Source: Herbaspirillum huttiense (GTDB lineage Bacteria > Pseudomonadota > Gammaproteobacteria > Burkholderiales > Burkholderiaceae_D). Taken from it: a stretch of 64,000 nt of DNA. Both the position numbers and the translations under genes were made by a program. The notes beneath the pieces were generated by a model. It searched no databases. It was given only the letters and a program-made list of their open reading frames with translations, and was not told the origin of the DNA. The stretch is from positions 5,270,001-5,334,000 of the forward strand of contig NZ_CP037993.1 of assembly GCF_004367745.1 (NCBI RefSeq). The letters are read 5' to 3'. Positions 1-64,000 of the stretch are shown piece after piece. Within the stretch, counting starts at the first letter, position 1. Every line of letters starts with the position of its first letter.

Positions 1-2
1 AC

Positions 3-1007
3 AACGCCCTCTCCAACGGCGCTCGCCTCTACACCCGCATCGCCTTCGCCCTGCATGCACTGGACGGGCTGCCCAAGCTGCGCGCCGATGTGGCCGCACT
101 GGCCTGCACCCCGGCGGCCAGCTACGAGCGTTTCAAGACGGTGGTGGGTGCCCTGCTGGCGCTGGTATTCGAAGCCGCTGACGTGGCGGTGGATCCGCAG
201 ATTTCGCGGCTGTTGGTGGCGCTGTTCAACCTGATGCAAGGCAAGGAATTTGCCGGCCGCGAACGGGCCGCCGGCGCTGCCGCCTTCGTCACGGGCAAGA
301 TCACGCGCGAACAGGAACAGACCATCGAGACCCAGATCGAGATGCAGGAACAGGCCCTGCGCCGTTTCGAATCCTTCGCCGAAGGCTTCCGCAATGAATG
401 GAGCGCCATGCAGGCCACGCTGCCGCTGGCCGATCTGGAACGCCTGCGCCGCAAGCTGCTCACCGCCCACGGCCGGCCGCTGGATCCCGAGCTGGCCGAT
501 GCCTGGTATCAGTGCTGCTCCACCCGGATGGATGGCCTGCATCGGGTCGAGATCCATCTCGCGCAATACGTGCAGTCGCAATGCCAGGACAAGATCCGCG
601 AATTGCAGAAGGACCTGGACCATCAGGGCCAGTTCTTCACGCAGGCCGATGACCGTGATCCGCTGGCCTCGCTGACGGCCTTCGCCTCCGGCCTGGATGG
701 CCAGCCGTTGCCGGACGGCTCGCTGAGCGCGGGCGTGGGCCCGCACCTGACCCAATCCATCGTCGACATCCTGCGCACCCAGTCCGAACGCCTGCAGAAC
801 CTGACTCAGGAACTGGCCACCGTGCGCGAGAGCCTGGAAGAACGCAAGCTCATCGAACGCGCCAAGGGCGTGCTGATGATGAAGCAGGGCCTCAACGAAG
901 AGGCCGCCTATCGCCTGCTGCGCAAGCATGCGATGAACCAGAACCGGCGCATTGCCGAAGTGGCGCAGGCGATCCTGTCGCTGACCGAGATCCTGCCGGA
1001 CGCCTGA
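3..1007 (+). CDS. NIT-ANTAR nitrate-responsive antiterminator, 5' end missing
   Basis: The reading frame is already open at the left edge, so only the C-terminal 334 residues are present. The visible part begins inside a helical nitrate/nitrite-sensing (NIT-like) domain, with stretches such as FNLMQGKEFAGRERA and FESFAEGFRNEW. It continues into a coiled segment and ends in an ANTAR RNA-binding domain (about the last 65 residues, with the core ERAKGVLMMKQGLNEEAAY). Proteins of this kind (NasR type) bind paired hairpins in nascent leaders and prevent termination when nitrate or nitrite is present. The gene converges on the allophanate hydrolase gene 24 bp away, so it more likely belongs to a nitrate-assimilation cluster to the left. 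I saw no clear ANTAR two-hairpin target inside the window; the two terminators near 9.3 and 10.2 kb belong to guanidine riboswitches. The family call is firm, the target is unknown. Confidence 0.85.
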   Translation, partial: NALSNGARLYTRIAFALHALDGLPKLRADVAALACTPAASYERFKTVVGALLALVFEAADVAVDPQISRLLVALFNLMQGKEFAGRERAAGAAAFVTGKITREQEQTIETQIEMQEQALRRFESFAEGFRNEWSAMQATLPLADLERLRRKLLTAHGRPLDPELADAWYQCCSTRMDGLHRVEIHLAQYVQSQCQDKIRELQKDLDHQGQFFTQADDRDPLASLTAFASGLDGQPLPDGSLSAGVGPHLTQSIVDILRTQSERLQNLTQELATVRESLEERKLIERAKGVLMMKQGLNEEAAYRLLRKHAMNQNRRIAEVAQAILSLTEILPDA

Positions 1008-1031
1008 TCCGGCCTCCCTGCCCTCGCTCTT

Positions 1032-2447
1032 TCAAGCAGCCAGCAGCCGGCTTTCGATGTGACGCTGCCCGGCCAACGGCCGTCCATGGGCGCGCTGCAG
1101 GGCATCGGCCACACCCAGCAGCCTCTGGTCGCTGAAAGCCGGACCGAATACCGTGATGCCCCAGGGCAGGCCGTTCTTCATGAAGTTCATGGGCGTGGCC
1201 ACTGCGGCGTAATCCAGCATGTTCATGAAGTTGGTGTACCAGCCCAGGTCCGAATTGCGTTGCACCGGCTGCTCGCGCAATTCCTCCAGTGTCACCGGGC
1301 GCGGATAGGCCGGCGTCACCACGCAATCGACGGTGGCCAGGATGCGGTCGCATTCGGCCTTCAGTTGCTGCAGGCGATATTGCGCGCGGAAGGTATCGAC
1401 GGCGCTGAACTGCGGCGCCTTGCGCAGCACGTCGCGAATCACCGGCAGGATTTCTTCAGGCTTTTCATGCAGCAGTGCCTCGATGGTGCTGTAGCGTTCT
1501 GCTACCCACGGCCCTTCGTAAAGCAGGCGCGCTGCCTCCAGGAAGGGACTGAAATCGATGGACACGGACACGCCGCCGATGGCTTCCAGTTGTCCCAGCG
1601 CTTCCACGAACAGGGACGGGCTCTCGCTGCAGCCGAGGAATTCCAGTTGGCGCGGCACCCCCACGCGCAAGCCTTTGCGCGGTGGCTGGAAGGCCGCCGC
1701 ATCGTTGTGCGGCACGTTGGCGCGACTGTATTCATCGCGCTCATCGGGCTCGCCAGCTTGCGTGCAGAGAGCCAGCAGGTGGCTGGCCTCGGCCGCCGTG
1801 GCGGTGAAGAAGGTCACGCAATCCAGCGTGCGGCAGGCGGGGACCACGCCGGCAGTAGAGAGCAAACCCTTGGTCGCCTTCAACCCGACCAGATTGTTCA
1901 GGGCGGCGGGAACGCGGCCACTGCCGGCGGTATCGGTGCCCAGTGCAAAACTGCTCAAGCCCAATGCCACCGCCAGCGACGAGCCGGAGGATGAACCGCC
2001 GGAAGGATAATCCGGATGCACGCTGTTGCGGCAAGCGCCATAGGGCGAACGCGTGCCGTTGAGGCCGGTGGCGAACTGATCCAGATTGCATTTGCCCATG
2101 GGGATCGCGCCCAGTGCGATGAGCTGCGCCACCAGCGTGGCGCTCTCGCGCGGCACGTAGCTGAAGGCCGGACAGGCGGCCGTAGTGGGGATGCCGGCCA
2201 GGTCGATGTTGTCCTTGATCGAGAACGGCACGCCATACAGCGGCAGGCTGTGCGGGGATTGCCCTTCCAGTGCCTGCAGGTAGGGCTCGGTTTCCGCCTC
2301 GCTCAACAGGTGGATGTAGAGCCGGTATTGCGGGTTGAGCGCCATGGCACTCTCACGCAGGCGGCCGATCACGGCGCGCGGCGACAGGCTGCCATCACGA
2401 TAGGCCGCCGTGAGCGCATCGATGCGCAGGTCAAAGGAATGGATCAT
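1032..2447 (-). CDS. atzF: Allophanate hydrolase, amidase domain only
   Basis: An amidase-signature hydrolase of 471 residues that should split allophanate to ammonia and CO2, the last step of the guanidine (or urea) route. The Ser-cisSer-Lys triad is readable: Lys78 in PFSIKDN, the glycine/serine loop PSGGSSSGSS near 148-157 with Ser152 as cis-Ser, and Ser176 in TDTAGSGRVPA. Spacings of 74 and 24 residues match the family. Many allophanate hydrolases are near 600 residues with a separate C-terminal domain. This protein stops just after the amidase fold, so that domain is absent. Its ATG overlaps the carboxylase stop by 4 bases (ATGA), which suggests translational coupling. It is the last gene of the operon. 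A generic amidase is possible from sequence alone, but the position makes allophanate the likely substrate. Confidence 0.88.
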   Translation of the reverse strand: MIHSFDLRIDALTAAYRDGSLSPRAVIGRLRESAMALNPQYRLYIHLLSEAETEPYLQALEGQSPHSLPLYGVPFSIKDNIDLAGIPTTAACPAFSYVPRESATLVAQLIALGAIPMGKCNLDQFATGLNGTRSPYGACRNSVHPDYPSGGSSSGSSLAVALGLSSFALGTDTAGSGRVPAALNNLVGLKATKGLLSTAGVVPACRTLDCVTFFTATAAEASHLLALCTQAGEPDERDEYSRANVPHNDAAAFQPPRKGLRVGVPRQLEFLGCSESPSLFVEALGQLEAIGGVSVSIDFSPFLEAARLLYEGPWVAERYSTIEALLHEKPEEILPVIRDVLRKAPQFSAVDTFRAQYRLQQLKAECDRILATVDCVVTPAYPRPVTLEELREQPVQRNSDLGWYTNFMNMLDYAAVATPMNFMKNGLPWGITVFGPAFSDQRLLGVADALQRAHGRPLAGQRHIESRLLAA

Positions 2448-5400
2448 GCGGCCTCCTCTTCAGTGTTTTCCATGACCAGCACGCACTGTCCCGCGCGCAC
2501 CGGACTGCCGGGTTGCACCCGCACTTCGGCGACCATGCCCGCTTCAGGCGCGGTGATGTTGATTTCCATCTTCATCGACTCCAGGATCATCAGCAGCTCG
2601 CCCTGCGCCACACGCTGGCCGGGGCTGACCTTGACCTGCCACAGGTTGCCGGCAATCGGCGCATCCACCGCCAGCTGGCCCGCCTGCAGCGGCTGGTGAT
2701 CTTGCACGATGGCGCTGCTCTCCTCGCTCTCGTAGTTGGCCTGGCCGCTGGCGATCCAGCGCTGGCGTTCGGCATCGAAGGCGGCCTGCTGGTGCTGGCG
2801 GAAGGCGGCAATCCCCTCGGCTTCGCGCTGCAGGAAATCCTGATAGTCCGCCAGGTTCAGCTGGGTCTCTTCGATGCCGACCTCGAAGCGGCCCAGCGGG
2901 AAATCGCGGCGGATGGTCTGCAATTCGTCGGCCGTGACCGGATAGAAACGAATCTGGTCAAAGAAGCGCAGCAACCACGGCTTGCCCCGGAAGGCTGGGA
3001 CCTCGCGATAGCGGTTCCACATCTGCAGCGTGCGGCCCACGAACTGGTAGCCGCCCGGCCCTTCCATGCCATAGATGCACAGGTAGGCGCCGCCGATGCC
3101 CACCGAATTCTCGGCAGTCCAGGTGCGCGCCGGGTTGTACTTGGTGGTGACCAGGCGATGGCGCGGGTCCAGCGGAGTCGCCACCGGTGCGCCCAGGTAG
3201 ACGTCGCCCAATCCCATGACCAGGTAGCTGGCATCGAAGACCGTCTCGCGCACTGCACCGATGTCCTTGAGGTCGTTGATGCGGCGGATGAATTCCAGAT
3301 TGCTGGGGCACCAGGGCGCATCCTTGCGCACCGTGGTCATGTATTTTTCGATGGCGAGCTGGCAGGCCGGATCGTCCCAGGACAAAGGCAGATGTACGAT
3401 ACGCGACGAAACCGTCAGGTTTTGGCGAGCGCAGACGGCGTCCCACAATCCGGCGATGGTTTCCAGCAGCCTTGGCAAGGGCAGCGCTTCCGGCTGGTAA
3501 TGCACCTGCAGCGAACGGATGCCGGGGGTCAGGTCGATCACGCCGGGCAGGGCCTGTTCTTCCAGCGCCGCGATCAGGGCGTGCACGCGGAAACGCAGCA
3601 CCAGGTCCAGTTGCGGGCTGCCCACTTCCAGCAGCAGGTTGGCATCGCCCGACAGGCGCGCCACCAGGCGTTGTTCATCCTGGCCCAGATCCAGCACGAT
3701 GGGCGAAGCCAGCGGTGCCGGCGACCAGTCCACCGCTTGCGCCTGCAGGCTGGTGATGCCGGCATGCGCTGCCAGAGCGATGCGGCGTGCCGTGCTCACG
3801 TCCACCGGAATGAAGCGGACCTTGTCGCCCGCCTTGAGCTGGCCGATCTGCCAGAGATCGGCCTCGATCACCGTGACCGGACAGACGAAGCCGCCCAGGC
3901 TGGGGCCATCCGGCCCGAGGATCACCGGCATGTCGCCGGTGAAATCGACGGCACCCACGGCATACGGATTGTCATGGATGTTGGAGGGATGCAGCCCCGC
4001 TTCGCCGCCGCTGTCGCGCACCCATTCCGGTTTGGGGCCGATCAGGCGCACGCCGGTGCGGCTGGAATTGAAATGGACTTCCCAGTCGGTGGCGAAGAAG
4101 GTCTCCATGTAGGCCGGTGTGAAATACTCCGGCGCACCGTGCGGACCATAGATCACCCGCACCTGCCGCACCGTTTCCAGCGCAGGATACAGATAGTCTG
4201 GCAACTGCTTGCCGGCCTCGGGGATCTCATCGGCAGCCAGCGGCAGCAGATGCAGGATGTCGCCACTGGCCAGCGCGCGGCCCGCGTGGCCGCCGAACTG
4301 GCCCAGCGTGAAGGTGCTGCGGCTGCCAAGATAGGCCGGGACCTGCACGCCACCGCGCACGGCCAGATAGCTGCGCGCACCGGCCCCGCTGATGGTGCCG
4401 AGCTTCAAGGTACTGCCGGCCGCAATGTGCAGCACGGTGGCCATTGGCTGGGCCACGCCATCGAGCAGCACCGGGATCACGGCACCGGTCACCACCACGC
4501 TGGCAGCGGTATTGAAGCGCAATACCGGACCCATCATCGTCACTTCCAATCCGGCCGCATCCTCGGCGTTGCCCAGCAGACGATTGCCCAGCCGCAAGGC
4601 GCGCTCGTCCATCGGGCCCGAGGGCGGCACACCGACCGCCCAGTATCCGATGCGGCCGGGATGATCCTGCACCGTGGTCTGGGTGCCGGGTGACAGCACC
4701 TCCACGGTATCGGCGCGATAGACCAGTTGTTCCAGGCAGCGCGTCCATGGCTGGCCGCTGGCGAACGGGACATCGTCAAGGATCTGACGCAGGTAGTGCT
4801 GGTTGGTCTCCACGCCGTACAGTGCCGTCTCGCGCAGCGCAGTATTGAGCGCCACACGGGCTGCTTCGCGGGTGGGCTGCCAGCTGATGAGCTTGGCGAT
4901 CATGGGATCGAAATACGGTGGAATCTCACATCCGGCCTCGACCCAGGTATCGATGCGCAACGCCTTTCCATCGGCGTCAGGAAAATCGACAGCGGTCAGC
5001 AGGCCCGGACAAGGCTGGAACTGGCGGCCCGGGTCTTCCGCATACAGGCGCGCCTGGATCGCATGGCCACGCGGCTGCAGACCGGCCGCCAATTGCGCCA
5101 GCGGCGGCAGGTCGCCAGCGGCCAGCTCGATCATCCAGCGCACCAGGTCCACGCCCCAGACCTGTTCGGTCACGCCATGTTCCACCTGCAGGCGCGTATT
5201 GACTTCGAGGAAGTAGAACTGCCCGGCCAGGCTGTCATAGACGAACTCCACCGTGCCGGCGCTGCGGTAGTTGACCGCCTTGGCCAGCTTGATGGCTGCC
5301 GCACACAGGGCGTCGGCCATGCCCTCGGGCAGGTTGGGGGCGGGAGTTTCTTCCAGCACCTTTTGATTGCGCCGTTGCACCGAGCAATCACGCACGCCCA

Positions 5401-6067
5401 ATGCGATCACCTCGCCTTGGCCATCCCCGAAGACCTGCACTTCCAGATGGCGGGCGCGTTCGATGTATTTCTCAATGAAGACGCCGGCATCGCTGAAATT
5501 GTTCTGGCCCAGGCGCCGCACCGAATCGAAGGCATCGCCCAGTTCGGCATCGCTGCGGCAGACGCGCATGCCGATGCCGCCACCACCGGCCGTGCTCTTC
5601 AGCATCACCGGATAGCCGACACGGGATGCAGCGGCCAGCGCATCGTCGATGCTCTCCAGCAGGTCGGTGCCTTCCAGCATCGGCACGCCCTGCTCACGTG
5701 CCAGTGCGCGCGCGGTGTGCTTGAGTCCGAAGATGCGCAACTGCGCGGGCGTGGGGCCGACGAAGGCAATGCCGGCCGCTTCGCAGGCTTCGGCGAAGGC
5801 GGCATTTTCGGAGAGGAAGCCATAGCCCGGGTGGATGGCCTGCGCGCCGCTGTCGCGGGCGGCGGCCAGGATCTTGTCCACGGCAAGATAGGTCTGGGCG
5901 GCCGGTCCTTCTCCCAGCGAGATGGCGCGGTCGGCCTGCAAGACGTGCAGGCTGCCGAGGTCGGCTTCGGAATAGACGCACACGCCGGTCACGTCCAGCG
6001 TGCGCAAGGTGCGCAGGATGCGGCAGGCAATGGCGCCGCGATTGGCGATGAGCAGATGGTCAAACAT
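2444..6067 (-). CDS. Biotin-dependent guanidine carboxylase (urea carboxylase family)
   Basis: A single-chain carboxylase of 1207 residues. Order of domains: biotin carboxylase (1 to about 450; ATP-grasp glycine loop GGGGIGM near 161-167, FLEVNTRLQVEH near 295), an AHS2/KipA-like carboxyltransferase half starting near 465 (SPGTQTTVQDHPGR), an AHS1/KipI-like half in the region of about 790-1010, then a biotinyl domain with ESMKMEI and the biotinylated Lys1166. The family carboxylates urea or guanidine with ATP and bicarbonate. Here guanidine is the better assignment because the operon carries two DUF1989 genes, needed to deiminate carboxyguanidine, and is headed by a guanidine-I riboswitch. 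Databases usually label it urea carboxylase. The carboxyltransferase residue reported to separate guanidine- from urea-preferring enzymes needs an alignment I could not make. ATG chosen because MFDHLLIANRGAIA is the normal N terminus. Confidence 0.9.
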   Translation of the reverse strand: MFDHLLIANRGAIACRILRTLRTLDVTGVCVYSEADLGSLHVLQADRAISLGEGPAAQTYLAVDKILAAARDSGAQAIHPGYGFLSENAAFAEACEAAGIAFVGPTPAQLRIFGLKHTARALAREQGVPMLEGTDLLESIDDALAAASRVGYPVMLKSTAGGGGIGMRVCRSDAELGDAFDSVRRLGQNNFSDAGVFIEKYIERARHLEVQVFGDGQGEVIALGVRDCSVQRRNQKVLEETPAPNLPEGMADALCAAAIKLAKAVNYRSAGTVEFVYDSLAGQFYFLEVNTRLQVEHGVTEQVWGVDLVRWMIELAAGDLPPLAQLAAGLQPRGHAIQARLYAEDPGRQFQPCPGLLTAVDFPDADGKALRIDTWVEAGCEIPPYFDPMIAKLISWQPTREAARVALNTALRETALYGVETNQHYLRQILDDVPFASGQPWTRCLEQLVYRADTVEVLSPGTQTTVQDHPGRIGYWAVGVPPSGPMDERALRLGNRLLGNAEDAAGLEVTMMGPVLRFNTAASVVVTGAVIPVLLDGVAQPMATVLHIAAGSTLKLGTISGAGARSYLAVRGGVQVPAYLGSRSTFTLGQFGGHAGRALASGDILHLLPLAADEIPEAGKQLPDYLYPALETVRQVRVIYGPHGAPEYFTPAYMETFFATDWEVHFNSSRTGVRLIGPKPEWVRDSGGEAGLHPSNIHDNPYAVGAVDFTGDMPVILGPDGPSLGGFVCPVTVIEADLWQIGQLKAGDKVRFIPVDVSTARRIALAAHAGITSLQAQAVDWSPAPLASPIVLDLGQDEQRLVARLSGDANLLLEVGSPQLDLVLRFRVHALIAALEEQALPGVIDLTPGIRSLQVHYQPEALPLPRLLETIAGLWDAVCARQNLTVSSRIVHLPLSWDDPACQLAIEKYMTTVRKDAPWCPSNLEFIRRINDLKDIGAVRETVFDASYLVMGLGDVYLGAPVATPLDPRHRLVTTKYNPARTWTAENSVGIGGAYLCIYGMEGPGGYQFVGRTLQMWNRYREVPAFRGKPWLLRFFDQIRFYPVTADELQTIRRDFPLGRFEVGIEETQLNLADYQDFLQREAEGIAAFRQHQQAAFDAERQRWIASGQANYESEESSAIVQDHQPLQAGQLAVDAPIAGNLWQVKVSPGQRVAQGELLMILESMKMEINITAPEAGMVAEVRVQPGSPVRAGQCVLVMENTEEEAA

Positions 6068-6104
6068 GGAATGGGCCTGGAAATCCGGGTCGTCCCGTGA
6101 TTCG

Positions 6105-6131
6105 AAAAACCGGCTCGCGGTCGTCCGCGAG
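6105..6131 (-). terminator. Intercistronic hairpin with U-run
   Basis: On the minus strand a 7-bp stem (CTCGCGG / CCGCGAG, 4-base loop) is followed by CCGGTTTTT. It lies in the 98-bp gap between the upstream DUF1989 gene and the carboxylase. It looks like a weak intrinsic terminator that could lower carboxylase and hydrolase expression relative to the transporter and deiminase genes. It could also mark a processing point. Confidence 0.45.
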
Positions 6132-6165
6132 GGGTGCAGGGCAGCGTAAGATCAAGCGGCGCGGA

Positions 6166-6801
6166 TCAGTCCCACACCAGCACTTCGGCCGCCGTCGGGT
6201 TCCAGCCGTTGCAGGGATTGTTGAGCTGCGGGCAGTTGGAGATCAGCACGATGAGATCCTGCTCGGCGCGCAGCTCCACGTACTTGCCGGCGGCCGAGAT
6301 GCCATCCTCGAAAGTGAGACCGCCCTCGGGGGTGACCGGCACGTTCATGAAGAAGTTGATGTTGGCGCCGATGTCGCGCTTGTTGAGGCGGCCATCGTGC
6401 AGACAGGCACAGAGGAAATTGTCGCGGCAGCTGTGCATGTAGCGTTTGTCCAGCGCATAGCGCACGGTATTGCTCTCCTGCGCGCAGGCCCCGCCCAGCG
6501 TGTCATGGCGGCCGCAGGTATCGGCCACGATGGTGGCCAGTGCGCGGCCCAGGTTGGAATACAGCACGCTGCCCGCGCCCAGATAGGCGCGGTTCTGGCG
6601 GCGCAGGGTACGCTGGGGATCGTAGCGTTCACGCGGATTGGCGGCGCTGTAGAACAGCGTATCGATGGCCTGGTTGCCTTCCAGGTCCAGCAGGCGCACG
6701 GTCTGCCCGGCGCCGAGGTTGAAGAGATAGGGTTCGCCGGCCGGGATCACGTGACGGAACACGGCTTGTTCGGGGGCGCGCTGGCTTTCGATGATCTGCA
6801 T
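6166..6801 (-). CDS. Carboxyguanidine deiminase subunit (DUF1989, urea carboxylase-associated), 211 aa
   Basis: One of two paralogous DUF1989 proteins in the operon. The family was called urea carboxylase-associated protein and is now known as the CgdA/CgdB pair, which deiminates carboxyguanidine to allophanate and ammonia. Typical segments are RLLDLEGNQAIDTLFY near residue 40, the cysteine-containing DTCGRHDTLGGACAQE near 95, and INFFMNVPVTPEGGL near 150. The protein starts 15 bp after the stop of the other subunit, with GGGAG upstream of the ATG. Whether this one is CgdA or CgdB was not settled. The two chains share the motif DTCG-HD with conserved Cys and His, but differ elsewhere, as expected of a heteromeric enzyme. 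Confidence 0.85.
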   Translation of the reverse strand: MQIIESQRAPEQAVFRHVIPAGEPYLFNLGAGQTVRLLDLEGNQAIDTLFYSAANPRERYDPQRTLRRQNRAYLGAGSVLYSNLGRALATIVADTCGRHDTLGGACAQESNTVRYALDKRYMHSCRDNFLCACLHDGRLNKRDIGANINFFMNVPVTPEGGLTFEDGISAAGKYVELRAEQDLIVLISNCPQLNNPCNGWNPTAAEVLVWD

Positions 6802-6816
6802 GTGAGTCTCCCTGGT

Positions 6817-7548
6817 TCAGAGATGGAAGCGTTCGGTGTTGTGGAAGGCGCGCTCGTTCTCGGGGCGAGAATGGCGGCAGGCATGGGTGCTGTCGTCGCT
6901 GTGCGTTTGCAGCCACGCCAGCCGGACCGGGCGCGGTAAGTAGTGCGGATGCGGGTCCATCGGATGCTGCAGGGCGGTCAGGATGATGAGCGTGTCCATC
7001 GGCGCGGCCAGCTCGATGAAATCCCCCGCCCTGGAATTGCCGGGCACGAAGTGGAAAACGCCCTCGGCATCCACGTTCACGCGCGAGAACAGGTTCACCA
7101 CCATCAGCAGGTCCTGCAGGTCGAGGTTCCACTTGCCCATTTCCACCAGCAGGTTGTCGGCACCGTTGCGATGGAATCCGTTGCGCAATTCCTGGTAGCG
7201 GCCCTGGCCGTATTTCTCGCGCACCTCTTCGGCATTGAGCACGCCGCCGAAGCTGTCATGCCAGCCGCAGGTGTCTTCGGTGATGGCCGCCAGCACGCGG
7301 CCCATGTCGGAGTACAGGCAGTGACCGGCCTGCAGGCGCGCCGTGTGCTGGCCCTTGAGGGTGTCGGGCAGGTTCAGGCGTTCGCTGGGCTGCTGGGCGT
7401 TCAGCATCATCATGCTGACGTTGGCGCCGCCTTCGATGTCGGTGATGCGCAGCGATTGCCCGCGCTTGAGGATGAAGGACGTATGGCCGCCGCCGGGCAG
7501 CAGTTCTTCGTAGAGTCTGGCCTGCAGGGCCAGGGGATCCTTGCTCAT
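6817..7548 (-). CDS. Carboxyguanidine deiminase subunit (DUF1989, urea carboxylase-associated), 243 aa
   Basis: The second DUF1989 protein. The frame stays open further upstream, but the start is set at the ATG giving MSKDPLALQARLYEEL, because that ATG sits one base after the ATPase stop and has AGGAAAG ahead of it. Readable family segments are LRITDIEGGANVSMMMLNA, DTCGWHDSFGG and LMVVNLFSRVNVDAEG. Together with the 211-residue paralogue it is inferred to form carboxyguanidine deiminase, which links the carboxylase to allophanate hydrolase. The C terminus (DSTHACRHSRPENERAFHNT) is rich in His and Arg. Assignment to CgdA or CgdB was not resolved. Confidence 0.85.
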   Translation of the reverse strand: MSKDPLALQARLYEELLPGGGHTSFILKRGQSLRITDIEGGANVSMMMLNAQQPSERLNLPDTLKGQHTARLQAGHCLYSDMGRVLAAITEDTCGWHDSFGGVLNAEEVREKYGQGRYQELRNGFHRNGADNLLVEMGKWNLDLQDLLMVVNLFSRVNVDAEGVFHFVPGNSRAGDFIELAAPMDTLIILTALQHPMDPHPHYLPRPVRLAWLQTHSDDSTHACRHSRPENERAFHNTERFHL

Positions 7549-7549
7549 G

Positions 7550-8326
7550 TCAGCTTTCCTTTGCAGTGAGGAGGGAGGCCAGCTTGTCCGCCTGTTCGCG
7601 GGCACGGACCTCGTTGAGGGCGATGTCGTAAGTGATGTGGGCGCCATAGGCCTGCGGGTATTGCGGATCGACGCGCACCTTGTCGAACACCAGCAGCCGG
7701 GTGCCCAGGGTGAAGCCTTCGGAGAGGTCATGGGTGACCATGAAGACGGTCAGGCCGCTGTCCTTCCACAGGTCCAGCAGCAGCGCATGCATCTCCTTGC
7801 GGATGCCCGGATCGAGGGCACCGAAGGGTTCATCCAGCAACAGCACGCGCGGACGCACGATGAGCGCCTGGGCAATCGCCAGCCGTTGCTGCATGCCGCC
7901 CGACAGGCTGCTGGGATACAGGTCCAGCGCGTGGCCCAGCCCGACACGATGCAGCAGCTGCGCCGCCTCTTCACGGGCGCGCCGCTTAGCTCCGCCGAAG
8001 AGGCGACCCAGCAAGGGCGAGCGCGGCAGCTCCAGGCCGATGGCCACGTTGTCCAGCACGTTCAGGTGGGGGAATACGGAATAGCGCTGGAACACCACGC
8101 CGCGCGTGGCATCGGGCTCGGCCGGGAAGGGCTGGTCCTGCAGCAGCAGCTGGCCCTTGCTCGGACGCTCCTGCCCCAGCAGCAGGCGCAGGAAGGTCGA
8201 CTTGCCACAGCCGGATGCACCGACCAGGGTGCAGAACTGGCCTTCTTCCACGCGCAGGTTGAGGCGCTCCAGCACCACGTTCTGGCCATATTGCTGCCAC
8301 ACGTTGCGGATCTCGATGTAGCTCAT
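7550..8326 (-). CDS. ABC transporter ATP-binding protein (NitT/TauT type), probable guanidine uptake
   Basis: A 258-residue ATPase. Walker A GASGCGKST is at 36-44, the signature LSGGMQQR at 141-148 and Walker B with D-loop LLLDEPFGALD at 162-172. It resembles SsuB/TauB/NrtD-type ATPases. Its start overlaps the permease stop by 4 bases, and it is followed after one base by the first deiminase gene, so transport and degradation are co-translated. The substrate is inferred from the guanidine riboswitch and the downstream pathway; the protein itself shows only that it is a member of the nitrate/sulfonate/taurine class. Confidence 0.92.
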   Translation of the reverse strand: MSYIEIRNVWQQYGQNVVLERLNLRVEEGQFCTLVGASGCGKSTFLRLLLGQERPSKGQLLLQDQPFPAEPDATRGVVFQRYSVFPHLNVLDNVAIGLELPRSPLLGRLFGGAKRRAREEAAQLLHRVGLGHALDLYPSSLSGGMQQRLAIAQALIVRPRVLLLDEPFGALDPGIRKEMHALLLDLWKDSGLTVFMVTHDLSEGFTLGTRLLVFDKVRVDPQYPQAYGAHITYDIALNEVRAREQADKLASLLTAKES

Positions 8327-9138
8327 GCGCGGCCTCCTTCAGCCCAGGGGAAGAAGCGGCGGTGGATGGCACGCAGAGACCAGTCCATCAGCCACGCCAG
8401 CAGCGTGATCCAGACCACGTAAGGCAGGATCACGTCCATGGCCAGATAGCGGCGCACGAGGAAGATGCGATAGCCCAGACCGGCAGTGGCCGAAATCGCT
8501 TCCGCAGAAATGAGAAACAGCCACGCCGCCCCCAGCGACAGGCGCAGCGAGACCAGCAGGCGCGCCAGCATCTGCGGCAGGGCCACGCGCAGCACCAGGG
8601 TCCAGCTATTGGCCCCCAGCGTCTGCGCCTTGATCAGCAGTTCGGCGGGGATGGCGCGGCCGGTGTGTTCGAGATCCCGCGCCAGCAAGGGCGTGACGCC
8701 GATGACGATCAACATCACCTTGGACAATTCATCCAGCCCCATGACGATGAAGAGAATCGGCAGGATCGCCAGCGGCGGCACCATCGAGATCACGGTCAGC
8801 AGGGGCGAAAATCCTGCGCGCAGCACCGGGAAGATGCCGTTGGCGATGCCCATCACGAGTCCGGCCACGGCCGCGATGCCCAGGCCCAGCAGCACGCGCT
8901 GCAGGCTGGCCAGGGTGTCGCTCCAGAACAGGTAGTCGCCGGTGCGCGGGTCTTCCATGAAGGCCATGTGACGGACCGCATCGACCATCTGCGCGAGGCT
9001 GGGCAGGAGCTTGTCATTGGGATTGTCGGCCAGGCGCGTGGCCGAGCCGAAGGCGTACAGCAGCGCCAGGATGAGGAAGGGCAGGAGCGTCAGCAGCCAC
9101 TGCCCGGAGCGGCCGGGTTGGCGATTCAGGAAACGCAT
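8323..9138 (-). CDS. ABC transporter permease (NitT/TauT type), probable guanidine uptake
   Basis: An integral membrane protein of 271 residues with about six hydrophobic segments, the first WLLTLLPFLILALLYAF. The EAA-like loop near the C terminus contains ISAEAISATAGLGYRI. The frame is open to 9273, but the extra N terminus is Ser/Arg/Cys-rich and not membrane-like. The ATG giving MRFLNRQPGRSG has GGGAGG at the right distance. It is the first gene of the catabolic operon, about 145 bp after the riboswitch. The matching binding protein is encoded divergently at 10.2 kb. Confidence 0.9.
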   Translation of the reverse strand: MRFLNRQPGRSGQWLLTLLPFLILALLYAFGSATRLADNPNDKLLPSLAQMVDAVRHMAFMEDPRTGDYLFWSDTLASLQRVLLGLGIAAVAGLVMGIANGIFPVLRAGFSPLLTVISMVPPLAILPILFIVMGLDELSKVMLIVIGVTPLLARDLEHTGRAIPAELLIKAQTLGANSWTLVLRVALPQMLARLLVSLRLSLGAAWLFLISAEAISATAGLGYRIFLVRRYLAMDVILPYVVWITLLAWLMDWSLRAIHRRFFPWAEGGRA

Positions 9139-9247
9139 GGCGCGCCTCCCTGTGGCAAGGACCGAGGCAGGGACGGACGCAGCACGCGGGCTGCGGGATG
9201 GAACCTGGGGTGGCGAACAGCGATCACGGGAAACTCCGGTCGGGGTT

Positions 9248-9301
9248 GAACAAAAGCAGGAGCAGCGCGGCACCTGTGGTGCAACTCTCTCCCGGGCTTT
9301 T
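9248..9301 (-). terminator. Riboswitch-controlled intrinsic terminator, minus-strand operon
   Basis: Read on the minus strand, CAAAAGC-CC-GGGAG pairs with CTCCTGCTTTTG after a loop of about 25 bases that holds a second small hairpin (GCACC/GGTGC). The stem continues into the U-run. Its left arm is the 3' end of the guanidine-I aptamer (AAAAGCCCGGGAG), so aptamer and terminator are mutually exclusive, the expected ON-switch layout. Confidence 0.75.
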
Positions 9302-9380
9302 GTCCCGCCGTGTAACCTCGACCGAGGTCGCCGGCTCTCGGACCAGTCATCTGCCTGCGGCAGACCGGAACCCTAGCCAG
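9285..9380 (-). ncRNA. Guanidine-I (ykkC) riboswitch for the catabolic operon
   Basis: On the minus strand the conserved ykkC blocks occur in order: CTAGGGTTCCG, then TGGTCCGAGAG, then TTACACGGCGGGA, then AAAAGCCCGGGAG. These are the signature segments of the guanidine-binding ykkC RNA. A variable helix (TGCCGCAGGCA) separates the first two. It lies about 145 bp upstream of the permease start. Guanidine binding should sequester the AAAAGCCCGGGAG arm and let transcription enter the transporter, deiminase, carboxylase and hydrolase genes. Confidence 0.93.
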
Positions 9381-9463
9381 CTATTTGAACGTCTTGTGCA
9401 GCCGTCGGATGATCAGGTCATTGTCAGATCATCGGTGCGGGCTGCTCTGCATGTCATTGGATT

Positions 9464-9482
9464 TCAGCAAATTCCATACCAT
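9464..9482 (-). promoter_or_regulatory. Candidate sigma-54 promoter, minus strand
   Basis: The minus strand reads ATGGTATGGAATTTGCTG, with GG-N10-GC spacing (-24 GG, -12 GC) and the TTTGCT block typical of sigma-54 promoters. The -24 element is TGGTAT rather than TGGCAC, so the match is moderate. A start about 12 bases downstream would give a leader beginning near 9455, ahead of the riboswitch at 9380. Confidence 0.55.
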
Positions 9483-9507
9483 CAGCGCGCACGGCGCAGC
9501 CAGCGCA

Positions 9508-9554
9508 CCGCATGCGCAAGCACTTCAATGAGCAGCAATGAAGTGCGCATGCGG
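9508..9554. repeat. Long inverted repeat in the guanidine control region
   Basis: The left arm CCGCATGCGC plus ACTTCA (with a 4-base AAGC interruption) is the reverse complement of the right arm TGAAGT plus GCGCATGCGG, around an 11-base loop. A stem of 16 pairs with one bulge is possible. There is no U-run, so it is not a typical terminator. It sits just upstream of the minus-strand promoter candidate. Confidence 0.6.
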
Positions 9555-10012
9555 CCACAGAGCGGCAGGGCCTGTGCGGCCTCGCTGGAAAAGGCGAAGG
9601 GAAAAACGGTAGTGTCGTGAGATCGGGTCATGGGCATGGTCTGCTCCTGCGAACATGGCCTGGCCGTCCAGGGATGGTTGCCGCCGCCACGCGTGATGCA
9701 TGCGCTTCATTTGCTTCGGCCCAAGTCGTCTTGGCTCGCCCACGGCGAGAACGACAATCTTGCATGCAAGATCCAGACCAGCCCTGCATGCCCTTGCGCA
9801 CCCGGCGCAAACCCGCACCTGCACTGGCTCGCAGCCAATCACGTGAAACTTCGCGGATCGCTGGAGCGCAAGCATGGTGCAAACCGGCACCGATTTGGCG
9901 CGCGCACGATGCGCCAGCATCGCTCACGTGTGACGCTGCGAATGGCGCGTTGAACCGTTCGCTATTAATAGCGAAAACCGGCATCCCGCATCATCGACAT
10001 CGCCTCCGGGCA

Positions 10013-10029
10013 TTGGCATGAACCTTGCT
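10013..10029 (+). promoter_or_regulatory. Candidate sigma-54 promoter, plus strand
   Basis: TTGGCATGAACCTTGCT matches the sigma-54 consensus well: TGGCA-G at -24, TTGCT at -12, and exact GG-N10-GC spacing. A start about 12 bases downstream (near 10041) precedes the guanidine-I riboswitch by about 45 bp. It pairs with the similar element on the other strand near 9465-9481 and points to nitrogen-status control through sigma-54. Confidence 0.72.
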
Positions 10030-10083
10030 GAAAAGCGAGCGGGAGCCGGCGAGTCCGGTCTTGAGTAAGCACAATTTGCAATG

Positions 10084-10176
10084 GACAGCTAGGGTTCCGG
10101 TTCGCTGTTGCGGATGTCTGGTCCGAGAGCAGTCGACCTCGCAAGGGGTTACACGGCGGGAGAAAAGCCCGGGAGA
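10084..10176 (+). ncRNA. Guanidine-I (ykkC) riboswitch for the binding-protein transcript
   Basis: The conserved ykkC blocks are present in order: CTAGGGTTCCG at 10089, TGGTCCGAGAG at 10119, TTACACGGCGGGAG at 10149 and AAAAGCCCGGGAGA at 10163. It is a second, divergent copy of the element found on the minus strand at 9285-9380. The conserved blocks are nearly identical between the two copies, while the intervening helices differ. It should let transcription reach the ABC binding protein when guanidine is bound. Confidence 0.94.
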
Positions 10177-10216
10177 TGACGCGTTCGCAACGACCGCGCC
10201 GCTCCCGGGCTTTTTT
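10163..10216 (+). terminator. Riboswitch-controlled intrinsic terminator, plus strand
   Basis: AAAAGCCCGGGAG (10163-10175) pairs with CTCCCGGGCTTTTTT (10202-10216): a very strong stem with a six-base T-run. The left arm is also the 3' part of the aptamer, so ligand binding and termination exclude each other. The ABC binding-protein start follows 29 bases later. Confidence 0.92.
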
Positions 10217-10244
10217 CCAATAAACCCTTCGAGGACCCTACGCC

Positions 10245-11321
10245 GTGTACAACATTTCCCGAATCCTTGGTGGCGCTGCCATCGCCCTGGCCGCCTTCAC
10301 CGGCGCGCTTTCACCGGCCCACGCCGCCCCCCGCACCGACTTCAAGGTCTGTACCTCCATCTATGCCGGCTGGATGCCCTGGGGCGAAGCCCAGGCACAA
10401 GGCATCCTGGCCAAGTGGGGCAAGAAGTACGGCATCACCATCAGCGCCGTGCAGTTGAACGACTACGTGGAGTCGATCAACCAGTACACCGCCGGCAAGT
10501 TCGACGGCTGCACCATGACCAACATGGATGCGCTCACCATTCCCGCCGCCGGTGGCGTGGACTCCACGGCGCTTATCGTGGGCGACTATTCCAACGGCAA
10601 CGATGGCATCGTCCTCAAGGGGAAGAACAAGAAGCTGGCCGACATCAAGGGCCAGTCGGTACAGCTGGTGGAATTCTCGGTCTCGCACTACCTGCTGGCG
10701 CGCGCGCTGGAAACGGCCGGCCTGCGCGAGCGTGACGTCAAGGTAGTCAACACCAGTGATGCCGACATCACTGCCGCATTCGCCACCCCGGCCGTCACCA
10801 GCACGGTGACCTGGAACCCGATGCTGTCCTCGATTGCGGCCTCGCCCGATGTGTCGCTGGTCTACACCTCCAAGCAGCTGCCCGGCGAAATCATGGACCT
10901 GATGGTGGTCAACACAAAAACCCTGCAGGAGAACCCCGCCTTCGGCAAGGCCCTCACCGGTGCCTGGTACGAGATGATGGCCATCATGACCGCCAAGGAT
11001 GAGCGCGCCACCCGCGCGCTGACCGCCATGGGCAAGGCTTCCGGCACCGACCTGGCGGGCTTCCAGTCGCAGCTGGCAGCCACCGCCATGTTCTACCAGC
11101 CCAAGGCGGCGCTGGAATTCGCCACCAAGAAGGAGCTGCCGGCCATCATGGGCCGCATCGCCAAGTTCAGCTTTGACCACGGCATCCTCGGTCCCAACGT
11201 CAAGAGCGCCGATGGCATCGGCGTCGCCTTCGACGGCAACGTGGTGATCGGCGACAAGAAGAACGTCAAGCTGCGCTTCGACCCGGCCTACATGAAGATG
11301 GCGGCCGACGGAAAACTTTAA
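10245..11321 (+). CDS. ABC transporter substrate-binding protein, probable guanidine binding
   Basis: A periplasmic binding protein of 358 residues in the NitT/TauT (SsuA/NrtA-like) class. It starts at GTG with GAGGA nine bases upstream and has a signal peptide (AAIALAAFTGALSPAHA, cleavage near residue 27). Segments such as MTNMDALTIPAAGG, KGQSVQLVEFSVSHYLL and TVTWNPMLSSI are typical of the two-lobe fold. It follows the plus-strand guanidine riboswitch by 29 bp, so it is the periplasmic partner of the permease and ATPase encoded divergently. Splitting the transporter across two riboswitch-controlled transcripts lets the binding protein be made in larger amounts. Ligand identity is inferred from the riboswitch. 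Confidence 0.9.
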   Translation: MYNISRILGGAAIALAAFTGALSPAHAAPRTDFKVCTSIYAGWMPWGEAQAQGILAKWGKKYGITISAVQLNDYVESINQYTAGKFDGCTMTNMDALTIPAAGGVDSTALIVGDYSNGNDGIVLKGKNKKLADIKGQSVQLVEFSVSHYLLARALETAGLRERDVKVVNTSDADITAAFATPAVTSTVTWNPMLSSIAASPDVSLVYTSKQLPGEIMDLMVVNTKTLQENPAFGKALTGAWYEMMAIMTAKDERATRALTAMGKASGTDLAGFQSQLAATAMFYQPKAALEFATKKELPAIMGRIAKFSFDHGILGPNVKSADGIGVAFDGNVVIGDKKNVKLRFDPAYMKMAADGKL

Positions 11322-11471
11322 GTTTTTTGCGCGCACGCACGCGCAACGTCACCACCACAACAGCATCACCCACTGTCTTGCGCGGGTCCGGCAACGGACC
11401 CGCCGGGGCCTGCTCGTCCCTTGCTTTCACCCTGATCCACGCTGCTTCCAGACCAAACCACGGAGAGAACC

Positions 11472-12404
11472 TTGATTACCTACGCCACTTCCCTGTCGCG
11501 CCTTTGCGGCCTCGGCACCTGCGCCGCTGTCCTCACCACCCTGCTGGCCTGCGCTCCGGCGCTGGCCGATGATGCCGCGCCGGCAGCGGCCCCGGCCGGT
11601 CCATGGACCATCACCAAACACATCGACCTGGCCTCGCGCTATGTACTGCGCGGTGTCACCACCACCTACGGCAACGGCCAGCCACTGGGCAATCCCGGAG
11701 CCGACGCGCCCGAATCGGACCAGGCCGCGCTGCAATGGGGCATCGACTTCGTCCACAGCAGTGGCTGGAGCTTCGGCTACTGGGCCTCGACCATCAATTA
11801 TTCGTACAAGCAGCTGGGCAATTCCTACGGTGATCGCAGCATCACCGAATTCCAGAAACCGCGTTCGGTGGAAAACGATTTCTACTTTGCCTACGCCGGC
11901 AACATCAGCGGCGACCTCGGCTATACCCTGGGCATGACCGGCTACTACTACGCCAACGGCAGCCATGCCAATGCGCTGGAAACCAAGGCCGGCCTGACCT
12001 GGGGCGCGCTGTCCTTCAATGCGCAGACGCTGCTCAGCGACGTGGTCTGGGGCAACAAGGGCGATACCTACTGGACCCTGGTCTACACCAAGCCGCTGCC
12101 CTACGACATCACCTTCACCGGCACGCTGGGCGCCTACACCTACAGCCGCGAGGGCAAGTATCTCGGCACCCGCGACACCGCCACCGGTGCCTCCTGCGGG
12201 GCAGGCCAGGCCTTCGTGGTCAATGGCTGCTTCGCCGGCAACGGCCCAAGCAGCGGCGGCCTGCGCCACCTGACGCTGGGCCTGTCGGCGCCCTTCCCCG
12301 ACTCTTCCATCACCTGGTCGCTGCAAGCCATCCTCGGCGGCTACAACCGCTTTGACGTCAAGCAGGGCAACCAGCTGGTGGGCATGCTGAGCTGGGGCTT
12401 CTGA
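11472..12404 (+). CDS. TorF-family putative outer-membrane porin
   Basis: A 310-residue secreted beta-rich protein with a signal peptide (CAAVLTTLLACAPALA) and a C terminus ending in Phe (GMLSWGF), as in outer-membrane barrels. Family features include ITKHIDLASRYVLRGVT near residue 47, the aromatic strands WGIDFVHSSGWSFGYWAST and DFYFAYAGNISGDLGY, and a Cys pair near the C terminus. The start is a TTG with GGAGAG five bases upstream; no ATG fits better. It lies 150 bp behind the guanidine ABC binding protein with no clear promoter between, so it is probably on the same riboswitch-controlled transcript. A role in passing guanidine or a guanidino compound through the outer membrane is inferred, not shown. 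Confidence 0.75.
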   Translation: MITYATSLSRLCGLGTCAAVLTTLLACAPALADDAAPAAAPAGPWTITKHIDLASRYVLRGVTTTYGNGQPLGNPGADAPESDQAALQWGIDFVHSSGWSFGYWASTINYSYKQLGNSYGDRSITEFQKPRSVENDFYFAYAGNISGDLGYTLGMTGYYYANGSHANALETKAGLTWGALSFNAQTLLSDVVWGNKGDTYWTLVYTKPLPYDITFTGTLGAYTYSREGKYLGTRDTATGASCGAGQAFVVNGCFAGNGPSSGGLRHLTLGLSAPFPDSSITWSLQAILGGYNRFDVKQGNQLVGMLSWGF

Positions 12405-12424
12405 GCCACGCTTGCGCCACGCAG

Positions 12425-12451
12425 GGCTTGATACCTCCCGGGTATCAAGCC
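12425..12451 (+). terminator. Inverted repeat after the porin gene, probable terminator
   Basis: An 11-bp perfect stem (GGCTTGATACC / GGTATCAAGCC) with a 5-base loop lies 20 bp after the porin stop. No T-run follows directly, so it may be a weak terminator or a 3' stabilising hairpin. Confidence 0.5.
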
Positions 12452-12595
12452 GCTGATGCGGGCGCGTCAGACTTTTCCCACATCAAAAGCACAGGATGAC
12501 TGATCCCCCTGCGGCTTCATCCGGCGCATCATGGCTCAGCTATGGGCAAGGCAAGGCCTTGCTCACGCTCCGGATTTCCCTCAAGGAAACGCGCC

Positions 12596-13303
12596 ATGAA
12601 AAAAATAAGCATCTCCGCCAATCGCCGCCGTTTCCTGCGCGGCGCGCTGACCGCCGCGCCCGCTGCCGCGCTGGCTGTCACCACCGGCAGCCTGAGCGCC
12701 ACCGCCCAGGAGCAAGCCGGCAACGCCCCCTACAAACCCGTCTTCTTCAACCAGGATGAATTCGCGCTCCTGAGCGCCCTGGCCGATACCCTCATCCCCG
12801 CCGACGAGACCGGGCCCGGTGCGCTCGAAGCGGGCGTACCCGCCTTCATCGATGCGCAGATGAATACCCCCTACGGGCAGGGCCAGCTGTGGTACATGCA
12901 AGGCCCGTTCACCCCGGACGCTCCGCCCGAATTCGGCTACCAGCTGCCCTATCCGCCACGCGAACTGTACAAGAAGGGACTGGCCGAATTCGACGCGGCC
13001 ATCCGCCAGCAGTATGGCCACGGCTATGTGGAACTGAACACCCAGCAACGCGAAAAGATGATGGGCGAGTTCGAGAAGGGCGACCAGGGCAGCCTCAAGA
13101 TGGCCAACATCCCGCCTGCGGCGCTGTTCAACCTGTTGCTGCAGAACGTGCACGAAGGCTATTTCTGCGACCCCACCGATGGCGGCAACAAGGGCATGGG
13201 TTCGTGGAAGATGATCGGCTTCCCCGGTGCCCGCGCCGACTATTACGACTGGGTTGACCAGTACGGCCGCACCTATCCCCTGCCCCCGATCTCGCGCGGC
13301 TGA
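12596..13303 (+). CDS. Gluconate 2-dehydrogenase subunit 3 (gamma)
   Basis: A 235-residue periplasmic protein of the small gluconate dehydrogenase subunit family. A twin-arginine signal is present (NRRRFLRGALTAAPAAALA). The body shows the family segments FALLSALADTLIPADETGPGA and WKMIGFPGARADYYDWV near the C terminus. The ATG has AAGGAAA seven bases upstream; an earlier in-frame ATG would place extra residues ahead of the Tat signal. It is the first gene of a three-gene set with the flavoprotein and the cytochrome c. The small subunit is thought to carry the flavoprotein through the Tat pathway, since the large subunit lacks a signal. Confidence 0.9.
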   Translation: MKKISISANRRRFLRGALTAAPAAALAVTTGSLSATAQEQAGNAPYKPVFFNQDEFALLSALADTLIPADETGPGALEAGVPAFIDAQMNTPYGQGQLWYMQGPFTPDAPPEFGYQLPYPPRELYKKGLAEFDAAIRQQYGHGYVELNTQQREKMMGEFEKGDQGSLKMANIPPAALFNLLLQNVHEGYFCDPTDGGNKGMGSWKMIGFPGARADYYDWVDQYGRTYPLPPISRG

Positions 13304-13348
13304 TCGCTGCTTCCTCCTCGCATCGTTTGACCCCGAAAGCCCAAGCAT

Positions 13349-15130
13349 ATGGCCAACAAGAACATGAAAGCAGTCGACGTCGTCATCGTCGGCTTCGGCT
13401 GGACCGGTGCCATCATGGCCAAGGAAATGACCGAGGCCGGACAAAGCGTGGTGGCGCTGGAACGCGGCGTCTATCGCGACACCTACCCGGATGGCGCCTA
13501 TCCCAAGACCATCAATGAGCTGGAATACCAGCAGCGCTTCAAGTTATTCCAGAATCTGAACAAATCCTCGTTTACCTTCCGCCGCAAGACCGGCGACAGC
13601 GCCATCCCCTATCGCCAGATCGCCATGTTCAAGCCGGGCGAAGGCGTGGGCGGTGCCGGCCTGCACTGGTCGGGCTGCCACTGGCGCATCCTGCCGGAAG
13701 AGTTGCGCATGCGCAGCCACTACGAGGAACGCTACGGCAAGGGTTTCATTCCCAAGGACATGACCCTGCAGGACTGGGGCGTGACCTACGAGGAACTGGA
13801 GCCGTATTTCGATTTCGCCGAAAAGATGATGGGCACCTCCGGCACCGCCTACCGCGTCGGCGGCAAGGTGGTCGACGACAGCGGCAATCCCTTTGAGGCC
13901 AACCGTTCGGACAACTTCCCGCTGCCCGCACAGAAGGAGCAATACCAGGCCGCGCTGTTCCGCAAGGCCGCGCAGCAGGCGGGCTTCCATCCCTTCACCC
14001 TGCCCTCGGCCAATGCCTCGGCGCCCTACGTGAACCAGTACGGCTGCCAGATGGGGCCTTGCACCTTCTGCGGCTACTGCTCCGGCTATGCCTGCTACAA
14101 CTATTCCAAGGCCTCCCCCAACGTCAACATCATGCCGGCCCTGCGCAAGAGTGCGCTGTTCGAATTGCGCAGCAGCTGCAACGTGCTGCGCATCGAACTC
14201 GACAGCACCCGCAAGAAGGCCACCGGCGTGACCTACGTGGATGCCAATGGCGATACCGTGTTCCAGCCGGCCAACATCGTCATCGCCAGTACCTTCGCGT
14301 ACAACAATGCGCGGCTGTTCCTGCTCTCGGGCATCGGCAAACCCTATGACCCGGTGAGCAATACCGGTGCGGTCGGGCGCAACATCGCCTTCCAGATGAT
14401 GTCGACCATCAATGCCTTCTTCGATCCAGGCAAGAACATCAACGGCTTCATCGGTGCCGGTGGCAATGGCGTGGCGGTGGATGACTTCAATGGCGATCAC
14501 ATGGACCACGGCCCGCTGGGCTTCGTCGGTGGTTCGCCGATCTGGTGCAATCCGGCCGGGGCCAAGCCGATCTCGGGCATCGCCGTGCCCAGCGGTACGC
14601 CCAAGTGGGGCCGCGACTGGAAGCGTGCGGTCAAGGCCAGCTATCTGAACACCATGTCCTTCGACGTGCATGGCGCCAACATGGTCTATCGCGACGTGTA
14701 TGTGGATCTCGATCCCAACTACAAGGATGCCTTCGGCCAGCCGCTGCTGCGCTTCACCTTCGACTGGAAGGACAACGACATCCGCATGAGCCGCTACGTC
14801 ACCGACCAGGCCGTCAAGATCGCGCACGAACTGAAGGCGCGCGAGATCAAGGTCACGGTCAAGGACTTCGGTGCCGCGCCCGACCTGCGCAGCTACCAGA
14901 CCACGCACTGGGCCGGTGGCGTGGCCATGGGCACGGATCCGTCCACCAGCGTGGTGAACCGCTACCTGCAGAGCTGGGATGTGCACAACGTCTTTGCGGT
15001 GGGCTCGGGCGTGTTTGCCCAGGGCATCGGCTACAACCCGACCGGGGCGGCGGTGGCGCTGACCTACTGGTCGGCGCGCGCCATCCGTGAGCAGTACCTG
15101 AAGGACCCGCGACCGCTGGTCAGCGCGTGA
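13349..15130 (+). CDS. Gluconate 2-dehydrogenase flavoprotein (GMC oxidoreductase)
   Basis: A 593-residue GMC-family oxidoreductase. The N-terminal FAD dinucleotide loop VVIVGFGWTGAIMA is at 11-24, and EGVGGAGLHWSGCHWR near 92-107 is the second FAD contact. A Cys-rich stretch CQMGPCTFCGYCSGYACYN near 232-250 is typical of the gluconate and 2-ketogluconate dehydrogenase flavoproteins. The C terminus holds FAVGSGVFAQGIGYNPTGA, the conserved GMC end. No signal peptide is seen, consistent with export together with the Tat-signal subunit encoded just upstream. It oxidises a sugar acid (gluconate or a related polyol acid) in the periplasm and passes electrons to the cytochrome c subunit whose frame overlaps its stop. 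Exact substrate is not provable from sequence. Confidence 0.9.
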   Translation: MANKNMKAVDVVIVGFGWTGAIMAKEMTEAGQSVVALERGVYRDTYPDGAYPKTINELEYQQRFKLFQNLNKSSFTFRRKTGDSAIPYRQIAMFKPGEGVGGAGLHWSGCHWRILPEELRMRSHYEERYGKGFIPKDMTLQDWGVTYEELEPYFDFAEKMMGTSGTAYRVGGKVVDDSGNPFEANRSDNFPLPAQKEQYQAALFRKAAQQAGFHPFTLPSANASAPYVNQYGCQMGPCTFCGYCSGYACYNYSKASPNVNIMPALRKSALFELRSSCNVLRIELDSTRKKATGVTYVDANGDTVFQPANIVIASTFAYNNARLFLLSGIGKPYDPVSNTGAVGRNIAFQMMSTINAFFDPGKNINGFIGAGGNGVAVDDFNGDHMDHGPLGFVGGSPIWCNPAGAKPISGIAVPSGTPKWGRDWKRAVKASYLNTMSFDVHGANMVYRDVYVDLDPNYKDAFGQPLLRFTFDWKDNDIRMSRYVTDQAVKIAHELKAREIKVTVKDFGAAPDLRSYQTTHWAGGVAMGTDPSTSVVNRYLQSWDVHNVFAVGSGVFAQGIGYNPTGAAVALTYWSARAIREQYLKDPRPLVSA

Positions 15131-15144
15131 AGACGGGAGCGATG

Positions 15145-16593
15145 ATGAAACGACTGATCCTGATCTCCGCCCTGGCGCTCCGTACGGCGGCGCTGGCCGC
15201 CAGTGCCGCCTACAACCTGGCGCATGCCGATGAATCGCTGAGCGTTCCTGCCCCACCCAAGCCACCCGTGGGCGCGCGCCTGCTCAATCGGGAAACGGCA
15301 CCCCTGCGCCCGCTGGCCACGCCGCCAGCCGATGCGGCACTGGCCCAGCGCGTCGCCAAAAAAGACAGCCCCAGTGCCGATGACCAGCTACTCTTGCGCG
15401 GTGCTTATCTTGCACGCGCCGGGGATTGCGTGGCCTGCCACACCAGCAAGGGAGGTGCGCCCTTCGCAGGCGGACTGGCGCTGGCCTCGCCGATCGGTGC
15501 GATCTACTCCACCAACATCACGCCGGACAAGGAACACGGCATCGGCGACTGGAGCTATGAAGATTTCGCGCGCCTGATGCGCACCGGCGTGACCAAGGCG
15601 GGTTATACGGTCTATCCGGCCATGCCCTATCCCTCGTATTCGCGCCTGACCGAGGAGGACATGCAGGCGCTGTATGCGTATTTCACCAAGGCCGTGCCGC
15701 CCTCGGCGCAGGCCAATCGTGCCAATGACATCCCCTGGCCCTTGTCGATGCGCTGGCCGCTGGCGCTCTGGCGCAAGCTGTTCGCGCCGACACCAGCGCC
15801 CTATGCGGCACCCGCCGGGACTGACGCACAACTGGCACGGGGGGCCTATCTGGTGGAAGGACTGGGCCACTGCGGCAGCTGCCACACGCCGCGCTCGACC
15901 ACGATGCAGGAGAAATCGCTGCGGGATGACAGCAGCCGCCTGTATCTCTCCGGCGGGCAGGTGGTCGATGGCTGGAGCGTTCCGTCACTGCGCAATGAAC
16001 ATGGGGGCGGTATCGCGGGCTGGAGCCAGGCCGACCTGGTGGAATTCCTGCGTACCGGCCGCAACCAGTACACCGCTTCCTTCGGTGCCATGAATGACGT
16101 GATCGAGCATTCCATGCAATACATGACCGAGGCCGATCTCAATGCGATGTCGCGTTACCTGTTGAGCCTGGCACCACGCAACGGCGCTGAGCCGTATCGC
16201 TATGACGAAACTACGGCCACGGCGGCTTACGAAGGACGTCCGCAGACGCCGGGCGCAGCGCTCTATCTGGATCGCTGCGCGGCCTGCCATCGCAGCAACG
16301 GCACCGGCTATGGCAAGGCCTTCCCGGCGCTGGCCGGCAATCCGGTGCTGCAAACCGGGGATGCCACCTCGGCCATCCGCATCATCCTGCAAGGGGGGCG
16401 CCAGCCCTCCACCGATTCCGCCACAGCGGGGCTGGTGATGGCACCCTATGCGCAACTGCTCAACGATCAGCAGGTAGCGGAAGTGACCTCCTACATCCAG
16501 ACCGCCTGGGGCAATCGCGGCGCGACCGTGAGTGCGGCCGATGTAGCCAAGATCCGCAAGACGGCCAAGCCGGTGGAGGAGCGGGCACCGTGA
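15145..16593 (+). CDS. Gluconate dehydrogenase triheme cytochrome c subunit
   Basis: A 482-residue membrane-anchored cytochrome with three heme sites: CVACH at 95-99, CGSCH at 243-247 and CAACH at 378-382. The second of two adjacent ATGs is preferred because GGGAG lies five bases upstream; a GTG that overlaps the flavoprotein stop is a third option. An N-terminal hydrophobic segment ISALALRTAALAASAAYNLA acts as export signal or anchor; the Arg in its middle is unusual. The family takes electrons from the flavoprotein and gives them to ubiquinone. It is closely related in architecture to the cytochrome of the molybdenum hydroxylase operon at 28 kb. Confidence 0.9.
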   Translation: MKRLILISALALRTAALAASAAYNLAHADESLSVPAPPKPPVGARLLNRETAPLRPLATPPADAALAQRVAKKDSPSADDQLLLRGAYLARAGDCVACHTSKGGAPFAGGLALASPIGAIYSTNITPDKEHGIGDWSYEDFARLMRTGVTKAGYTVYPAMPYPSYSRLTEEDMQALYAYFTKAVPPSAQANRANDIPWPLSMRWPLALWRKLFAPTPAPYAAPAGTDAQLARGAYLVEGLGHCGSCHTPRSTTMQEKSLRDDSSRLYLSGGQVVDGWSVPSLRNEHGGGIAGWSQADLVEFLRTGRNQYTASFGAMNDVIEHSMQYMTEADLNAMSRYLLSLAPRNGAEPYRYDETTATAAYEGRPQTPGAALYLDRCAACHRSNGTGYGKAFPALAGNPVLQTGDATSAIRIILQGGRQPSTDSATAGLVMAPYAQLLNDQQVAEVTSYIQTAWGNRGATVSAADVAKIRKTAKPVEERAP

Positions 16594-16606
16594 GGCGCCA
16601 TCCGGC

Positions 16607-18682
16607 TCAATACTTCACATTGGCAGAGAGGTAGACCGCCCGCCCATCCCCCGGTGCATGCCGGGTCTGGTCGTTGATCCAGACATATTCATAGTAGCGA
16701 TTGGCCAGGTTCTTGAGCTGCAGTTCCAGGCTCAGCTTGTCGTTGACCTGATAAGTCGCGCTGGCATTGAAGAGCGTATAGCCACCGTACTTGCCGCCGG
16801 TATTGGCCGTGGTCAGGTAGTAGCTGCCCTGGCCGTTGACCGAGGCCGACAGCTTCAGGTCCGCCGTGGCCTGGTAATCGATGCCACCGGAATACACCTG
16901 GCGCGGCACGTGGTCGATTTCCTTGCCGAGAGTGTTGGGTGCGCTCGGGTCCGGCGTGATGATTTCCGAACGCTGGCGCGAATACGCCAGCCACAGCGTG
17001 GTGCGCTTGCTGGCGCGCAGATTGATCTGCAGGTCGACACCCTTGCGCTGCGTGCGTCCCACGTTTTCCGAATCGCCCGTGGGATCGTTCAGGCGTCGCT
17101 TGACTTCATCCGAGGCTCGCTGCTCCCACACCGCCACGCGGCCATCGAGCCAGTCCACCGGCGTGAACTTGACGCCGGTTTCCCAGCCGTCATTGATGGA
17201 AGGACGCAGGTCATTGTTGTTGGACTTGTAGGCCGCCGCGCCCGCGCCGACCTGGAAGGTGCGGCCCCAGTTGGCATACAGGCTGGCCTCGCGGATCGGT
17301 GCATAGACCACGCTCAGCTTGGGCTGGCGGATGTAGCCGTAATCCTGGATGCCATAGCTCACCCCGCGCGAGGGATCGTTGAAACGTCCTCCCACATGGT
17401 CGACCCGGTAGCCGGGGATGATGCGCAGCGACTCCACCGGCTTGATCACGGCCTGTACATAGGCACCCACCGTATCGAAGACGAAATGATGGTCGCGCGT
17501 CTGCGATACGCGTACCTGGTTGACCGTGTTGTAGCGCGGGCTCTGGTCTTCCTGGCGCTCCATGCTGAAGCCGCCTTCCAGTGCCAGGTCGCTCATGCCT
17601 TCGAGCGCCTTCCAGCGCGGGCGATAGGTGGCATTGGTCAACAGCCCGTAGTGGGTCTCGTCGATGACGCGCTCCTGCTGCGAGGTCGTGGAGGAATAGC
17701 GCAGCCAGCGCTGGTCACGCACACGATTGAGATAGAGCTTGGCACCGACCGAGAGCTGGTCATCGATGTCACCATCGAAGTGCAGGCTGACCTGGTCCAT
17801 CTGGCGGTTGCCGCCATCGGACTGGGCATAGGCATAGGACGAAGTCGGGTTGCTGCGCGCATCCTGGGCCGTCAGGTAGCCCGGTTCCTGGGCATAGGCA
17901 TTGGCATGACGGATGCTCAGGCCGGTGCGATAGCGGCCATCATCGCTGGTGTAGAACCACTTGCCGGAGAAGGCGATGTTCTCGGCCTGCGCATGGTCGC
18001 GATAGCCATCCGATTTTTCGTAGCCGACGAAATAATTCTGGGACCAGTTGCCGTTTTCCACGCCCTTGACCACCTGCACCTGGCGCGTGTTGAAGCTGCC
18101 GTAGGTCAGGCGCGCCTCGTCGTAGTTGCCGCCCTGGCGGGTGACGATGTTGACGTTGCCGGCGATGTTGTGCAGGCCGTAGCGCGCATCGTTGGTGCCG
18201 CGTACAACCTCGATGCGGGCGATATCGAGCGGGAACAGCGTGCCCAGGAAGGGCATGCCGCCGGCATTGTCATTACTGGGGATGCCGTCGATGAGCAGCT
18301 TGACCGCATTGACCTCGCCCTCGCCATTGAAGCCACGGAAGGACAGCTTGCCCGATTCATTGCCCTGGCGGAACTGGGTCAGCATCACGCCGGGCGACTG
18401 CGCGAACAGCTCCCAGTTGTATTGCACCTGCTGTTGCTGGATGCGGTCGGCCCCGATCAGGTCCACCGAGGTCAGCACGTTGTTGAGTTGCAGCGGACCA
18501 CTGCGGCGTGCGCTCACTTCCACGGTACCGAGCGTCAGTGAAGAATCCTCAGCGGCGCTGGCCGATTGCGCCAGCGCCCAAGGTGCGGCCCCCAGGGCCA
18601 GCAGACCGGACAGGGCGGTGAGTTTGAACACGGGTCGTGCGCGATGCAGCGGCCCGGGCCGGCGGGCGGAGTGAGTCGTCAT
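16607..18682 (-). CDS. TonB-dependent outer-membrane receptor
   Basis: About 691 residues. The ATG giving MTTHSARRPGPLHRARPVF is chosen because it is followed by a signal peptide (FKLTALSGLLALGAAPWALAQS); longer starts up to 18784 add no signal character. The plug domain follows, with LGTVEVSARRSG as TonB-box region, GVMLTQFRQGNESGKLSFRGF and IARIEVVRGTNDARYG. The beta barrel ends in NLANRYYEYVWIND and a terminal aromatic residue (NVKY). It converges on the gluconate cytochrome gene with 13 bp between stops, and a LysR gene is transcribed divergently 188 bp away. The ligand (iron chelate, a cofactor or a sugar-acid complex) cannot be told from sequence. Ribosome binding site is weak. Confidence 0.85.
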   Translation of the reverse strand: MTTHSARRPGPLHRARPVFKLTALSGLLALGAAPWALAQSASAAEDSSLTLGTVEVSARRSGPLQLNNVLTSVDLIGADRIQQQQVQYNWELFAQSPGVMLTQFRQGNESGKLSFRGFNGEGEVNAVKLLIDGIPSNDNAGGMPFLGTLFPLDIARIEVVRGTNDARYGLHNIAGNVNIVTRQGGNYDEARLTYGSFNTRQVQVVKGVENGNWSQNYFVGYEKSDGYRDHAQAENIAFSGKWFYTSDDGRYRTGLSIRHANAYAQEPGYLTAQDARSNPTSSYAYAQSDGGNRQMDQVSLHFDGDIDDQLSVGAKLYLNRVRDQRWLRYSSTTSQQERVIDETHYGLLTNATYRPRWKALEGMSDLALEGGFSMERQEDQSPRYNTVNQVRVSQTRDHHFVFDTVGAYVQAVIKPVESLRIIPGYRVDHVGGRFNDPSRGVSYGIQDYGYIRQPKLSVVYAPIREASLYANWGRTFQVGAGAAAYKSNNNDLRPSINDGWETGVKFTPVDWLDGRVAVWEQRASDEVKRRLNDPTGDSENVGRTQRKGVDLQINLRASKRTTLWLAYSRQRSEIITPDPSAPNTLGKEIDHVPRQVYSGGIDYQATADLKLSASVNGQGSYYLTTANTGGKYGGYTLFNASATYQVNDKLSLELQLKNLANRYYEYVWINDQTRHAPGDGRAVYLSANVKY

Positions 18683-18870
18683 TGGTCTTGTAGTGGTCTT
18701 GGTATAGGCAGTGCATGCGGCCTCCTCCGGCAGTTGCGCTGCCGTCCCCTGGATGCCGCATGGGAAATCAGGAGCGGCAAGCATAAGCTGGTATGACCAC
18801 TTGTTGAATGTGGCAATTTGTCGCAGGGGCTTGCTACCATGCGAGATCTCTTCCTGCTGATCCTGCGCGC

Positions 18871-19788
18871 ATGAAAAAACCGGACCTCCGTACCCTCGAC
18901 CTGAACCTGCTCAAGGCACTGGCCGCCCTGCTCGATGAACGCAACGTCACGCGTGCCGCAGCGCGGCTGGGCGTGAGCCAGCCGGCCATGAGCGGCATCC
19001 TCACGCGGCTGCGCGAGAATTTCGATGACCCCCTGTTTGCCCGCAGCCAGCGCGGCATCGTGCCCACGCCACGGGCGCTGGAACTGGCGCAACCGGTGCA
19101 ACGCGTGCTGCGCGACATCGATGGATTGCTGCATCCGCCGGTCTTCGATCCGGCCACGGCCCATCTGGATTTCACCATCGCCGCCACCGACTATGCCTTG
19201 CGCGCAGTCGCCCTGCCCTTCCTGACGGCGCTCAAGCAGCATGCCCCGTTCATCCGCGTGGCGCTGGCGTCGATGGAAGATGCACCGCTGCAGGAGCGGC
19301 TGGAGCGCGGCGAGATCGACCTGGCACTGACCACGCCGCAGGATACGCCGCCGGGCCTGCATGCGCGGCGGCTGTTCGACGAACATTACGTCTGCGCGAT
19401 GCGTGAGGATCATCCGGTGGTGCGGGGACAGCGGCTCTCGCTCAAGCAGTTCTGCGCGCTGGATCATGCGCTGGTGTCGTATGCGGGCGATCCCTTCCAC
19501 GGCGTCACCGATGAAGCACTGGCACAGCGCGGCCTGCAACGGCGCGTGAGCCTGTCGGTGAAGCGTTTCCTGGTATTGCCGGAGATCTTGCGCAGCACCG
19601 ACCTGGTGGCCGTGGTGCCGTCACGGCTGGTGGCCGGGGTGGAGGGCCTGAAGCTGTTGCCGCCGCCGCTGGAGATCGCCGGCTTCACCAAGACGGCGGC
19701 GTGGCACGAGCGTACGCACCGCGATCCGGCGCAGCGCTGGCTACGCCAGCTGCTGTTTGCCACGGCCGGGCTGGTGCCGCTGCGTTGA
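18871..19788 (+). CDS. LysR-family transcriptional regulator
   Basis: A 305-residue regulator. The N-terminal winged helix-turn-helix contains LNLLKALAALLDERNVTRAA and LGVSQPAMSGILTRLRENFD, and is of the NodD/SyrM-like subtype (FDDPLFARSQRGIVPTPRA). A periplasmic-binding-like effector domain follows. The ATG giving MKKPDLRTLDLN is used, because this is the usual start of the family and the preceding frame has no function. It is divergent from the TonB-dependent receptor and may control it. It ends 4 bp from the stop of the convergent SRPBCC gene. Confidence 0.92.
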   Translation: MKKPDLRTLDLNLLKALAALLDERNVTRAAARLGVSQPAMSGILTRLRENFDDPLFARSQRGIVPTPRALELAQPVQRVLRDIDGLLHPPVFDPATAHLDFTIAATDYALRAVALPFLTALKQHAPFIRVALASMEDAPLQERLERGEIDLALTTPQDTPPGLHARRLFDEHYVCAMREDHPVVRGQRLSLKQFCALDHALVSYAGDPFHGVTDEALAQRGLQRRVSLSVKRFLVLPEILRSTDLVAVVPSRLVAGVEGLKLLPPPLEIAGFTKTAAWHERTHRDPAQRWLRQLLFATAGLVPLR

Positions 19789-19791
19789 TCC

Positions 19792-20328
19792 TTAGCGCGG
19801 CGTGGCGGCCTCAGCCGCTGCCCGCGCCAGGCCGGTGATCCATTCCTGGTGGGCATTGAGCATGGGATTGGGCAAGGTGGCTGCCAGCTCGCGCGCGGGC
19901 TGGCCGTTCTGTGTCTCCTGCGTGAGGATGCGCACGCGGCCGCCCTCCAGGTCTTCGAACAGCCAGGCGTGGTGGACATCCAGACGCTGCGCGGCATCGC
20001 CTTCGACCCAGCCGTGCCAGGCGATGCGAGCGGCCTGGCCAGGCTGGGGCGGCAGGTATTCGGTCACTTCCGCTTCGACCGCAAAGCCGAAGGTCGTAAA
20101 GCGGAAACGAGCGCCCGCCGACAGCAGCGGACCGCTGCCATCATGGAAGCGGATCTCGCTGGCATTGCCGTAATAGCCGGGCCAGGCGCGCGTGTCGTTG
20201 AGCAGCGGCCACACCTGGGCCGCCGAGAGACCGGCGATGATCACTTCATTGGAAACGTAGTTGTCGGTGGTACCGGGCAGATAGCCGGCCGGCCAGATGA
20301 TGGCGGCCTGGGTGGTGATGGCAGACAT
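19792..20328 (-). CDS. SRPBCC-fold protein (polyketide cyclase / START-like)
   Basis: A 178-residue protein with the SRPBCC hydrophobic-ligand fold: an N-terminal strand NEVIIAGLSAAQVWPLLNDT, then AWPGYYGNASEIRFHDGSGP, a beta sheet with VEAEVTEYLPP and IAWHGWVEG, and a C-terminal helix MLNAHQEWITGLARAAAEA. Members bind or alter small hydrophobic ligands; the ligand here is unknown. Upstream (20398-20440) lies a GATATC-N11-GATATC-type repeat that might be an operator. It follows the flavodoxin-like gene in the same direction with a gap of about 130 bp, so it may have its own promoter. Confidence 0.8.
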   Translation of the reverse strand: MSAITTQAAIIWPAGYLPGTTDNYVSNEVIIAGLSAAQVWPLLNDTRAWPGYYGNASEIRFHDGSGPLLSAGARFRFTTFGFAVEAEVTEYLPPQPGQAARIAWHGWVEGDAAQRLDVHHAWLFEDLEGGRVRILTQETQNGQPARELAATLPNPMLNAHQEWITGLARAAAEAATPR

Positions 20329-20454
20329 GATTTTCCTTGGCGGATTGTTGGACAGGTCTGCATGATGCGGACCGTCCAGTTATTACGCCAATCCTGAAAA
20401 CCGATGATGGATATCGGGAAAACTGATATCTGGATCAGGGCACGGGCCTGAGGT

Positions 20455-21012
20455 TCAGGCGCGGCCGCGTGCGAATTGCGCCGCCACCTCGGCCACGCGC
20501 TTGCCCAGATAGGCGGCCGTGGCCAGGTCACTGGCACCGGGCGTGACCTCGGCGGGGGCATCGTCCGATTGCGCCATCGCTCCCAGCCAGCCACCGATGC
20601 GATTGAGTTCATCACCGCTCTTGCCGGGGAAGAGATCGACACCGGTCCAGAGCATGCCGTGCTGGGCGGCGAACAGCGCCAGGGTCACCAGGGAATTGAG
20701 CTTGTCGCCATGCAGCGCGCCGGAATTGGTGAAACCGGCCGCGACCTTGTTGCGCCAGGTCTGCGGGATCCACGCCTGGCGGGTCGAGTCTTCCATGAAC
20801 TGCTTGAAGCGCGCCGAGATGGTGCCGTTATAGGTCGGCGAGCCGAAGATGATGGCGTCGCTGGCGGCGATGGCAGCCCAGTCCACGCTGCCGGCGGCGA
20901 GCGGCACAAGGGTGGCATGAGCCCCCGCGACTTCTTCCACGCCGCGCGCCACGGACTGGGCGAGTTTTTCGGTATGGCCGTAGCCGCTGTCAAAGACGAT
21001 GCTGATGTTCAT
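20455..21012 (-). CDS. Flavodoxin-like NAD(P)H:quinone oxidoreductase (WrbA-like)
   Basis: A 185-residue flavodoxin-fold protein. The FMN phosphate loop is SGYGHTEKLA at 9-18, preceded by a hydrophobic strand ISIVFD. Later loops include FGSPTYNGTISARFKQFMED near 56-75 and TNSGALHGDKLNSL near 94. These match the WrbA/flavodoxin family, which reduces quinones by two electrons or acts as an electron carrier. It is divergent from a LysR gene 151 bp away, which may respond to a quinone-like effector and control it. A general flavodoxin role cannot be excluded. Confidence 0.85.
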   Translation of the reverse strand: MNISIVFDSGYGHTEKLAQSVARGVEEVAGAHATLVPLAAGSVDWAAIAASDAIIFGSPTYNGTISARFKQFMEDSTRQAWIPQTWRNKVAAGFTNSGALHGDKLNSLVTLALFAAQHGMLWTGVDLFPGKSGDELNRIGGWLGAMAQSDDAPAEVTPGASDLATAAYLGKRVAEVAAQFARGRA

Positions 21013-21163
21013 GTTTTCTCCTGTGGATAAATCAAACTGTTCGGGACCGGGGAATGCGGTGACAGGCTCATTCTGCGCAAATGGATTACATGACGGTAGC
21101 GGGGCAATCCTTTAGGATTCATCAAAATGAACTTATCAATCCATTTTTCGGGGAGCAACGGCC

Positions 21164-22117
21164 ATGGATACGTCGCAACGGGTACGCGCCATCATTTCCT
21201 TCGTGCAGGCAGCCGATAGCGGCAGCTTCGCCGGCGCCGGGCGGATACTCGGCATCTCCTCAGCTGCGGTGAGCCAGAATGTGGCCGGATTGGAAAGCGC
21301 CCTGGGCGTGCGTCTCATGAACCGCACCACGCGCAGCCTGAACCTGACCGAGGAAGGCAGTGCCTTCCTTCGTCAGGCACGCATTGCGCTCGATGCACTG
21401 GAACAGGCGACCGATGACGTGGTGGCGGCACGCGCGACACCGACCGGACGCGTGCGCATCTCCACCAGTGCGGCCTTCGGCCGCGAACAATTGCTGCCGC
21501 TGCTGCCCGGCCTGAGCCAGCGCTATCCGGCCTTGTCGGTGGAAGTGGATTTCGATGACCGCCTCAGCGAGCTGGTGCAGGACGGCTATGACCTGGCGAT
21601 CCGGGGCGGACGCATCGCCGATTCGTCGCTGGTCTCGCGCAGCATCTGCAAACTGAACCTGGCGCTGGTCGCCAGTCCCGCCTATCTGGAGGCCCGCGGC
21701 ACACCGCGCCGCCCGCAGGATCTGCACAAGCACAGCCTGATTACGCGCAAGTTCCTGGGCGGCAAGGTGTCACCCTGGAATTTCCAGGGCAGCGACGGCA
21801 GCATCATGACCTGGAATACCGAACACGCACTGCTGACCTTGTCCTCGCCCGAAGCGCTGGTCCAGGCGGCCCTCGCCGGCATGGGTATCGCCGAAGTCGG
21901 GGTGCATCACGCGTGGCGCTATCTGCAACGCGGGCGATTGAAGGTGCTGCTCTTGCGCAGCCATCATCCGGGCAACTACGAAATGTGCCTGCAATACCCG
22001 CACCGGGCGCTGATCGCGCCGCGTGTGCGGGTGGCGGTGGATTACCTGCTGGAAGGCTTCGCCGCCAGCGAGGAACTGCACGTGCCGCTGGCCGCCTTGC
22101 GCAAGTACGCGGCCTGA
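21164..22117 (+). CDS. LysR-family transcriptional regulator
   Basis: A 317-residue LysR regulator with GGGGAG upstream of the ATG. Its HTH region is IISFVQAADSGSFAGAGRILG and ISSAAVSQNVAGLESALGVRL, followed by NRTTRSLNLTEEG, as in the CrgA/AaeR-like branch. It is divergent from the flavodoxin-like quinone reductase gene, the classic arrangement for a LysR regulator and its target. Its stop is 13 bp from the stop of the convergent cyclophilin-like gene. Confidence 0.92.
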   Translation: MDTSQRVRAIISFVQAADSGSFAGAGRILGISSAAVSQNVAGLESALGVRLMNRTTRSLNLTEEGSAFLRQARIALDALEQATDDVVAARATPTGRVRISTSAAFGREQLLPLLPGLSQRYPALSVEVDFDDRLSELVQDGYDLAIRGGRIADSSLVSRSICKLNLALVASPAYLEARGTPRRPQDLHKHSLITRKFLGGKVSPWNFQGSDGSIMTWNTEHALLTLSSPEALVQAALAGMGIAEVGVHHAWRYLQRGRLKVLLLRSHHPGNYEMCLQYPHRALIAPRVRVAVDYLLEGFAASEELHVPLAALRKYAA

Positions 22118-22130
22118 GTACGGATGCGAT

Positions 22131-22595
22131 TCATTCCTGCTCGATCAGGGCCAGATAAGGACCAGGCTGGCGCAGGACCGCGATGTCTCCGGTGATGTGG
22201 CCCAGCTTGACCAATCCCTTCGAGTAAGCGAAGTCCTTGTAGAACAGGGCGATATTGCCCCAGGGCGCATAGAAGGCGATATCCCCGCTGCGCGGCGTAT
22301 AGCCCTCGGGCTCGCCGCGCGTGGCCAGCTTGCGTGGCAGCTGGGCAATCTTCTCGGTCTGGTTGTAGTCGGACAGCTCCAGCGTCAGCGGCAACAGGGC
22401 GGCGAAGTCGCGGGCAGCCGGACCGGGTTCGAGACGCGCGGTCAGGACGGTGTCGGCGATGGTGATGCGCAGGGTCATGGGCAGGCTCTTGGCAGAGGTA
22501 CGGGTCTGGGCCGCTGCCGTCATCGGGCAGAGGCTCATCGCGCCGGCCATCAGCACGGCAATCACGGTCAGGCGCGGCAGGAAAGAGGAAGACAT
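22131..22595 (-). CDS. Exported cyclophilin-like fold protein
   Basis: A 154-residue protein: a signal peptide (FLPRLTVIAVLMAGAMSLCPMTAAAQ) followed by a small beta barrel of the Cyclophil_like2 type. Typical segments are MTLRITIADTVLTARLE, LLPLTLELSDYNQTEKIA and TPRSGDIAFYAPWGNIALFY. The family has a cyclophilin fold, but no isomerase activity is established. In many genomes it sits with quinone or aldehyde oxidoreductases under a LysR regulator, as here. Its promoter region carries one copy of the 50-bp element shared with xdhC and the molybdenum hydroxylase operon. Confidence 0.8.
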   Translation of the reverse strand: MSSSFLPRLTVIAVLMAGAMSLCPMTAAAQTRTSAKSLPMTLRITIADTVLTARLEPGPAARDFAALLPLTLELSDYNQTEKIAQLPRKLATRGEPEGYTPRSGDIAFYAPWGNIALFYKDFAYSKGLVKLGHITGDIAVLRQPGPYLALIEQE

Positions 22596-22648
22596 GGGCA
22601 GTCCGGAGGCAATCAATCTGACCTGATTGTCGCTGCATCATCGGTCCG

Positions 22649-22698
22649 TGATTAGTCCCGCCGGGCTGAATGCGGTCATCAGTCCAGCTTATGAATCA
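22649..22698. promoter_or_regulatory. Shared 50-bp operator-like element, copy C
   Basis: A 50-bp stretch that aligns without gaps to copies at 26937 and 32523. It has TGATTAG at the left, CCGGGCT and AAT in the centre and GCTTATGAAT at the right; 36 of 50 bases match the 32523 copy by hand count. It begins 54 bp upstream of the cyclophilin-like gene and lies next to a LysR gene that may encode its binding protein. Confidence 0.7.
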
Positions 22699-22710
22699 GG
22701 CACCCTGTCA

Positions 22711-23622
22711 TCACCCCGGCTGACGTGGCCGGTTTTCGTAGCGCAGGGCATTGACCACCAGCGAGAACGCCGGCGAAGGCTGGCGGCGGCTGGGATAGTA
22801 GAGGTGATAGCCCTCGAAGACCGGACACCAGTCCTCCAGCACCCGTACCAGCTGGCCGCTCTCCAGATAGGATTGAAGGTCGTCTTCGGGCAGCAGGACC
22901 ACGCCCAGCCCGGCCAAGGCCGCATCGATCTGCGGCGGCACGGTGTTGAAGATGAGCGAACCGTCGACACGCACGTTGATCTTTTCGCCGTCCTTTTCAA
23001 AATCCCATACGTAAAGCCCGCCCGAGGACGGCATGCGCTGGTTGATGCAATCCTGGGCCATCAGGTCGTTCGGATGCAGCGGCACCGGATAGCGTGTGAA
23101 GTACTCGGGCGAGGCCGCCACCACCATGCGCAGCGGCGGGCCGATGGGCACCGCGATCATGTCGCGGTCGATGGTCTTTCCCCAGCGCACGCCGGCATCG
23201 AAGCGGTCGGCCACGATGTCGCGCAGGGCGTAGCTCATGTCGAATTCCAGCTTGATGTCGGGATATTGCTGCAACAGCGGGGCCAGCTTGGGCAGCAGCA
23301 CGCGCTGGATCATGCCGTCGCCGCAGGTGATGCGCACGGTGCCACCAGGTTTTTCGCGCAGTGCAGTGAGGGCATCGAGCTCGGCTTCGATCTCGTCGAA
23401 GCGGTTGCCGATCGACTGGATCAGGCGCTCGCCAGCGGGCGTGAGCGAGATGCTGCGCGTGGTGCGGGTCAGCAGGCGGATCTGCAGGCGCTCTTCGAGG
23501 CCGCGGATGGCTTGCGACAGCGCGGATTGCGTCACGCCCAGCGTGGCGGCGGCACGCGTGAAACTGCCCTCGCGCGCCACGGTGACGAAACCCAGCAAGT
23601 CATTGAGATTGCGTTTGATCAT
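22711..23622 (-). CDS. LysR-family transcriptional regulator, candidate master of the shared operator
   Basis: A 303-residue LysR regulator with HTH segments LLGFVTVAREGSFTRAAATLG and VTQSALSQAIRGLEERLQIRL, then TRTTRSISLTPAGERL. The effector domain includes VDGSLIFNTVPPQIDAALAGLG, a motif common in LysR proteins that control aldehyde/quinone oxidoreductases. Copy C of the shared 50-bp element lies just behind it, and its own promoter (about 23717-23760) contains a looser AT-rich TGATTAG/CTAAT array that could be an autoregulatory site. It is divergent from an MFS exporter gene. Confidence 0.92.
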   Translation of the reverse strand: MIKRNLNDLLGFVTVAREGSFTRAAATLGVTQSALSQAIRGLEERLQIRLLTRTTRSISLTPAGERLIQSIGNRFDEIEAELDALTALREKPGGTVRITCGDGMIQRVLLPKLAPLLQQYPDIKLEFDMSYALRDIVADRFDAGVRWGKTIDRDMIAVPIGPPLRMVVAASPEYFTRYPVPLHPNDLMAQDCINQRMPSSGGLYVWDFEKDGEKINVRVDGSLIFNTVPPQIDAALAGLGVVLLPEDDLQSYLESGQLVRVLEDWCPVFEGYHLYYPSRRQPSPAFSLVVNALRYENRPRQPG

Positions 23623-23878
23623 GCAGCCACCCTTCCTGTGGTGAGCAATAAAGCCGGATCAGCCGGAGGCCGCGCCGATGAAACAAGGGGTCGGTACCGA
23701 AGGGGGACGGGATTCATTGATTAGTTTTTCTAATAGGGTAATTAAGGATTGATTACCTAGTCAATACGGCGCACGCGCGCGACACTGATTGCCTTCACAT
23801 TCTCCACGGCAAGCGCTGCGACCCGTGCATGCTGGTTTTCGGCGTGCTGCGGCGGGCACAGTCTTGCCCGACATCATC

Positions 23879-25108
23879 ATGAGCAGTTCCTCTTGCACCA
23901 CCTCTTCACTGCAGGCCGCCGACACCCCGGTACAGGCGCACTGGGGCGGCGTCTTCGCGATGACGCTCACGGCCTTTGCCCTGGTCGCTTCCGAATTCAT
24001 GCCGGTAAGCCTGTTGACGCCCATCGCACAGGATCTGGGCGTGAGCGAAGGCCTGGCCGGGCAAGCGATCTCGGTCTCTGGCGCCTTCGCCGTGCTCACC
24101 AGCCTGAGCATTGCGCGCCTGGCCGGGCAGCTGCCACGCAAGACGCTGCTGTTGTGGCTGACGGCGCTGATGATGATCTCCGGCCCGGTCATTGCGCTGG
24201 CCCCCAACTATCCGGTCTACATGGCCGGGCGCGTACTGATCGGCATCGCCATCGGCGGCTTCTGGTCGATGTCGGCCGCCGCCGCCATCCGCCTGGTGCC
24301 GCCGCAGGACGTGGCGCGTGCACTGGCCGTCTTCAATGGCGGCAATGCCCTGGCCACCGTCGTGGCCGCCCCGCTGGGCAGTTACCTCGGCGCACTCATC
24401 GGCTGGCGTGGCGCCTTCCTGTGCCTGGCACCGGTGGCCTTGCTGGCGCTGCTGTGGCAGGCGCTCAGCCTGCCGGCCATGCGTCCGGCCGCGCGCCACA
24501 CCGCGCCCACGCATCCGCTGGCCCTGCTGGCGACACCGCTGGTGGCACTGGGCATGGCGGGCGTGAGCCTGCTCTTCATGGGGCAGTTCACCCTCTTCAC
24601 CTATCTGCGCCCCTTCCTCGAAAGCGAAACGCGGGTGCAGGTGCAAACCCTGTCGCTGATCCTGCTGGCCATCGGCGTGGCCGGATTCATCGGTACTACG
24701 CTCATCGGACGGCTGCTGCGCCGTTCGTTCTACGGCACGCTGGTCTTCATCCCGCTGCTGATGGCCGTCATCGCCCTGGCGCTGGTGGCCTGCGGCCATC
24801 ACGTCCTGCCGGTCAGCTTGCTGCTGGCGCTGTGGGGTCTGGTCGCTACGGCCGCACCGGTGGGCTGGTGGTCGTGGGTGGCGCGCACCCTGCCGCACGA
24901 TGCCGAAGCCGGCGGCGGGCTGATGGTGGCGCTGGTGCAATTGGCCATCGGCCTGGGGTCCACCCTGGGCGGACTGCTGTTTGACCACGGCGGCCATCAC
25001 ATCACTTTCTTTGCCAGCGCAGGCGTGCTGCTGGCCGCAGCCTTGCTGGCAGCGCTCACGGCCCGCCAGGATCGCCGGCCATCTTCCAACGAAAGGACAT
25101 CTCCATGA
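23879..25108 (+). CDS. MFS transporter, sugar/nucleoside efflux type (NepI/AraJ-like)
   Basis: A 409-residue 12-helix major facilitator. The ATG giving MSSSSCTTSSLQAADTP is chosen, because the frame ahead of it is Arg/His-rich and untypical. First-helix segment VFAMTLTAFALVASEFMPVS, the loop RLAGQLPRKTLLL with the MFS A-like motif, and RVLIGIAIGGFWSMSAAAA match the DHA1 efflux branch that includes NepI and AraJ. The exported compound is unknown. The cupin gene that follows overlaps its stop by 4 bases, so the two are translated together. Confidence 0.88.
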   Translation: MSSSSCTTSSLQAADTPVQAHWGGVFAMTLTAFALVASEFMPVSLLTPIAQDLGVSEGLAGQAISVSGAFAVLTSLSIARLAGQLPRKTLLLWLTALMMISGPVIALAPNYPVYMAGRVLIGIAIGGFWSMSAAAAIRLVPPQDVARALAVFNGGNALATVVAAPLGSYLGALIGWRGAFLCLAPVALLALLWQALSLPAMRPAARHTAPTHPLALLATPLVALGMAGVSLLFMGQFTLFTYLRPFLESETRVQVQTLSLILLAIGVAGFIGTTLIGRLLRRSFYGTLVFIPLLMAVIALALVACGHHVLPVSLLLALWGLVATAAPVGWWSWVARTLPHDAEAGGGLMVALVQLAIGLGSTLGGLLFDHGGHHITFFASAGVLLAAALLAALTARQDRRPSSNERTSP

Positions 25109-25518
25109 AGATCATTCGCAACGGCAGCACCCCATCGGCCAAGGGACCGGCCTCCTTTTTCACCGGCAATGTGCGCATCGACAGTTTCTTCCAAGGTGAA
25201 GAACCGGCGCGCGCGGGCGGTGCCATCGTCACCTTCGAACCCGGTGCGCGCACCGTGTGGCACACCCATCCGCTGGGCCAGACCCTGATCGTGACGCAAG
25301 GCGTCGGCTGGACCCAATGCGAAGGCGGCCCGCGCACCGAGATCCGAGCCGGCGACGTGGTCTGGTGTCCGTGCCAGCGCCGTCACTGGCACGGTGCCAC
25401 CGACACCACTGCCATGACGCACGTGGCCATCACCGAACTGCTTGATGGCAAGAACGTGGAGTGGCTGGAGCCGGTCACCGATGCGCAGTATCTCGGTGGT
25501 GAAGTCGTCAGGGACTGA
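25105..25518 (+). CDS. Cupin-domain protein
   Basis: A 137-residue single-domain cupin. Motif 1 is readable as GARTVWHTHPLGQTLIVTQG (two His and a Gln as likely metal ligands), and motif 2 as GDVVWCPCQRRHWHGA with a further His pair. The start overlaps the MFS stop (ATGA). Close homologues are annotated as carboxymuconolactone-decarboxylase-linked or quercetinase-like cupins, but no reaction can be assigned. Partnering with an exporter suggests detoxification of the same compound. Confidence 0.85.
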   Translation: MKIIRNGSTPSAKGPASFFTGNVRIDSFFQGEEPARAGGAIVTFEPGARTVWHTHPLGQTLIVTQGVGWTQCEGGPRTEIRAGDVVWCPCQRRHWHGATDTTAMTHVAITELLDGKNVEWLEPVTDAQYLGGEVVRD

Positions 25519-25548
25519 GGCTCCCCCCCACACTTCGCTCAGCAATCA

Positions 25549-25588
25549 AAAAATCGGGCGGACACCTTGTGGGTGCCCGCCCGATTTC
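25549..25588. terminator. Bidirectional terminator between cupin and alcohol dehydrogenase genes
   Basis: The arms AAATCGGGCGG-ACACC (25551-25566) and GGGTG-CCCGCCCGATTT (25571-25587) form a long GC-rich stem around a short TTGT loop. A-runs on the left and T residues on the right let it serve both converging genes. Confidence 0.85.
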
Positions 25589-25620
25589 GTTCACTACGAT
25601 GTCAGGTCAGCCGTTGGCCC

Positions 25621-26670
25621 TCAGGCGGCCATGCTGGCGTTGTCGATCACGAAGCGATACTTGATGTCGCCCTTGAGCATGCGCTCGTAGGCAGTGTTGA
25701 TTTCTTCGGCGCGGATCAGCTCGATGTCGGCCACGATGTTGTGCTTGGCGCAGAAGTCCAGCATCTCCTGGGTTTCAGGGATGCCGCCGATCAACGAACC
25801 GGCCAGCGAACGGCGCTTCATGATGAGGCTGAAGACATTCGGCGACGGGTGCGGCGTGGCTGGTGCGCCGACCAGGGTCATGGTGCCTTCACGCTTCAGC
25901 AGCGAGAGGAAGGCATCGAGGTCGTGCGGTGCCGCCACGGTGTTGAGGATGAAGTCGAAGCTCTTGGCATGCGCGGCCATCTCTTCGGCATTGCGCGAGA
26001 CCACCACTTCATCGGCACCCAGGGCCTTGGCATCGGCACGCTTGGAATCCGAGGTGGTGAAGGCCACCACGTGCGCACCCATGGCGTGCGCAATCTTGAT
26101 GCCCATGTGGCCGAGGCCGCCGATGCCGACCACACCGACCTTCTTGCCGGGACCGGCACCCCAGTGGCGCAGCGGCGAATAGGTGGTGATGCCGGCGCAC
26201 AGCAGCGGGGCCACGGCGGCCAGGTCGGCTTCCGGATGGCGGACCGTCAGCACGTAGCGCTCGTGCACCACGATCTGCTGCGAGTAGCCACCCATGGTCC
26301 AGCCGGGCGCGTCATCGGTCTTGCCGTTGTAGGTGCCGACCATGTTGTCGCAATAGTTTTCCAGGCCTTCTTCGCAATCCGGGCAGGTCTGGCAGCTGTC
26401 GACGATACAGCCCACGCCGACCAGGTCACCGACCTTGAATTTGCTGACGTGGTTGCCGACGGCGGCGACACGGCCCACGATCTCGTGACCGGGGACACAG
26501 GGGTATTGGGTGCCGGCCCATTCGGAACGGACCTGGTGCAGGTCGGAGTGGCAAATGCCGCAATAGGCGATGTCGATCTGCACATCGTGCGGTCCGGTGG
26601 CGCGGCGGGTGATTTCCAGATGTTCGAGTGGCTTGTCGGCGGCGTGTGCGCCATAAGCGTGGACTGGCAT
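25621..26670 (-). CDS. NADP-dependent zinc alcohol dehydrogenase (CAD/YahK family)
   Basis: A 349-residue medium-chain dehydrogenase. Catalytic zinc ligands are Cys40 in CGICHSD, His62 in PGHE and a Cys near 156 in LLCAGITTYS. The structural zinc set is Cys93, 96, 99 and 107 (CQTCPDC...C). The cofactor loop GIGGLGHMG is near 183-191. The family reduces many aldehydes, usually with NADPH. The gene faces away from xdhC, and the 371-bp region between them carries copy A of the shared 50-bp element, about 270 bp from this start, so co-regulation is possible. Confidence 0.92.
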   Translation of the reverse strand: MPVHAYGAHAADKPLEHLEITRRATGPHDVQIDIAYCGICHSDLHQVRSEWAGTQYPCVPGHEIVGRVAAVGNHVSKFKVGDLVGVGCIVDSCQTCPDCEEGLENYCDNMVGTYNGKTDDAPGWTMGGYSQQIVVHERYVLTVRHPEADLAAVAPLLCAGITTYSPLRHWGAGPGKKVGVVGIGGLGHMGIKIAHAMGAHVVAFTTSDSKRADAKALGADEVVVSRNAEEMAAHAKSFDFILNTVAAPHDLDAFLSLLKREGTMTLVGAPATPHPSPNVFSLIMKRRSLAGSLIGGIPETQEMLDFCAKHNIVADIELIRAEEINTAYERMLKGDIKYRFVIDNASMAA

Positions 26671-27041
26671 GGGGATCTCCTCAGTAAACGGGCCAATAAG
26701 CTGGCGTTGAGAAAGAACAGGTCAGGGGTGGGCAACCTGTCTTGAAAATGGATGATTGTGGCGTCCGGCAAGCCGAGAAGACAGACCTATTTCGCGATGA
26801 TTCTTGCCTAAAATTCCGAGGCCATCGCGAAGACAAGCGCGTCATTCCCGCGACATCCGCTACCGCGCGCCCCGGCAGAATGGCATGCGGACACACTGCG
26901 TGCGAGCTTGCAGATTCTGCCTCATCATTGGTACCGGGATTAGCCGGACCGGGCTTAATTGGTCTATAAGCCCGGCTAATTAGTTCCTGTGCCGATGTCA
27001 TGGCAGACTGGACCTCCGATCGAACGTAAACTGATGCCGCA
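26671..27041. other. Divergent intergenic region between the alcohol dehydrogenase and xdhC
   Basis: A 371-bp stretch without a supported gene. The part near the alcohol dehydrogenase is featureless apart from a ribosome site (GGAGATC on the minus strand). The part near xdhC carries the shared element at 26937-26986. Short frames here show no family character. Confidence 0.6.
26937..26986. promoter_or_regulatory. Shared 50-bp operator-like element, copy A
   Basis: The most symmetrical of three copies: outer arms ATTAGCC and GGCTAAT, inner arms GGGCTTA and TAAGCCC. It matches the copy at 32523 at 37 of 50 positions by hand count, with no gap. It ends 56 bp before the xdhC start. Confidence 0.75.
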
Positions 27042-28055
27042 ATGAACGATACTTCCGACCTCAAGGTCTTGCGCGCCCTGCGCGAATGGCGGCGCAATGG
27101 GCGCAGTGCGCTGCTGGCCACCGTGGTTTCGACCTGGGGCTCGTCGCCGCGTCCGGTCGGCTCGCAACTGGCCATCCGTGACGATGGCCGGCTCATCGGT
27201 TCGGTCTCCGGCGGCTGCATCGAGGATGACCTGCTGTTCCAGTACCTGCGCCAGCGCCCCGCCACATGGGGCCAGGCAGGATCACCGCAACAGGTGCGCT
27301 ACGGCATCGATGCCGATGAAGCGCATCGCTTCGGCCTGCCCTGCGGCGGCACGCTGGCGCTGCTGCTCGAATTCGATCCCCCGGCGGGCATGCTGGACGA
27401 ACTGGTGAGTACGCTGGAACGTGGCCAACTGGTCTGTCGCCGCGTCGATTGCCACGATGGCAGCAGCCGCATCGAGGTCAGCGAGTCACCGGCCGAACTG
27501 CTGTTCGATGGCAATACGCTGCGCCATACCATGGGGCCGGATTACCGGATGCTGTTGATCGGTGCCGGCATGCTGGCCGAATACCTGGCGACGATGGCGC
27601 TCTTCAACGGCTTTGCGGTGACCATCTGCGATCCGCGTTCGGAATACCTGGGCAGCTGGTCGGTGGAGGGCGTGCGCATCGTCACCGACATGCCCGATGA
27701 TGCGGTGCTGGATTTCCGTCCCGATCAGCGCAGCTGCGTCATCGCCCTCACCCATGATCCCAAGCTGGATGACCTGGCACTGCTGGAAGCGGTGGCCAGT
27801 CCGGCGTTCTATGTCGGCGCCATTGGCTCGCGCCGCAACAGTGCCGCGCGCAAGGACCGCTTGATCACTCACTTCGAGCAGACCGAAGAAAGCCTGGCGC
27901 GCCTGCGCGGGCCCATCGGGCTCTATATCGGCAGCAAGACGCCTTCCGAAATCGCGGTGAGCGTGATGGCCGAGGTGCTGGCCGTCAAGAATGGCGTGGC
28001 CTTGACGCCGGTGCATTCGGTGGCGGCGATGAAGACGGCCGGTACTGCGTTCTAA
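27042..28055 (+). CDS. XdhC-family molybdenum cofactor maturation factor
   Basis: A 337-residue XdhC/CoxI protein. The N-terminal XdhC domain has LLATVVSTWGSSPRPVGSQL and IGSVSGGCIEDDLL, and the C-terminal Rossmann domain has MLLIGAGMLAEYLATMAL and YVGAIGSRRNSAARK. Family members sulfurate and insert the molybdenum cofactor into xanthine-dehydrogenase-type enzymes. The client here should be the Moco subunit at 29.5-31.8 kb, whose operon converges on this gene and shares the same upstream 50-bp element. Confidence 0.93.
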   Translation: MNDTSDLKVLRALREWRRNGRSALLATVVSTWGSSPRPVGSQLAIRDDGRLIGSVSGGCIEDDLLFQYLRQRPATWGQAGSPQQVRYGIDADEAHRFGLPCGGTLALLLEFDPPAGMLDELVSTLERGQLVCRRVDCHDGSSRIEVSESPAELLFDGNTLRHTMGPDYRMLLIGAGMLAEYLATMALFNGFAVTICDPRSEYLGSWSVEGVRIVTDMPDDAVLDFRPDQRSCVIALTHDPKLDDLALLEAVASPAFYVGAIGSRRNSAARKDRLITHFEQTEESLARLRGPIGLYIGSKTPSEIAVSVMAEVLAVKNGVALTPVHSVAAMKTAGTAF

Positions 28056-28098
28056 GTTTTCATCCTCCGCGCCAGCTTTTCCTCTTTCCTCCCGTCAT

Positions 28099-28134
28099 GA
28101 AAAAAGGACCGCTGCCTGCAAAGGTCAGCGGTCC
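28099..28134 (-). terminator. Terminator of the molybdenum hydroxylase operon
   Basis: The minus strand reads GGACCGCTG, an 11-base loop, CAGCGGTCC and then TTTTTT. It stands 26 bp after the cytochrome c stop. It could also stop transcription from xdhC in the other direction, though without a T-run. Confidence 0.85.
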
Positions 28135-28159
28135 GAACGGGACTTCATGAAAAAACGAT

Positions 28160-29518
28160 TCAGCGCATCTGCAAGACGATGGGATTGCTGCTGGCCGGAT
28201 TGGTGCGCTCACGCAGAGTCTTGACGTCGTCCACCTTGACCGCACCGCCATGATTGCCCCAGCTGCTGCGAATGAAGCTGAGCACCTCGGCAATCTCGGC
28301 ATCGCTCAACTGGCTGCGGAAGGGCGGCATGCGATACGAATCCGGTACGCCATCAGCCACCACGCGCACCGAGCCATTCAAGGTCACGTTGATGGCCGAG
28401 GCATCCTCCTTGGCCAGCGAGGAGACGGCACCGGCCAGCGGTGGAATCCACGGCGCACGCCCGCGTCCATCGACCGCATGGCAGGCCGCGCACTTGGCCA
28501 TGTAGGTGCGTGCAGCGGGGCTGTCCAGGCGTTGTGCGGCCAGGGCGGTGGTGGTGCCGGCATCGTATTTCCACGGTTCCCCATCGCGCTTGGGATCGCC
28601 CGGCAGCGACTTCAGGTAACGGGCGATGGCCTGCAGGTCCTGGTCGCTCAGGAATTGCGTTGAGTTGTTGAAGGCATCGGCCATGGAACCGAACACCACC
28701 GCGTGCTGGTTGCGGCCGGTCTTGAGGAATTGCACGACCTCGGCTTCACTCCAGCGTCCGATACCGGTATTGACGTCGCCGCGCAGGCTGGGGGCATACC
28801 AGCCATCCAGCAGCGCGCCGGACAGGTACAACGGATGGCCACCGTCGAGCCCCTTCTCGTTCATCGCCACGCCGCGCGGCGTGTGGCAGCTGCCGCAGTG
28901 GCCCGCACCCTGCACCAGATAGGCACCGCGATTCCAGAGGGCATCCTGTTTCGGATCGGGCTGGTAGGGATGCGGGCTGGTGAAGGCCAGATTCCAGAAC
29001 GCCAGCGGCCAGCGCATGTTGAGCGGCCACGGGATGTCGCTCTCCTGGTTGGCCTGCACCACCGGTTTCACGCCATGCATGAAGTAGGCATAGAGCGCGC
29101 TCACATCCTCATCCGACATCTTGGCGTAGGACGGATAGGGCATGGCCGGATAGAGCCGGTGCCCATCGCGTGCCACACCGTGACGCAGCGCTCGGTCGAA
29201 TTCGGCCAGACTGTAGTCACCGATGCCGCTGCCGCGGTCGGGCGTGATGTTGGTGGCGTAGATGGCACCGAGCGGAGTGGCCATCTCCAGGCCACCGGCG
29301 AAGGGCTTGCTCTTGGGCGTGCTGTGGCAGGCCACGCAATCGGCCTGGCGCGCCACATACTCGCCGCGCTGGATCAGCCCGGCGGAGGGTGGCGGCGGCG
29401 CAGCTGCGCCGTCGAAAGGCGAGGCCGGAGTGCGCAGGGCGACCCACGCTGCGGCGATCACCAGCGCCGCGAAGATCAGCAGGAAGACGCGCAGCTTGCC
29501 GTTTTTTTGATCAGTCAT
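28160..29518 (-). CDS. Triheme cytochrome c, electron acceptor of the molybdenum hydroxylase
   Basis: A 452-residue cytochrome with an N-terminal membrane anchor (VFLLIFAALVIAAAWVAL) and three heme motifs: CVACH at 61-65, CGSCH near 210 and CAACH near 365. It has the same architecture as the gluconate dehydrogenase cytochrome at 15.1 kb. As the last gene of the operon, 18 bp after the Moco subunit, it should receive electrons from the periplasmic hydroxylase and feed them to quinone or oxidase. Confidence 0.92.
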   Translation of the reverse strand: MTDQKNGKLRVFLLIFAALVIAAAWVALRTPASPFDGAAAPPPPSAGLIQRGEYVARQADCVACHSTPKSKPFAGGLEMATPLGAIYATNITPDRGSGIGDYSLAEFDRALRHGVARDGHRLYPAMPYPSYAKMSDEDVSALYAYFMHGVKPVVQANQESDIPWPLNMRWPLAFWNLAFTSPHPYQPDPKQDALWNRGAYLVQGAGHCGSCHTPRGVAMNEKGLDGGHPLYLSGALLDGWYAPSLRGDVNTGIGRWSEAEVVQFLKTGRNQHAVVFGSMADAFNNSTQFLSDQDLQAIARYLKSLPGDPKRDGEPWKYDAGTTTALAAQRLDSPAARTYMAKCAACHAVDGRGRAPWIPPLAGAVSSLAKEDASAINVTLNGSVRVVADGVPDSYRMPPFRSQLSDAEIAEVLSFIRSSWGNHGGAVKVDDVKTLRERTNPASSNPIVLQMR

Positions 29519-29536
29519 GGATGCGTCAGTCTGCCA

Positions 29537-31789
29537 TCAGGCCTTGAAGGTGTAATGCGACAGCGGCATGCTGCGAATGCGCTGGCCCGTCAGGTGCGAA
29601 ACCGCATTGGCCACCGCCGGCGGCACGGCCGGCAGGGGCGGTTCGCCGATGCCGCCCATCTTGGCACCGCTCTCGATGATCTTGACGTGCACGCGCGCCA
29701 TGCGCTGCGGCGGCAGGATGGGATAGAGATCGTAATTGCGCGCCACCCGTGCGCCCTCCTTGTAGACCACTTCTTCCAGCAGCACCTGCGACAAGCCCAG
29801 CGTGACGGCTCCGTTGACCTGGGCCTCGACAATGGCCGGGTTGACGATGCGGCCCGGATCGATGGCTTCCCAGATGTCATGCACGCGCACCTGGCCGTTC
29901 TCGATGGAGACTTCGGCAATGGCAGCGGTTTCGGTACCGAAGGCTTTGGCCATGGCCACACCACGCGCGCGGCGAGTGCCGTCGGGGGCGGTGAAGGGGC
30001 CCCGCTTCCAGCCGCCGGAGAGATCCACGGCCGCCTTGAGCAGCGTGGTCAGGCGATCATTTCCCTGCAGCAGGCGCAGGCGCACATCGAGCGGATCCTG
30101 GCCGCCCTTGTCGGCGATCTCGTCGAGGAAGGCTTCGTAGAAAAAGTCATTCATCGAATTGCCGACCGAGCGCCAGTAACCGACGATGGGCGGATTCTTC
30201 ACAAACCGCTGGCCGATGCGCTTGTGGGCAAACTGATAGGACTTGCCGGCCAGCCCTTCCAGCGCAGTGGGGTCGATCTTGTTGCGCTTGTTGGCAATCG
30301 ATTCGGTCGGCCCTTCGGTGGCGCTGATGGCTTCGATGGCGATGGGGAAACCCTTGTCATCAAGACCGGCACGGAATTGCACCACCGCCATCGGACGCAT
30401 GGTATCGCGGGCGAATTCTTCCTCGCGGCTCCAGATCACCTTGACCGGGCGGCCCACGGCCTTGGCCAGCTGGATCGCCTGCGGGAAGGGCATGGCCGTC
30501 TCGTACAGGAAGTGCCGGCCGAAGAAGCCGCCCAGCAAGGGCGAATGGATGGTGATCTTCTCCGCAGGCAATCCGGTCTGCTTGGCGATGGCGGCCTGGA
30601 ACATTTCCGGGGCCTGGTTGGGCAGCCACATCTCCAGCGTGCCATCGGCATTGAAGCGGGCCGTGGCCGAAGGCGGTTCCAGCTGGGCATGATTGAGGTA
30701 CTGGCTGCGGTAGCTGGCTTGCACCACGGTCTTGGCACCGGCCAGGGCCTTGGTCACATCGCCTTCGGTCTCGGCTTCATCGACGGCCGCTGTGGACTTG
30801 GCCAACTGCTCGGCAAACCCTTCGGTGGAAAAGTCGGCCGGCACATAGCGGCGATCCGGTGCCGGGCCGGGATCGCTCCAGTCCACCTGCAGCGCTTCCA
30901 CCGCACGCTTGGCATTCCACCAGCGCTCGGCCACCACGGCGACAGCGCCCGGCAGGCGATGCACCGAATGCACGCCGGTCATCTTGCGTACCTCGGCTTC
31001 ATTGCGGATGCTGCCGACCTCCAGGCCCAAGCGCGGTGCGTGTTGCACGGCGGCCTGCAGCATGTTCTCGACTTGCGTGTCGATGCCGTATTGCGCGCGG
31101 CCCGTGGACTTGTCCAGCACGTCCAGCCGCGCCAGCGGCTTGCCGATCCAGCGGAATTGTTTGTCGTCCTTGAGCTTGATGGTCTCCAGCGGCGGATTGG
31201 GCAGGTCCAGCGCCTTGGGTGCGAGTTCGCCATAACTGATCGACCGGCCACTGGCCGCATGCATGACACGGCCGGGCTCGGTGGTGAGGCTTTCCAGCGG
31301 CACCTGCCATTGATTGGCGGCCGCCTGCAGCAGCAGGTGGCGCGCCAGTGCGCCCACACGCCGCATGGTCGGATAGCTGGTACGCACCGACATGCTGCCG
31401 CCGGTGATGCGGATGCCGATGTCCATCACCTTGTACTGGTCATTGGCGGGCGCGTTGTGGACCACGAAACGTGCGGGGTCGGCATCGAGTTCTTCGCCGA
31501 CGATCTGCGCCATGGCCGTGAAGATGCCCTGCCCGCCTTCGACGAAGGGACTTTGCAGGTGGATGCTGTTGTCGGGACGGATTTCCAGGAAGGCCGGTAC
31601 GCGCGTGCCGGGCGCTGCCGGCGCAGCATTGGCCTGGGCGCGGGCGTTGCCGGCCGGCAAGGTGAAACCGACCACCAGCGAACCGGCGGCGGTGCCGGCC
31701 GAGGCCAGCAGGAAGCGGCGGCGCGAGACATTGACCGGCTCACCATCCGGCAGCAATTCGTTCAGGGGAAGATCGTGCGGCTGGTTCAT
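29537..31789 (-). CDS. Molybdopterin-dependent aldehyde/isoquinoline oxidoreductase large subunit
   Basis: A 750-residue IorB-type subunit of the xanthine dehydrogenase family. A twin-arginine signal (SRRRFLLASAGTAAG, residues 22-36) shows export to the periplasm. Moco-domain segments include FVEGGQGIFTAMAQIVGEE, QAPEMFQAAIAKQTGLP and LLGGFFGRHFLYE, and the C terminus holds GGIGEPPLPAVPPAVANAV with the catalytic Glu. The start is the ATG overlapping the iron-sulfur subunit stop (ATGA). The substrate is probably an aldehyde or N-heteroaromatic; sequence does not decide. Maturation by the XdhC protein at 27 kb is inferred. Confidence 0.92.
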   Translation of the reverse strand: MNQPHDLPLNELLPDGEPVNVSRRRFLLASAGTAAGSLVVGFTLPAGNARAQANAAPAAPGTRVPAFLEIRPDNSIHLQSPFVEGGQGIFTAMAQIVGEELDADPARFVVHNAPANDQYKVMDIGIRITGGSMSVRTSYPTMRRVGALARHLLLQAAANQWQVPLESLTTEPGRVMHAASGRSISYGELAPKALDLPNPPLETIKLKDDKQFRWIGKPLARLDVLDKSTGRAQYGIDTQVENMLQAAVQHAPRLGLEVGSIRNEAEVRKMTGVHSVHRLPGAVAVVAERWWNAKRAVEALQVDWSDPGPAPDRRYVPADFSTEGFAEQLAKSTAAVDEAETEGDVTKALAGAKTVVQASYRSQYLNHAQLEPPSATARFNADGTLEMWLPNQAPEMFQAAIAKQTGLPAEKITIHSPLLGGFFGRHFLYETAMPFPQAIQLAKAVGRPVKVIWSREEEFARDTMRPMAVVQFRAGLDDKGFPIAIEAISATEGPTESIANKRNKIDPTALEGLAGKSYQFAHKRIGQRFVKNPPIVGYWRSVGNSMNDFFYEAFLDEIADKGGQDPLDVRLRLLQGNDRLTTLLKAAVDLSGGWKRGPFTAPDGTRRARGVAMAKAFGTETAAIAEVSIENGQVRVHDIWEAIDPGRIVNPAIVEAQVNGAVTLGLSQVLLEEVVYKEGARVARNYDLYPILPPQRMARVHVKIIESGAKMGGIGEPPLPAVPPAVANAVSHLTGQRIRSMPLSHYTFKA

Positions 31790-32400
31790 GCTTGCTCCTT
31801 GCCGGCCTTGGCCTTCTGGGTCTTGCTCCACTGGATGGCGGCGACGGCCCCCACGCCGACCACGGCGGCAGCGGCCACAGCGGCCTTGTTGACGCCATCG
31901 GCGCCGGCCGGTGCAGCGGGCGTGGTGGCCGCAGCAGCGGCGGCAGGTGCGCCCGTGCCGCCGGAGAGCTCATGCATGGCGGCCTTGATGGCGTTGTAGG
32001 TGCCGCAACGGCAGAGGTTGACCATGGCGCCGACGATCTGTTCGTCGCTGGGCTGGGCCACCTGTTTCAGCAAGGCGGTCGCAGCCATCACCTGGCCGGA
32101 CTGGCAATAGCCGCATTGCGGTACCTGGTGCCGGACCCAGGCATCGACCACTTTCTGGCCGACCGGATCGGCGGTGACCGCCTCAATGGTGGTGACCTTG
32201 CGTCCGGCCATGGCGCCGACGGGCATGACGCAGGAGCGCAGCACCTCGCCATCGACCATCACGGAACAGGCCCCGCACTGGGCCAGGCCGCAGCCGTATT
32301 TGGTGCCGGTCATGCCGAGTTCATCGCGGATCACCCACAGCAGGGGGGTCTCGGCATCGGAGGTGATCTGGTAAGTCTTGTCGTTGATCTGGAGTTCCAT
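31786..32400 (-). CDS. 2Fe-2S subunit of the molybdenum hydroxylase, with C-terminal hydrophobic tail
   Basis: A 204-residue IorA-type subunit carrying two 2Fe-2S clusters: Cys37, 42, 45 and 57 (plant-ferredoxin type, CGLAQCGAC) and Cys96, 99, 130 and 132 (CGYC and CRC). Start set at MELQINDKTYQ, the usual N terminus; the open frame upstream is unrelated. Beyond residue 150 it has an added Ala/Pro-rich linker and a hydrophobic stretch (172-190, AAVAAAAVVGVGAVAAI) followed by Lys-rich WSKTQKAKAGKEQA, which is not part of the normal 150-residue family. This tail looks like a membrane anchor or lipid-facing helix. Confidence 0.92.
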   Translation of the reverse strand: MELQINDKTYQITSDAETPLLWVIRDELGMTGTKYGCGLAQCGACSVMVDGEVLRSCVMPVGAMAGRKVTTIEAVTADPVGQKVVDAWVRHQVPQCGYCQSGQVMAATALLKQVAQPSDEQIVGAMVNLCRCGTYNAIKAAMHELSGGTGAPAAAAAATTPAAPAGADGVNKAAVAAAAVVGVGAVAAIQWSKTQKAKAGKEQA

Positions 32401-32522
32401 GGTTCCTGCCATCGGGGTTGAGAACGCAAGCCAGCGCGGACGGGCGCTCTGGAGGGGAAGTGAAGGACGCAGCAAGGCGACACTAAACAGGATCCCCGCA
32501 TGATGGCGCATCACGCGGGGAC

Positions 32523-32572
32523 TGATTAGCTGAGCCGGGCTTAATGGGGATATTAGACGAGCTAATGAATTC
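32523..32572. promoter_or_regulatory. Shared 50-bp operator-like element, copy B
   Basis: Outer arms ATTAGC and GCTAAT with a CCGGGCTTAAT block inside. It stands 123 bp upstream of the 2Fe-2S subunit start, the head of the molybdenum hydroxylase operon. It matches copies at 26937 and 22649 in 37 and 36 of 50 positions by hand count, in the same orientation on the plus strand. Confidence 0.75.
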
Positions 32573-32609
32573 TCGTCGGGAGATGAAGGAAAATGTCGAA
32601 AACACGCAA

Positions 32610-32626
32610 GCGCTCAGCTTGAGCGC
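32610..32626 (-). terminator. Weak terminator after the DUF2442 gene
   Basis: A 7-bp stem (GCGCTCA / TGAGCGC) with a 3-base loop, followed on the minus strand by TTGCGTGTTTT. It lies 22 bp past the DUF2442 stop. Confidence 0.45.
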
Positions 32627-32648
32627 AACGGCGTGCAGGTCGTGCGGG

Positions 32649-33098
32649 CTAGCTGGGGTCGGTCAGCTTGCGTGGCCTTCCGCCTTTCCTGCCATTTTCG
32701 CGTACGGCCAGAATCTTGGCCTCGCTGCTGCGGCTGCCGTTGCGGGCTGCGGCAACAGTGGTTGCCAACTTCATCAGAGAAGGGCTGGACGCAACCAGTC
32801 CTTCAATGGAGACATGCAGGTCCCGTTCCTCAAGACACAGGGCACTGCCGGCGTAGCCGATCTCGATCCGCCGCAATTCAGCTACGCTCAACGCAGCGAA
32901 CTCCGGATAGTTGTCGATGGGAAGCAGGATTCCGGTTTTGTCGGCGAAACAGATAGCCAGAGATTCGAGACCGGGCATATACGTTACCTCGACGGCCTGC
33001 AAACTGGAACGCCGTCGCTGCTGGCCCAAAGCAATGGCGTGCTCCAGAACTTCGTCGGTGACGGGAGAATTGTCACGCTTCTTTGCTTTGATCGTCAT
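32649..33098 (-). CDS. DUF2442-domain protein with basic C-terminal tail (antitoxin-like)
   Basis: A 149-residue protein. The ATG giving MTIKAKKRDNSPVTDEVLEHAI overlaps the DUF4160 stop by 4 bases. The central part matches DUF2442: VTYMPGLESLAICFADKTG and LRRIEIGYAGSALCLEERDLHVSIEGLV. The last 25 residues contain ENGRKGGRPRKLTDPS, an AT-hook-like GRPRK motif that suggests DNA binding. DUF4160 and DUF2442 genes occur together widely and are predicted to act as a toxin-antitoxin-like pair, without firm experimental proof known to me. The order toxin-like first, DNA-binding partner second, and the operator-like repeat at the promoter, fit such a role. Confidence 0.75.
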   Translation of the reverse strand: MTIKAKKRDNSPVTDEVLEHAIALGQQRRRSSLQAVEVTYMPGLESLAICFADKTGILLPIDNYPEFAALSVAELRRIEIGYAGSALCLEERDLHVSIEGLVASSPSLMKLATTVAAARNGSRSSEAKILAVRENGRKGGRPRKLTDPS

Positions 33099-33523
33099 AG
33101 TTCGATCTCCAAGGGACGTGCTTGTCCCGCAAGTTGCAATTCGGTCCGGTCGCTCAATGGCACGTAGCGTGCCCGGAGGATCGCGACGGCATTTCTTCGC
33201 CATACGCTGGGACTCACCACCTCTTCACTATCCTTGTCCCAGTGTTGATGATCAAGGCAAACCGACTGTTGGCTCAGCCACCAGCGCTGGCGAGCCAGCC
33301 TCAGATTCACCGGCTGCTCAATCACTTGTCTCAGCTCTTCCAGCAGCGATGCCGCCGGAGCAATCCATAGTGGATTCACGTCCCACAAGGCAACGCCGTT
33401 GTGCCAGAAGCTGAAGCGAAACCGGGCATCCCAGTGCCCATTACCCACGTGCACGTGCGGCGGGCAGTGCTCGTTGCGAGTAAAGAGGGAAACGCGCAAG
33501 CCCTTGTGCGAACAGATTTTCAT
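33095..33523 (-). CDS. DUF4160-domain protein (putative toxin-like partner)
   Basis: A 142-residue protein starting MKICSHKGLRVSLFTRNEHCPPHVHVGNG. The N-terminal part has the DUF4160 signature: a basic residue, then EHCPPHVHV, then a short beta hairpin ARFRFSFWHNGVALWDV. The longer frame upstream is not used because the start directly follows an inverted repeat with AGG in the ribosome-binding position. The C-terminal half (VIEQPVNLRLARQRWWL onward) is not typical of the short DUF4160 family and may be a fused or divergent extension. Function is unknown. Confidence 0.72.
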   Translation of the reverse strand: MKICSHKGLRVSLFTRNEHCPPHVHVGNGHWDARFRFSFWHNGVALWDVNPLWIAPAASLLEELRQVIEQPVNLRLARQRWWLSQQSVCLDHQHWDKDSEEVVSPSVWRRNAVAILRARYVPLSDRTELQLAGQARPLEIEL

Positions 33524-33524
33524 A

Positions 33525-33541
33525 AACCTAACCGTTAGGTT
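33525..33541. promoter_or_regulatory. 17-bp inverted repeat at the start of the DUF4160/DUF2442 pair
   Basis: AACCTAAC-C-GTTAGGTT is a perfect dyad with a single central base, immediately before the ATG of the DUF4160 gene. It includes the AGG of the ribosome binding site. It could be an autoregulatory operator or an mRNA hairpin that hides the ribosome site. Confidence 0.65.
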
Positions 33542-33640
33542 ATTTGAACGAGAGCCCCACGGCAAGTCCCGCGTTTGAGCGAGACGACCCACCAGCGGAC
33601 GCTCGGCGCAAATACAACAGATATGCAGATGGGGAGATGG

Positions 33641-33669
33641 AAACGGCGCTGTACTCAACAGCGCCGTTT
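33641..33669. terminator. 12-bp stem-loop between galM and the DUF4160 gene
   Basis: AAACGGCGCTGT and ACAGCGCCGTTT form a perfect 12-bp stem with a 5-base loop. The T-run is only TTT in each direction. It is likely the terminator for galM, whose stop is about 100 bp to the right on the minus strand. Confidence 0.55.
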
Positions 33670-33765
33670 CCGGGGAGGCTAAGGAGGAAAAGAAGAGATG
33701 TCAGCGGCAAGGGCGAAGGTAACGCCGCTTTCTAAAAAATTTTCAATACGTTCTCACGGTGCAGT

Positions 33766-34830
33766 TTAGTCCCGCACCCCCAAGCGATACACGGTAGTCT
33801 GCCGATACACCTGCCCCGGCCGCAGGATCACCGCTTCGCGCAGCGGCGTGTTGACCTGGTCCGGATAGGACTGCGCCTCCAGGCAGAAGCCATCATGGAT
33901 GGCATACGGCTGCTCGCCCCGCCCCTGTACGCCGGAGAGGAAATTGCCGCTGTAGAACTGCAGCCCGGTCTCGGTGGTGGAGACGCGCAACTCACGCCCC
34001 GACCCCGGCTCGTAGACGCTGGCCACTTCGCGCAGGGTCTGCGCCACACGGCCCTGGCCCGGCTGCGGTTCGTGTTCGCTGCGCAGGCAATAGCAATGGT
34101 CGAAGCCACCGGCCAGCTTCAGTTGCGGATCCGGCCAGTCCAGGCGCGGACCGATGGGGGCCGGCTGGCGGAAATCAAACGCACTGCCGGCCACATCGGC
34201 GCGGCCTTCCGGAATCAGCCTGGCATCGACCTGCAGGTAGCCATCGGCCTCGATGGCGATGATGTGGTCGCGGATGTCGCAGGTGCCACCATTGAGGTTG
34301 AAATACGCATGCGAGGTCAGGTTGATGGGCGTGGCCGCATCGCTGGTGGCGGTGTAATCGATGCGCAACTGGCCCTCGTCATCCAGGCGGTACAGCACCG
34401 ACGCCATCACCGTGCCCGGAAAACCCGCCTGCCCGGCCGGCGAGACCAGCATCAGGCGCAGGCCTTCCGGATCGGGCTGCACCTGCCAGCGCTGGGCATG
34501 GAAACCTTCGCGGCCGCCGTGCAGGTGGTTCTCGCCTTCATTGCAATCGACCTGGTGCGCCACGCCGTCGAGTTCGAAACGGCCGCCCGCGATGCGGTTG
34601 CCCCAGCGCCCGACGATGGCGCCGAAATACGCCGGGTTGTGCGCGTATTGCTCGACCCGCTCAAAGCCCAACAGGACGTCGGCCTCGCGGCCATAGCGAT
34701 CGGGTGCCCACCAGTTGACCATGGTGGCCCCCAGGTCGCTGATGGTCACGCGCATGCCGGTGTGGTTGCGCAAGGTGTAGAGACGGATGCCGTCCGCAGA
34801 AGTGGTGTGGGAGAGGGTGAAGTGCGTCAT
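33766..34830 (-). CDS. galM: Aldose 1-epimerase (mutarotase)
   Basis: A 354-residue GalM-type epimerase that interconverts alpha and beta anomers of sugars. Key family segments are FGAIVGRWGNRIAGGRFELDG near 70-90, ENHLHGGREGFHAQRW with the His base near 104, TSHAYFNLNGG with the second His, DHCYCL near 245 and YSGNFLSG near 293. Its ATG overlaps the xylR stop (ATGA), so it is made from the xylR transcript. In this locus it probably supplies the beta-D-xylopyranose anomer preferred by xylose dehydrogenase. No signal peptide, so it is cytoplasmic. Confidence 0.92.
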   Translation of the reverse strand: MTHFTLSHTTSADGIRLYTLRNHTGMRVTISDLGATMVNWWAPDRYGREADVLLGFERVEQYAHNPAYFGAIVGRWGNRIAGGRFELDGVAHQVDCNEGENHLHGGREGFHAQRWQVQPDPEGLRLMLVSPAGQAGFPGTVMASVLYRLDDEGQLRIDYTATSDAATPINLTSHAYFNLNGGTCDIRDHIIAIEADGYLQVDARLIPEGRADVAGSAFDFRQPAPIGPRLDWPDPQLKLAGGFDHCYCLRSEHEPQPGQGRVAQTLREVASVYEPGSGRELRVSTTETGLQFYSGNFLSGVQGRGEQPYAIHDGFCLEAQSYPDQVNTPLREAVILRPGQVYRQTTVYRLGVRD

Positions 34831-36092
34831 TTTGTGGTGGTAAGAAGGGAGGGCCCCGTGGTTTTCTTCTTGGGCCGGACGGCAGGGGCGGACGGTGCAG
34901 CCGAGCGCTCCAGTCCGGCGGCGAATTGTTCCTGGTACTCCCTGGGCGTGCAGCCCAGTTCGCGTTTGAAGACGGCGTGCAGGTATTGCACGGTGGTGAA
35001 GCCGCAGCTGACGGCGATCTCGGCCGCATGGCTGCCGGCCTGCTCCAGCATGCGCTTGGCGGCTTCCAGCTTGAAGCGCAGGATTTCATCATGCACGCTG
35101 CGGCCGAGCTCGCGGCGGAAATACCATTCCAGCGACGAGCGTGAAATGCCCACGTAATCGGCCACCTGGTCAGTCTTGATGCCCTGGCAGGCGTACTGGC
35201 GGATGAAGTGCAGTGCCTGCATCACGTGCGGATGATTGCGCACCTCGTGGCGGCTGGAGGCCAGTACGTTGATGCCGACCGGCGGCACCATGATGCGCGT
35301 GTCCGGAAAGCGCGCCCCATGCAGCATCTGGTGCAGCAGGTGGGCGGCGGTGCGGCCCATCTCCACGCTGCCCTGGATCACCGAACTCAAGGGGATGCGC
35401 GTCAACACCCGGGCCAGCGGATCATTGTCGATGCCGATCAGCGCCACCTGCTCCGGCACCGCGATGCCGGCGAACAGGCAGGCCTGCAGCAACTGCCGCG
35501 CCCGCGCATCGGTGACGGCGATGATGCCCACCGGCTTGGGCAGGCTGCGCACCCAGGCGATCTGCTGCTCCACGGCGGCATCCCACGATTGCGCGCTGGT
35601 CCCCACGCCGCGATAGATGTGGCCGGTGATGCCATCAGCACCGGTGAGGTCGGTGAAGATGCGCTCGCGCTCCTGCGCCCAGCGATTGCAGGGCGACTCG
35701 GGCAGGCTGTACAGGGCGAAATGCTGCAGGCCGGCTTCGATCAGGTGGTCGTAAGCCAGCTTGACCATCTTGTAGTTGTCGGTGGCTACATAGGGCCGGT
35801 TGGCCGGATATTGCGAAGGGTCGGCATAGGAGCCGCCGATGGCCACCACCGGCAGCTGCACACCTTCCAGCGCGGCGGTCGTCACCGGATCGTCGAAGTC
35901 GGCAATGATGCCGTGCCCGGCCCAGCGCTCGATACCCTGCGGGCGGCAGCGGAAATCCTCCTCCAGGTACAAGTCCCAGGAGGCACGGGTGCTGCTGATG
36001 TATTCGCCGATGCCGGAAATGATTTCCCGATCGAAGATCTTGTTGCCATTGAAGAGCAACGCAATCCGGTGCACCGTGGGGGTTTTTGCCAC
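34827..36092 (-). CDS. xylR: XylR-type xylose regulator (AraC family with LacI-like sensor)
   Basis: A 421-residue regulator. A GTG start is chosen (VAKTPTVHRIALLFNGNK), with AGGAGAC upstream, because it gives the N terminus typical of XylR; longer in-frame starts add 30-odd residues with no counterpart. The sensor domain has LLFNGNKIFDREIISGIGEY, GIIADFDDPV and ALIGIDNDPLARVLT (a periplasmic-binding LacI-like fold). The C-terminal AraC domain has two HTH motifs, KTDQVADYVGISRSSLEWYF and AAEIAVSCGFTTVQYLHAVF. It is divergent from xylFGH and should activate it with D-xylose. The last 25 residues are a Lys/Pro tail. Confidence 0.92.
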   Translation of the reverse strand: MAKTPTVHRIALLFNGNKIFDREIISGIGEYISSTRASWDLYLEEDFRCRPQGIERWAGHGIIADFDDPVTTAALEGVQLPVVAIGGSYADPSQYPANRPYVATDNYKMVKLAYDHLIEAGLQHFALYSLPESPCNRWAQERERIFTDLTGADGITGHIYRGVGTSAQSWDAAVEQQIAWVRSLPKPVGIIAVTDARARQLLQACLFAGIAVPEQVALIGIDNDPLARVLTRIPLSSVIQGSVEMGRTAAHLLHQMLHGARFPDTRIMVPPVGINVLASSRHEVRNHPHVMQALHFIRQYACQGIKTDQVADYVGISRSSLEWYFRRELGRSVHDEILRFKLEAAKRMLEQAGSHAAEIAVSCGFTTVQYLHAVFKRELGCTPREYQEQFAAGLERSAAPSAPAVRPKKKTTGPSLLTTTK

Positions 36093-36416
36093 GCTGTGTC
36101 TCCTGGTTGCCGGCGTCGTCAGGCGCGCCGTTCTTGTATTCGTCGAATTGTAGCGAGCCATCGTCGAAATGACGGATATGTGCTCCTGCAACAAAAAGAA
36201 TCACTAAGCCGTTTGGTGAATTTCGTAATTGTAGAGGGGATTGGCCCGGGGCTAGTATCCCCCTCGCACCATCATGCGGCGTAGACCATTCCTGACAAGC
36301 TCGGCCCCACGCGCCCTTGGAAGCGATTGCCCCAAAACGGGCCACCGGTTCCACCCGGTCACGCCGCTTCAAAAATCATAATCAATTCAAATTCAATTCA
36401 AATCGGAGACTGGACT
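36093..36416. promoter_or_regulatory. xylR-xylF divergent control region with XylR-site candidates
   Basis: A 324-bp region without a gene. Near xylR it has two direct repeats TCGTCGAATTG (36140-36150) and TCGTCGAAATG (36161-36171), spaced 21 bp, two helical turns, which is how AraC-family activators often bind. A related AATTTCGTAATTG stands at 36212-36230. Just before xylF is an AT-rich run with the repeated unit CAATTCAAATT (36380-36402). GGAG lies nine bases before the xylF ATG. Site assignment is by inspection only. Confidence 0.5.
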
Positions 36417-37433
36417 ATGAAGGCAATGCTGAAGAAGACCGTATTGGCGCTGATGACCGTGACCACCCTGTCCATGGTGGCCGGCAGCGCCATGGCCGAC
36501 GCCAAGAATCCCAAGATCGGTTTTTCCATCGATGACCTGCGTGTGGAGCGCTGGGCGCGCGACCGCGACTTCTTCACCGCCGCCGCTGAAAAGCTGGGCG
36601 CCAAGGTCTATGTGCAATCGGCCGATGCCAGCGAGCAACGCCAGATCTCCCAGATCGAGAACCTGATCTCGCGCGGCGTGGACGTGATCGTGATCGTCCC
36701 CTTCAACGCCACGGTCCTGACCAACACCATCAAGGAAGCCAAGAAGGCCGGCATCAAGGTGCTGTCCTATGACCGCCTGATCCTGAATGCCGACGTCGAC
36801 GCCTACATCTCCTTCGACAACGAGAAGGTCGGTGAAATGCAGGCCGAGGGCATCCTGAAGGTCAAGAACAAGGGCAACTTCTTCCTGCTGGGCGGCTCGC
36901 CCACCGACAACAACGCCAAGATGTTCCGCGAAGGCCAGATGAAGGCCCTGAAGCCCTACATCGACAAGGGCGACATCAAGATCGTCGGCCAGCAATGGGT
37001 CAAGGAATGGAACCCGACCGAAGCCCTGTCCATCGTCGAGAATGCGCTGACGGCCAACAACAACAAGATCGATGCCATCGTGGCCTCCAACGACGGCACC
37101 GCCGGTGGCGCGATCCAGGCCCTGGCAGCGCAGAAGCTGGCCGGCAAGGTGCCGGTCTCGGGCCAGGATGCCGACCTGGCCGCCGTCAAGCGCGTGGTCG
37201 CCGGTACCCAGACCATGACCGTCTACAAGCCCCTGAAGCAGATCGCCACCGAAGCGGCCAACCTGTCCGTGCAACTTGCCCGCAACGAGAAGCCGACCTA
37301 CAACGCCCAGTATGACAACGGCTTCAAGAAGGTCGACAGCCTGCTGCTGAAGCCCATCCTGCTGACCAAGGAAAACGTCAAGGTCCTGGTCGATGACGGC
37401 TTCTACACCCAGGCCCAGATCGACGGCCGTTGA
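36417..37433 (+). CDS. xylF: D-xylose ABC transporter substrate-binding protein
   Basis: A 338-residue periplasmic sugar-binding protein with a signal peptide (KTVLALMTVTTLSMVAGSAMA) and mature start near DAKNPKIGFS. The XylF features SIDDLRVERWARDRDFF, DVIVIVPFNATVLTN and NKIDAIVASNDGTAGGAIQAL are clear. The ATG is preferred over longer starts because of the signal peptide and GGAG upstream. It is the first gene of xylFGH, followed by a stem-loop that may keep its transcript in excess over the ATPase gene. Confidence 0.95.
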   Translation: MKAMLKKTVLALMTVTTLSMVAGSAMADAKNPKIGFSIDDLRVERWARDRDFFTAAAEKLGAKVYVQSADASEQRQISQIENLISRGVDVIVIVPFNATVLTNTIKEAKKAGIKVLSYDRLILNADVDAYISFDNEKVGEMQAEGILKVKNKGNFFLLGGSPTDNNAKMFREGQMKALKPYIDKGDIKIVGQQWVKEWNPTEALSIVENALTANNNKIDAIVASNDGTAGGAIQALAAQKLAGKVPVSGQDADLAAVKRVVAGTQTMTVYKPLKQIATEAANLSVQLARNEKPTYNAQYDNGFKKVDSLLLKPILLTKENVKVLVDDGFYTQAQIDGR

Positions 37434-37447
37434 TTCCTGAGTGACGA

Positions 37448-37476
37448 ACGCCGGCTGCCGCAACGGTAGCCGGCGT
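37448..37476 (+). terminator. Intercistronic stem-loop after xylF
   Basis: ACGCCGGCTGCCG pairs with CGGTAGCCGGCGT (one G-U pair) around a CAA loop: a 13-bp stem with no T-run. Such hairpins behind binding-protein genes stabilise the upstream mRNA or attenuate transcription, giving more XylF than XylGH. Confidence 0.65.
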
Positions 37477-37541
37477 CGCTCTCTGCGCCCCCGGCAAGAC
37501 CGCCGGGCGCAGGCTCCAGAGGCTTCTTGGAAAGAACAGGC

Positions 37542-39098
37542 ATGTCCGAGTATCTGTTAGAAATGAAAGGCATCGTCAAGAGCTTTGGCGGTGTGCGTGC
37601 CCTGGACGGCATCGACATCAAGATCCGCCCCGGCGAATGCGTGGGCCTGTGCGGTGAAAACGGCGCGGGCAAATCGACGCTGATGAAGATCCTCTCCGGC
37701 GTCTATCCCCATGGCACCTGGGATGGCGAAATCCTGTGGGACGGCAAGCCGCTGCAGGCCCATTCGGTGCGTGACACCGAAGCCGCCGGCATCGTCATCA
37801 TCCACCAGGAACTGATGCTGGTGCCCGAGCTGTCGGTGGCCGAGAACATTTTCATGGGCCACGAGATCACCCTGCCGGGTGGCCGCATGAACTACCCCGC
37901 CATGTATCGCCGCGCCGAAGAACTGATGCGCGAGCTGAACATGCCCGACATCAACGTGGCCCTGCCGGTCTCGCAATATGGCGGTGGCCACCAGCAACTG
38001 GTGGAAATCGCCAAGGCGCTCAACAAGGATGCGCGCCTGCTGATCCTGGACGAACCCTCGTCGTCGCTGACCGCCTCCGAAATCGCGGTGCTGCTGAAGA
38101 TCATCAAGGACTTGAAAGCGCGCGGCGTGGCCTGCGTCTACATCTCGCACAAGCTCGACGAAGTGGCCGAGATCTGCGACACCATCTCGGTGATCCGCGA
38201 TGGCAAGCACATCGCCACCACGCCCATGCAGGACATGGATGTGGACAAGATCATCACCCAGATGGTCGGCCGCGAAATCACCGCCATGTACCCGGAGCGC
38301 AATCACGCCATCGGCGAAGTGGTGCTGGAAGCCCGCAACATCACCTGCTACGACATCGACAATCCGCGCCGCAAGCGTGTCGATGACGTCTCCTTTTCGG
38401 TGCGCCGGGGCGAGATCCTGGGCATTGCCGGACTGGTAGGTGCAGGACGCACCGAACTGGTCTCGGCCATCTTCGGCGCCTATCGCGGACGTTACGAGGG
38501 GCAGGTGCTGCTCGAAGGCAAGCAGGCCGATACCGGCTCGCCCCTGAAGTCCATCCGCCAGGGCCTGTGCATGGTGCCGGAAGACCGCAAGCACCATGGC
38601 ATCGTGCCGGACCTGGATGTGGGCCAGAACATCACGCTGACCGTGCTCAACCGCTTCTCGCGCGGCACCCGCATCGACAGCAGCGCCGAACTGAAGACCA
38701 TCCAGGGCGAGATCAGCCGCCTGCGCGTGAAGACCGCCTCGCCCTTCCTGCCCATCACCGGACTCTCGGGTGGCAACCAGCAGAAGGCGGTACTCTCCAA
38801 GATGCTGCTGGCCCAGCCCAAAGTATTAATTCTGGACGAACCCACGCGCGGCGTGGACGTGGGGGCCAAGGCCGAGATCTACCGGCTCATTTCGGAGCTG
38901 GCCAAGCTGGGCCTGGCCATCATCATGGTGTCCTCGGAACTGGCCGAAGTACTGGGCGTGTCGGATCGCGTGCTGGTCATCGGCGAAGGCAAACTGCGCG
39001 GCGACTTCGTCAACGACAACCTCAGCCAGGAAACCGTGCTGGCCGCTGCCATCAACCAGCCCGTCCCGCAAGCGTCCCCACGCGCGGTGGCGGTCTGA
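37542..39098 (+). CDS. xylG: D-xylose ABC transporter ATP-binding protein
   Basis: A 518-residue tandem ATPase. The N-terminal half has Walker [10 protein letters not shown] at 38-46, [16 protein letters not shown] as an untypical signature loop, and [12 protein letters not shown]. The C-terminal half lacks a normal Walker A ([13 protein letters not shown]), has the signature [13 protein letters not shown] and Walker [15 protein letters not shown]. This layout is typical of XylG/RbsA/MglA ATPases. The ATG giving [17 protein letters not shown] is used, with AAAGAA ahead of it. Confidence 0.95.
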
Positions 39099-39123
39099 CA
39101 CAACATCACAAGGTGAATTCGGT

Positions 39124-40314
39124 ATGACTACAAGCAATCTGAGCAGCGCCAGCGGCGCTGCCATGGGTGGAGCAGGCGGCATGGCCAACCTGAAGCTGGT
39201 GTTTCGCCGCTACAAGATCATCGCGCTGTTGATCGCCATCGCCATCATCTGGGGCTTCTTCAGCTTCATGACCGATGGCGGTTTCCTCACGCCCCGCAAT
39301 CTGTCGAACCTGCTGCGCCAGATGTCGGTGACCGGCATCCTCGCCTGTGGCATGGTGCTGGTCATCATCGCCGGTGAAATCGACCTCTCGGTGGGTTCGC
39401 TGCTTGGCCTGCTGGGCGGCATCGCCGCGCTGCTGGACGTGAGCCATCACCTGCCGCTCGCGCTGAACCTGGTGCTGGCGCTGGGCTTCGGCCTGGGGCT
39501 GGGCCTGTTGAACGGCTACCTGACCGCTTACCTCGGCATTCCCTCCTTCATCGTCGGCCTGGGCGGCATGCTGGCCTTCCGCGGCATCCTGCTGGGCATT
39601 ACCGGCGGCCTCACCATTGCGCCGGTGTCGGACAACATGGTCTATCTGGGCCAGGGTTACCTGCCGCCACAGATCGGCGTGGCGCTGGGCATCGCCTTGT
39701 TCGTGCTGGCGGTGGCGCTCACGTGGATGAGCCGCGTCAACCGCAGCCGTCACGGCCTGCCGCTGGCGGCCCTCTGGCGCGATGGCTTGAAGGTGCTGGT
39801 GATCGGCGCGGTACTGCTGGCCTTCGTGCGCACGCTCAACAGCTATGACGGCATCCCCGTGCCGGTGCTGCTGTTGCTGGGGCTGCTGGGCCTGTTCAGC
39901 TACGTGAGCACGCAGACCGTGTTCGGCCGCCGCATCTATTCGGTGGGCAGCAACATGGAAGCCACCCGCCTGTCGGGCGTGAACGTGCAGGCCGTCAAGC
40001 TGTGGGTGTTCGGCATCATGGGCCTGATGTGCGCACTGGCCGGTCTGGTCAACACCGCCCGCCTGGCTGCAGGCTCGCCGTCGGCGGGCAACATGGGCGA
40101 ACTCGATGCGATTGCAGCCTGCTTCATCGGCGGCACGTCCATGCGCGGCGGCTCCGGCACCATCTATGGCGCGCTCATCGGTGCACTGGTGATGGCCAGC
40201 CTCGACAACGGCATGTCCATGCTGGACGTGGGCACCTACTGGCAGATGATCGTCAAGGGCAGCATCCTGGTGCTGGCGGTGTGGGTCGACGTGAGTACCC
40301 GTTCGGGTCGCTGA
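39124..40314 (+). CDS. xylH: D-xylose ABC transporter permease
   Basis: A 396-residue inner-membrane permease of the BPD_transp_2 class with about ten hydrophobic segments. Typical XylH segments are TPRNLSNLLRQMSVTGILACGMV, EIDLSVGSLLGLLGGIAALLD and GRRIYSVGSNMEATRLSGVNV, with AACFIGGTSMRGGSGTIYGALIGALVM near the C terminus. It starts 25 bp after xylG with AAGGTG upstream and is followed by the REP-like element. Confidence 0.95.
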   Translation: MTTSNLSSASGAAMGGAGGMANLKLVFRRYKIIALLIAIAIIWGFFSFMTDGGFLTPRNLSNLLRQMSVTGILACGMVLVIIAGEIDLSVGSLLGLLGGIAALLDVSHHLPLALNLVLALGFGLGLGLLNGYLTAYLGIPSFIVGLGGMLAFRGILLGITGGLTIAPVSDNMVYLGQGYLPPQIGVALGIALFVLAVALTWMSRVNRSRHGLPLAALWRDGLKVLVIGAVLLAFVRTLNSYDGIPVPVLLLLGLLGLFSYVSTQTVFGRRIYSVGSNMEATRLSGVNVQAVKLWVFGIMGLMCALAGLVNTARLAAGSPSAGNMGELDAIAACFIGGTSMRGGSGTIYGALIGALVMASLDNGMSMLDVGTYWQMIVKGSILVLAVWVDVSTRSGR

Positions 40315-40338
40315 TCAAAATGACGCGATGAACCGAGA

Positions 40339-40431
40339 CCGTTCGGACTGAGTAGCGGCATAGCCGCGTATCGAAGGCGCACCAGCAGTAGCGCCTTCGA
40401 TACGGCCCAAGGGCCTACTCAGTCCGAACGG
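40339..40431. repeat. REP-like element: two inverted copies of a palindromic unit
   Basis: A 93-bp structure with left arm 40339-40380, a 10-base spacer and right arm 40391-40431. The outer parts (CCGTTCGGACTGAGTAG) and inner parts (GTATCGAAGGCGC) are exact reverse complements. Each arm also has its own small hairpin, CGGCATAGCCG on the left and GGCCCAAGGGCC on the right. These two differ in sequence but both pair. It lies 24 bp after xylH and resembles intergenic palindromes that are repeated in many proteobacterial genomes. Likely roles are 3' mRNA protection of xylFGH or termination. Confidence 0.85.
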
Positions 40432-40527
40432 AATGAGATGAGGAAGCAATTCTTTTTCATCTCTGAATGAACTGATCAATTTTCCGGGTCGCATCTGCGG
40501 CCCATCCTATCCTCTGGAGCATCAAGC

Positions 40528-41319
40528 ATGACCGCAGCTACCCCCACCGTCTTCGAACACGCCCTCTATCGTAGCCTCGCCGGCAAGCGGGTCGTCATCA
40601 CCGGCGGCGGCAGCGGCATCGGTGCGGCGCTGGTGGAAGCCTTCGTCGGGCAAGGGGCGCAGGTGTGCTTCCTCGATATCGCCACCGAACCGTCGGAGGC
40701 ACTGGTGGCCTCGCTCAAGGATGCCGCCGTGGCACCGCGCTTCTTCCCCTGCAACCTGATGAACCTGGAAGCCCTGCGCGCCACCTTCACCGAGATCGAG
40801 ACCGTCATGGGCGGCGTCGACATCCTCATCAACAACGCCGCCAATGATGACCGCCACAAGAGCGAAGACGTCACCCCCGCCTACTGGGATGAACGCCTGG
40901 CCGTGAACCTGCGCCACCAGTTCTTCTGCGCCCAGGCGGTGCTGCCGGGCATGCGGGAACGCAAGGCCGGGGTGATCCTCAACTTCGGTTCGATCTCATG
41001 GCACCTGGGCCTGCCCGACCTGACGCTGTACATGACCGCCAAGGCCGGCATCGAAGGCATGACCCACGGCATGGCGCGCGACTTTGGCCGCGATGGCGTG
41101 CGCGTCAATGCCATCATCCCGGGGGCCATCCGCACCCCGCGCCAGACGCTGCTCTGGCACACCCCTGAAGAAGAGGCGAAAATCCTGGCTGCGCAATGCC
41201 TGCCGGTCCGTGTCGATCCGCATGATGTCGCGGCGCTCGCGCTGTTCCTGTCCTCCGACAGCGGTGCCAAGTGTACCGGCCGCGAGTACTACGTCGATGC
41301 CGGCTGGCTGGGCGCGTAA
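40528..41319 (+). CDS. xylB: D-xylose 1-dehydrogenase (SDR family)
   Basis: A 263-residue short-chain dehydrogenase closely resembling Caulobacter XylB, which oxidises D-xylose to D-xylonolactone with NAD. The cofactor loop is VVITGGGSGIGAAL near 22-35, followed by NNAANDDRHKSEDVTPAYWDE with the characteristic NDDRHK. The catalytic Ser is in FGSISWHLGLPDL and the YxxxK motif in YMTAKAG. GGAG lies upstream of the ATG. The gene starts the catabolic part of the locus, 97 bp after the REP-like element. The symbol follows Caulobacter use and does not mean xylulokinase. Confidence 0.92.
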   Translation: MTAATPTVFEHALYRSLAGKRVVITGGGSGIGAALVEAFVGQGAQVCFLDIATEPSEALVASLKDAAVAPRFFPCNLMNLEALRATFTEIETVMGGVDILINNAANDDRHKSEDVTPAYWDERLAVNLRHQFFCAQAVLPGMRERKAGVILNFGSISWHLGLPDLTLYMTAKAGIEGMTHGMARDFGRDGVRVNAIIPGAIRTPRQTLLWHTPEEEAKILAAQCLPVRVDPHDVAALALFLSSDSGAKCTGREYYVDAGWLGA

Positions 41320-41352
41320 CTTATCCACACGCCTTTCGGCCCAGAGGAATCC

Positions 41353-43137
41353 ATGAACAAGCCACACGCCACACCCCGTCGCTTCCGCTCCCAGGACTGG
41401 TTCGACAATCCGGACCACATCGACATGACGGCGCTCTACCTGGAGCGCTTCATGAACTACGGCATCACCGCCGAAGAATTGCGCTCGGGCCGTCCCATCA
41501 TCGGCATCGCCCAGAGCGGCAGCGACATCAGCCCCTGCAACCGCATCCACCTGGAGCTGGCCAAGCGGGTGCGCGATGGCATCCGCGATGCGGGCGGCAT
41601 TCCCATGGAATTCCCGCTGCATCCGATCTTCGAGAACTGCCGCCGTCCGACCGCCGCCATCGACCGCAACCTGGCCTACCTGGGCCTGGTGGAAATCCTG
41701 CATGGCTACCCCATCGATGCCGTGGTGCTCACCACCGGCTGCGACAAGACCACGCCCTCGCAGATCATGGCGGCAGCGACCGTCGATATCCCGGCCATCG
41801 TGCTTTCCGGCGGCCCCATGCTGGACGGCTGGATGGATGGCGAACTGGTGGGCTCCGGATCGGCCATCTGGAAGGGCCGCAAGCTGCTCTCGGCAGGTGC
41901 CATCGACAACGAGAAATTCCTGGAGATCGCCGCCGCATCGGCCCCCTCCTCCGGTCACTGCAACACCATGGGCACCGCCTCCACCATGAACGCCATGGCC
42001 GAGGCGCTGGGCATGTCGCTCACCGGCTGCTCGGCCATCCCCGCCCCCTATCGCGAACGCGGCCAGATGGCCTATGAAACCGGCCGCCGCATCGTCGGCA
42101 TGGCCTATGAAGACCTGCGTCCCTCAGCGATCCTGACGCGCGAGGCCTTCCTCGATGCCATCGTGGTCAATGCCGCCATCGGCGGCTCCACCAATGCCCA
42201 GCCGCACATCATGGCCATGGCGCGCCATGCGGGCGTGGAGCTGCATTCGGAAGACTGGATGAAGTATGGTTATGACGTGCCGCTGCTGCTGAACATGCAG
42301 CCGGCCGGCAAGTACCTGGGTGAACGATTCCACCGCGCCGGCGGCGTACCGGCCATCATGTGGGAACTGCAGCAGGCCGGCAAGCTGCGCGCCGAGCGCA
42401 TCACCGCTACCGGCAAGACCATGGCCGAGAATCTGCAGGGCCGTGCATCGAACGACCGGGAAATGATTTACGCATTTTCCGCCCCGCTGCGCGAGCGCGC
42501 CGGTTTCCTGGTGTTGAAGGGCAACCTGTTCGACTTCGCCATCATGAAGACCAGCGTCATTTCGGAAACCTTCCGCGAGCGTTATCTCAGCACGCCCGGC
42601 CAGGAAAATATCTTCGAATGCCGCGCCGTGGTCTTCGATGGCTCGGACGACTACCACGCCCGCATCAACGACCCCGCACTGCAGATCGACGAAAACACGC
42701 TGCTGGCCATTCGCGGCGCCGGGCCGGTCGGCTGGCCCGGTTCGGCCGAGGTGGTCAACATGCAGCCGCCCGATGCGCTCATCAAGCGCGGCATCTCGAC
42801 CCTGCCCACGCTGGGCGATGGCCGCCAGTCCGGCACTTCCGACAGTCCCTCCATCCTCAATGCATCGCCCGAGAGCGCCGTCGGTGGCGGTCTGGCGTAT
42901 CTGCGCGATGGCGACCGCGTGCGCATCGATCTCAACACCGGAGAATGCAACATGCTCATCAGCGAGGAAGAACTGGCGCGCCGCAAGAGCGAAGGCATTC
43001 CGCCGGTGCCGCCCAGCCAGACACCCTGGCAGGAAATCTATCGCAGCACGGTCGGCCAGCTGGAGACCGGTGCCTGCATGGAGCTGGCCCTGAAGTATCA
43101 GGGCGTGGCGCAGACCCTGCCACGGCACAATCACTGA
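41353..43137 (+). CDS. xylD: D-xylonate dehydratase (IlvD/Edd family)
   Basis: A 594-residue dehydratase, nearly the length and order of Caulobacter XylD. Iron-sulfur ligand Cys residues are seen in DISPCNRIH, TTGCDKTTPSQ and TGCSAIPAPYRERG. Others of note are RFMNYGITAEELRSGRP near 31-47, SSGHCNTMGTASTMNA near 198, and the C-terminal KYQGVAQTLPRHNH. It removes water from D-xylonate to give 2-dehydro-3-deoxy-D-pentonate. It is 33 bp behind xylose dehydrogenase. The genes for the next steps (2-keto-3-deoxypentonate dehydratase plus semialdehyde dehydrogenase, or an aldolase) are not in the window. Confidence 0.95.
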   Translation: MNKPHATPRRFRSQDWFDNPDHIDMTALYLERFMNYGITAEELRSGRPIIGIAQSGSDISPCNRIHLELAKRVRDGIRDAGGIPMEFPLHPIFENCRRPTAAIDRNLAYLGLVEILHGYPIDAVVLTTGCDKTTPSQIMAAATVDIPAIVLSGGPMLDGWMDGELVGSGSAIWKGRKLLSAGAIDNEKFLEIAAASAPSSGHCNTMGTASTMNAMAEALGMSLTGCSAIPAPYRERGQMAYETGRRIVGMAYEDLRPSAILTREAFLDAIVVNAAIGGSTNAQPHIMAMARHAGVELHSEDWMKYGYDVPLLLNMQPAGKYLGERFHRAGGVPAIMWELQQAGKLRAERITATGKTMAENLQGRASNDREMIYAFSAPLRERAGFLVLKGNLFDFAIMKTSVISETFRERYLSTPGQENIFECRAVVFDGSDDYHARINDPALQIDENTLLAIRGAGPVGWPGSAEVVNMQPPDALIKRGISTLPTLGDGRQSGTSDSPSILNASPESAVGGGLAYLRDGDRVRIDLNTGECNMLISEEELARRKSEGIPPVPPSQTPWQEIYRSTVGQLETGACMELALKYQGVAQTLPRHNH

Positions 43138-43201
43138 CATGCTGACCCTGCATCGTGAATTGCGCATGCCACCGGCCCCGGTGAGAAGGATCAAGGGGCC
43201 G

Positions 43202-44065
43202 ATGCGCATCGACGCGCACCAGCACTTCTGGCGCTACCGTTCCGAGGATTATCCCTGGATCGGTACCGGCATGGACCTGCTGGCGCAAGACCGCCTGCCC
43301 TACCAGTTCCAGCCCCTGCTGGACGCCCAGGGCCTGCATGCGTCGATCACGGTGCAAGCCCGTCCGGGCCACGAGGAGACCGGTTTCCTGCTGGAGATGG
43401 CGCGGCGCGATGCGCGCATCGCCGGCGTGATCGCCTGGGATGACATCGCCTCGCCGCAACTGGCCGAGCGCATGGAGCAATGGGGCCGCGCCAAGATGCT
43501 GGGGCTGCGTCATCCGATGCAGGACGAGGATGATGCCGCGCAAGCGCTGGTACAACCGCAGTTCAATCACGGCGTGCGCTGGCTGCAGGAGCGCGACTAC
43601 GTGCTGGAAGTGCTCACCCATGAACGCCACCTGCCGCAGCTGCGCCAGCTCTGCGCCTTGCATGACCAGCACTGGGTGGTCCTGAATCACCTTGGCAAGC
43701 CGGCCCTGAAGGAATTCCGCAAGGGCCGCGCCGCCTATGAGCGCTGGCGCCAGCAGTTGCGCGAACTGGCCGCCATGCCGCACGTGGCCTGCAAGATCTC
43801 GGGCCTCTTGACCGAAGCCGACTGGCTGCGCGGACTCTGCACGCGCGACTTCGATCACATCGTGCAGTGTCTCGATACGGCGCTGGAACTGTTCGGTCCG
43901 CAGCGCCTCATGTTCGGCTCCGACTGGCCTGTCTGCCTGCTGGCCGCCTCCTATGCAAGGGTGGTGGCGGTGGTGCGGGAATGGGCCGCGCGCCGTCTTT
44001 CTCCAGCGGACCAGGACGCCCTGTGGGGCGAATCCTCGGCCCGGATTTATGGCCTGATGCCATAA
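43202..44065 (+). CDS. Amidohydrolase-family sugar lactonase (COG3618), probable xylonolactonase
   Basis: A 287-residue TIM-barrel hydrolase of the L-fuconolactonase / 2-pyrone-4,6-dicarboxylate lactonase group. It starts MRIDAHQHFWRYR, whose HxH metal site is the family mark; an earlier ATG at 43139 adds 21 residues ahead of it. Further family segments are GLRHPMQDEDD near 100, NHLGKPAL near 163 and MFGSDWPVCLL near 238. Placed right after xylonate dehydratase, it may open D-xylonolactone to xylonate. Caulobacter uses an unrelated SMP-30-type lactonase (XylC) for that step, so this would be a non-homologous replacement. Another sugar lactone is possible. Confidence 0.82.
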   Translation: MRIDAHQHFWRYRSEDYPWIGTGMDLLAQDRLPYQFQPLLDAQGLHASITVQARPGHEETGFLLEMARRDARIAGVIAWDDIASPQLAERMEQWGRAKMLGLRHPMQDEDDAAQALVQPQFNHGVRWLQERDYVLEVLTHERHLPQLRQLCALHDQHWVVLNHLGKPALKEFRKGRAAYERWRQQLRELAAMPHVACKISGLLTEADWLRGLCTRDFDHIVQCLDTALELFGPQRLMFGSDWPVCLLAASYARVVAVVREWAARRLSPADQDALWGESSARIYGLMP

Positions 44066-44183
44066 GGTTTTCCCCGGCTGCCTTTTCATTGCCAAGCGGT
44101 TTTCACGGTGCGATATTGCGCCAGGGAACGCTTTGTCATGACAAGGTACGGGGAGACAAAAAATCAAACGCCTCAAACGCAAC

Positions 44184-45689
44184 ATGACCCTGCTGGTCGG
44201 CTCGCTGACACTGATGGCAGGGGTCATCACCAGTGTGGTGCTCTACCAGAGCTACAAGCAGGTAGAACACATTTCGGTCAATCACACCCTCAACGTGGCG
44301 CGTATCGCACAGCGTTCGATCTCGCGCAACATGGAGCTGCTTTCGCTGGCGCTGGACAGCCTGGCGTGGCGCTATCGCCATACGCAACTGCATCGCATGC
44401 CGGCCCAGCAACAACTGGAATTTCTGCTGGGCGAAAAGATCGAGGCCGGCTACATCGCGGCCCAGGGCATCATCGACGCCGATGGTGAACGCGTGGTCGG
44501 ATCACCCGTGCTGGACGAGATCATGCCGGGCAATTTTGCCGGCCGCGATTTCTTCGACGGGCCACGACGGGACGCGCGCGCCACCCTCTTCATTTCGTCC
44601 CCGCAAGCGGTACGGCTGGAACGGCGCGCCCAGGTGATCGTGCTGTCCAAGCGGCTGGTCCATGTCGACGGCAGTTTTGGCGGGGTGGTCTTCATGGTGC
44701 TCTACCTGGATTATTTCCGGCAGCTGTTCGAGGCCATGTCATTGGAAAAGAATGCGGTCATGTCGCTCTACTCGGTGGAGGGCGTGGCCTACATGCGCCT
44801 GCCTTATGACGAGGCCTTCATCGGCTCCCGGGTGGAAAATGCCCCGCAGCTGCAAAAGCTGCTGGCGTCCAGCGCCCCCGCTGAAGGCAGCTATTTCACG
44901 CGCTCGCAGCAGGATGGGGTGCAGCGCCTCTACACCTACGTGCGCGTGCCACAGACGCGCTGGGTGGTCTTCATCGGCCACACCAAGGCGGCGCTGTTCC
45001 GTGAATGGATGCGCATGTTCTATGCCGTGGTCTTCCTGATGGCGCTCTTCAGCACGGCGGCCTTCTACCTCATCAGCCGCGTGCGCGAGGAATTGTTCCG
45101 CCGCAGCAAGCTGGACCAGCAACTGGAGGAGCAGGCCCGCACCGACAAGCTGACCACGCTGCTGAACCGCCGCGCCCTGGACGAAGTCCTGCAGGAGGCC
45201 TGGCACAAATGCCAGCGCAATGACTCCGCACGCTTTGCGGTGCTGTTTGCGGATGTGGATTTTTTCAAGCTCTACAACGATACCTACGGCCACAAGGCGG
45301 GCGACTATGCCCTGGTGGCCGTGGCCCGTTGCATCAAGGGTGCGGTTTCCCGCCATTGCGACCGTGCCGGTCGCTACGGGGGTGAAGAATTCGTGGTGCT
45401 GCTCGATGAGGCCGATGCCGAGGGCGCCATGCACGTGGGCAAGCTGATATTGGCAGCGCTGCAGGCCCAGAAGATCCCGCATGAACGCAGCCCGTTCGGC
45501 CGCCTCACCATCAGCATCGGCGTGGCCTGCCTGGAGCGCGGCGTGCATCGCAGTGTCGACGAAATCATCAAGGCCGCCGATGAGGCGCTCTATCAGGCCA
45601 AGCGCGAAGGCCGCAACCGGGTGCGGCTGTACCAGGCCACCGCCAAGGTGGTCCCGGCTGAATGGCAGCTCAGTTCAGCGAACAGTTGA
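44184..45689 (+). CDS. Membrane diguanylate cyclase with dCache-like sensor and GGDEF domain
   Basis: A 501-residue protein. A first membrane helix (LLVGSLTLMAGVITSVVLY) leads to a periplasmic double-PAS/Cache-type sensor of about 250 residues, then a second helix (FYAVVFLMALFSTAAFYLI near 275), a short coiled segment and a GGDEF domain. The active-site motif is GGEEF at 399-403, and FADVDFFKLYNDTYGH gives the metal- and GTP-contacting residues. No EAL domain is present, so it should make cyclic di-GMP. GGGGAG lies 29 bases before this ATG, and the basic stretch IKRLKRN is encoded in frame between; see the finding on a possible ATC start. Its 3' end overlaps the convergent peptidase gene by 20 bp. 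Confidence 0.9.
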   Translation: MTLLVGSLTLMAGVITSVVLYQSYKQVEHISVNHTLNVARIAQRSISRNMELLSLALDSLAWRYRHTQLHRMPAQQQLEFLLGEKIEAGYIAAQGIIDADGERVVGSPVLDEIMPGNFAGRDFFDGPRRDARATLFISSPQAVRLERRAQVIVLSKRLVHVDGSFGGVVFMVLYLDYFRQLFEAMSLEKNAVMSLYSVEGVAYMRLPYDEAFIGSRVENAPQLQKLLASSAPAEGSYFTRSQQDGVQRLYTYVRVPQTRWVVFIGHTKAALFREWMRMFYAVVFLMALFSTAAFYLISRVREELFRRSKLDQQLEEQARTDKLTTLLNRRALDEVLQEAWHKCQRNDSARFAVLFADVDFFKLYNDTYGHKAGDYALVAVARCIKGAVSRHCDRAGRYGGEEFVVLLDEADAEGAMHVGKLILAALQAQKIPHERSPFGRLTISIGVACLERGVHRSVDEIIKAADEALYQAKREGRNRVRLYQATAKVVPAEWQLSSANS

Positions 45690-46842
45690 GCCACTTGGCG
45701 ATGCGCACCCCATCCAGCCGCGAGCCATCGGCAGTGCCGCTGCCCAGCATGGTGACGATCACCGGCCGGCGGTCATGCACCAGCAGGCGCAGCACCATGT
45801 TGTGGCCGGACTCGTTGATGAAGCCGGTCTTCTGCACGGTGGCATTGACCTGGCCGTAGCGGATCAGGCGATTGGAATTGATGTACTGCAGCTGGCCACG
45901 GCCGATGTTGATGATCTTCTGCTTGTCCAGCGAATCATTGCGGATGAGCTGGTAGCGGTTGGCCGCCTTGACCAGTTCGGCCAGCTCGCGCGGGGTCGAA
46001 ACATTCTCGGGCGACAGGCCGGTACCGTTCTCGAAATGGGTATGCGGCATGCCCAGTGCCTGGGCGCGTGCATTCATGGCGGCGATGAAGGCCGGACGGC
46101 CGCCCGGATAGTCGCGGCTCATGGCGGCGGCAGCGCGGTTCTCGGAAGACATCAGGGCGATGTGCAGCATGTCGGCACGCGACAGGCTGGCCCCGACGTT
46201 CAGGCGCGAATGGGTGAATTTGAGGTTGTCCAGGTCATCCTCGGTCACTTCCAGGCGATTGGCCATGGGCAGCGACTTCTGGTCCAGCCAGACGATGGCC
46301 GTCATCAGCTTGGTCACCGAGGCGATGGGGGCGACCGTATCGGCGTTGCGCTCGAAGAGCGGCGTATTGGTCTCTTCATCGAGCACGTACACCCCGCGCG
46401 AGAAGATGTGGCGGCGCGAGGCTTCGGTGAAACCGCAGCGCGGCAGCAGCTCGGGCTTGGTGTTGGTGGTGATGGCCGTTGCCGGGGCGGCCGGACTCGC
46501 CGCGGCGGCGGTGGCCGCGGTCGCTCCGGCTGCAGCAGCGGCCGCAGCCGCACGGCCACGACGGCGGCCACGCGCCGGGGTGCGCGCCTTGGCAGGCAGG
46601 GCGGCCTTCTTGCGTACGCTGCGATTGCGGCCCTTGGCACCGCTGCTGGCGGCCCGGTGCTTGCCGGCCGTGGAGCCGGCGGCCTGGGCCTCGCTGAGCT
46701 TGCCCGAGAGCGCCGTCAGCGCCAGCAGCAAGACGCTGCACATCAGGAGACGGACCACCATGCCGGCCCGGCGCAGGCCAGGCAGGATCAGCAGGGAAAA
46801 GCGTAAATCATTACCGGAACGGGACTGCTGCGTGCGAAACAT
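45670..46842 (-). CDS. pbpG: D-alanyl-D-alanine endopeptidase, PBP7 type (peptidase S11)
   Basis: A 390-residue serine peptidase. The three active-site motifs are SVTK at 175-178, SEN at 233-235 and KTG at 338-340. A hydrophobic signal (RLLMCSVLLLALTALS) is followed by a basic and Ala-rich low-complexity stretch from about 60 to 125, including an RGRRRGR run and a poly-Ala tract, before the catalytic domain at ELLPRCGFTEA. The start MFRTQQSRSG is taken because it is the first ATG after the promoter region; the ATG at 46761 (MVVRLLM) gives a tidier signal peptide and is a real alternative. It trims peptidoglycan cross-links in the periplasm. Confidence 0.9.
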   Translation of the reverse strand: MFRTQQSRSGNDLRFSLLILPGLRRAGMVVRLLMCSVLLLALTALSGKLSEAQAAGSTAGKHRAASSGAKGRNRSVRKKAALPAKARTPARGRRRGRAAAAAAAAGATAATAAAASPAAPATAITTNTKPELLPRCGFTEASRRHIFSRGVYVLDEETNTPLFERNADTVAPIASVTKLMTAIVWLDQKSLPMANRLEVTEDDLDNLKFTHSRLNVGASLSRADMLHIALMSSENRAAAAMSRDYPGGRPAFIAAMNARAQALGMPHTHFENGTGLSPENVSTPRELAELVKAANRYQLIRNDSLDKQKIINIGRGQLQYINSNRLIRYGQVNATVQKTGFINESGHNMVLRLLVHDRRPVIVTMLGSGTADGSRLDGVRIAKWLNCSLN

Positions 46843-47094
46843 CGTCGAAAACCTTGTCGGTGCGATCATCCAAGACCGGCCATGATACGGAAACTTGGCT
46901 TTCAATGCAGCAACCTTCACTGCCGTACAGCCGCAAGTGAATAAGATGACAAGGCGACAAGTCCCGGGGAGGCCGCCGCCGCGAGACATAATTTGCTTCC
47001 CTGGCTGCAACCGGACGGCGCATAATCTGTCCATTCCCGGCCGGGGCAGGCTGCTTCCGGCGCACTCCGTCTGACTGAATCAACGATTTTCTTC

Positions 47095-48396
47095 ATGTCC
47101 AATCTCATCGTACACGGTGGCCGCCCGCTGCGCGGCGACATCACCCCCTCCGCCAACAAGAATGCCGTCCTCCCCATCCTCTGCGCCACCCTGCTGACCG
47201 ACCAGCCGCTGCGGCTGATCGGCATCCCCGAGATCACCGATGTCAAGAAGATCCTCGAGATCTTCCGCGTGCTGGGCAGCGAGGTGAAGGTGGACTATGC
47301 CAGCGGCGTGCTGGAACTGCATCACCGCGATACGCACTTCGATCCCAAAGTGCACCACCTGCCGGAGGAGATGCGTTCCTCCATCATGCTGGTACCGCCG
47401 CTGCTGGCGCGCTTCGGCGTGGCGCGGCTGGAGAACGACGTCAAGGGCTGCACGCTCGGCGTGCGCGAGATCGATCCGCACGTCGAAGTCTTCCAGCGCT
47501 TCGGGGCCCGGGTGGAGAGCAGCCCGGATTCGCTCATCATCCGCACCGGCGGCCGCATGCAGGCCAATCATCACTGGCTGGACTATGCCTCGGTCACCAC
47601 GACCGAAAACTTCGTGCTGTGCGCCGCTGCCGCCGAGGGCGAGTCGGTACTCACCAATGCCGCCTCGGAACCGCACGTGCAGGAATTCTGCCGCTTCATG
47701 GTGATGATGGGCGTGCAGATCGACGGCCTCGGCACCTCGCGCGTGACGGTGCGCGGCGGCCAGCAGCTGGGCGGCGGTGAATTCCGCTTCGACGAGGATT
47801 TCCACGAGATCGCCACCTTCCTCGCCATGGGCGCCATCACCGGGGGCCAGGTCCGCGTGCGCAACAGCGCACCGGAACAGTTCCCGCTGATCGACCGCAC
47901 CTTCGCCAAATTCGGCGTCGAAGTGGTGCATGAGAACGGCTGGTCGCACACGCGCCAGAACGGGCCGCTGAAGGTGGTCAAACCCTTCACCAGCAACATC
48001 CTCACCAAAGTGGAAGCCGCGCCCTGGCCCTATCTGCCGGTGGACCTGCTGCCCATCTTCATCGCCCTGGGTGTCAAGGCCGAGGGCAACACCATGTTCT
48101 GGAACAAGATCTACGACGGTGCCATGGGCTGGAGCAGCGAACTGTCCAAGTTCGGTGCCCACGTGTTCCTGGGTGATCCGCATCGCCTGATCACCTTCGG
48201 CGGCCTGCCGCTGTCGCCGGCTTCGGTGGAAAGCCCCTACATCATCCGCGTGGCCATCGCGCTGTTCATGGTCGCCGCCAGCATCGAGGGCCGCTCCGAG
48301 ATCCGCAATGCGCTGCCGATCCGGCGCGCCCATCCCAAATTCGTGGAGAACCTGCGTTCGCTGGGAGCAGTCGTCGATTGGGTCGAGGAAGACTGA
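47095..48396 (+). CDS. murA: UDP-N-acetylglucosamine 1-carboxyvinyltransferase (MurA family)
   Basis: A 433-residue enolpyruvyl transferase. The catalytic region shows Lys22-Asn23 in PSANKNAVLPILC, and Cys119 in NDVKGCTLGVREID takes the place of the active-site Cys of MurA, the residue hit by fosfomycin. Other marks are MRSSIMLVPPLLARFGVA and DLLPIFIALGVKAEGNTMFW. It moves enolpyruvate from PEP to UDP-GlcNAc, the first committed step of peptidoglycan synthesis. It stands alone next to the PBP7-type gene and not among mur or his genes, so it may be a second, divergent copy; only the genome can show that. A divergent 252-bp region separates it from the peptidase gene. Confidence 0.88.
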   Translation: MSNLIVHGGRPLRGDITPSANKNAVLPILCATLLTDQPLRLIGIPEITDVKKILEIFRVLGSEVKVDYASGVLELHHRDTHFDPKVHHLPEEMRSSIMLVPPLLARFGVARLENDVKGCTLGVREIDPHVEVFQRFGARVESSPDSLIIRTGGRMQANHHWLDYASVTTTENFVLCAAAAEGESVLTNAASEPHVQEFCRFMVMMGVQIDGLGTSRVTVRGGQQLGGGEFRFDEDFHEIATFLAMGAITGGQVRVRNSAPEQFPLIDRTFAKFGVEVVHENGWSHTRQNGPLKVVKPFTSNILTKVEAAPWPYLPVDLLPIFIALGVKAEGNTMFWNKIYDGAMGWSSELSKFGAHVFLGDPHRLITFGGLPLSPASVESPYIIRVAIALFMVAASIEGRSEIRNALPIRRAHPKFVENLRSLGAVVDWVEED

Positions 48397-49011
48397 TCTT
48401 CACGGTTCGACCTTGCAGGGGAAGCGCCCGGCGCAAGCTTCCCCTGCCACCCTCCGATTTCCATTCCGCGATGTGCCCTTCGCACCCGCCGCTTCCTCCC
48501 TCCTTTCCCCTGCGATTGCGGCTGTCCTCCCGGGCGCTGTGCATTGTCCTCAGGGCCAGTTTTCTTCTTCCTTTCACAGTTTGTGTTGGCTGCCGCCAGT
48601 CCTGCGCCGGCACACTTTTGAAATTGCCCAAAACACCTGCTTGTTGATCAAATAAATCGAATTATTTCGACAGCCCTGCGCCGACCCGGCACGGATAATT
48701 TCCGGCGTTAATCTACGCCGTGGCGGAAGTACTGGTCATGCATGGCGGATGCGGTCGAGCCACCCGAACACAAGACAAGGCCGACCGGCCCCGGCAGGAA
48801 TCGCTTCAGCTCCCTCCACCGAGACAGGCTTCGCCCCACTGATCCGAACGCAGACGCTTGCGCCGGCCAGTCCTGTCTCCTCCGCAATGATCGCCATGCC
48901 TGCCGGGTCGGCAGTGCCGTGGCCTCTGTCGTCCTGCGGCTGGCGTAGTCGTGATCAACATGCATGCCGGATGACGCGATCGGGTATGCCTTCAACGATA
49001 AAGCAGCCACC
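48397..49011. other. Intergenic region between murA and the BapA-like gene
   Basis: A 615-bp stretch without a supported gene. It starts with a stem-loop at 48415-48447 (arms GCAGGGGAAGC / GCTTCCCCTGC). An AT-richer block at 48600-48715, with TCGAATTATTTCGA-like symmetry near 48657, is the likely promoter zone for the BapA-like gene, leaving a long leader. Short frames at 48742-48948 are Arg/Cys-rich and have no family character. Confidence 0.55.
48415..48447 (+). terminator. Stem-loop after murA, probable terminator
   Basis: An 11-bp perfect stem (GCAGGGGAAGC / GCTTCCCCTGC) with an 11-base loop, 19 bp past the murA stop. There is no T-run, so it may be weak or Rho-assisted. Confidence 0.5.
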
Positions 49012-51387
49012 ATGAGCATTACCGTACTGAACCTGACCGAAGCCAGCGCCCTGCTGCGCACCATCAACAAGCGCGACATCAAGGACGTGCGCGCCATCGA
49101 TCTCGACCTGGCCCTGGTGCTGGAGAGCGGCCACAAGATCATCATCAGCCGCGGTGCCGTGGCGGCGGTGAATTCACCGCAACTGATGCTGGAGTTCGCC
49201 GACGGCGATGTCGCCCTGGGTGACGTGTTCGAGAAGCTCAACCACATCGAGGTCCCGGCCGATGCTGCCGTGACCGTCACCTCCAAGGAGATCACGCGCT
49301 ATGGCATCAAGCGTGTGGTCCAACCCAAGGTCGCCAGGAACAAGCAGGATCAGGAAGCGGACAAGGACAAGACCGACGAGGAAACCGCGGCCTCCCCCGA
49401 CACCGAGGAGGCGCGCCCCGCCGAAGCGCTGGCCGGCAACGACGGATCCGGCGGCAGTCGCAGCGGCGACTCGGGCGGTAGTGACATCACTGCGAGCAAG
49501 TTCGCCAGCGGCAAGGGGAGCAGCTCTTCGCTGGCGATACAGGATGTGGCCGATGCCCCGGCCGATATCGGCAGCAGCAAGGGAGGGATCTCCTGGCCGG
49601 TAATTGCCGGCGGCCTGGGCCTGCTGGCGGCGGCAGGGGGTTGGGGTGGAGGCGGCGGCGGTGGCGGCGGTGCTGCCGCGTCCGGTGCTGGTAGCGGCAG
49701 TGGCGCTGGCATTGCCGCAACCCTGTCCGGTGCTGCGGCCCTCGGTCCACTCAACAATGCCACCATCACCGCCTATGACGCTGAAGGCCGGGTGATCGGC
49801 AAGGCGGTCCCGGTCATCAATGGCCGTTACACGCTGGTGCTGGACCAATCCGGCTACAAGGGCCTGATCCTGCTGGCCATCCGCGACAACACCCCCGGCG
49901 TGGCCGACAACTATGCCGATGAAGCCAGCGTGCGCATGACCGATCTCGGCAACACCGTGCTGCGCGCCGTGGCATTGGCCGATGGCAGCAACCAGATCAT
50001 CAACGTCACGGCCTTGACCGAACTGGCCGCGCTCAAGGCGGGCCTGGGGACCGGCCAGACCAACCTGGCTGCCGCACAGGTCAGCGCGACCACGGTGACC
50101 GGCGCGAATGCCGCCGTCAGCAACCTGTTCAAGGTCGACATCCTCTCCGGTGAGGTGGCCCCGGTGACCACCACCGATGCCCAAGGCGCGGCCGTGATCA
50201 ATCCGGCCTTCCTGCAGTCGGCCAGCGTGACCGCGCGCAACTACGGCATCGCGCTCAAGGCCATTGCCAACCTGGTCCAGACCAACAAGGAACGCTATGC
50301 CAACAACGGCGAAGCCATCCGCAAGCTGGCCGATGCCCTGCAGTTCACGGATGGCTTGCTGAGCCGGCTCAAATGGAAAGACGGCACTACCCAATCCGAC
50401 CTCTTCGGCGAAAGCCTCAACGCGCGCGCCAACGATCCAACCAGCAGCCCGAAAGAACGCGACGATGCACGCAAACTCTTCGACCAGCTGCAAAAGCTGC
50501 CCAACGGCAGCAGCATCAACGACTTCCTGCTGGACAACCACATCGCGCTGTCCGACCCCGCCATCCTCATCAAGAACACCACGCCCGGCGGTCCGCCGTG
50601 GCAGGCACCGGCCAGCAGCGGCACGGTGATCCTGAATCAGGAAGCCCTCGGCAACGGTGGCCTGGCGGTCCGTGCGCCACCGCAGTCCAAGGTGGAAGTG
50701 ACCTTCGTCGGCCATGACGCACAGGGCAAGGAGGTCCGCGTGAAGCTGCCGGTGAGCACCGCCGACAGCAGCGGCATTGCCGTACTGCGTCCCAACGAGG
50801 CCGCCATCGAGCTGCTCAAACAGGTGACGCGCGAACAGCCCGTGACGGCCCAGGTGGCCGTCAGCGATGGCGACAACAGCCGCAGCGCGAACAACCTCTG
50901 GCAGGGCAACGCCGATGTGCGCATCGACATCAAGACGCCACCCGGCCTGACCGATTTCGCCAGCAACAAGATCATGCTGGCCAACGATTCCTTCTACACC
51001 GGTGGCGAGGGCAACGATCCGCTGCGCACCACGCCGCAAGGCAATGACGACCTGCTCACCAGCGACGCTTCCGTGCGGGTGGTACTGGGCAATGCGATCA
51101 AGTCAAGCGAACGCCTGCAGTTCGCCGTGGCCACGGCCAAGGGTGCTGACGACCAGCCGATCTACGGCAACTGGATCGATCCGGTCGGGCTGGCGGTGGA
51201 ACGCATCGACAGCGGCGGCCAGGTGCACTACCTGGCCCGCAATCTGGTCAGCACGGATGGGCCGGTCTGGGTCAAGGCGCGCGTGGTGCAGATCGGTGCG
51301 CAGTTCACCAACGGCTTTGGCGGCTCGCGGGAGCTGGATAAGGCGCAGGTCGCCACATCCGCTACACCGCCGCCACCCGCGAGCTGA
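49012..51387 (+). CDS. BapA-like large exported protein, N-terminal part (frameshifted gene)
   Basis: A 791-residue frame with the BapA-prefix-like N terminus: MSITVLNLTEASALLRTINK, then DVRAIDLDLALVLESGHKIII and a charged Asp/Glu/Lys segment (120-150). Around 194-219 is a hydrophobic glycine run (WPVIAGGLGLLAAAGGW followed by nine Gly), common in BapA/LapA-type adhesins ahead of the repeat region. Two Ig-like or Ca-binding repeat modules follow. The frame ends early at 51387 with a proline-rich nonsense tail (ATSATPPPPAS). The next frame continues the protein with good sequence, so one base is missing near 51349-51351. If intact, the protein would be about 1377 residues, secreted by a type I system and used in biofilm or adhesion. 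Confidence 0.75.
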   Translation: MSITVLNLTEASALLRTINKRDIKDVRAIDLDLALVLESGHKIIISRGAVAAVNSPQLMLEFADGDVALGDVFEKLNHIEVPADAAVTVTSKEITRYGIKRVVQPKVARNKQDQEADKDKTDEETAASPDTEEARPAEALAGNDGSGGSRSGDSGGSDITASKFASGKGSSSSLAIQDVADAPADIGSSKGGISWPVIAGGLGLLAAAGGWGGGGGGGGGAAASGAGSGSGAGIAATLSGAAALGPLNNATITAYDAEGRVIGKAVPVINGRYTLVLDQSGYKGLILLAIRDNTPGVADNYADEASVRMTDLGNTVLRAVALADGSNQIINVTALTELAALKAGLGTGQTNLAAAQVSATTVTGANAAVSNLFKVDILSGEVAPVTTTDAQGAAVINPAFLQSASVTARNYGIALKAIANLVQTNKERYANNGEAIRKLADALQFTDGLLSRLKWKDGTTQSDLFGESLNARANDPTSSPKERDDARKLFDQLQKLPNGSSINDFLLDNHIALSDPAILIKNTTPGGPPWQAPASSGTVILNQEALGNGGLAVRAPPQSKVEVTFVGHDAQGKEVRVKLPVSTADSSGIAVLRPNEAAIELLKQVTREQPVTAQVAVSDGDNSRSANNLWQGNADVRIDIKTPPGLTDFASNKIMLANDSFYTGGEGNDPLRTTPQGNDDLLTSDASVRVVLGNAIKSSERLQFAVATAKGADDQPIYGNWIDPVGLAVERIDSGGQVHYLARNLVSTDGPVWVKARVVQIGAQFTNGFGGSRELDKAQVATSATPPPPAS

Positions 51388-53144
51388 GCATCAGCCGCCA
51401 GGATGGCGCGAGCCTGCCCGGCAGCCAGGTCAAGGCCATCCTGGAGGGGCTCAGGTACAGCTTCCCGCCCAATACCGATCTCAGCATCGGCCTCAACAAC
51501 GAACACCGGTTCGAGATCGCCCTGGTGGATCAGGCGGGCAATACCAGCAAGGGCCGCGTGGACATGTCGACCCTCAGGACGATACCGGGCAGCCTGGCCG
51601 TGAGCGTGGTGGAAGGACAGTTCGGCTACGGGCTCATCAAGATGTCCAACGTCTTCGGCTCCTCCACGGCCCCGCTCACCTTCCCGGCCGTGCTGACCAA
51701 GAGCGAGGAGGCCATCCCGACGCTGCCTGCCGGTTTCACTGCGGCCACGCTGCTCGCTGCGATTCGCGGCATTTCCGCCGAATGGGGTGGCAAGGGCGTC
51801 ACCGGCGACGGCAACACCAGCATCGGCAGCCTCAAGAGCTACCAGATGTTCGACAAGCTGGGGACCGGCACCACCTCCTTCAGCCTGCTGCAGCAGGGCA
51901 GCAGCCTCGATACGCTGGGGGCGTGGCTGAGCCTGGGCCTGAAGCCTGCCGCCACGGCCGGGCTCAACAACGTGGCGCTGGAGATGCTGGGCGGCTTCAA
52001 GCGCAACGGCGTGGACCAGTACAAGGTCAGCCCCGATCTGGAAACCGGCCTCAGTGATGTCGGCCTGGCCAACATCGGCTTGCTGTACCAGTTGAGTGTG
52101 GCCAATACCAGCAGCCGGCCGGTGATCCGCGTCAAGTACGACGGTGCCTACTCCATCGTGGGCAACGTGATCGAGCTGTATGAAGGCGACCGGCTGGTGG
52201 GCAGCAAGACATTGGTCGCCAGCGATCTCGGGGCAGGACCGAAGGAAGTGGACCTCGCCGTCTTCCAGAGCCTGTCGGCCGGCAAGCATGATCTGGAGGT
52301 CCGCTATACCGATACAGGCGGCAACTCCGTCAGCAGCAACCTGAGCGTGAACGTGGCAGCCGGTGGCGCACCGGTGACCTTGTCGGACCTGGGCGTGCGC
52401 GGCAACAAGCAGTCTGCCTCTGAAGCACAGTCGCTGGGCCAGTCCGGCGCCTCCTATGCCGTCATCAGCGATGCGGACACCAGCTTTGCCTCCGGGCATG
52501 GCAACCAGGGCCCGGTGTTCGTCGGCACGGTCGGCGGCGGCAGCGCATCGGACCGCTATCTGGTCACCATCCAGATGGGCGGCAAGGTCGTGGCCTTCGA
52601 GGATGTGGGCGCAGGCAGCTTCGCCATCGGCATCCCGGCCGGCGTGCTGCCACCGGGCTACTACCAGGACCTGAGCATCAGCGCCACCGTGCTCACTCCC
52701 GGCGCGCGCCTGGGCCAGACCACCAGCATGCAGGGCCTCAAGCTGGGCTGGTACTGGGCCGCGCAGGCGGGCACCTCGATCGTCGGCGGCAATGGCAATG
52801 ACGAGCTGGTCTTGGGTGCTGCTGCCGATCCCGAGATCGTCGGGGGCATCCGTGTGCAAACCGGTGCAGGTGACGACAGGATCACCGTGGGCAGCTTCGG
52901 CAAGACGAGTGCCCTGAAGGCTACCGTTACCGACTTCACGGTCGGTATGGACCGGGTGAAGGTCTCTGGCCAGATCGTGAACCCGGACTTCGTGAAGAAC
53001 TACGTCACGGCCTCTGATCTCAACGGCAGCACACAGTTGCAGATCGACCTGGACGGCGCGGGCGCGGGCAAGCTGTATTACCACCTGACCCTGCAGGGAG
53101 TGCAGTACAACCCGTCCACCATCGGTAGCATCTTCGGCGTGTAA
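51351..53144 (+). CDS. BapA-like large exported protein, C-terminal part (after frameshift)
   Basis: The shifted frame is open and protein-like from about 51351 (RHIRYTAATRELSISRQDG), with no start codon or ribosome site of its own, so it belongs to the gene beginning at 49012. It contains more repeat modules (VIRVKYDGAYSIVGNVIELY; DLEVRYTDTGGNSVSSNLSV) and ends in a type I secretion target region: SIVGGNGNDELVLGAA, then GAGDDRITVGSFGKTSALKATVTDF and SIGSIFGV-like final residues. About 597 residues are encoded. An in-frame ATG at 51564 or later exists but would give a fragment without the N-terminal domain. Confidence 0.75.
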   Translation, partial: RHIRYTAATRELSISRQDGASLPGSQVKAILEGLRYSFPPNTDLSIGLNNEHRFEIALVDQAGNTSKGRVDMSTLRTIPGSLAVSVVEGQFGYGLIKMSNVFGSSTAPLTFPAVLTKSEEAIPTLPAGFTAATLLAAIRGISAEWGGKGVTGDGNTSIGSLKSYQMFDKLGTGTTSFSLLQQGSSLDTLGAWLSLGLKPAATAGLNNVALEMLGGFKRNGVDQYKVSPDLETGLSDVGLANIGLLYQLSVANTSSRPVIRVKYDGAYSIVGNVIELYEGDRLVGSKTLVASDLGAGPKEVDLAVFQSLSAGKHDLEVRYTDTGGNSVSSNLSVNVAAGGAPVTLSDLGVRGNKQSASEAQSLGQSGASYAVISDADTSFASGHGNQGPVFVGTVGGGSASDRYLVTIQMGGKVVAFEDVGAGSFAIGIPAGVLPPGYYQDLSISATVLTPGARLGQTTSMQGLKLGWYWAAQAGTSIVGGNGNDELVLGAAADPEIVGGIRVQTGAGDDRITVGSFGKTSALKATVTDFTVGMDRVKVSGQIVNPDFVKNYVTASDLNGSTQLQIDLDGAGAGKLYYHLTLQGVQYNPSTIGSIFGV

Positions 53145-53163
53145 ACGGCAGGTCTCACCAGCC

Positions 53164-53201
53164 AACGCACAAGGGCGGCCAATTGGCCGCCCTTGTGCGT
53201 T
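53164..53201. terminator. 38-bp perfect palindrome, bidirectional terminator
   Basis: AACGCACAAGGGCGGCC, AATT, GGCCGCCCTTGTGCGTT: a perfect palindrome. It stands 20 bp after the BapA-like stop and 35 bp beyond the end of the minus-strand small gene, so it serves both. Confidence 0.85.
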
Positions 53202-53235
53202 ACTGCGTTTGCCTTTGCTGCATTGATGGCTGCGT

Positions 53236-53307
53236 TCAGAACAGCAGGATCAGCAGCAGGATGATGGGAATCGGAATCCCCAAGAGCCAGAGCAGAATGG
53301 CACCCAT
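53236..53307 (-). CDS. 23-residue hydrophobic membrane microprotein
   Basis: A very short gene encoding MGAILLWLLGIPIPIILLL plus ILLF. AGGAG stands seven bases before the ATG, which strongly supports translation. The IPIPIIL core is recognisable in many annotated small proteobacterial proteins. One transmembrane helix with a central Pro-rich kink is expected. It follows the four-helix membrane protein gene by 61 bp in the same direction, and both have the same AGGAGACT-type ribosome site, so they are probably one operon. Function is unknown. Confidence 0.8.
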   Translation of the reverse strand: MGAILLWLLGIPIPIILLLILLF

Positions 53308-53368
53308 GTCAGTCTCCTATGAAGGTTGGTGTTCAGGTTCGGCGAAACGTGGCGCGGGAGGGCGCTGT

Positions 53369-54466
53369 TCAACGCAACTCGGGTTCGCCGACGCGATGGT
53401 CATGAAGTTCATGACGCAACACCGGTTCGCCGTAGAGTTCGTTGCGATCACGCAGGCGGCCGCCGTAGGTGGCCAGCAGGCTGGCGACGAAGGCACCGCA
53501 CAGCAGGGCCAGGAACATCCACAGCGAGGCATAGGCAGCAGCCTTGCGGGCGGCATCAGCGGCTTCCTTGGCCTTGGTGGCAGCCTGGTCCAGATTGCGC
53601 TGGTAAGCGGCAAAGGTATCGGCCACACGCTTCTCGGCATCGGCTTGCGACAGGCCGGTATGGCGTGCCACCAGTTGGCCCAGGTAGCGCTTGTCGTTGT
53701 CGGCCAGTTGCTGGTTGGCCAGCGAATAACCGAAGACGCGGACCACTTCCATGCGCTGGGCCGAGGTCAGCTCACGGCCATCGGCGGGAGTCGGTGCAGC
53801 CAGCGGAGCGGCGGGAGCAGCGTTGGCGGCATCGCTGCTGGCGGCCGGAGTCACCGGTGCGGCAGGGGCTGCGCTGGTGTTGGCGGTGCCATTGGCGGTG
53901 CCGCTACGGAACATGGAATCGATGAAATAACCCGAGGCACGGTCAGCCAGATTGCCCGCCTGTTGCGCACCGTCCGGGCCCATGGCCGCCGCGGTCGCGG
54001 CAGCGCCGGTACCGAGTACGCCACCGGCGGCACCCAGGGTCTTGGCCCCGCCCGAGATCACGCTGCCCACGGCCGAGCCCAGCAGGGCGGCGGTGGCCAG
54101 CGAAGCCACGGCCCAGGCCAGCAGGCCATGTGCGGTATCACGGAAATAGACTTCACGGGTATGCAGGCCAGCCCACTTCACGCGCAGGCGGCCGGCCAGG
54201 AAGCCACCGATGGCCGAGGCGGCGATCTGGGTGAACAGCAGCCAGCCGGCCGTGGAATAGCCGATGGCCTTGGCCGAGACGCCCTCGCCGGACCACGGCG
54301 AGATCGACGAGAAGCCGAGGCCAAAGCCCAGCATCACCAGGATGAAGGACAAGGCCGCTGCCGCAAAAGCGCCGGCCAGAATGGCACCCCACGAGACGCC
54401 GGAGCCGTTGTTGTTGACGGCCTCGACGCTGGCCGGTGGAAGGGGATGGATGGTTGAGGTGGTCAT
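53369..54466 (-). CDS. Conserved membrane protein with coiled linker, function unknown
   Basis: A 365-residue protein with the ATG preceded by GAGGAG; the frame further upstream runs through a tandem repeat and is not used. Three membrane segments lie in the N-terminal half (WGAILAGAFAAAALSFILVM; WLLFTQIAASAIGGFLAG; LAWAVASLATAALLGSAVGS). A low-complexity Ala/Pro/Thr linker occupies about 200-240. A helical region with QADAEKRVADTFAAYQRNLDQ follows, and a last membrane helix (LWMFLALLCGAFVASLLA near 330) precedes a charged tail. Homologues are common and often near general stress or envelope genes, but the role is not known to me. Confidence 0.8.
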   Translation of the reverse strand: MTTSTIHPLPPASVEAVNNNGSGVSWGAILAGAFAAAALSFILVMLGFGLGFSSISPWSGEGVSAKAIGYSTAGWLLFTQIAASAIGGFLAGRLRVKWAGLHTREVYFRDTAHGLLAWAVASLATAALLGSAVGSVISGGAKTLGAAGGVLGTGAAATAAAMGPDGAQQAGNLADRASGYFIDSMFRSGTANGTANTSAAPAAPVTPAASSDAANAAPAAPLAAPTPADGRELTSAQRMEVVRVFGYSLANQQLADNDKRYLGQLVARHTGLSQADAEKRVADTFAAYQRNLDQAATKAKEAADAARKAAAYASLWMFLALLCGAFVASLLATYGGRLRDRNELYGEPVLRHELHDHRVGEPELR

Positions 54467-54618
54467 GAGTCTCCTCGCGATTCTTGATGGATTGATCTCT
54501 GCGACTGGCGCAGGGCTGGGGGGCATTGCCACGGAGAGACTGTAGGCGCGCGCTGGCGCGCGCGCCATCGGCGGAGTTCGGCAGGTGGCGTAGGAGAGCA
54601 GGGAAGCGCGAAGTCGGC

Positions 54619-54762
54619 GTACAGGAAAACGTGCAGAATTCCGTACAAAATTCCGTGCGGAATTCACTACAGGAATCAGTACGAAAAAACGCCCGGAAAA
54701 ACGTACAGAAAGAGCGGCAGAACAATGCTCAGTACGCTGTACAGAAAACTGCACAGCAGCGC
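54619..54762 (+). repeat. Degenerate 12-bp tandem repeat, about 12 units
   Basis: Twelve consecutive 12-base units with consensus near GTACAGAAAAMC: for example GTACAGGAAAAC, GTGCAGAATTCC, GTACAAAATTCC, GTACGAAAAAAC, GTACAGAAAGAG, GTACAGAAAACT. The first four positions are best kept. It stands in the 371-bp gap between the membrane protein gene (minus) and the HAD gene (plus). Because 12 is a multiple of 3, a plus-strand frame reads through it as four-residue units (VQEN-VQNS-VQNS-VRNS-LQES...). It could be a regulatory array or a coding repeat. Confidence 0.75.
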
Positions 54763-54837
54763 TGCACCGAGTCTTATAGAATGATCGCCTCACACACCGG
54801 CATCCTGCCCTGCCGCCCCAACCTGCTACGGATTCCC

Positions 54838-55509
54838 ATGGCCAACACGCACAGCACTCCGATCACGCATTTCCTGTTCGACCTCGACGGTACTCTCATG
54901 GACAGCGACGCCCTGCACCACGCTGCCTTCAACACCATCCTGTCGCGCTGGGGCCGCTCGGTGGATGTCGATTACTACAAGACGCACATCATGGGGGCGT
55001 CCAACGCCATGATCTTCGATCACCTGTTTCCCGGCATGCCGGCCTCGGAATACCAGCCGCTGGCCGAAGAAAAGGAACAGCTGTTCCGCTCGCAGCTGGA
55101 CCAGCAGGTCGCGCCCACGCCCGGCATCGAACGCCTGCTCGACCATATCGCCCGCATCGGCGGACGCACGGCAGTGGTGACCAATGCACCGCGCGCCAAT
55201 GCCGAGCTGATGTTGAAGGCCACCGGCCTGGCCGGCCGCTTCGATACGCTGGTGATTGGCGATGAGCTGGAACGCGCCAAACCCGATCCCCTGCCCTACC
55301 TGACCGCCCTGCAACTGCTGGGCGGCACACCGGACCAGGCGGTAGCCTTCGAGGATTCGAGCTCGGGCGTGAAAGCCGCCAGCAGCGCCCAGGTCTGGAC
55401 CTTCGGCATGCTGGGTGGACTGGATGAAGCGCGCCTGCGGGCTGCCGGTGCCCACGCCGTGATCCGCGATTTCAACGGTCAGGCGCTGTGGGACAAGATC
55501 GGCGGATAA
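54838..55509 (+). CDS. HAD-superfamily phosphatase (beta-phosphoglucomutase/Gph-like)
   Basis: A 223-residue haloacid-dehalogenase-type hydrolase. Motif I is DLDGT with nucleophile Asp15 and acid Asp17, motif II is VVTNAPRANAE with Thr near 112, motif III Lys is in ERAKPDPLPY near 144 and motif IV is FEDSSSGVKAA near 168. A helical cap sits between motifs I and II, as in phosphoglycolate phosphatase or beta-phosphoglucomutase. The start at MANTHSTPITHF is preferred; an in-frame ATG at 54781 (MIASHTG) is possible, and the frame extends back through the 12-bp repeat. Substrate unknown. Confidence 0.88.
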   Translation: MANTHSTPITHFLFDLDGTLMDSDALHHAAFNTILSRWGRSVDVDYYKTHIMGASNAMIFDHLFPGMPASEYQPLAEEKEQLFRSQLDQQVAPTPGIERLLDHIARIGGRTAVVTNAPRANAELMLKATGLAGRFDTLVIGDELERAKPDPLPYLTALQLLGGTPDQAVAFEDSSSGVKAASSAQVWTFGMLGGLDEARLRAAGAHAVIRDFNGQALWDKIGG

Positions 55510-55519
55510 GTCCGCGCCT

Positions 55520-56095
55520 TCATTGCGAACGGACCGTCTCGAAGTGATGGTCCGGCAGGAACCACAGCAGGGCCAGCAGCACGTAGATGGCGGTCGCGCC
55601 CAGCGGGGTGGCCAGTGACAACGGAATGGCCACCGCATAGAGCAGGATGGAGAGCGCATTCTTGCGCCCGTGTCCCAGCATGGCCGCCAGCGAAGGATGC
55701 GCCGCTTCACTGTGGCGCAGCGCGCGTTTCAACAGCAGGAAAGAGACCGAACACATCAGCAGCACCACGCCATAGCAGGCCACGGGTGCGCTTTGCCGAT
55801 GATGGTTGGCCACCCACAAGGTGACGAAGGGCAGCAGCGACAGCCAGAACAGCAGGTGCAGGTTGGCCCACAGCACGCGCCGGTCGACCTGCGTGGCCAG
55901 CTGCAGCAGGTGATGATGGTTGACCCAGTAGATGCCGATGTAAACAAAGCTCAACACATAGCTCAGCAGCGGCGGCATCAGTGGGGCGAGGTCGGCCAGA
56001 CCGGCGCCCTGCGGTGTCTGCAAGCCCAGCACCATGATGGTGATGGCAATGGCGATGACGCCATCGCTGAAGGCTTCCAGCCGCGACTTGTTCAC
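55520..56095 (-). CDS. TMEM175/DUF1211-family membrane protein, putative potassium channel
   Basis: A 191-residue protein starting at GTG (VNKSRLEAFSDGVIAIAITIMV), which overlaps the DUF1275 stop by 4 bases. The FSDGV motif in the first helix is the family signature and lines the pore in bacterial TMEM175 potassium channels. Six hydrophobic segments can be counted, including WVNHHHLLQLATQ after helix 3. It is converged upon by the HAD gene with 10 bp between stops. Confidence 0.88.
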   Translation of the reverse strand: MNKSRLEAFSDGVIAIAITIMVLGLQTPQGAGLADLAPLMPPLLSYVLSFVYIGIYWVNHHHLLQLATQVDRRVLWANLHLLFWLSLLPFVTLWVANHHRQSAPVACYGVVLLMCSVSFLLLKRALRHSEAAHPSLAAMLGHGRKNALSILLYAVAIPLSLATPLGATAIYVLLALLWFLPDHHFETVRSQ

Positions 56096-56793
56096 GACGC
56101 GGCCACCTTGGCCGGCAGCGGCTGGCGAAATTCCCACACCACCATCGCCACCAGGATCAGCACCGGCACGATCAGCCCGGCAAAGCCGATGGCGTGATAA
56201 GCGAAGGCGGCGGCGATGGCACCCGCGCCGAACGACAGCACCGGCCACACGAACTTGATGCAGCGCTCGGTGGTGCCGGCATCGGCCGCACCGCGCAGCA
56301 TGTCCACCACGTCGATCACCACTTGCGTGACGTTGCCCGTCATCAGGGAGGTCGGTGCCAGATGCGCCAGCAGCAGGCGGCTGATGGCGCTGTGGACACC
56401 CATGGAGGCGGTGCCCAGCAGGCCCGACGCCATCACCCAGCCTGCGGTAGGCGACTGCACCGGCGCGGCGGCGATGCCGCAGAGCATGAATCCGATCAGC
56501 AACAGCAACTGCAGCAGCAGTGACCAGCCCAGGGCGCGGCCATCGCGGCGCTGGATGGCGGCGATGAACAGGCGTGCCACGGCCACGCCGAGGATGAAGG
56601 CCGGGAAGGCCAGGAATTTCAGCAGGATGGACATCTGCGAGGTATCCGCCAGGGCCGCGCCGATGAGGATGAAGTTGCCCGTCACATGGGCTGTGAACAG
56701 GCCGAACAGCGCGATGAAGCCCAGCGTATCGACATAGGCGGCGAGGAAGGCCAGTCCCGAGGACTGGAGGCGGTTGCGTTGTGCGGCATTCAT
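56092..56793 (-). CDS. DUF1275 (YoaK-like) membrane protein
   Basis: A 233-residue integral membrane protein. The ATG giving MNAAQRNRLQSSGLAFLAAYV is used. DUF1275 marks are AAYVDTLGFIALFGLFTAHVTGN near 18-40 and SLMTGNVTQVVIDVVDML near 148-165; both contain the family TGN motif. Six helices are expected. No transport substrate is established for the family. The gene is translated together with the TMEM175-type gene. Confidence 0.88.
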   Translation of the reverse strand: MNAAQRNRLQSSGLAFLAAYVDTLGFIALFGLFTAHVTGNFILIGAALADTSQMSILLKFLAFPAFILGVAVARLFIAAIQRRDGRALGWSLLLQLLLLIGFMLCGIAAAPVQSPTAGWVMASGLLGTASMGVHSAISRLLLAHLAPTSLMTGNVTQVVIDVVDMLRGAADAGTTERCIKFVWPVLSFGAGAIAAAFAYHAIGFAGLIVPVLILVAMVVWEFRQPLPAKVAAS

Positions 56794-57106
56794 GAGGTGT
56801 CTCGCTTCCGGAGGGCGGGGGCAGGCCGCACACCTTAGCACTGCTGATGCCGTCCGCCCATTATCCCTGTGGATAAGACAAGTCCGGCGAAGCCGCGCCA
56901 AACCCTTGCCGATCCGGCAACGATATGCCCTTGATGGATGCAACAAAGGCATTTTCTACAAAAAACAGCACATTTGTACAATCCAAGCCTGGCCGGAATG
57001 CTGATGATGCGAAGGACTGCACGGCAAGGCCTGCGACGCCCGAAGAGGGGCGTTGCGAAGGCGTGCCGGTGCAAGGATTTTCGCAACCCGGCAAGACGGA
57101 TTCATT
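56794..57106. other. Divergent intergenic region between DUF1275 and FixJ-type genes
   Basis: A 313-bp region with no supported gene. An AT-rich tract (TTTTCTACAAAAAACAGCACATTTGTACAATCC) around 56950-56982 probably holds the promoter of the response regulator. No operator, hairpin or riboswitch was recognised. Confidence 0.5.
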
Positions 57107-57727
57107 ATGGAAAGTACCGTATACGTCGTCGATGACGATGGCATGGTCAGGACCGCCCTGTTGAGACTGCTGGCCTCGGCCGGCCTGAAGGCGCGCGGCT
57201 TTGCCTCGGCCGACGAGTTTCTGCGCGAGTCGCTGCCGGGCGCGCCTTGCTGCCTGCTGCTGGACATGAAGATGCCCGGCTCGGATGGCTTCGAGGTGGT
57301 ACGGCAGCTGGAACAGCGCGGCGATGCCATTCCGGTGATCTTCATTTCCGGCTACGGCACCATTCCCGTGACGGTGCAGGCGATGAAGGCCGGTGCCCAT
57401 GAATTCCTCACCAAGCCGATCGAAGACGAGCGCCTGCTGGGCGCGGTGCAGGAGGCACTGGCCATTGCCGGGCGTGATCTGCATCAGCGTGTGGAGCAGG
57501 CCGCCAGCACTTCGCGGCTGGAAAAGCTGACCCCGCGTGAGCGCGAAGTGCTGGAACTGGCCATCGGCGGATTGCTCAACAAGCAGATCGCCACCGAGCT
57601 GGGCATCAGCGAAATCACCGTCAAGGTCCACAAGCGCCGCGTGATGGACAAGATGCAGACCAAGACCCTGGCCGATCTGGTGCGGGCGGCGGAGCGCTTG
57701 CAGATTCATTCTGCGCGGCAGCGGTGA
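57107..57727 (+). CDS. FixJ/NarL-type response regulator (orphan)
   Basis: A 206-residue two-domain regulator. The receiver has the acidic pair in VYVVDDDGMVR, the phospho-accepting Asp in LLLDMKMPGSDG near 54 and Lys in LTKPIED near 104. The C-terminal LuxR-type HTH is LEKLTPREREVLELAIGGLLNKQIATELGISEITVKVHKRR. It is of the FixJ subgroup, which partners with membrane histidine kinases. No kinase gene is next to it. The ATG giving MESTVYVVDDDG is clear, since the preceding frame is Cys/Arg-rich. Confidence 0.9.
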   Translation: MESTVYVVDDDGMVRTALLRLLASAGLKARGFASADEFLRESLPGAPCCLLLDMKMPGSDGFEVVRQLEQRGDAIPVIFISGYGTIPVTVQAMKAGAHEFLTKPIEDERLLGAVQEALAIAGRDLHQRVEQAASTSRLEKLTPREREVLELAIGGLLNKQIATELGISEITVKVHKRRVMDKMQTKTLADLVRAAERLQIHSARQR

Positions 57728-57921
57728 GGCTGCCGGCCAACTGACGGTATCCGCACGAGACGGACCATCAATGACCACCGCAAGAGCGCCCATCGTAGTC
57801 GAAGGCCTTCGAAACTGATCCGCTTTTGCGGTATTCCTGAACACATCCCTTCTTCCCATCAGTAACCTGTGCGGCTCTGACAGCAGCCCGGGCGGCCTCC
57901 ATCGCTACCCGCACAACCACG

Positions 57922-58449
57922 ATGGGCAATCTCAAGAACATCATTGGCACCGGCGGTGAATACCTGTGCGGTATTGAACTCATGCGTCCGGTCATTCCAT
58001 CGGCTGGCCTGCCTTGCGGTTTCCAGCCGGGAGAAGCCGGCTGCCTGTTCGAGGCACTTCATTTCGGGGGCAAGGAACCGACCTATGACTATGTGGTGTA
58101 CCTGCTGGATGCGACTGCGCGGCGTCTCGGCCCCTTCTTCTTCCTGCAAGTCAAATCCACGCTCAAGGCTCCCGGCGCCGCAGGCGCTTACGCCCTGCGT
58201 TTCAATGCGAGCGCAGTGAAGCGTGCGCACGCCATGAAGACCCCTTTCTTCGTGGGCATCGTCGATCGCAGCACCGCACGCCGGGAGCGGATCTATGTAA
58301 AGGGGATAGATGCACGCCAGTCGAAAGGGATCGCACGTCTTGCGCCACACCATGACCTTGCCGAAGACGCCGTCAAGATTGCCATCTACAACGAAGTTTG
58401 CCGCGTCTGGTCGCTGCGCAACAATCCGCCACTGACACAGCTCATCTGA
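57922..58449 (+). CDS. DUF4365-like protein, possible PD-(D/E)XK nuclease fold
   Basis: A 175-residue protein of unknown role. The N terminus IIGTGGEYLCGIELMR and the pattern YDYVVYLLD, about 12 residues, then FFFLQVKST are like DUF4365, where Asp and the QxK motif form a restriction-endonuclease-like active site. Ribosome site is weak, and the frame is open upstream as far as about 57840 without a better start. It is followed after 10 bp by a second small gene with a strong GAGGAG site. The two look like a small cassette. Assignment of fold is from motif reading only. Confidence 0.6.
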   Translation: MGNLKNIIGTGGEYLCGIELMRPVIPSAGLPCGFQPGEAGCLFEALHFGGKEPTYDYVVYLLDATARRLGPFFFLQVKSTLKAPGAAGAYALRFNASAVKRAHAMKTPFFVGIVDRSTARRERIYVKGIDARQSKGIARLAPHHDLAEDAVKIAIYNEVCRVWSLRNNPPLTQLI

Positions 58450-58459
58450 GGAGCCGCCC

Positions 58460-58888
58460 ATGCCACGTTCCCGTCGTCAAGAAATCGCACACCAATTTGC
58501 CGAGGGCCTGGTTGCGCAAATGTTGCAGCGATCCGGTAGTGAATTCTTTCACGTGACGCCTTCCCGCCCGGGCGAACACATCGACCTTCTGGTGAGCCAG
58601 GGTGACGGCCTGTGCGGCATCGAAGTGCGGTATGCAGAGCGCAGCGAGGGTGTCGAGCAACTCTGGAACGAATGGAAAGACGCCGTTCGCGCATCCGGCA
58701 GGAAACGCCGCTCTGCGCTGGCAAGAACGATGAAGGCGATACGACGGGGGACGACGGCAAATCAAGCGGATCCTGATCTCCATCTGGTCGTGGTCACCGG
58801 CACGGGAGACAAAATATATACGGACCAGAGCATCGCGCCCTTGTTGACGCCGGATGACCGCACCCATATTTCCGTGCTGGGCGAGTAA
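58460..58888 (+). CDS. Small nuclease-like protein, partner of the DUF4365-like gene
   Basis: A 142-residue protein I do not recognise by family. Features are RRQEIAHQFAEGLVAQMLQRSG at the N terminus, then EHIDLLVSQGDGLCGIEVRYAE (residues 39-60), where D and E-x-R are placed like the D...ExK of PD-(D/E)XK enzymes with Arg in place of Lys. The middle is very basic (SGRKRRSALARTMKAIRRG), and it ends in LHLVVVTGTGDKIYTDQS. GAGGAG precedes the ATG. It forms a two-gene unit with the DUF4365-like gene; function unknown. Confidence 0.6.
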   Translation: MPRSRRQEIAHQFAEGLVAQMLQRSGSEFFHVTPSRPGEHIDLLVSQGDGLCGIEVRYAERSEGVEQLWNEWKDAVRASGRKRRSALARTMKAIRRGTTANQADPDLHLVVVTGTGDKIYTDQSIAPLLTPDDRTHISVLGE

Positions 58889-58900
58889 GCCTGGCATGGC

Positions 58901-59770
58901 CTATCCCTGTCCCCTCACCCACCCCATCGGCCCCACCCCCATCACCTGCTTGAACACCCGGCTGAAGTGACTCTGGTCCGAGAACCCGCACTCCAGCGCA
59001 ATGACCGACATGCTCTTGCCCTCCTCGCGCAGCAGCTGGCAAGCCAGGGCGATGCGCTGGCGCTGCAGCCAGGCGTGCGGCGGCAGACCAAAGCTGAGCT
59101 TGAAGGCGCGCGAGAAATGCGCGCGCGACAAGCCGCACTGCGCCGCCAGCTCGGCCAGCGTCAGGCGCTGTCCCAAATGCGCCAGCATGTAGTCCCGTAC
59201 CCGCACCTGCTGCCATCCGGCCAGGCGGCCGCTGTTGCGCGCCAGCGGCTGGCCGCCATAGTGCCGGGCCAGATGCGTGTGCAGGGCCAGCGTCACGCTG
59301 TCCATGAACACCGTATCGCCATCATTGGCCGCCTCGCCCAGCATCGGCAACATCGCCTGCACCAGGTGCCAGATCACCGGGTCGCGCACCGCCTGGCGCT
59401 GCTGCAGCCCGCTGATGCGGCGTCCGCCCTCCTCGCTCCATTGCTCGATGGTGGCGCGCGGCAACTGCAGGCGTACGTTGTCGTAGTCCGACAGGTGCTG
59501 GCAGCGCCACTGCTCACGCAGGTCGGTGATGGCCATTTCGCCGCTGCGGTGGCCGCCCGCATGCACCAGCTGCTGGCCACGCCACAGCTTGTGATGGCGG
59601 AAATCCTGCAATTGCACGATCACCGAAAAGGCATCCTCGCCCGGAATGTCAATCACCGGCACCGCCCCGGACGAGACGCCCGTGACCTGCGACTGCGCGG
59701 CGCGCGTCAGGCCCAGGCCGTCCTGCAGGCGGAGACGCTTGATGAAACGCTGGGGCAAGGGCTGGATCAC
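58901..59770 (-). CDS. AraC-family transcriptional regulator
   Basis: About 289 residues. The C-terminal AraC domain has HTH 1 LTLAELAAQCGLSRAHFSRAF and HTH 2 MSVIALECGFSDQSHFSRVF, and the N terminus (LPQRFIKRLRLQDG; GRRISGLQQRQAVRD) is of the AraC-binding-like type. The frame is open to 59899, but that part overlaps the Dps terminator at 59864-59893, so a start after it is needed. GTG at 59770 is the best fit, though its ribosome site is poor. It follows the four-gene operon headed by the amidohydrolase in the same direction and may regulate it. Confidence 0.85.
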   Translation of the reverse strand: MIQPLPQRFIKRLRLQDGLGLTRAAQSQVTGVSSGAVPVIDIPGEDAFSVIVQLQDFRHHKLWRGQQLVHAGGHRSGEMAITDLREQWRCQHLSDYDNVRLQLPRATIEQWSEEGGRRISGLQQRQAVRDPVIWHLVQAMLPMLGEAANDGDTVFMDSVTLALHTHLARHYGGQPLARNSGRLAGWQQVRVRDYMLAHLGQRLTLAELAAQCGLSRAHFSRAFKLSFGLPPHAWLQRQRIALACQLLREEGKSMSVIALECGFSDQSHFSRVFKQVMGVGPMGWVRGQG

Positions 59771-59863
59771 GAGGAAAATCGATAAAAGTGAAAGAAAGAA
59801 AAACGACCCGCTCCAGTGGCGGCCAACAAGCCGACGCATCCGAAGCTGAGTGAAGGAAAACGC

Positions 59864-59893
59864 AAAAAAGGCAGAGCCGTCAAGCTCTGCCTT
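59864..59893 (-). terminator. Terminator after the Dps gene
   Basis: The minus strand reads AAGGCAGAGC, a 6-base loop, GCTCTGCCTT and then TTTT: a 10-bp stem plus T-run. It lies 27 bp past the Dps stop and ends the four-gene operon. Confidence 0.88.
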
Positions 59894-59919
59894 CCGCACC
59901 CTGCATCAAGAGGGAGCGC

Positions 59920-60453
59920 TCACATCGAGGTCCGCCCCGATTCAAACAGGAACCAGGCCCGCTGCTCGGCCTCGTCGATCCAGTTCTCCAGCAGGCTGGC
60001 GGTAGCCACGTCGCCGTGCTCATCGCACAGCTCGTGGGTTGCCATCATGAAACCAACCAGGCGCAGGTTGTCCTCGCGCAGTTCGGCCAGCATGTCGGAG
60101 GGCGTGACGAAGTCGGCATCGTTGTCGGCCAGCCGCTGCAGCTTGCCGACCTGCCCGGTGGACCGCAGTGTGGTCGCGCCGATCTTGCGCACCCGCTCGG
60201 CCACCGCATCGGTGATGGCAAGGATCTGCTGGGACTGGTCGTCCAGCAGCAGGTGATAGTCGCGGAAATGCGGCCCCGACATGTGCCAGTGGAAATTCTT
60301 GGTCTTCAGGTACAGCGCGAAGATGTCCGCCAGCAACATGGTCAAGGCCCCGCCGATCTCCTGGCTGGCCTGCGCGGACAGCACGCCAGGCGTAGCCAGC
60401 GGTGCCAGGCGACGCTTTTCAAGCTGCTGGCGTTGGTTTGCGTCCAGGCTCAT
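59920..60453 (-). CDS. dps: Dps-family DNA-protection / ferritin-like protein
   Basis: A 177-residue Dps. The ferroxidase helix has NFHWHMSGPHFRDYH near 53-67 and LLLDDQSQQI with the downstream Asp/Glu residues. Helix 4 includes DEHGDVATASLLENWIDEAE near 150-168. Start at the ATG with AAGGGG nine bases upstream; the extra frame beyond is not used. Dps dodecamers store iron and protect DNA from peroxide. It starts 5 bp after the alpha/beta-hydrolase stop, so it is translated from that operon rather than only from its own promoter. Confidence 0.92.
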   Translation of the reverse strand: MSLDANQRQQLEKRRLAPLATPGVLSAQASQEIGGALTMLLADIFALYLKTKNFHWHMSGPHFRDYHLLLDDQSQQILAITDAVAERVRKIGATTLRSTGQVGKLQRLADNDADFVTPSDMLAELREDNLRLVGFMMATHELCDEHGDVATASLLENWIDEAEQRAWFLFESGRTSM

Positions 60454-60458
60454 GGTAC

Positions 60459-61286
60459 TTACCCCTTCAGGAAGGCCAGCAGGTCTTCGTTGATCTGGTC
60501 CTTGTGGGTCGCGCACAGGGCGTGCGGTGCGCCGCCATAGATCTTCAGCTGCGCACCCGGCACCATCTCGGCCACCAGCTTGCCGGTGGTCTGGAAGGGG
60601 ACGACCTGGTCGTCATCACCGTGGATCACCAGGGTCGGGAAGTTGAATTTCTTGATGTCTTCACGGAAGTCGGTGCCGGAGAAGGCGCTCACGCAATCCA
60701 GCGTTCCCTTCAGCGAGGCCAGCATGGCGATGTTGAAGGTCTGCGAGAGCACGCCGGCGCTGACCGCATCGGCCTTGCCCGGACGGTTGGTGCCGAAGAA
60801 GACGGCGGCGAAGTCGCTGATGAATTGCGCGCGATCCTTGAGCAGACCTTCCTTGATGCCGGCAAAGACCTCGGCCGGCACGCCCTGCGGGAAGTCCGGC
60901 GCCTGGCCGAAGATCGGCGTCACCGCACCCAGCAGCGCCGCCTTGGCCACGCGCTTGCTGCCGTGGCGGCCGATGTAGCGGGCCACGTCGCCGCCGCCCA
61001 TGGAGAAGCCGACCAGGGTTGCGCCCTGCAGGTCCAGCTTGTCCATCAGCTCGGCCAGGTCATCGGCGAAGGTGTCGTAGTCGTAACCGCTCCAGGGTTG
61101 GCTGGAACGGCCGAAGCCACGGCGGTCATAGGCGATGACGCGATAGCCGCGCTCGGCCAGGAAGTTCATCTGGTATTCCCACATGTCGCCGTCCAGCGGC
61201 CAGCCGTGGCCGAAGACGACCGGTTGGCCGCTGCCCCAGTCCTTGTAATAGATTTCGGTGCCGTCGCGGGTAGTGATGGTGCTCAT
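60459..61286 (-). CDS. Alpha/beta hydrolase (arylesterase / cofactor-free haloperoxidase type)
   Basis: A 275-residue hydrolase. Nucleophile Ser95 lies in GFSMGGGD, the oxyanion region in [17 protein letters not shown] near 23-39, the acid Asp in [12 protein letters not shown] near 222 and the base His in [11 protein letters not shown] near 251. It is of the group annotated as non-heme chloroperoxidase or arylesterase. ATG at 61286 chosen ([18 protein letters not shown]). It follows DoxX by 135 bp and precedes Dps by 5 bp. Confidence 0.9.
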
Positions 61287-61421
61287 GGTGTGACTCCTTG
61301 TGAGATGGTGTGGAGAGGCCGTGCAGAGGACAGCAACCGCCCTGCGCATGGCAGAGCGGCCTGACAACGTTGAATCTGCCAATGAAGCCTGAAGAGAGAC
61401 CGCCGTGAATCGACTTGATTC

Positions 61422-61844
61422 CTACGGCTGAGCTGCGGCCTGGCCCAGCCGCCACTGGCCCGGACCGCACAGCGCGATGGCCGTGAAGATCACCAGCAGC
61501 AGCCAGCCGAACTGGCCTTCCGCGATGCTCCAGCCGGGATGCACCGCCAGCATGGCCACCAGCAGCACGCCGATGATGGGCAGGCAGGCCAGGCGGGTGA
61601 ACAGGCCCAGCGCGATCAACACCGGACATAGCGCTTCAGCCAGGATGGCGGACCAGAGCGATACCGTCGGGCCGAGGCCGAAGGGATCCTCGATGACGGT
61701 CAGCTCATGCGCGTAATGCATGAGCTTGGGCAAGCCGTGCACGTAGAACAGCATGAAGCTGCCGGCCACGCGCAGGAACAGCAAACCCAGATCCAGGGGC
61801 GGGACCGGCCAACCGGTCCGGCGAGCGGAATGATGCGCTTGCAT
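61422..61844 (-). CDS. DoxX-family membrane protein
   Basis: A 140-residue four-helix membrane protein. DoxX marks are LDLGLLFLRVAGSFMLFYVHGLPKLMHY near 18-45 and LWSAILAEALCPVLIALGLFTRLACLPIIGVLL near 63-95. It is 12 bp downstream of the amidohydrolase gene. The family includes the small subunit of thiosulfate:quinone oxidoreductase and redox-linked membrane proteins; the role here is open. Confidence 0.88.
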   Translation of the reverse strand: MQAHHSARRTGWPVPPLDLGLLFLRVAGSFMLFYVHGLPKLMHYAHELTVIEDPFGLGPTVSLWSAILAEALCPVLIALGLFTRLACLPIIGVLLVAMLAVHPGWSIAEGQFGWLLLVIFTAIALCGPGQWRLGQAAAQP

Positions 61845-61856
61845 GAACAGCCCCGC

Positions 61857-63740
61857 TCAGAACGCGAAGCAGCTGCAACCCAACGCGCCCCAGAAACCGG
61901 CGAAGTGGGAAACCGGAACGCTGGACTTGCGCGCCACGTCATGGGAGTGACCATGCACGCCGCACGAACCCGCGCAGGCATGCGGCAGCGCGGTCTTCTT
62001 CCGGCGTGCGGCATCGCTGCTGGCGACGGCGCGATAGTGTCCCGGCACCTTGGCCACCGGCGACCACTCCGGCAGCACCGGGATCTCGCCCGGGCCATGC
62101 GCGGAGAACGGACCGGTGCCATAGACCACCTTGCCATCGACCACGGTCATGACCGATTCGATGGACTTGATGTCGTCTTCATGCACGCTGAAGAAATCCG
62201 CCGACAGCACGGCGAGGTCGGCCAGCTGGCCAGCCTGGATCCGACCCTTCTTGGCCTGCTCGCTGGAGAACCAGGCGCTGCCTGCGGTCCACAGTTCCAG
62301 TGCAGTTTCGCGAGGTAACCTGCCAGTTGACCGGTACAGTTGCGTCCCGCCAACAGTACGGCCGGAGACCAACCAGTACAGTGCAGTCCAGGGGTTGTAG
62401 CTGGCCACGCGGGTGGCGTCGGTACCTGCACCGACCGGCACGCCCATCTCCAGCATCTTGGCCACGGGTGGCGTGTGCTCGGCGGCATCGCTGCCGTAGC
62501 GGTCGATGAAGTACTCGCCCTGGAAGGCCATGCGATGCTGGATGGCAATACCGCCGCCCAGTGCCTTGACGCGCTCGATGTTGCGCTCGGTGATGGTCTC
62601 GGCGTGGTCGAACATCCAGTGCAGGCCGTCGAAGGGGATATCGCGGTTGACCTTCTCGAACACGTCCAGCATGCGCGAGATCGATTCGTCATAGGTGGCA
62701 TGCAGGCGGAACGGCCAGCGGTTGGACACGAGGTGGCGCACCACCCGTTCCAGCTCCTCTTCCATGCCGTCGGCGAGGTCGGGACGCGGTTCGAGGAAAT
62801 CCTCGAAGTCGGCCGCCGAGAACACCAGCATTTCACCAGCGCCGTTATGGCGCAGGAAGTCGTCCCCGTCACCGGGCTTGACCATACCGGTCCACTTCTG
62901 GAAATCGGCCAGTTCACTTCCCTTGCTCTGCGTGAACAGATTGTAGGCAATGCGGATGGTCAGTTGGCCGTCGGCTGCGAGCTTGTTGATGATCTGGTAG
63001 TCGTCCGGGTAGTTCTGGAAACCGCCGCCGGCATCGATGGCGCTGGTCACGCCCAGGCGGTTCAGCTCGCGCATGAACTGGCGGGTCGAATTGACCTGGT
63101 ATTCCTGCGGCAGGGTCGGTCCCTTGGCCAGGGTGGCATACAGGATCATGGCATTGGGACGAGCGATCAGCATGCCGGTCGGATTGCCCGAGGCATCGCG
63201 CACGATCTCGCCGCCCGGCGGGTTGGGCGTGTCCTTGGTGTAGCCGACCGCCTGCAGCGCGGCGCGATTGAGCAGCGCGCGGTCATACAGGTGCAGCACG
63301 AAGACCGGGGTATCGGGCGCGGCCGCGTTCAATTCTTCCAGCGTGGGCATGCGCTTCTCGGCGAACTGGAATTCGGTCCAGCCACCGACCACGCGCACCC
63401 ATTGCGGATGCGGCGTGCGCGCCGCCTGGTCCTTCAACATGCGCAGTGCATCGGCCAGCGACGGCACGCCTTCCCAGCGCAGTTCCAGGTTGTAGTTCAG
63501 GCCGCCACGGATGAGGTGCAGGTGCGAGTCGTTCAGGCCGGGGATGACGGTGCGGCCGCCCAGGTCGATGACCTGGGTGCTGGCCTGCTTGAGACGCATC
63601 ACGTCGGCGGCGCTGCCGACTTCGATGAATTTTCCGCCGCCGATGGCAACGGCTTCGGCGATGGGGTTTTGCTTGTCGACGGTGTGGATCTTGCCGTTCA
63701 ACAAAATCAGGTCAGGGGTGACGCTGGCTGCGGTGGTCAT
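61857..63740 (-). CDS. YtcJ-like metal-dependent amidohydrolase with Cys/His-rich C-terminal tail
   Basis: A 627-residue amidohydrolase (Amidohydro_3). The N-terminal part has DLILLNGKIHTVD near 10 and the metal HxH in VIPGLNDSHLHLIRGG near 70. Others are LHATYDESISRM near 395, WMFDHAETI near 418 and PVGAGTDATRVASYNPW near 480, with the Asp ligand. After the catalytic domain, the last 60 residues contain HACAGSCGVHGHSHDVARK and end in FWGALGCSCFAF, a Cys/His-rich tail that may bind metal. Start at ATG giving MTTAASVTPDLILL; a second ATG 18 bases upstream is possible. It heads the operon with DoxX, the hydrolase and Dps. Substrate unknown. Confidence 0.88.
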   Translation of the reverse strand: MTTAASVTPDLILLNGKIHTVDKQNPIAEAVAIGGGKFIEVGSAADVMRLKQASTQVIDLGGRTVIPGLNDSHLHLIRGGLNYNLELRWEGVPSLADALRMLKDQAARTPHPQWVRVVGGWTEFQFAEKRMPTLEELNAAAPDTPVFVLHLYDRALLNRAALQAVGYTKDTPNPPGGEIVRDASGNPTGMLIARPNAMILYATLAKGPTLPQEYQVNSTRQFMRELNRLGVTSAIDAGGGFQNYPDDYQIINKLAADGQLTIRIAYNLFTQSKGSELADFQKWTGMVKPGDGDDFLRHNGAGEMLVFSAADFEDFLEPRPDLADGMEEELERVVRHLVSNRWPFRLHATYDESISRMLDVFEKVNRDIPFDGLHWMFDHAETITERNIERVKALGGGIAIQHRMAFQGEYFIDRYGSDAAEHTPPVAKMLEMGVPVGAGTDATRVASYNPWTALYWLVSGRTVGGTQLYRSTGRLPRETALELWTAGSAWFSSEQAKKGRIQAGQLADLAVLSADFFSVHEDDIKSIESVMTVVDGKVVYGTGPFSAHGPGEIPVLPEWSPVAKVPGHYRAVASSDAARRKKTALPHACAGSCGVHGHSHDVARKSSVPVSHFAGFWGALGCSCFAF

Positions 63741-64000
63741 GGAGGCTCCGGGCATGGGCTGCAACGATGAAGAGGGCGGATTGCGCAGGGTGTGGCGTCG
63801 CGGGTGGCGAACCGTCCATCTCATGCGCTTGTGTTGGTGCTTTTGTTGGTGATGGCAGTGTGCAAAAACGCACTGCCAGCGTCTAGCTATACGAACAGAT
63901 AATGGCAGCGCCCTGCCCGCTTGCCTATGATCGCCTCCGGCAGCCTCACTCCCCTGCCACGCCGCTGCGCACCGCCTCTCCCCGGCCAAGGCAGCGGCTG
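63741..64000. other. Right-end intergenic region
   Basis: About 260 bp upstream of the amidohydrolase. An AT-richer stretch around 63870-63905 is the likely promoter zone. A plus-strand ATG at 63927 stays open to the window edge (MIASGSLTPLPRRCAPP), but it is too short to call. Confidence 0.4.

Follow-up and report, generated by a model that had tools for sequence, protein, structure and literature searches.

A four-copy intergenic element in Herbaspirillum huttiense as the probable operator of a LysR-type regulator

Results and Discussion

Four copies of one element within 10 kb

Analysis of a 64,000-nucleotide stretch of the Herbaspirillum huttiense genome (contig NZ_CP037993.1, positions 5,270,001 to 5,334,000; hereafter the window) indicates that a short element present there in four copies is very probably the operator of the LysR-type regulator encoded at 22711-23622. 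All four copies are intergenic and lie within 10 kb of each other (Table 1). An earlier reading of the window, made from the sequence only, had proposed three ungapped copies showing the same pattern, and all three are present on the plus strand (sites 1 to 3). It placed them at 22649, 26937 and 32523, where copies are indeed found, with the GATTAG beginning one base later. One additional copy, site 4, had been overlooked and was revealed by a relaxed search pattern.

Table 1. Sites, candidate -10 hexamers and genes of the window. G numbers designate genomes.
Feature	Position	Strand	Remarks
Site 1	22650..22692	+	faces cyc (left, minus strand); conserved in G101 and G026
Site 2	26938..26980	+	alcohol dehydrogenase left, xdhC right; conserved in G101 and G026, degenerate in G082 and G116
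Site 3	32524..32566	+	faces iorA-iorB-cytC (left, minus strand); in 5/5 genus genomes having iorB (E<=1e-200)
Site 4	23720..23762	-	LysR left (minus), MFS right (plus); counterparts upstream of LysR orthologs in G101, G026, G175, G084, G389, G112 and G147
-10-like hexamer GACAAT, for cyc	22626..22631	-
-10-like hexamer CAGAAT, alcohol dehydrogenase side of site 2	26914..26919	-
-10-like hexamer CATCAT, for iorA	32500..32505	-
-10-like hexamer GACACT, for MFS-cupin	23781..23786	+
Possible -10 CAGACT of xdhC	27004..27009	+	23 nt from box end of site 2; same in five aligned Herbaspirillum genomes
LysR-type regulator, proposed binder of the four sites	22711..23622	-	Pfam HTH_1 and LysR_substrate; co-occurrence with site
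cyc, cyclophilin-like protein (PF18050)	22131..22595	-
MFS transporter (PF07690)	23825..25108	+	start 23825 or 23879
Cupin	25105..25518	+	NCBIfam (R)-mandelonitrile lyase above cut-off; overlaps MFS stop
Zinc alcohol dehydrogenase	25621..26670	-	similar to aldehyde reductase Ahr, below Ahr cut-off
XdhC-family maturation factor	27042..28055	+
Cytochrome c subunit, three cytochrome c stretches	28160..29518	-
Molybdopterin-binding subunit (iorB-like)	29537..31831	-
[2Fe-2S] subunit (iorA-like)	31786..32400	-

The identities of 37/50 and 36/50 given in the sequence-only reading are exact for two pairs of 50-mers; the third pair shares 31/50 positions, and 29/50 columns are invariant across the three. 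Triples this alike are expected at about 1.5e-5 in random sequence of the window's length and composition. Since a single pair at 36/50 or better is expected about 0.19 times in random sequence, the significance rests on the triple. The pattern GATTAG-N5-CCGGGCT-N-AAT-N6-AT-N-AG-N-C-N2-GCT-N-AT, with up to 3 mismatches, matched three times in the 5.69-Mb genome, at sites 1 to 3, and a control pattern had no match. A close variant of it matched 5 of 294 family genomes, all from the same genus. The 21-base half pattern alone gave 9 matches in the window against 6.7 expected, which is not significant.

Because the pattern was derived from sites 1 to 3 themselves, the independent test consists in finding the element at additional promoters and in additional genera, and such copies were detected with both the pattern and its relaxed form. 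A matrix generated from the Herbaspirillum copies and applied to 80 loci found three more copies in Collimonas (L057), and further ones behind cytC in Oleiagrimonas (L088) and before iorA in Bradyrhizobium (L118). The relaxed pattern was built on the positions that these copies showed to matter. Among 34 genomes of the genus it gave 16 matches, distributed in 7 genomes, against 1 for a control pattern; for a further variant, applied to 10 chosen genomes, the numbers were 20 and 1. The element is neither a product of chance nor a dispersed repeat.

Predicted operator and promoter anatomy

The dyad had been taken in the sequence-only reading as a sign of a protein site, and it has the anatomy of a LysR site: ATNAG-N5-CTNAT, a T-N11-A box with dyad symmetry, is found in all four copies of the window. 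Toward the target gene the layout is this box, a 22-nt stretch and CTAATC or CTAGTC, though some copies depart from it. A hexamer placed exactly 18 nt beyond has a mean match to TATAAT of 3.52/6 in 21 copies. In a set of 12 copies taken from one genome per genus in six genera, some of them orthologous across genera, the mean at this offset was 3.67/6, against a mean of 1.36 (sd 0.42, largest 2.58) at the other offsets between 0 and 79, and a value of 3.67 was reached at offsets 10-30 in 0/5000 shuffles. From the -10-like hexamer at offset 18, the box is placed near -66 and the second half over the -35 region of the predicted transcription starts. These starts, near 22619 for cyc, 26907 for the alcohol dehydrogenase, 23793 for the MFS gene and 32493 for iorA, fall outside the copies, some 31 bp further downstream. 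This agrees with a published summary of LysR sites, which locates the box around -65, the activation half at -35 and gives the whole site a length of 50-60 bp (PMC8407307).

A second promoter toward xdhC is suggested by evidence from two genera: the CAGACT hexamer of the aligned Herbaspirillum genomes (Table 1) and a CACTAT at the matching offset in Collimonas. The predicted leader of the alcohol dehydrogenase from site 2 is long, about 237 nt. Within this leader, between site 2 and the gene, a block at 26777-26817 is largely conserved in five aligned Herbaspirillum genomes and may be a second promoter. Additionally, an inverted repeat at 32493-32521 (TCCCCGCATGATG-GCG-CATCACGCGGGGA) overlaps the predicted -10 of iorA. 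Its outer pairs co-vary in G116 (CTCCC...GGGAG) and one pair is broken in G082; there are hints here of a second protein site.

Genes facing the copies

The copies face cyc, the alcohol dehydrogenase, iorA and the MFS gene, and xdhC lies on the box side of site 2. The sequence-only reading had the copies upstream of cyc, xdhC and the molybdenum enzyme operon. This holds for cyc and iorA; for site 2, the geometry favours the alcohol dehydrogenase at least as much as xdhC. The same reading supposed that XdhC and its client enzyme are co-controlled, in agreement with the copies found beside both xdhC and iorA in Herbaspirillum and Collimonas; in G082 and G116 the copy between the alcohol dehydrogenase and xdhC is degenerate. 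The MFS gene and the mandelonitrile-lyase-like cupin gene share a four-base overlap and probably form one operon (23825-25518), which belongs to the target set and was omitted before. Site 4 is likely autoregulatory as well as facing this operon.

Two further observations were made on genes of this region. Cupin relatives occur in 7/12 examined loci of LysR paralogs of 48-57% identity. For a DUF2442 gene and the neighbour overlapping it (32649-33658), identity to the counterparts in four relatives is 65-80%, against mostly 88-99% for the flanking genes; judging from these values, the two form a fast-evolving pair.

The proposed regulator

The protein encoded at 22711-23622 carries an N-terminal HTH_1 domain (PF00126, 80.7 bits) and a C-terminal LysR_substrate domain (PF03466, 120.4 bits), both above cut-off. 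It reached the NCBIfam cut-off of no named LysR equivalog (YafC, TtdR, AaeR and others) among the best 25 of 54 rows, and its best equivalog score was 140.6, for YafC, whose cut-off is 470. The closest solved structure is 3mz1, a putative regulator (E 5.2e-37). The protein is also similar in sequence, over most of its length, to two LysR family entries of the PDB, 3szp/3t1b and 3hhg (E 6.8e-31 and 1.8e-25), which we take to be AphB and CrgA, respectively.

Close relatives of this regulator (E<=1e-120) were found in 9 of 392 family genomes, and 8 of them are intact. The element is present upstream of the LysR start in 8/8 intact orthologs (67-100% identity), with scores of 30.0-41.4; one of these copies belonged to the training set, one (G101) is identical to the training copy and six are independent. 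Among 26 control loci of other LysR-type genes, 25 scored 6.3 or less. The exception, L152, contains the cyc copy, and the element is found there because the locus neighbours it. With 8/8 intact orthologs carrying the element against 1/26 control loci, LysR 22711-23622, which was also the choice of the sequence-only reading, is the best supported regulator.

Weaker versions of the element were detected in 9/16 loci of paralogs of 48-57% identity, some of these loci overlapping each other, and the other 7/16 had no match above the control level. In the recognition-helix region, the seven orthologs compared share the sequence TQSALSQA, and eight paralogs of 48-57% identity have SQSALSHT or SQSALSQT. 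At the level of sequence, this difference is in line with a slightly different box. Three LysR genes of 41% identity scored 40.9 (G026), 8.3 (G246) and 2.3 (G082). The one in G026 adjoins a copy, and paralogs may therefore share the site.

Copies in other genomes and genera

Copies linked to orthologs of the regulator reach five other genera, and in these the half-sites are kept and the spacers are not. The Collimonas genome (L057/G175, which appears to be Collimonas sp. OK412, as G101 appears to be H. aquaticum IEH 4430, L055) has four copies: before iorA, beside xdhC, before cyc and at the LysR/MFS gap. The other side of its xdhC copy faces a small DUF4148 gene and not the alcohol dehydrogenase. 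Each of four more genomes has one pattern match: in G147 the LysR gene, the copy and an 80% identical alcohol dehydrogenase follow in sequence, in G389 and G112 the copy lies between LysR and cyc, and in G084 between LysR and MFS. The genome G026 has a fifth copy (L171 1501-1543), between its 41% identical LysR and an alpha/beta hydrolase gene, and a similar hydrolase, of the dienelactone hydrolase family, is encoded beyond the MFS gene in Collimonas. The MFS-side copy of G026 has lost the GACTAG end and the -10 (GTGAGT).

In the genus, iorB (E<=1e-200) is present in 5/34 genomes, and a copy lies before iorA in all five. The closest iorB has 40% identity in G389 and 38% in G084, and none was found at E<=1e-100 in G112, G147 and G246. 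Therefore, the molybdenum enzyme looks like an optional member of the regulon.

We also scanned the regions upstream of iorA in 80 loci. The box pattern (up to 1 mismatch) gave 19 matches against 8.3 in simple shuffles, which is too weak alone. The composite of box, N22 and CTARTC, with up to 3 mismatches, was found in 29/80 loci against 2.1% of 800 shuffles; many of the 29 come from related Rhizobium and are not independent, and the Collimonas copy lies outside the 400 bases scanned. A relative of LysR 22711-23622 with at least 45% identity is encoded in the fetched stretch of 8 of these 29 loci, and in the other 21 there is none. In 16/80 loci a LysR protein of 46-55% identity is encoded no more than 2.5 kb upstream of iorA, and 5 of the 16 show the composite. 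On these sequence comparisons, LysR regulators of iorAB operons may form a wider class to which this architecture belongs.

Some genomes break the strict link between regulator and element. The Herbaspirillum genomes G082 and G116 are without an ortholog of LysR 22711-23622; a divergent ortholog was considered and rejected, the best matches having only 41% and 34% identity. Both retain the iorA copy, at 1 and 2 mismatches, and the copy between the alcohol dehydrogenase and xdhC is degenerate. G082 has a cyc remnant (L043 868-1176, residues 61-161), interrupted by two in-frame stops, immediately behind the alcohol dehydrogenase gene; in G116 the genes that flank the LysR block are there and the block itself is absent. 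The simplest reading is that a deletion took the regulator and left an orphan iorA operator, which another regulator may still use. In G246 the LysR ortholog is without its DNA-binding part and the cyc copy is weak (score 13.5); the same genome has a copy (L048 11877-11919) that fits the relaxed pattern without a mismatch; the -10 hexamer of this copy is poor, and no gene is its clear target.

Alternative explanations

The retention of the iorA copy in G082 and G116, and the 41% identical LysR that adjoins a copy in G026, would fit an alternative in which the sites belong to another LysR, encoded at 21164-22117 or at a different chromosomal locus, with LysR 22711-23622 as a neighbour or a second user. 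We consider this unlikely, as the copy follows the orthologs of LysR 22711-23622 into the five other genera. The candidate at 21164-22117 was itself set aside: nothing in G082 or G116 matches it at E<=1e-60, its best match has 37% identity in the Collimonas genome G175 despite the four copies there, and its paralog loci (L052-L054) score 5.5 or less.

Ungapped copies of similar length with a dyad could also be expected from repetitive or mobile DNA of the REP type that occupies intergenic gaps by chance, and the sequence-only reading had named a genome-wide dispersed repeat as the finding that would overturn it. We give this explanation almost no weight, since searches of the 5.69-Mb genome yield three copies when up to 3 mismatches are allowed and four under the relaxed pattern, every one of them intergenic and in that one 10-kb region, while other genera keep the half-sites and not the spacers and the promoter geometry is fixed. 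The inverted repeats would also suit RNA structures in 5' leaders, such as a riboswitch or a terminator. The predicted starts downstream of the copies and the conservation of the box sequence itself argue against this, and we regard it as very improbable. The reading of the element as the operator of LysR 22711-23622 thus stays far ahead in our assessment.

Proposed mechanism and known systems

From what was computed, namely the four copies, their conservation, their link to LysR 22711-23622 and the fixed -10-like hexamer, we infer binding, the direction of the effect, an inducer, the transcription starts and the control of xdhC, as follows. A LysR tetramer would sit both on the T-N11-A box, some 66 bp before the transcription start, and on the second half (the CTAATC/CTAGTC end, over the -35 region) beside RNA polymerase, and the binding of an inducer by LysR would switch the promoter on. 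The four copies would link MFS-cupin, cyc, the alcohol dehydrogenase and iorAB-cytC to the divergent gap of the regulator itself; xdhC lies on the back side of the copy that it has in common with the alcohol dehydrogenase. The target genes are the only guide to the inducer, and they make an aldehyde or a related electrophile the likeliest one. These genes (an Ahr-like reductase, a molybdenum enzyme with cytochrome c, an MFS pump and a mandelonitrile-lyase-like cupin) point, as a guess, to an aldehyde/cyanohydrin response.

In furfural/HMF clusters (hmf), a LysR-type protein accompanies a molybdenum hydroxylase, and the likeness is that of a LysR-type gene, a molybdenum enzyme and a transporter in one region. 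The AldFGH-type aldehyde dehydrogenase of acetic acid bacteria has molybdenum, [2Fe-2S] and cytochrome c subunits encoded in one operon. The same three kinds of subunit are predicted from the iorAB-cytC genes. As for the operator, PMC8407307 describes two-part operators of LysR-type regulators that resemble it in the T-N11-A box at about -66, the second half over -35, the length of about 43-50 bp and a copy in the divergent gap. A literature search of limited depth found no report joining these target genes with an operator sequence of this kind. The wiring appears to be new, and the kind of system is ordinary.

More speculatively, and with low confidence, we consider that LysR 22711-23622 and its close relatives might run a so far unnamed aldehyde/cyanohydrin response of plant-associated bacteria. 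The lyase-like cupin and the efflux pump would take part in it, the reductase and the molybdenum-dependent oxidase would be two outlets for aldehydes, and XdhC would be induced with its client, all through one operator whose architecture would also stand upstream of iorAB in Rhizobium, Bradyrhizobium and others.

With this analysis, a LysR-type regulator that matches no named family gains a predicted operator, promoter positions and a small set of targets. The XdhC maturation factor would be tied to the molybdenum enzyme operon through a shared operator and not by gene order only. Moreover, the sister species without the regulator, in which one copy is kept and another has decayed, offer a small natural experiment on the fading of an operator.
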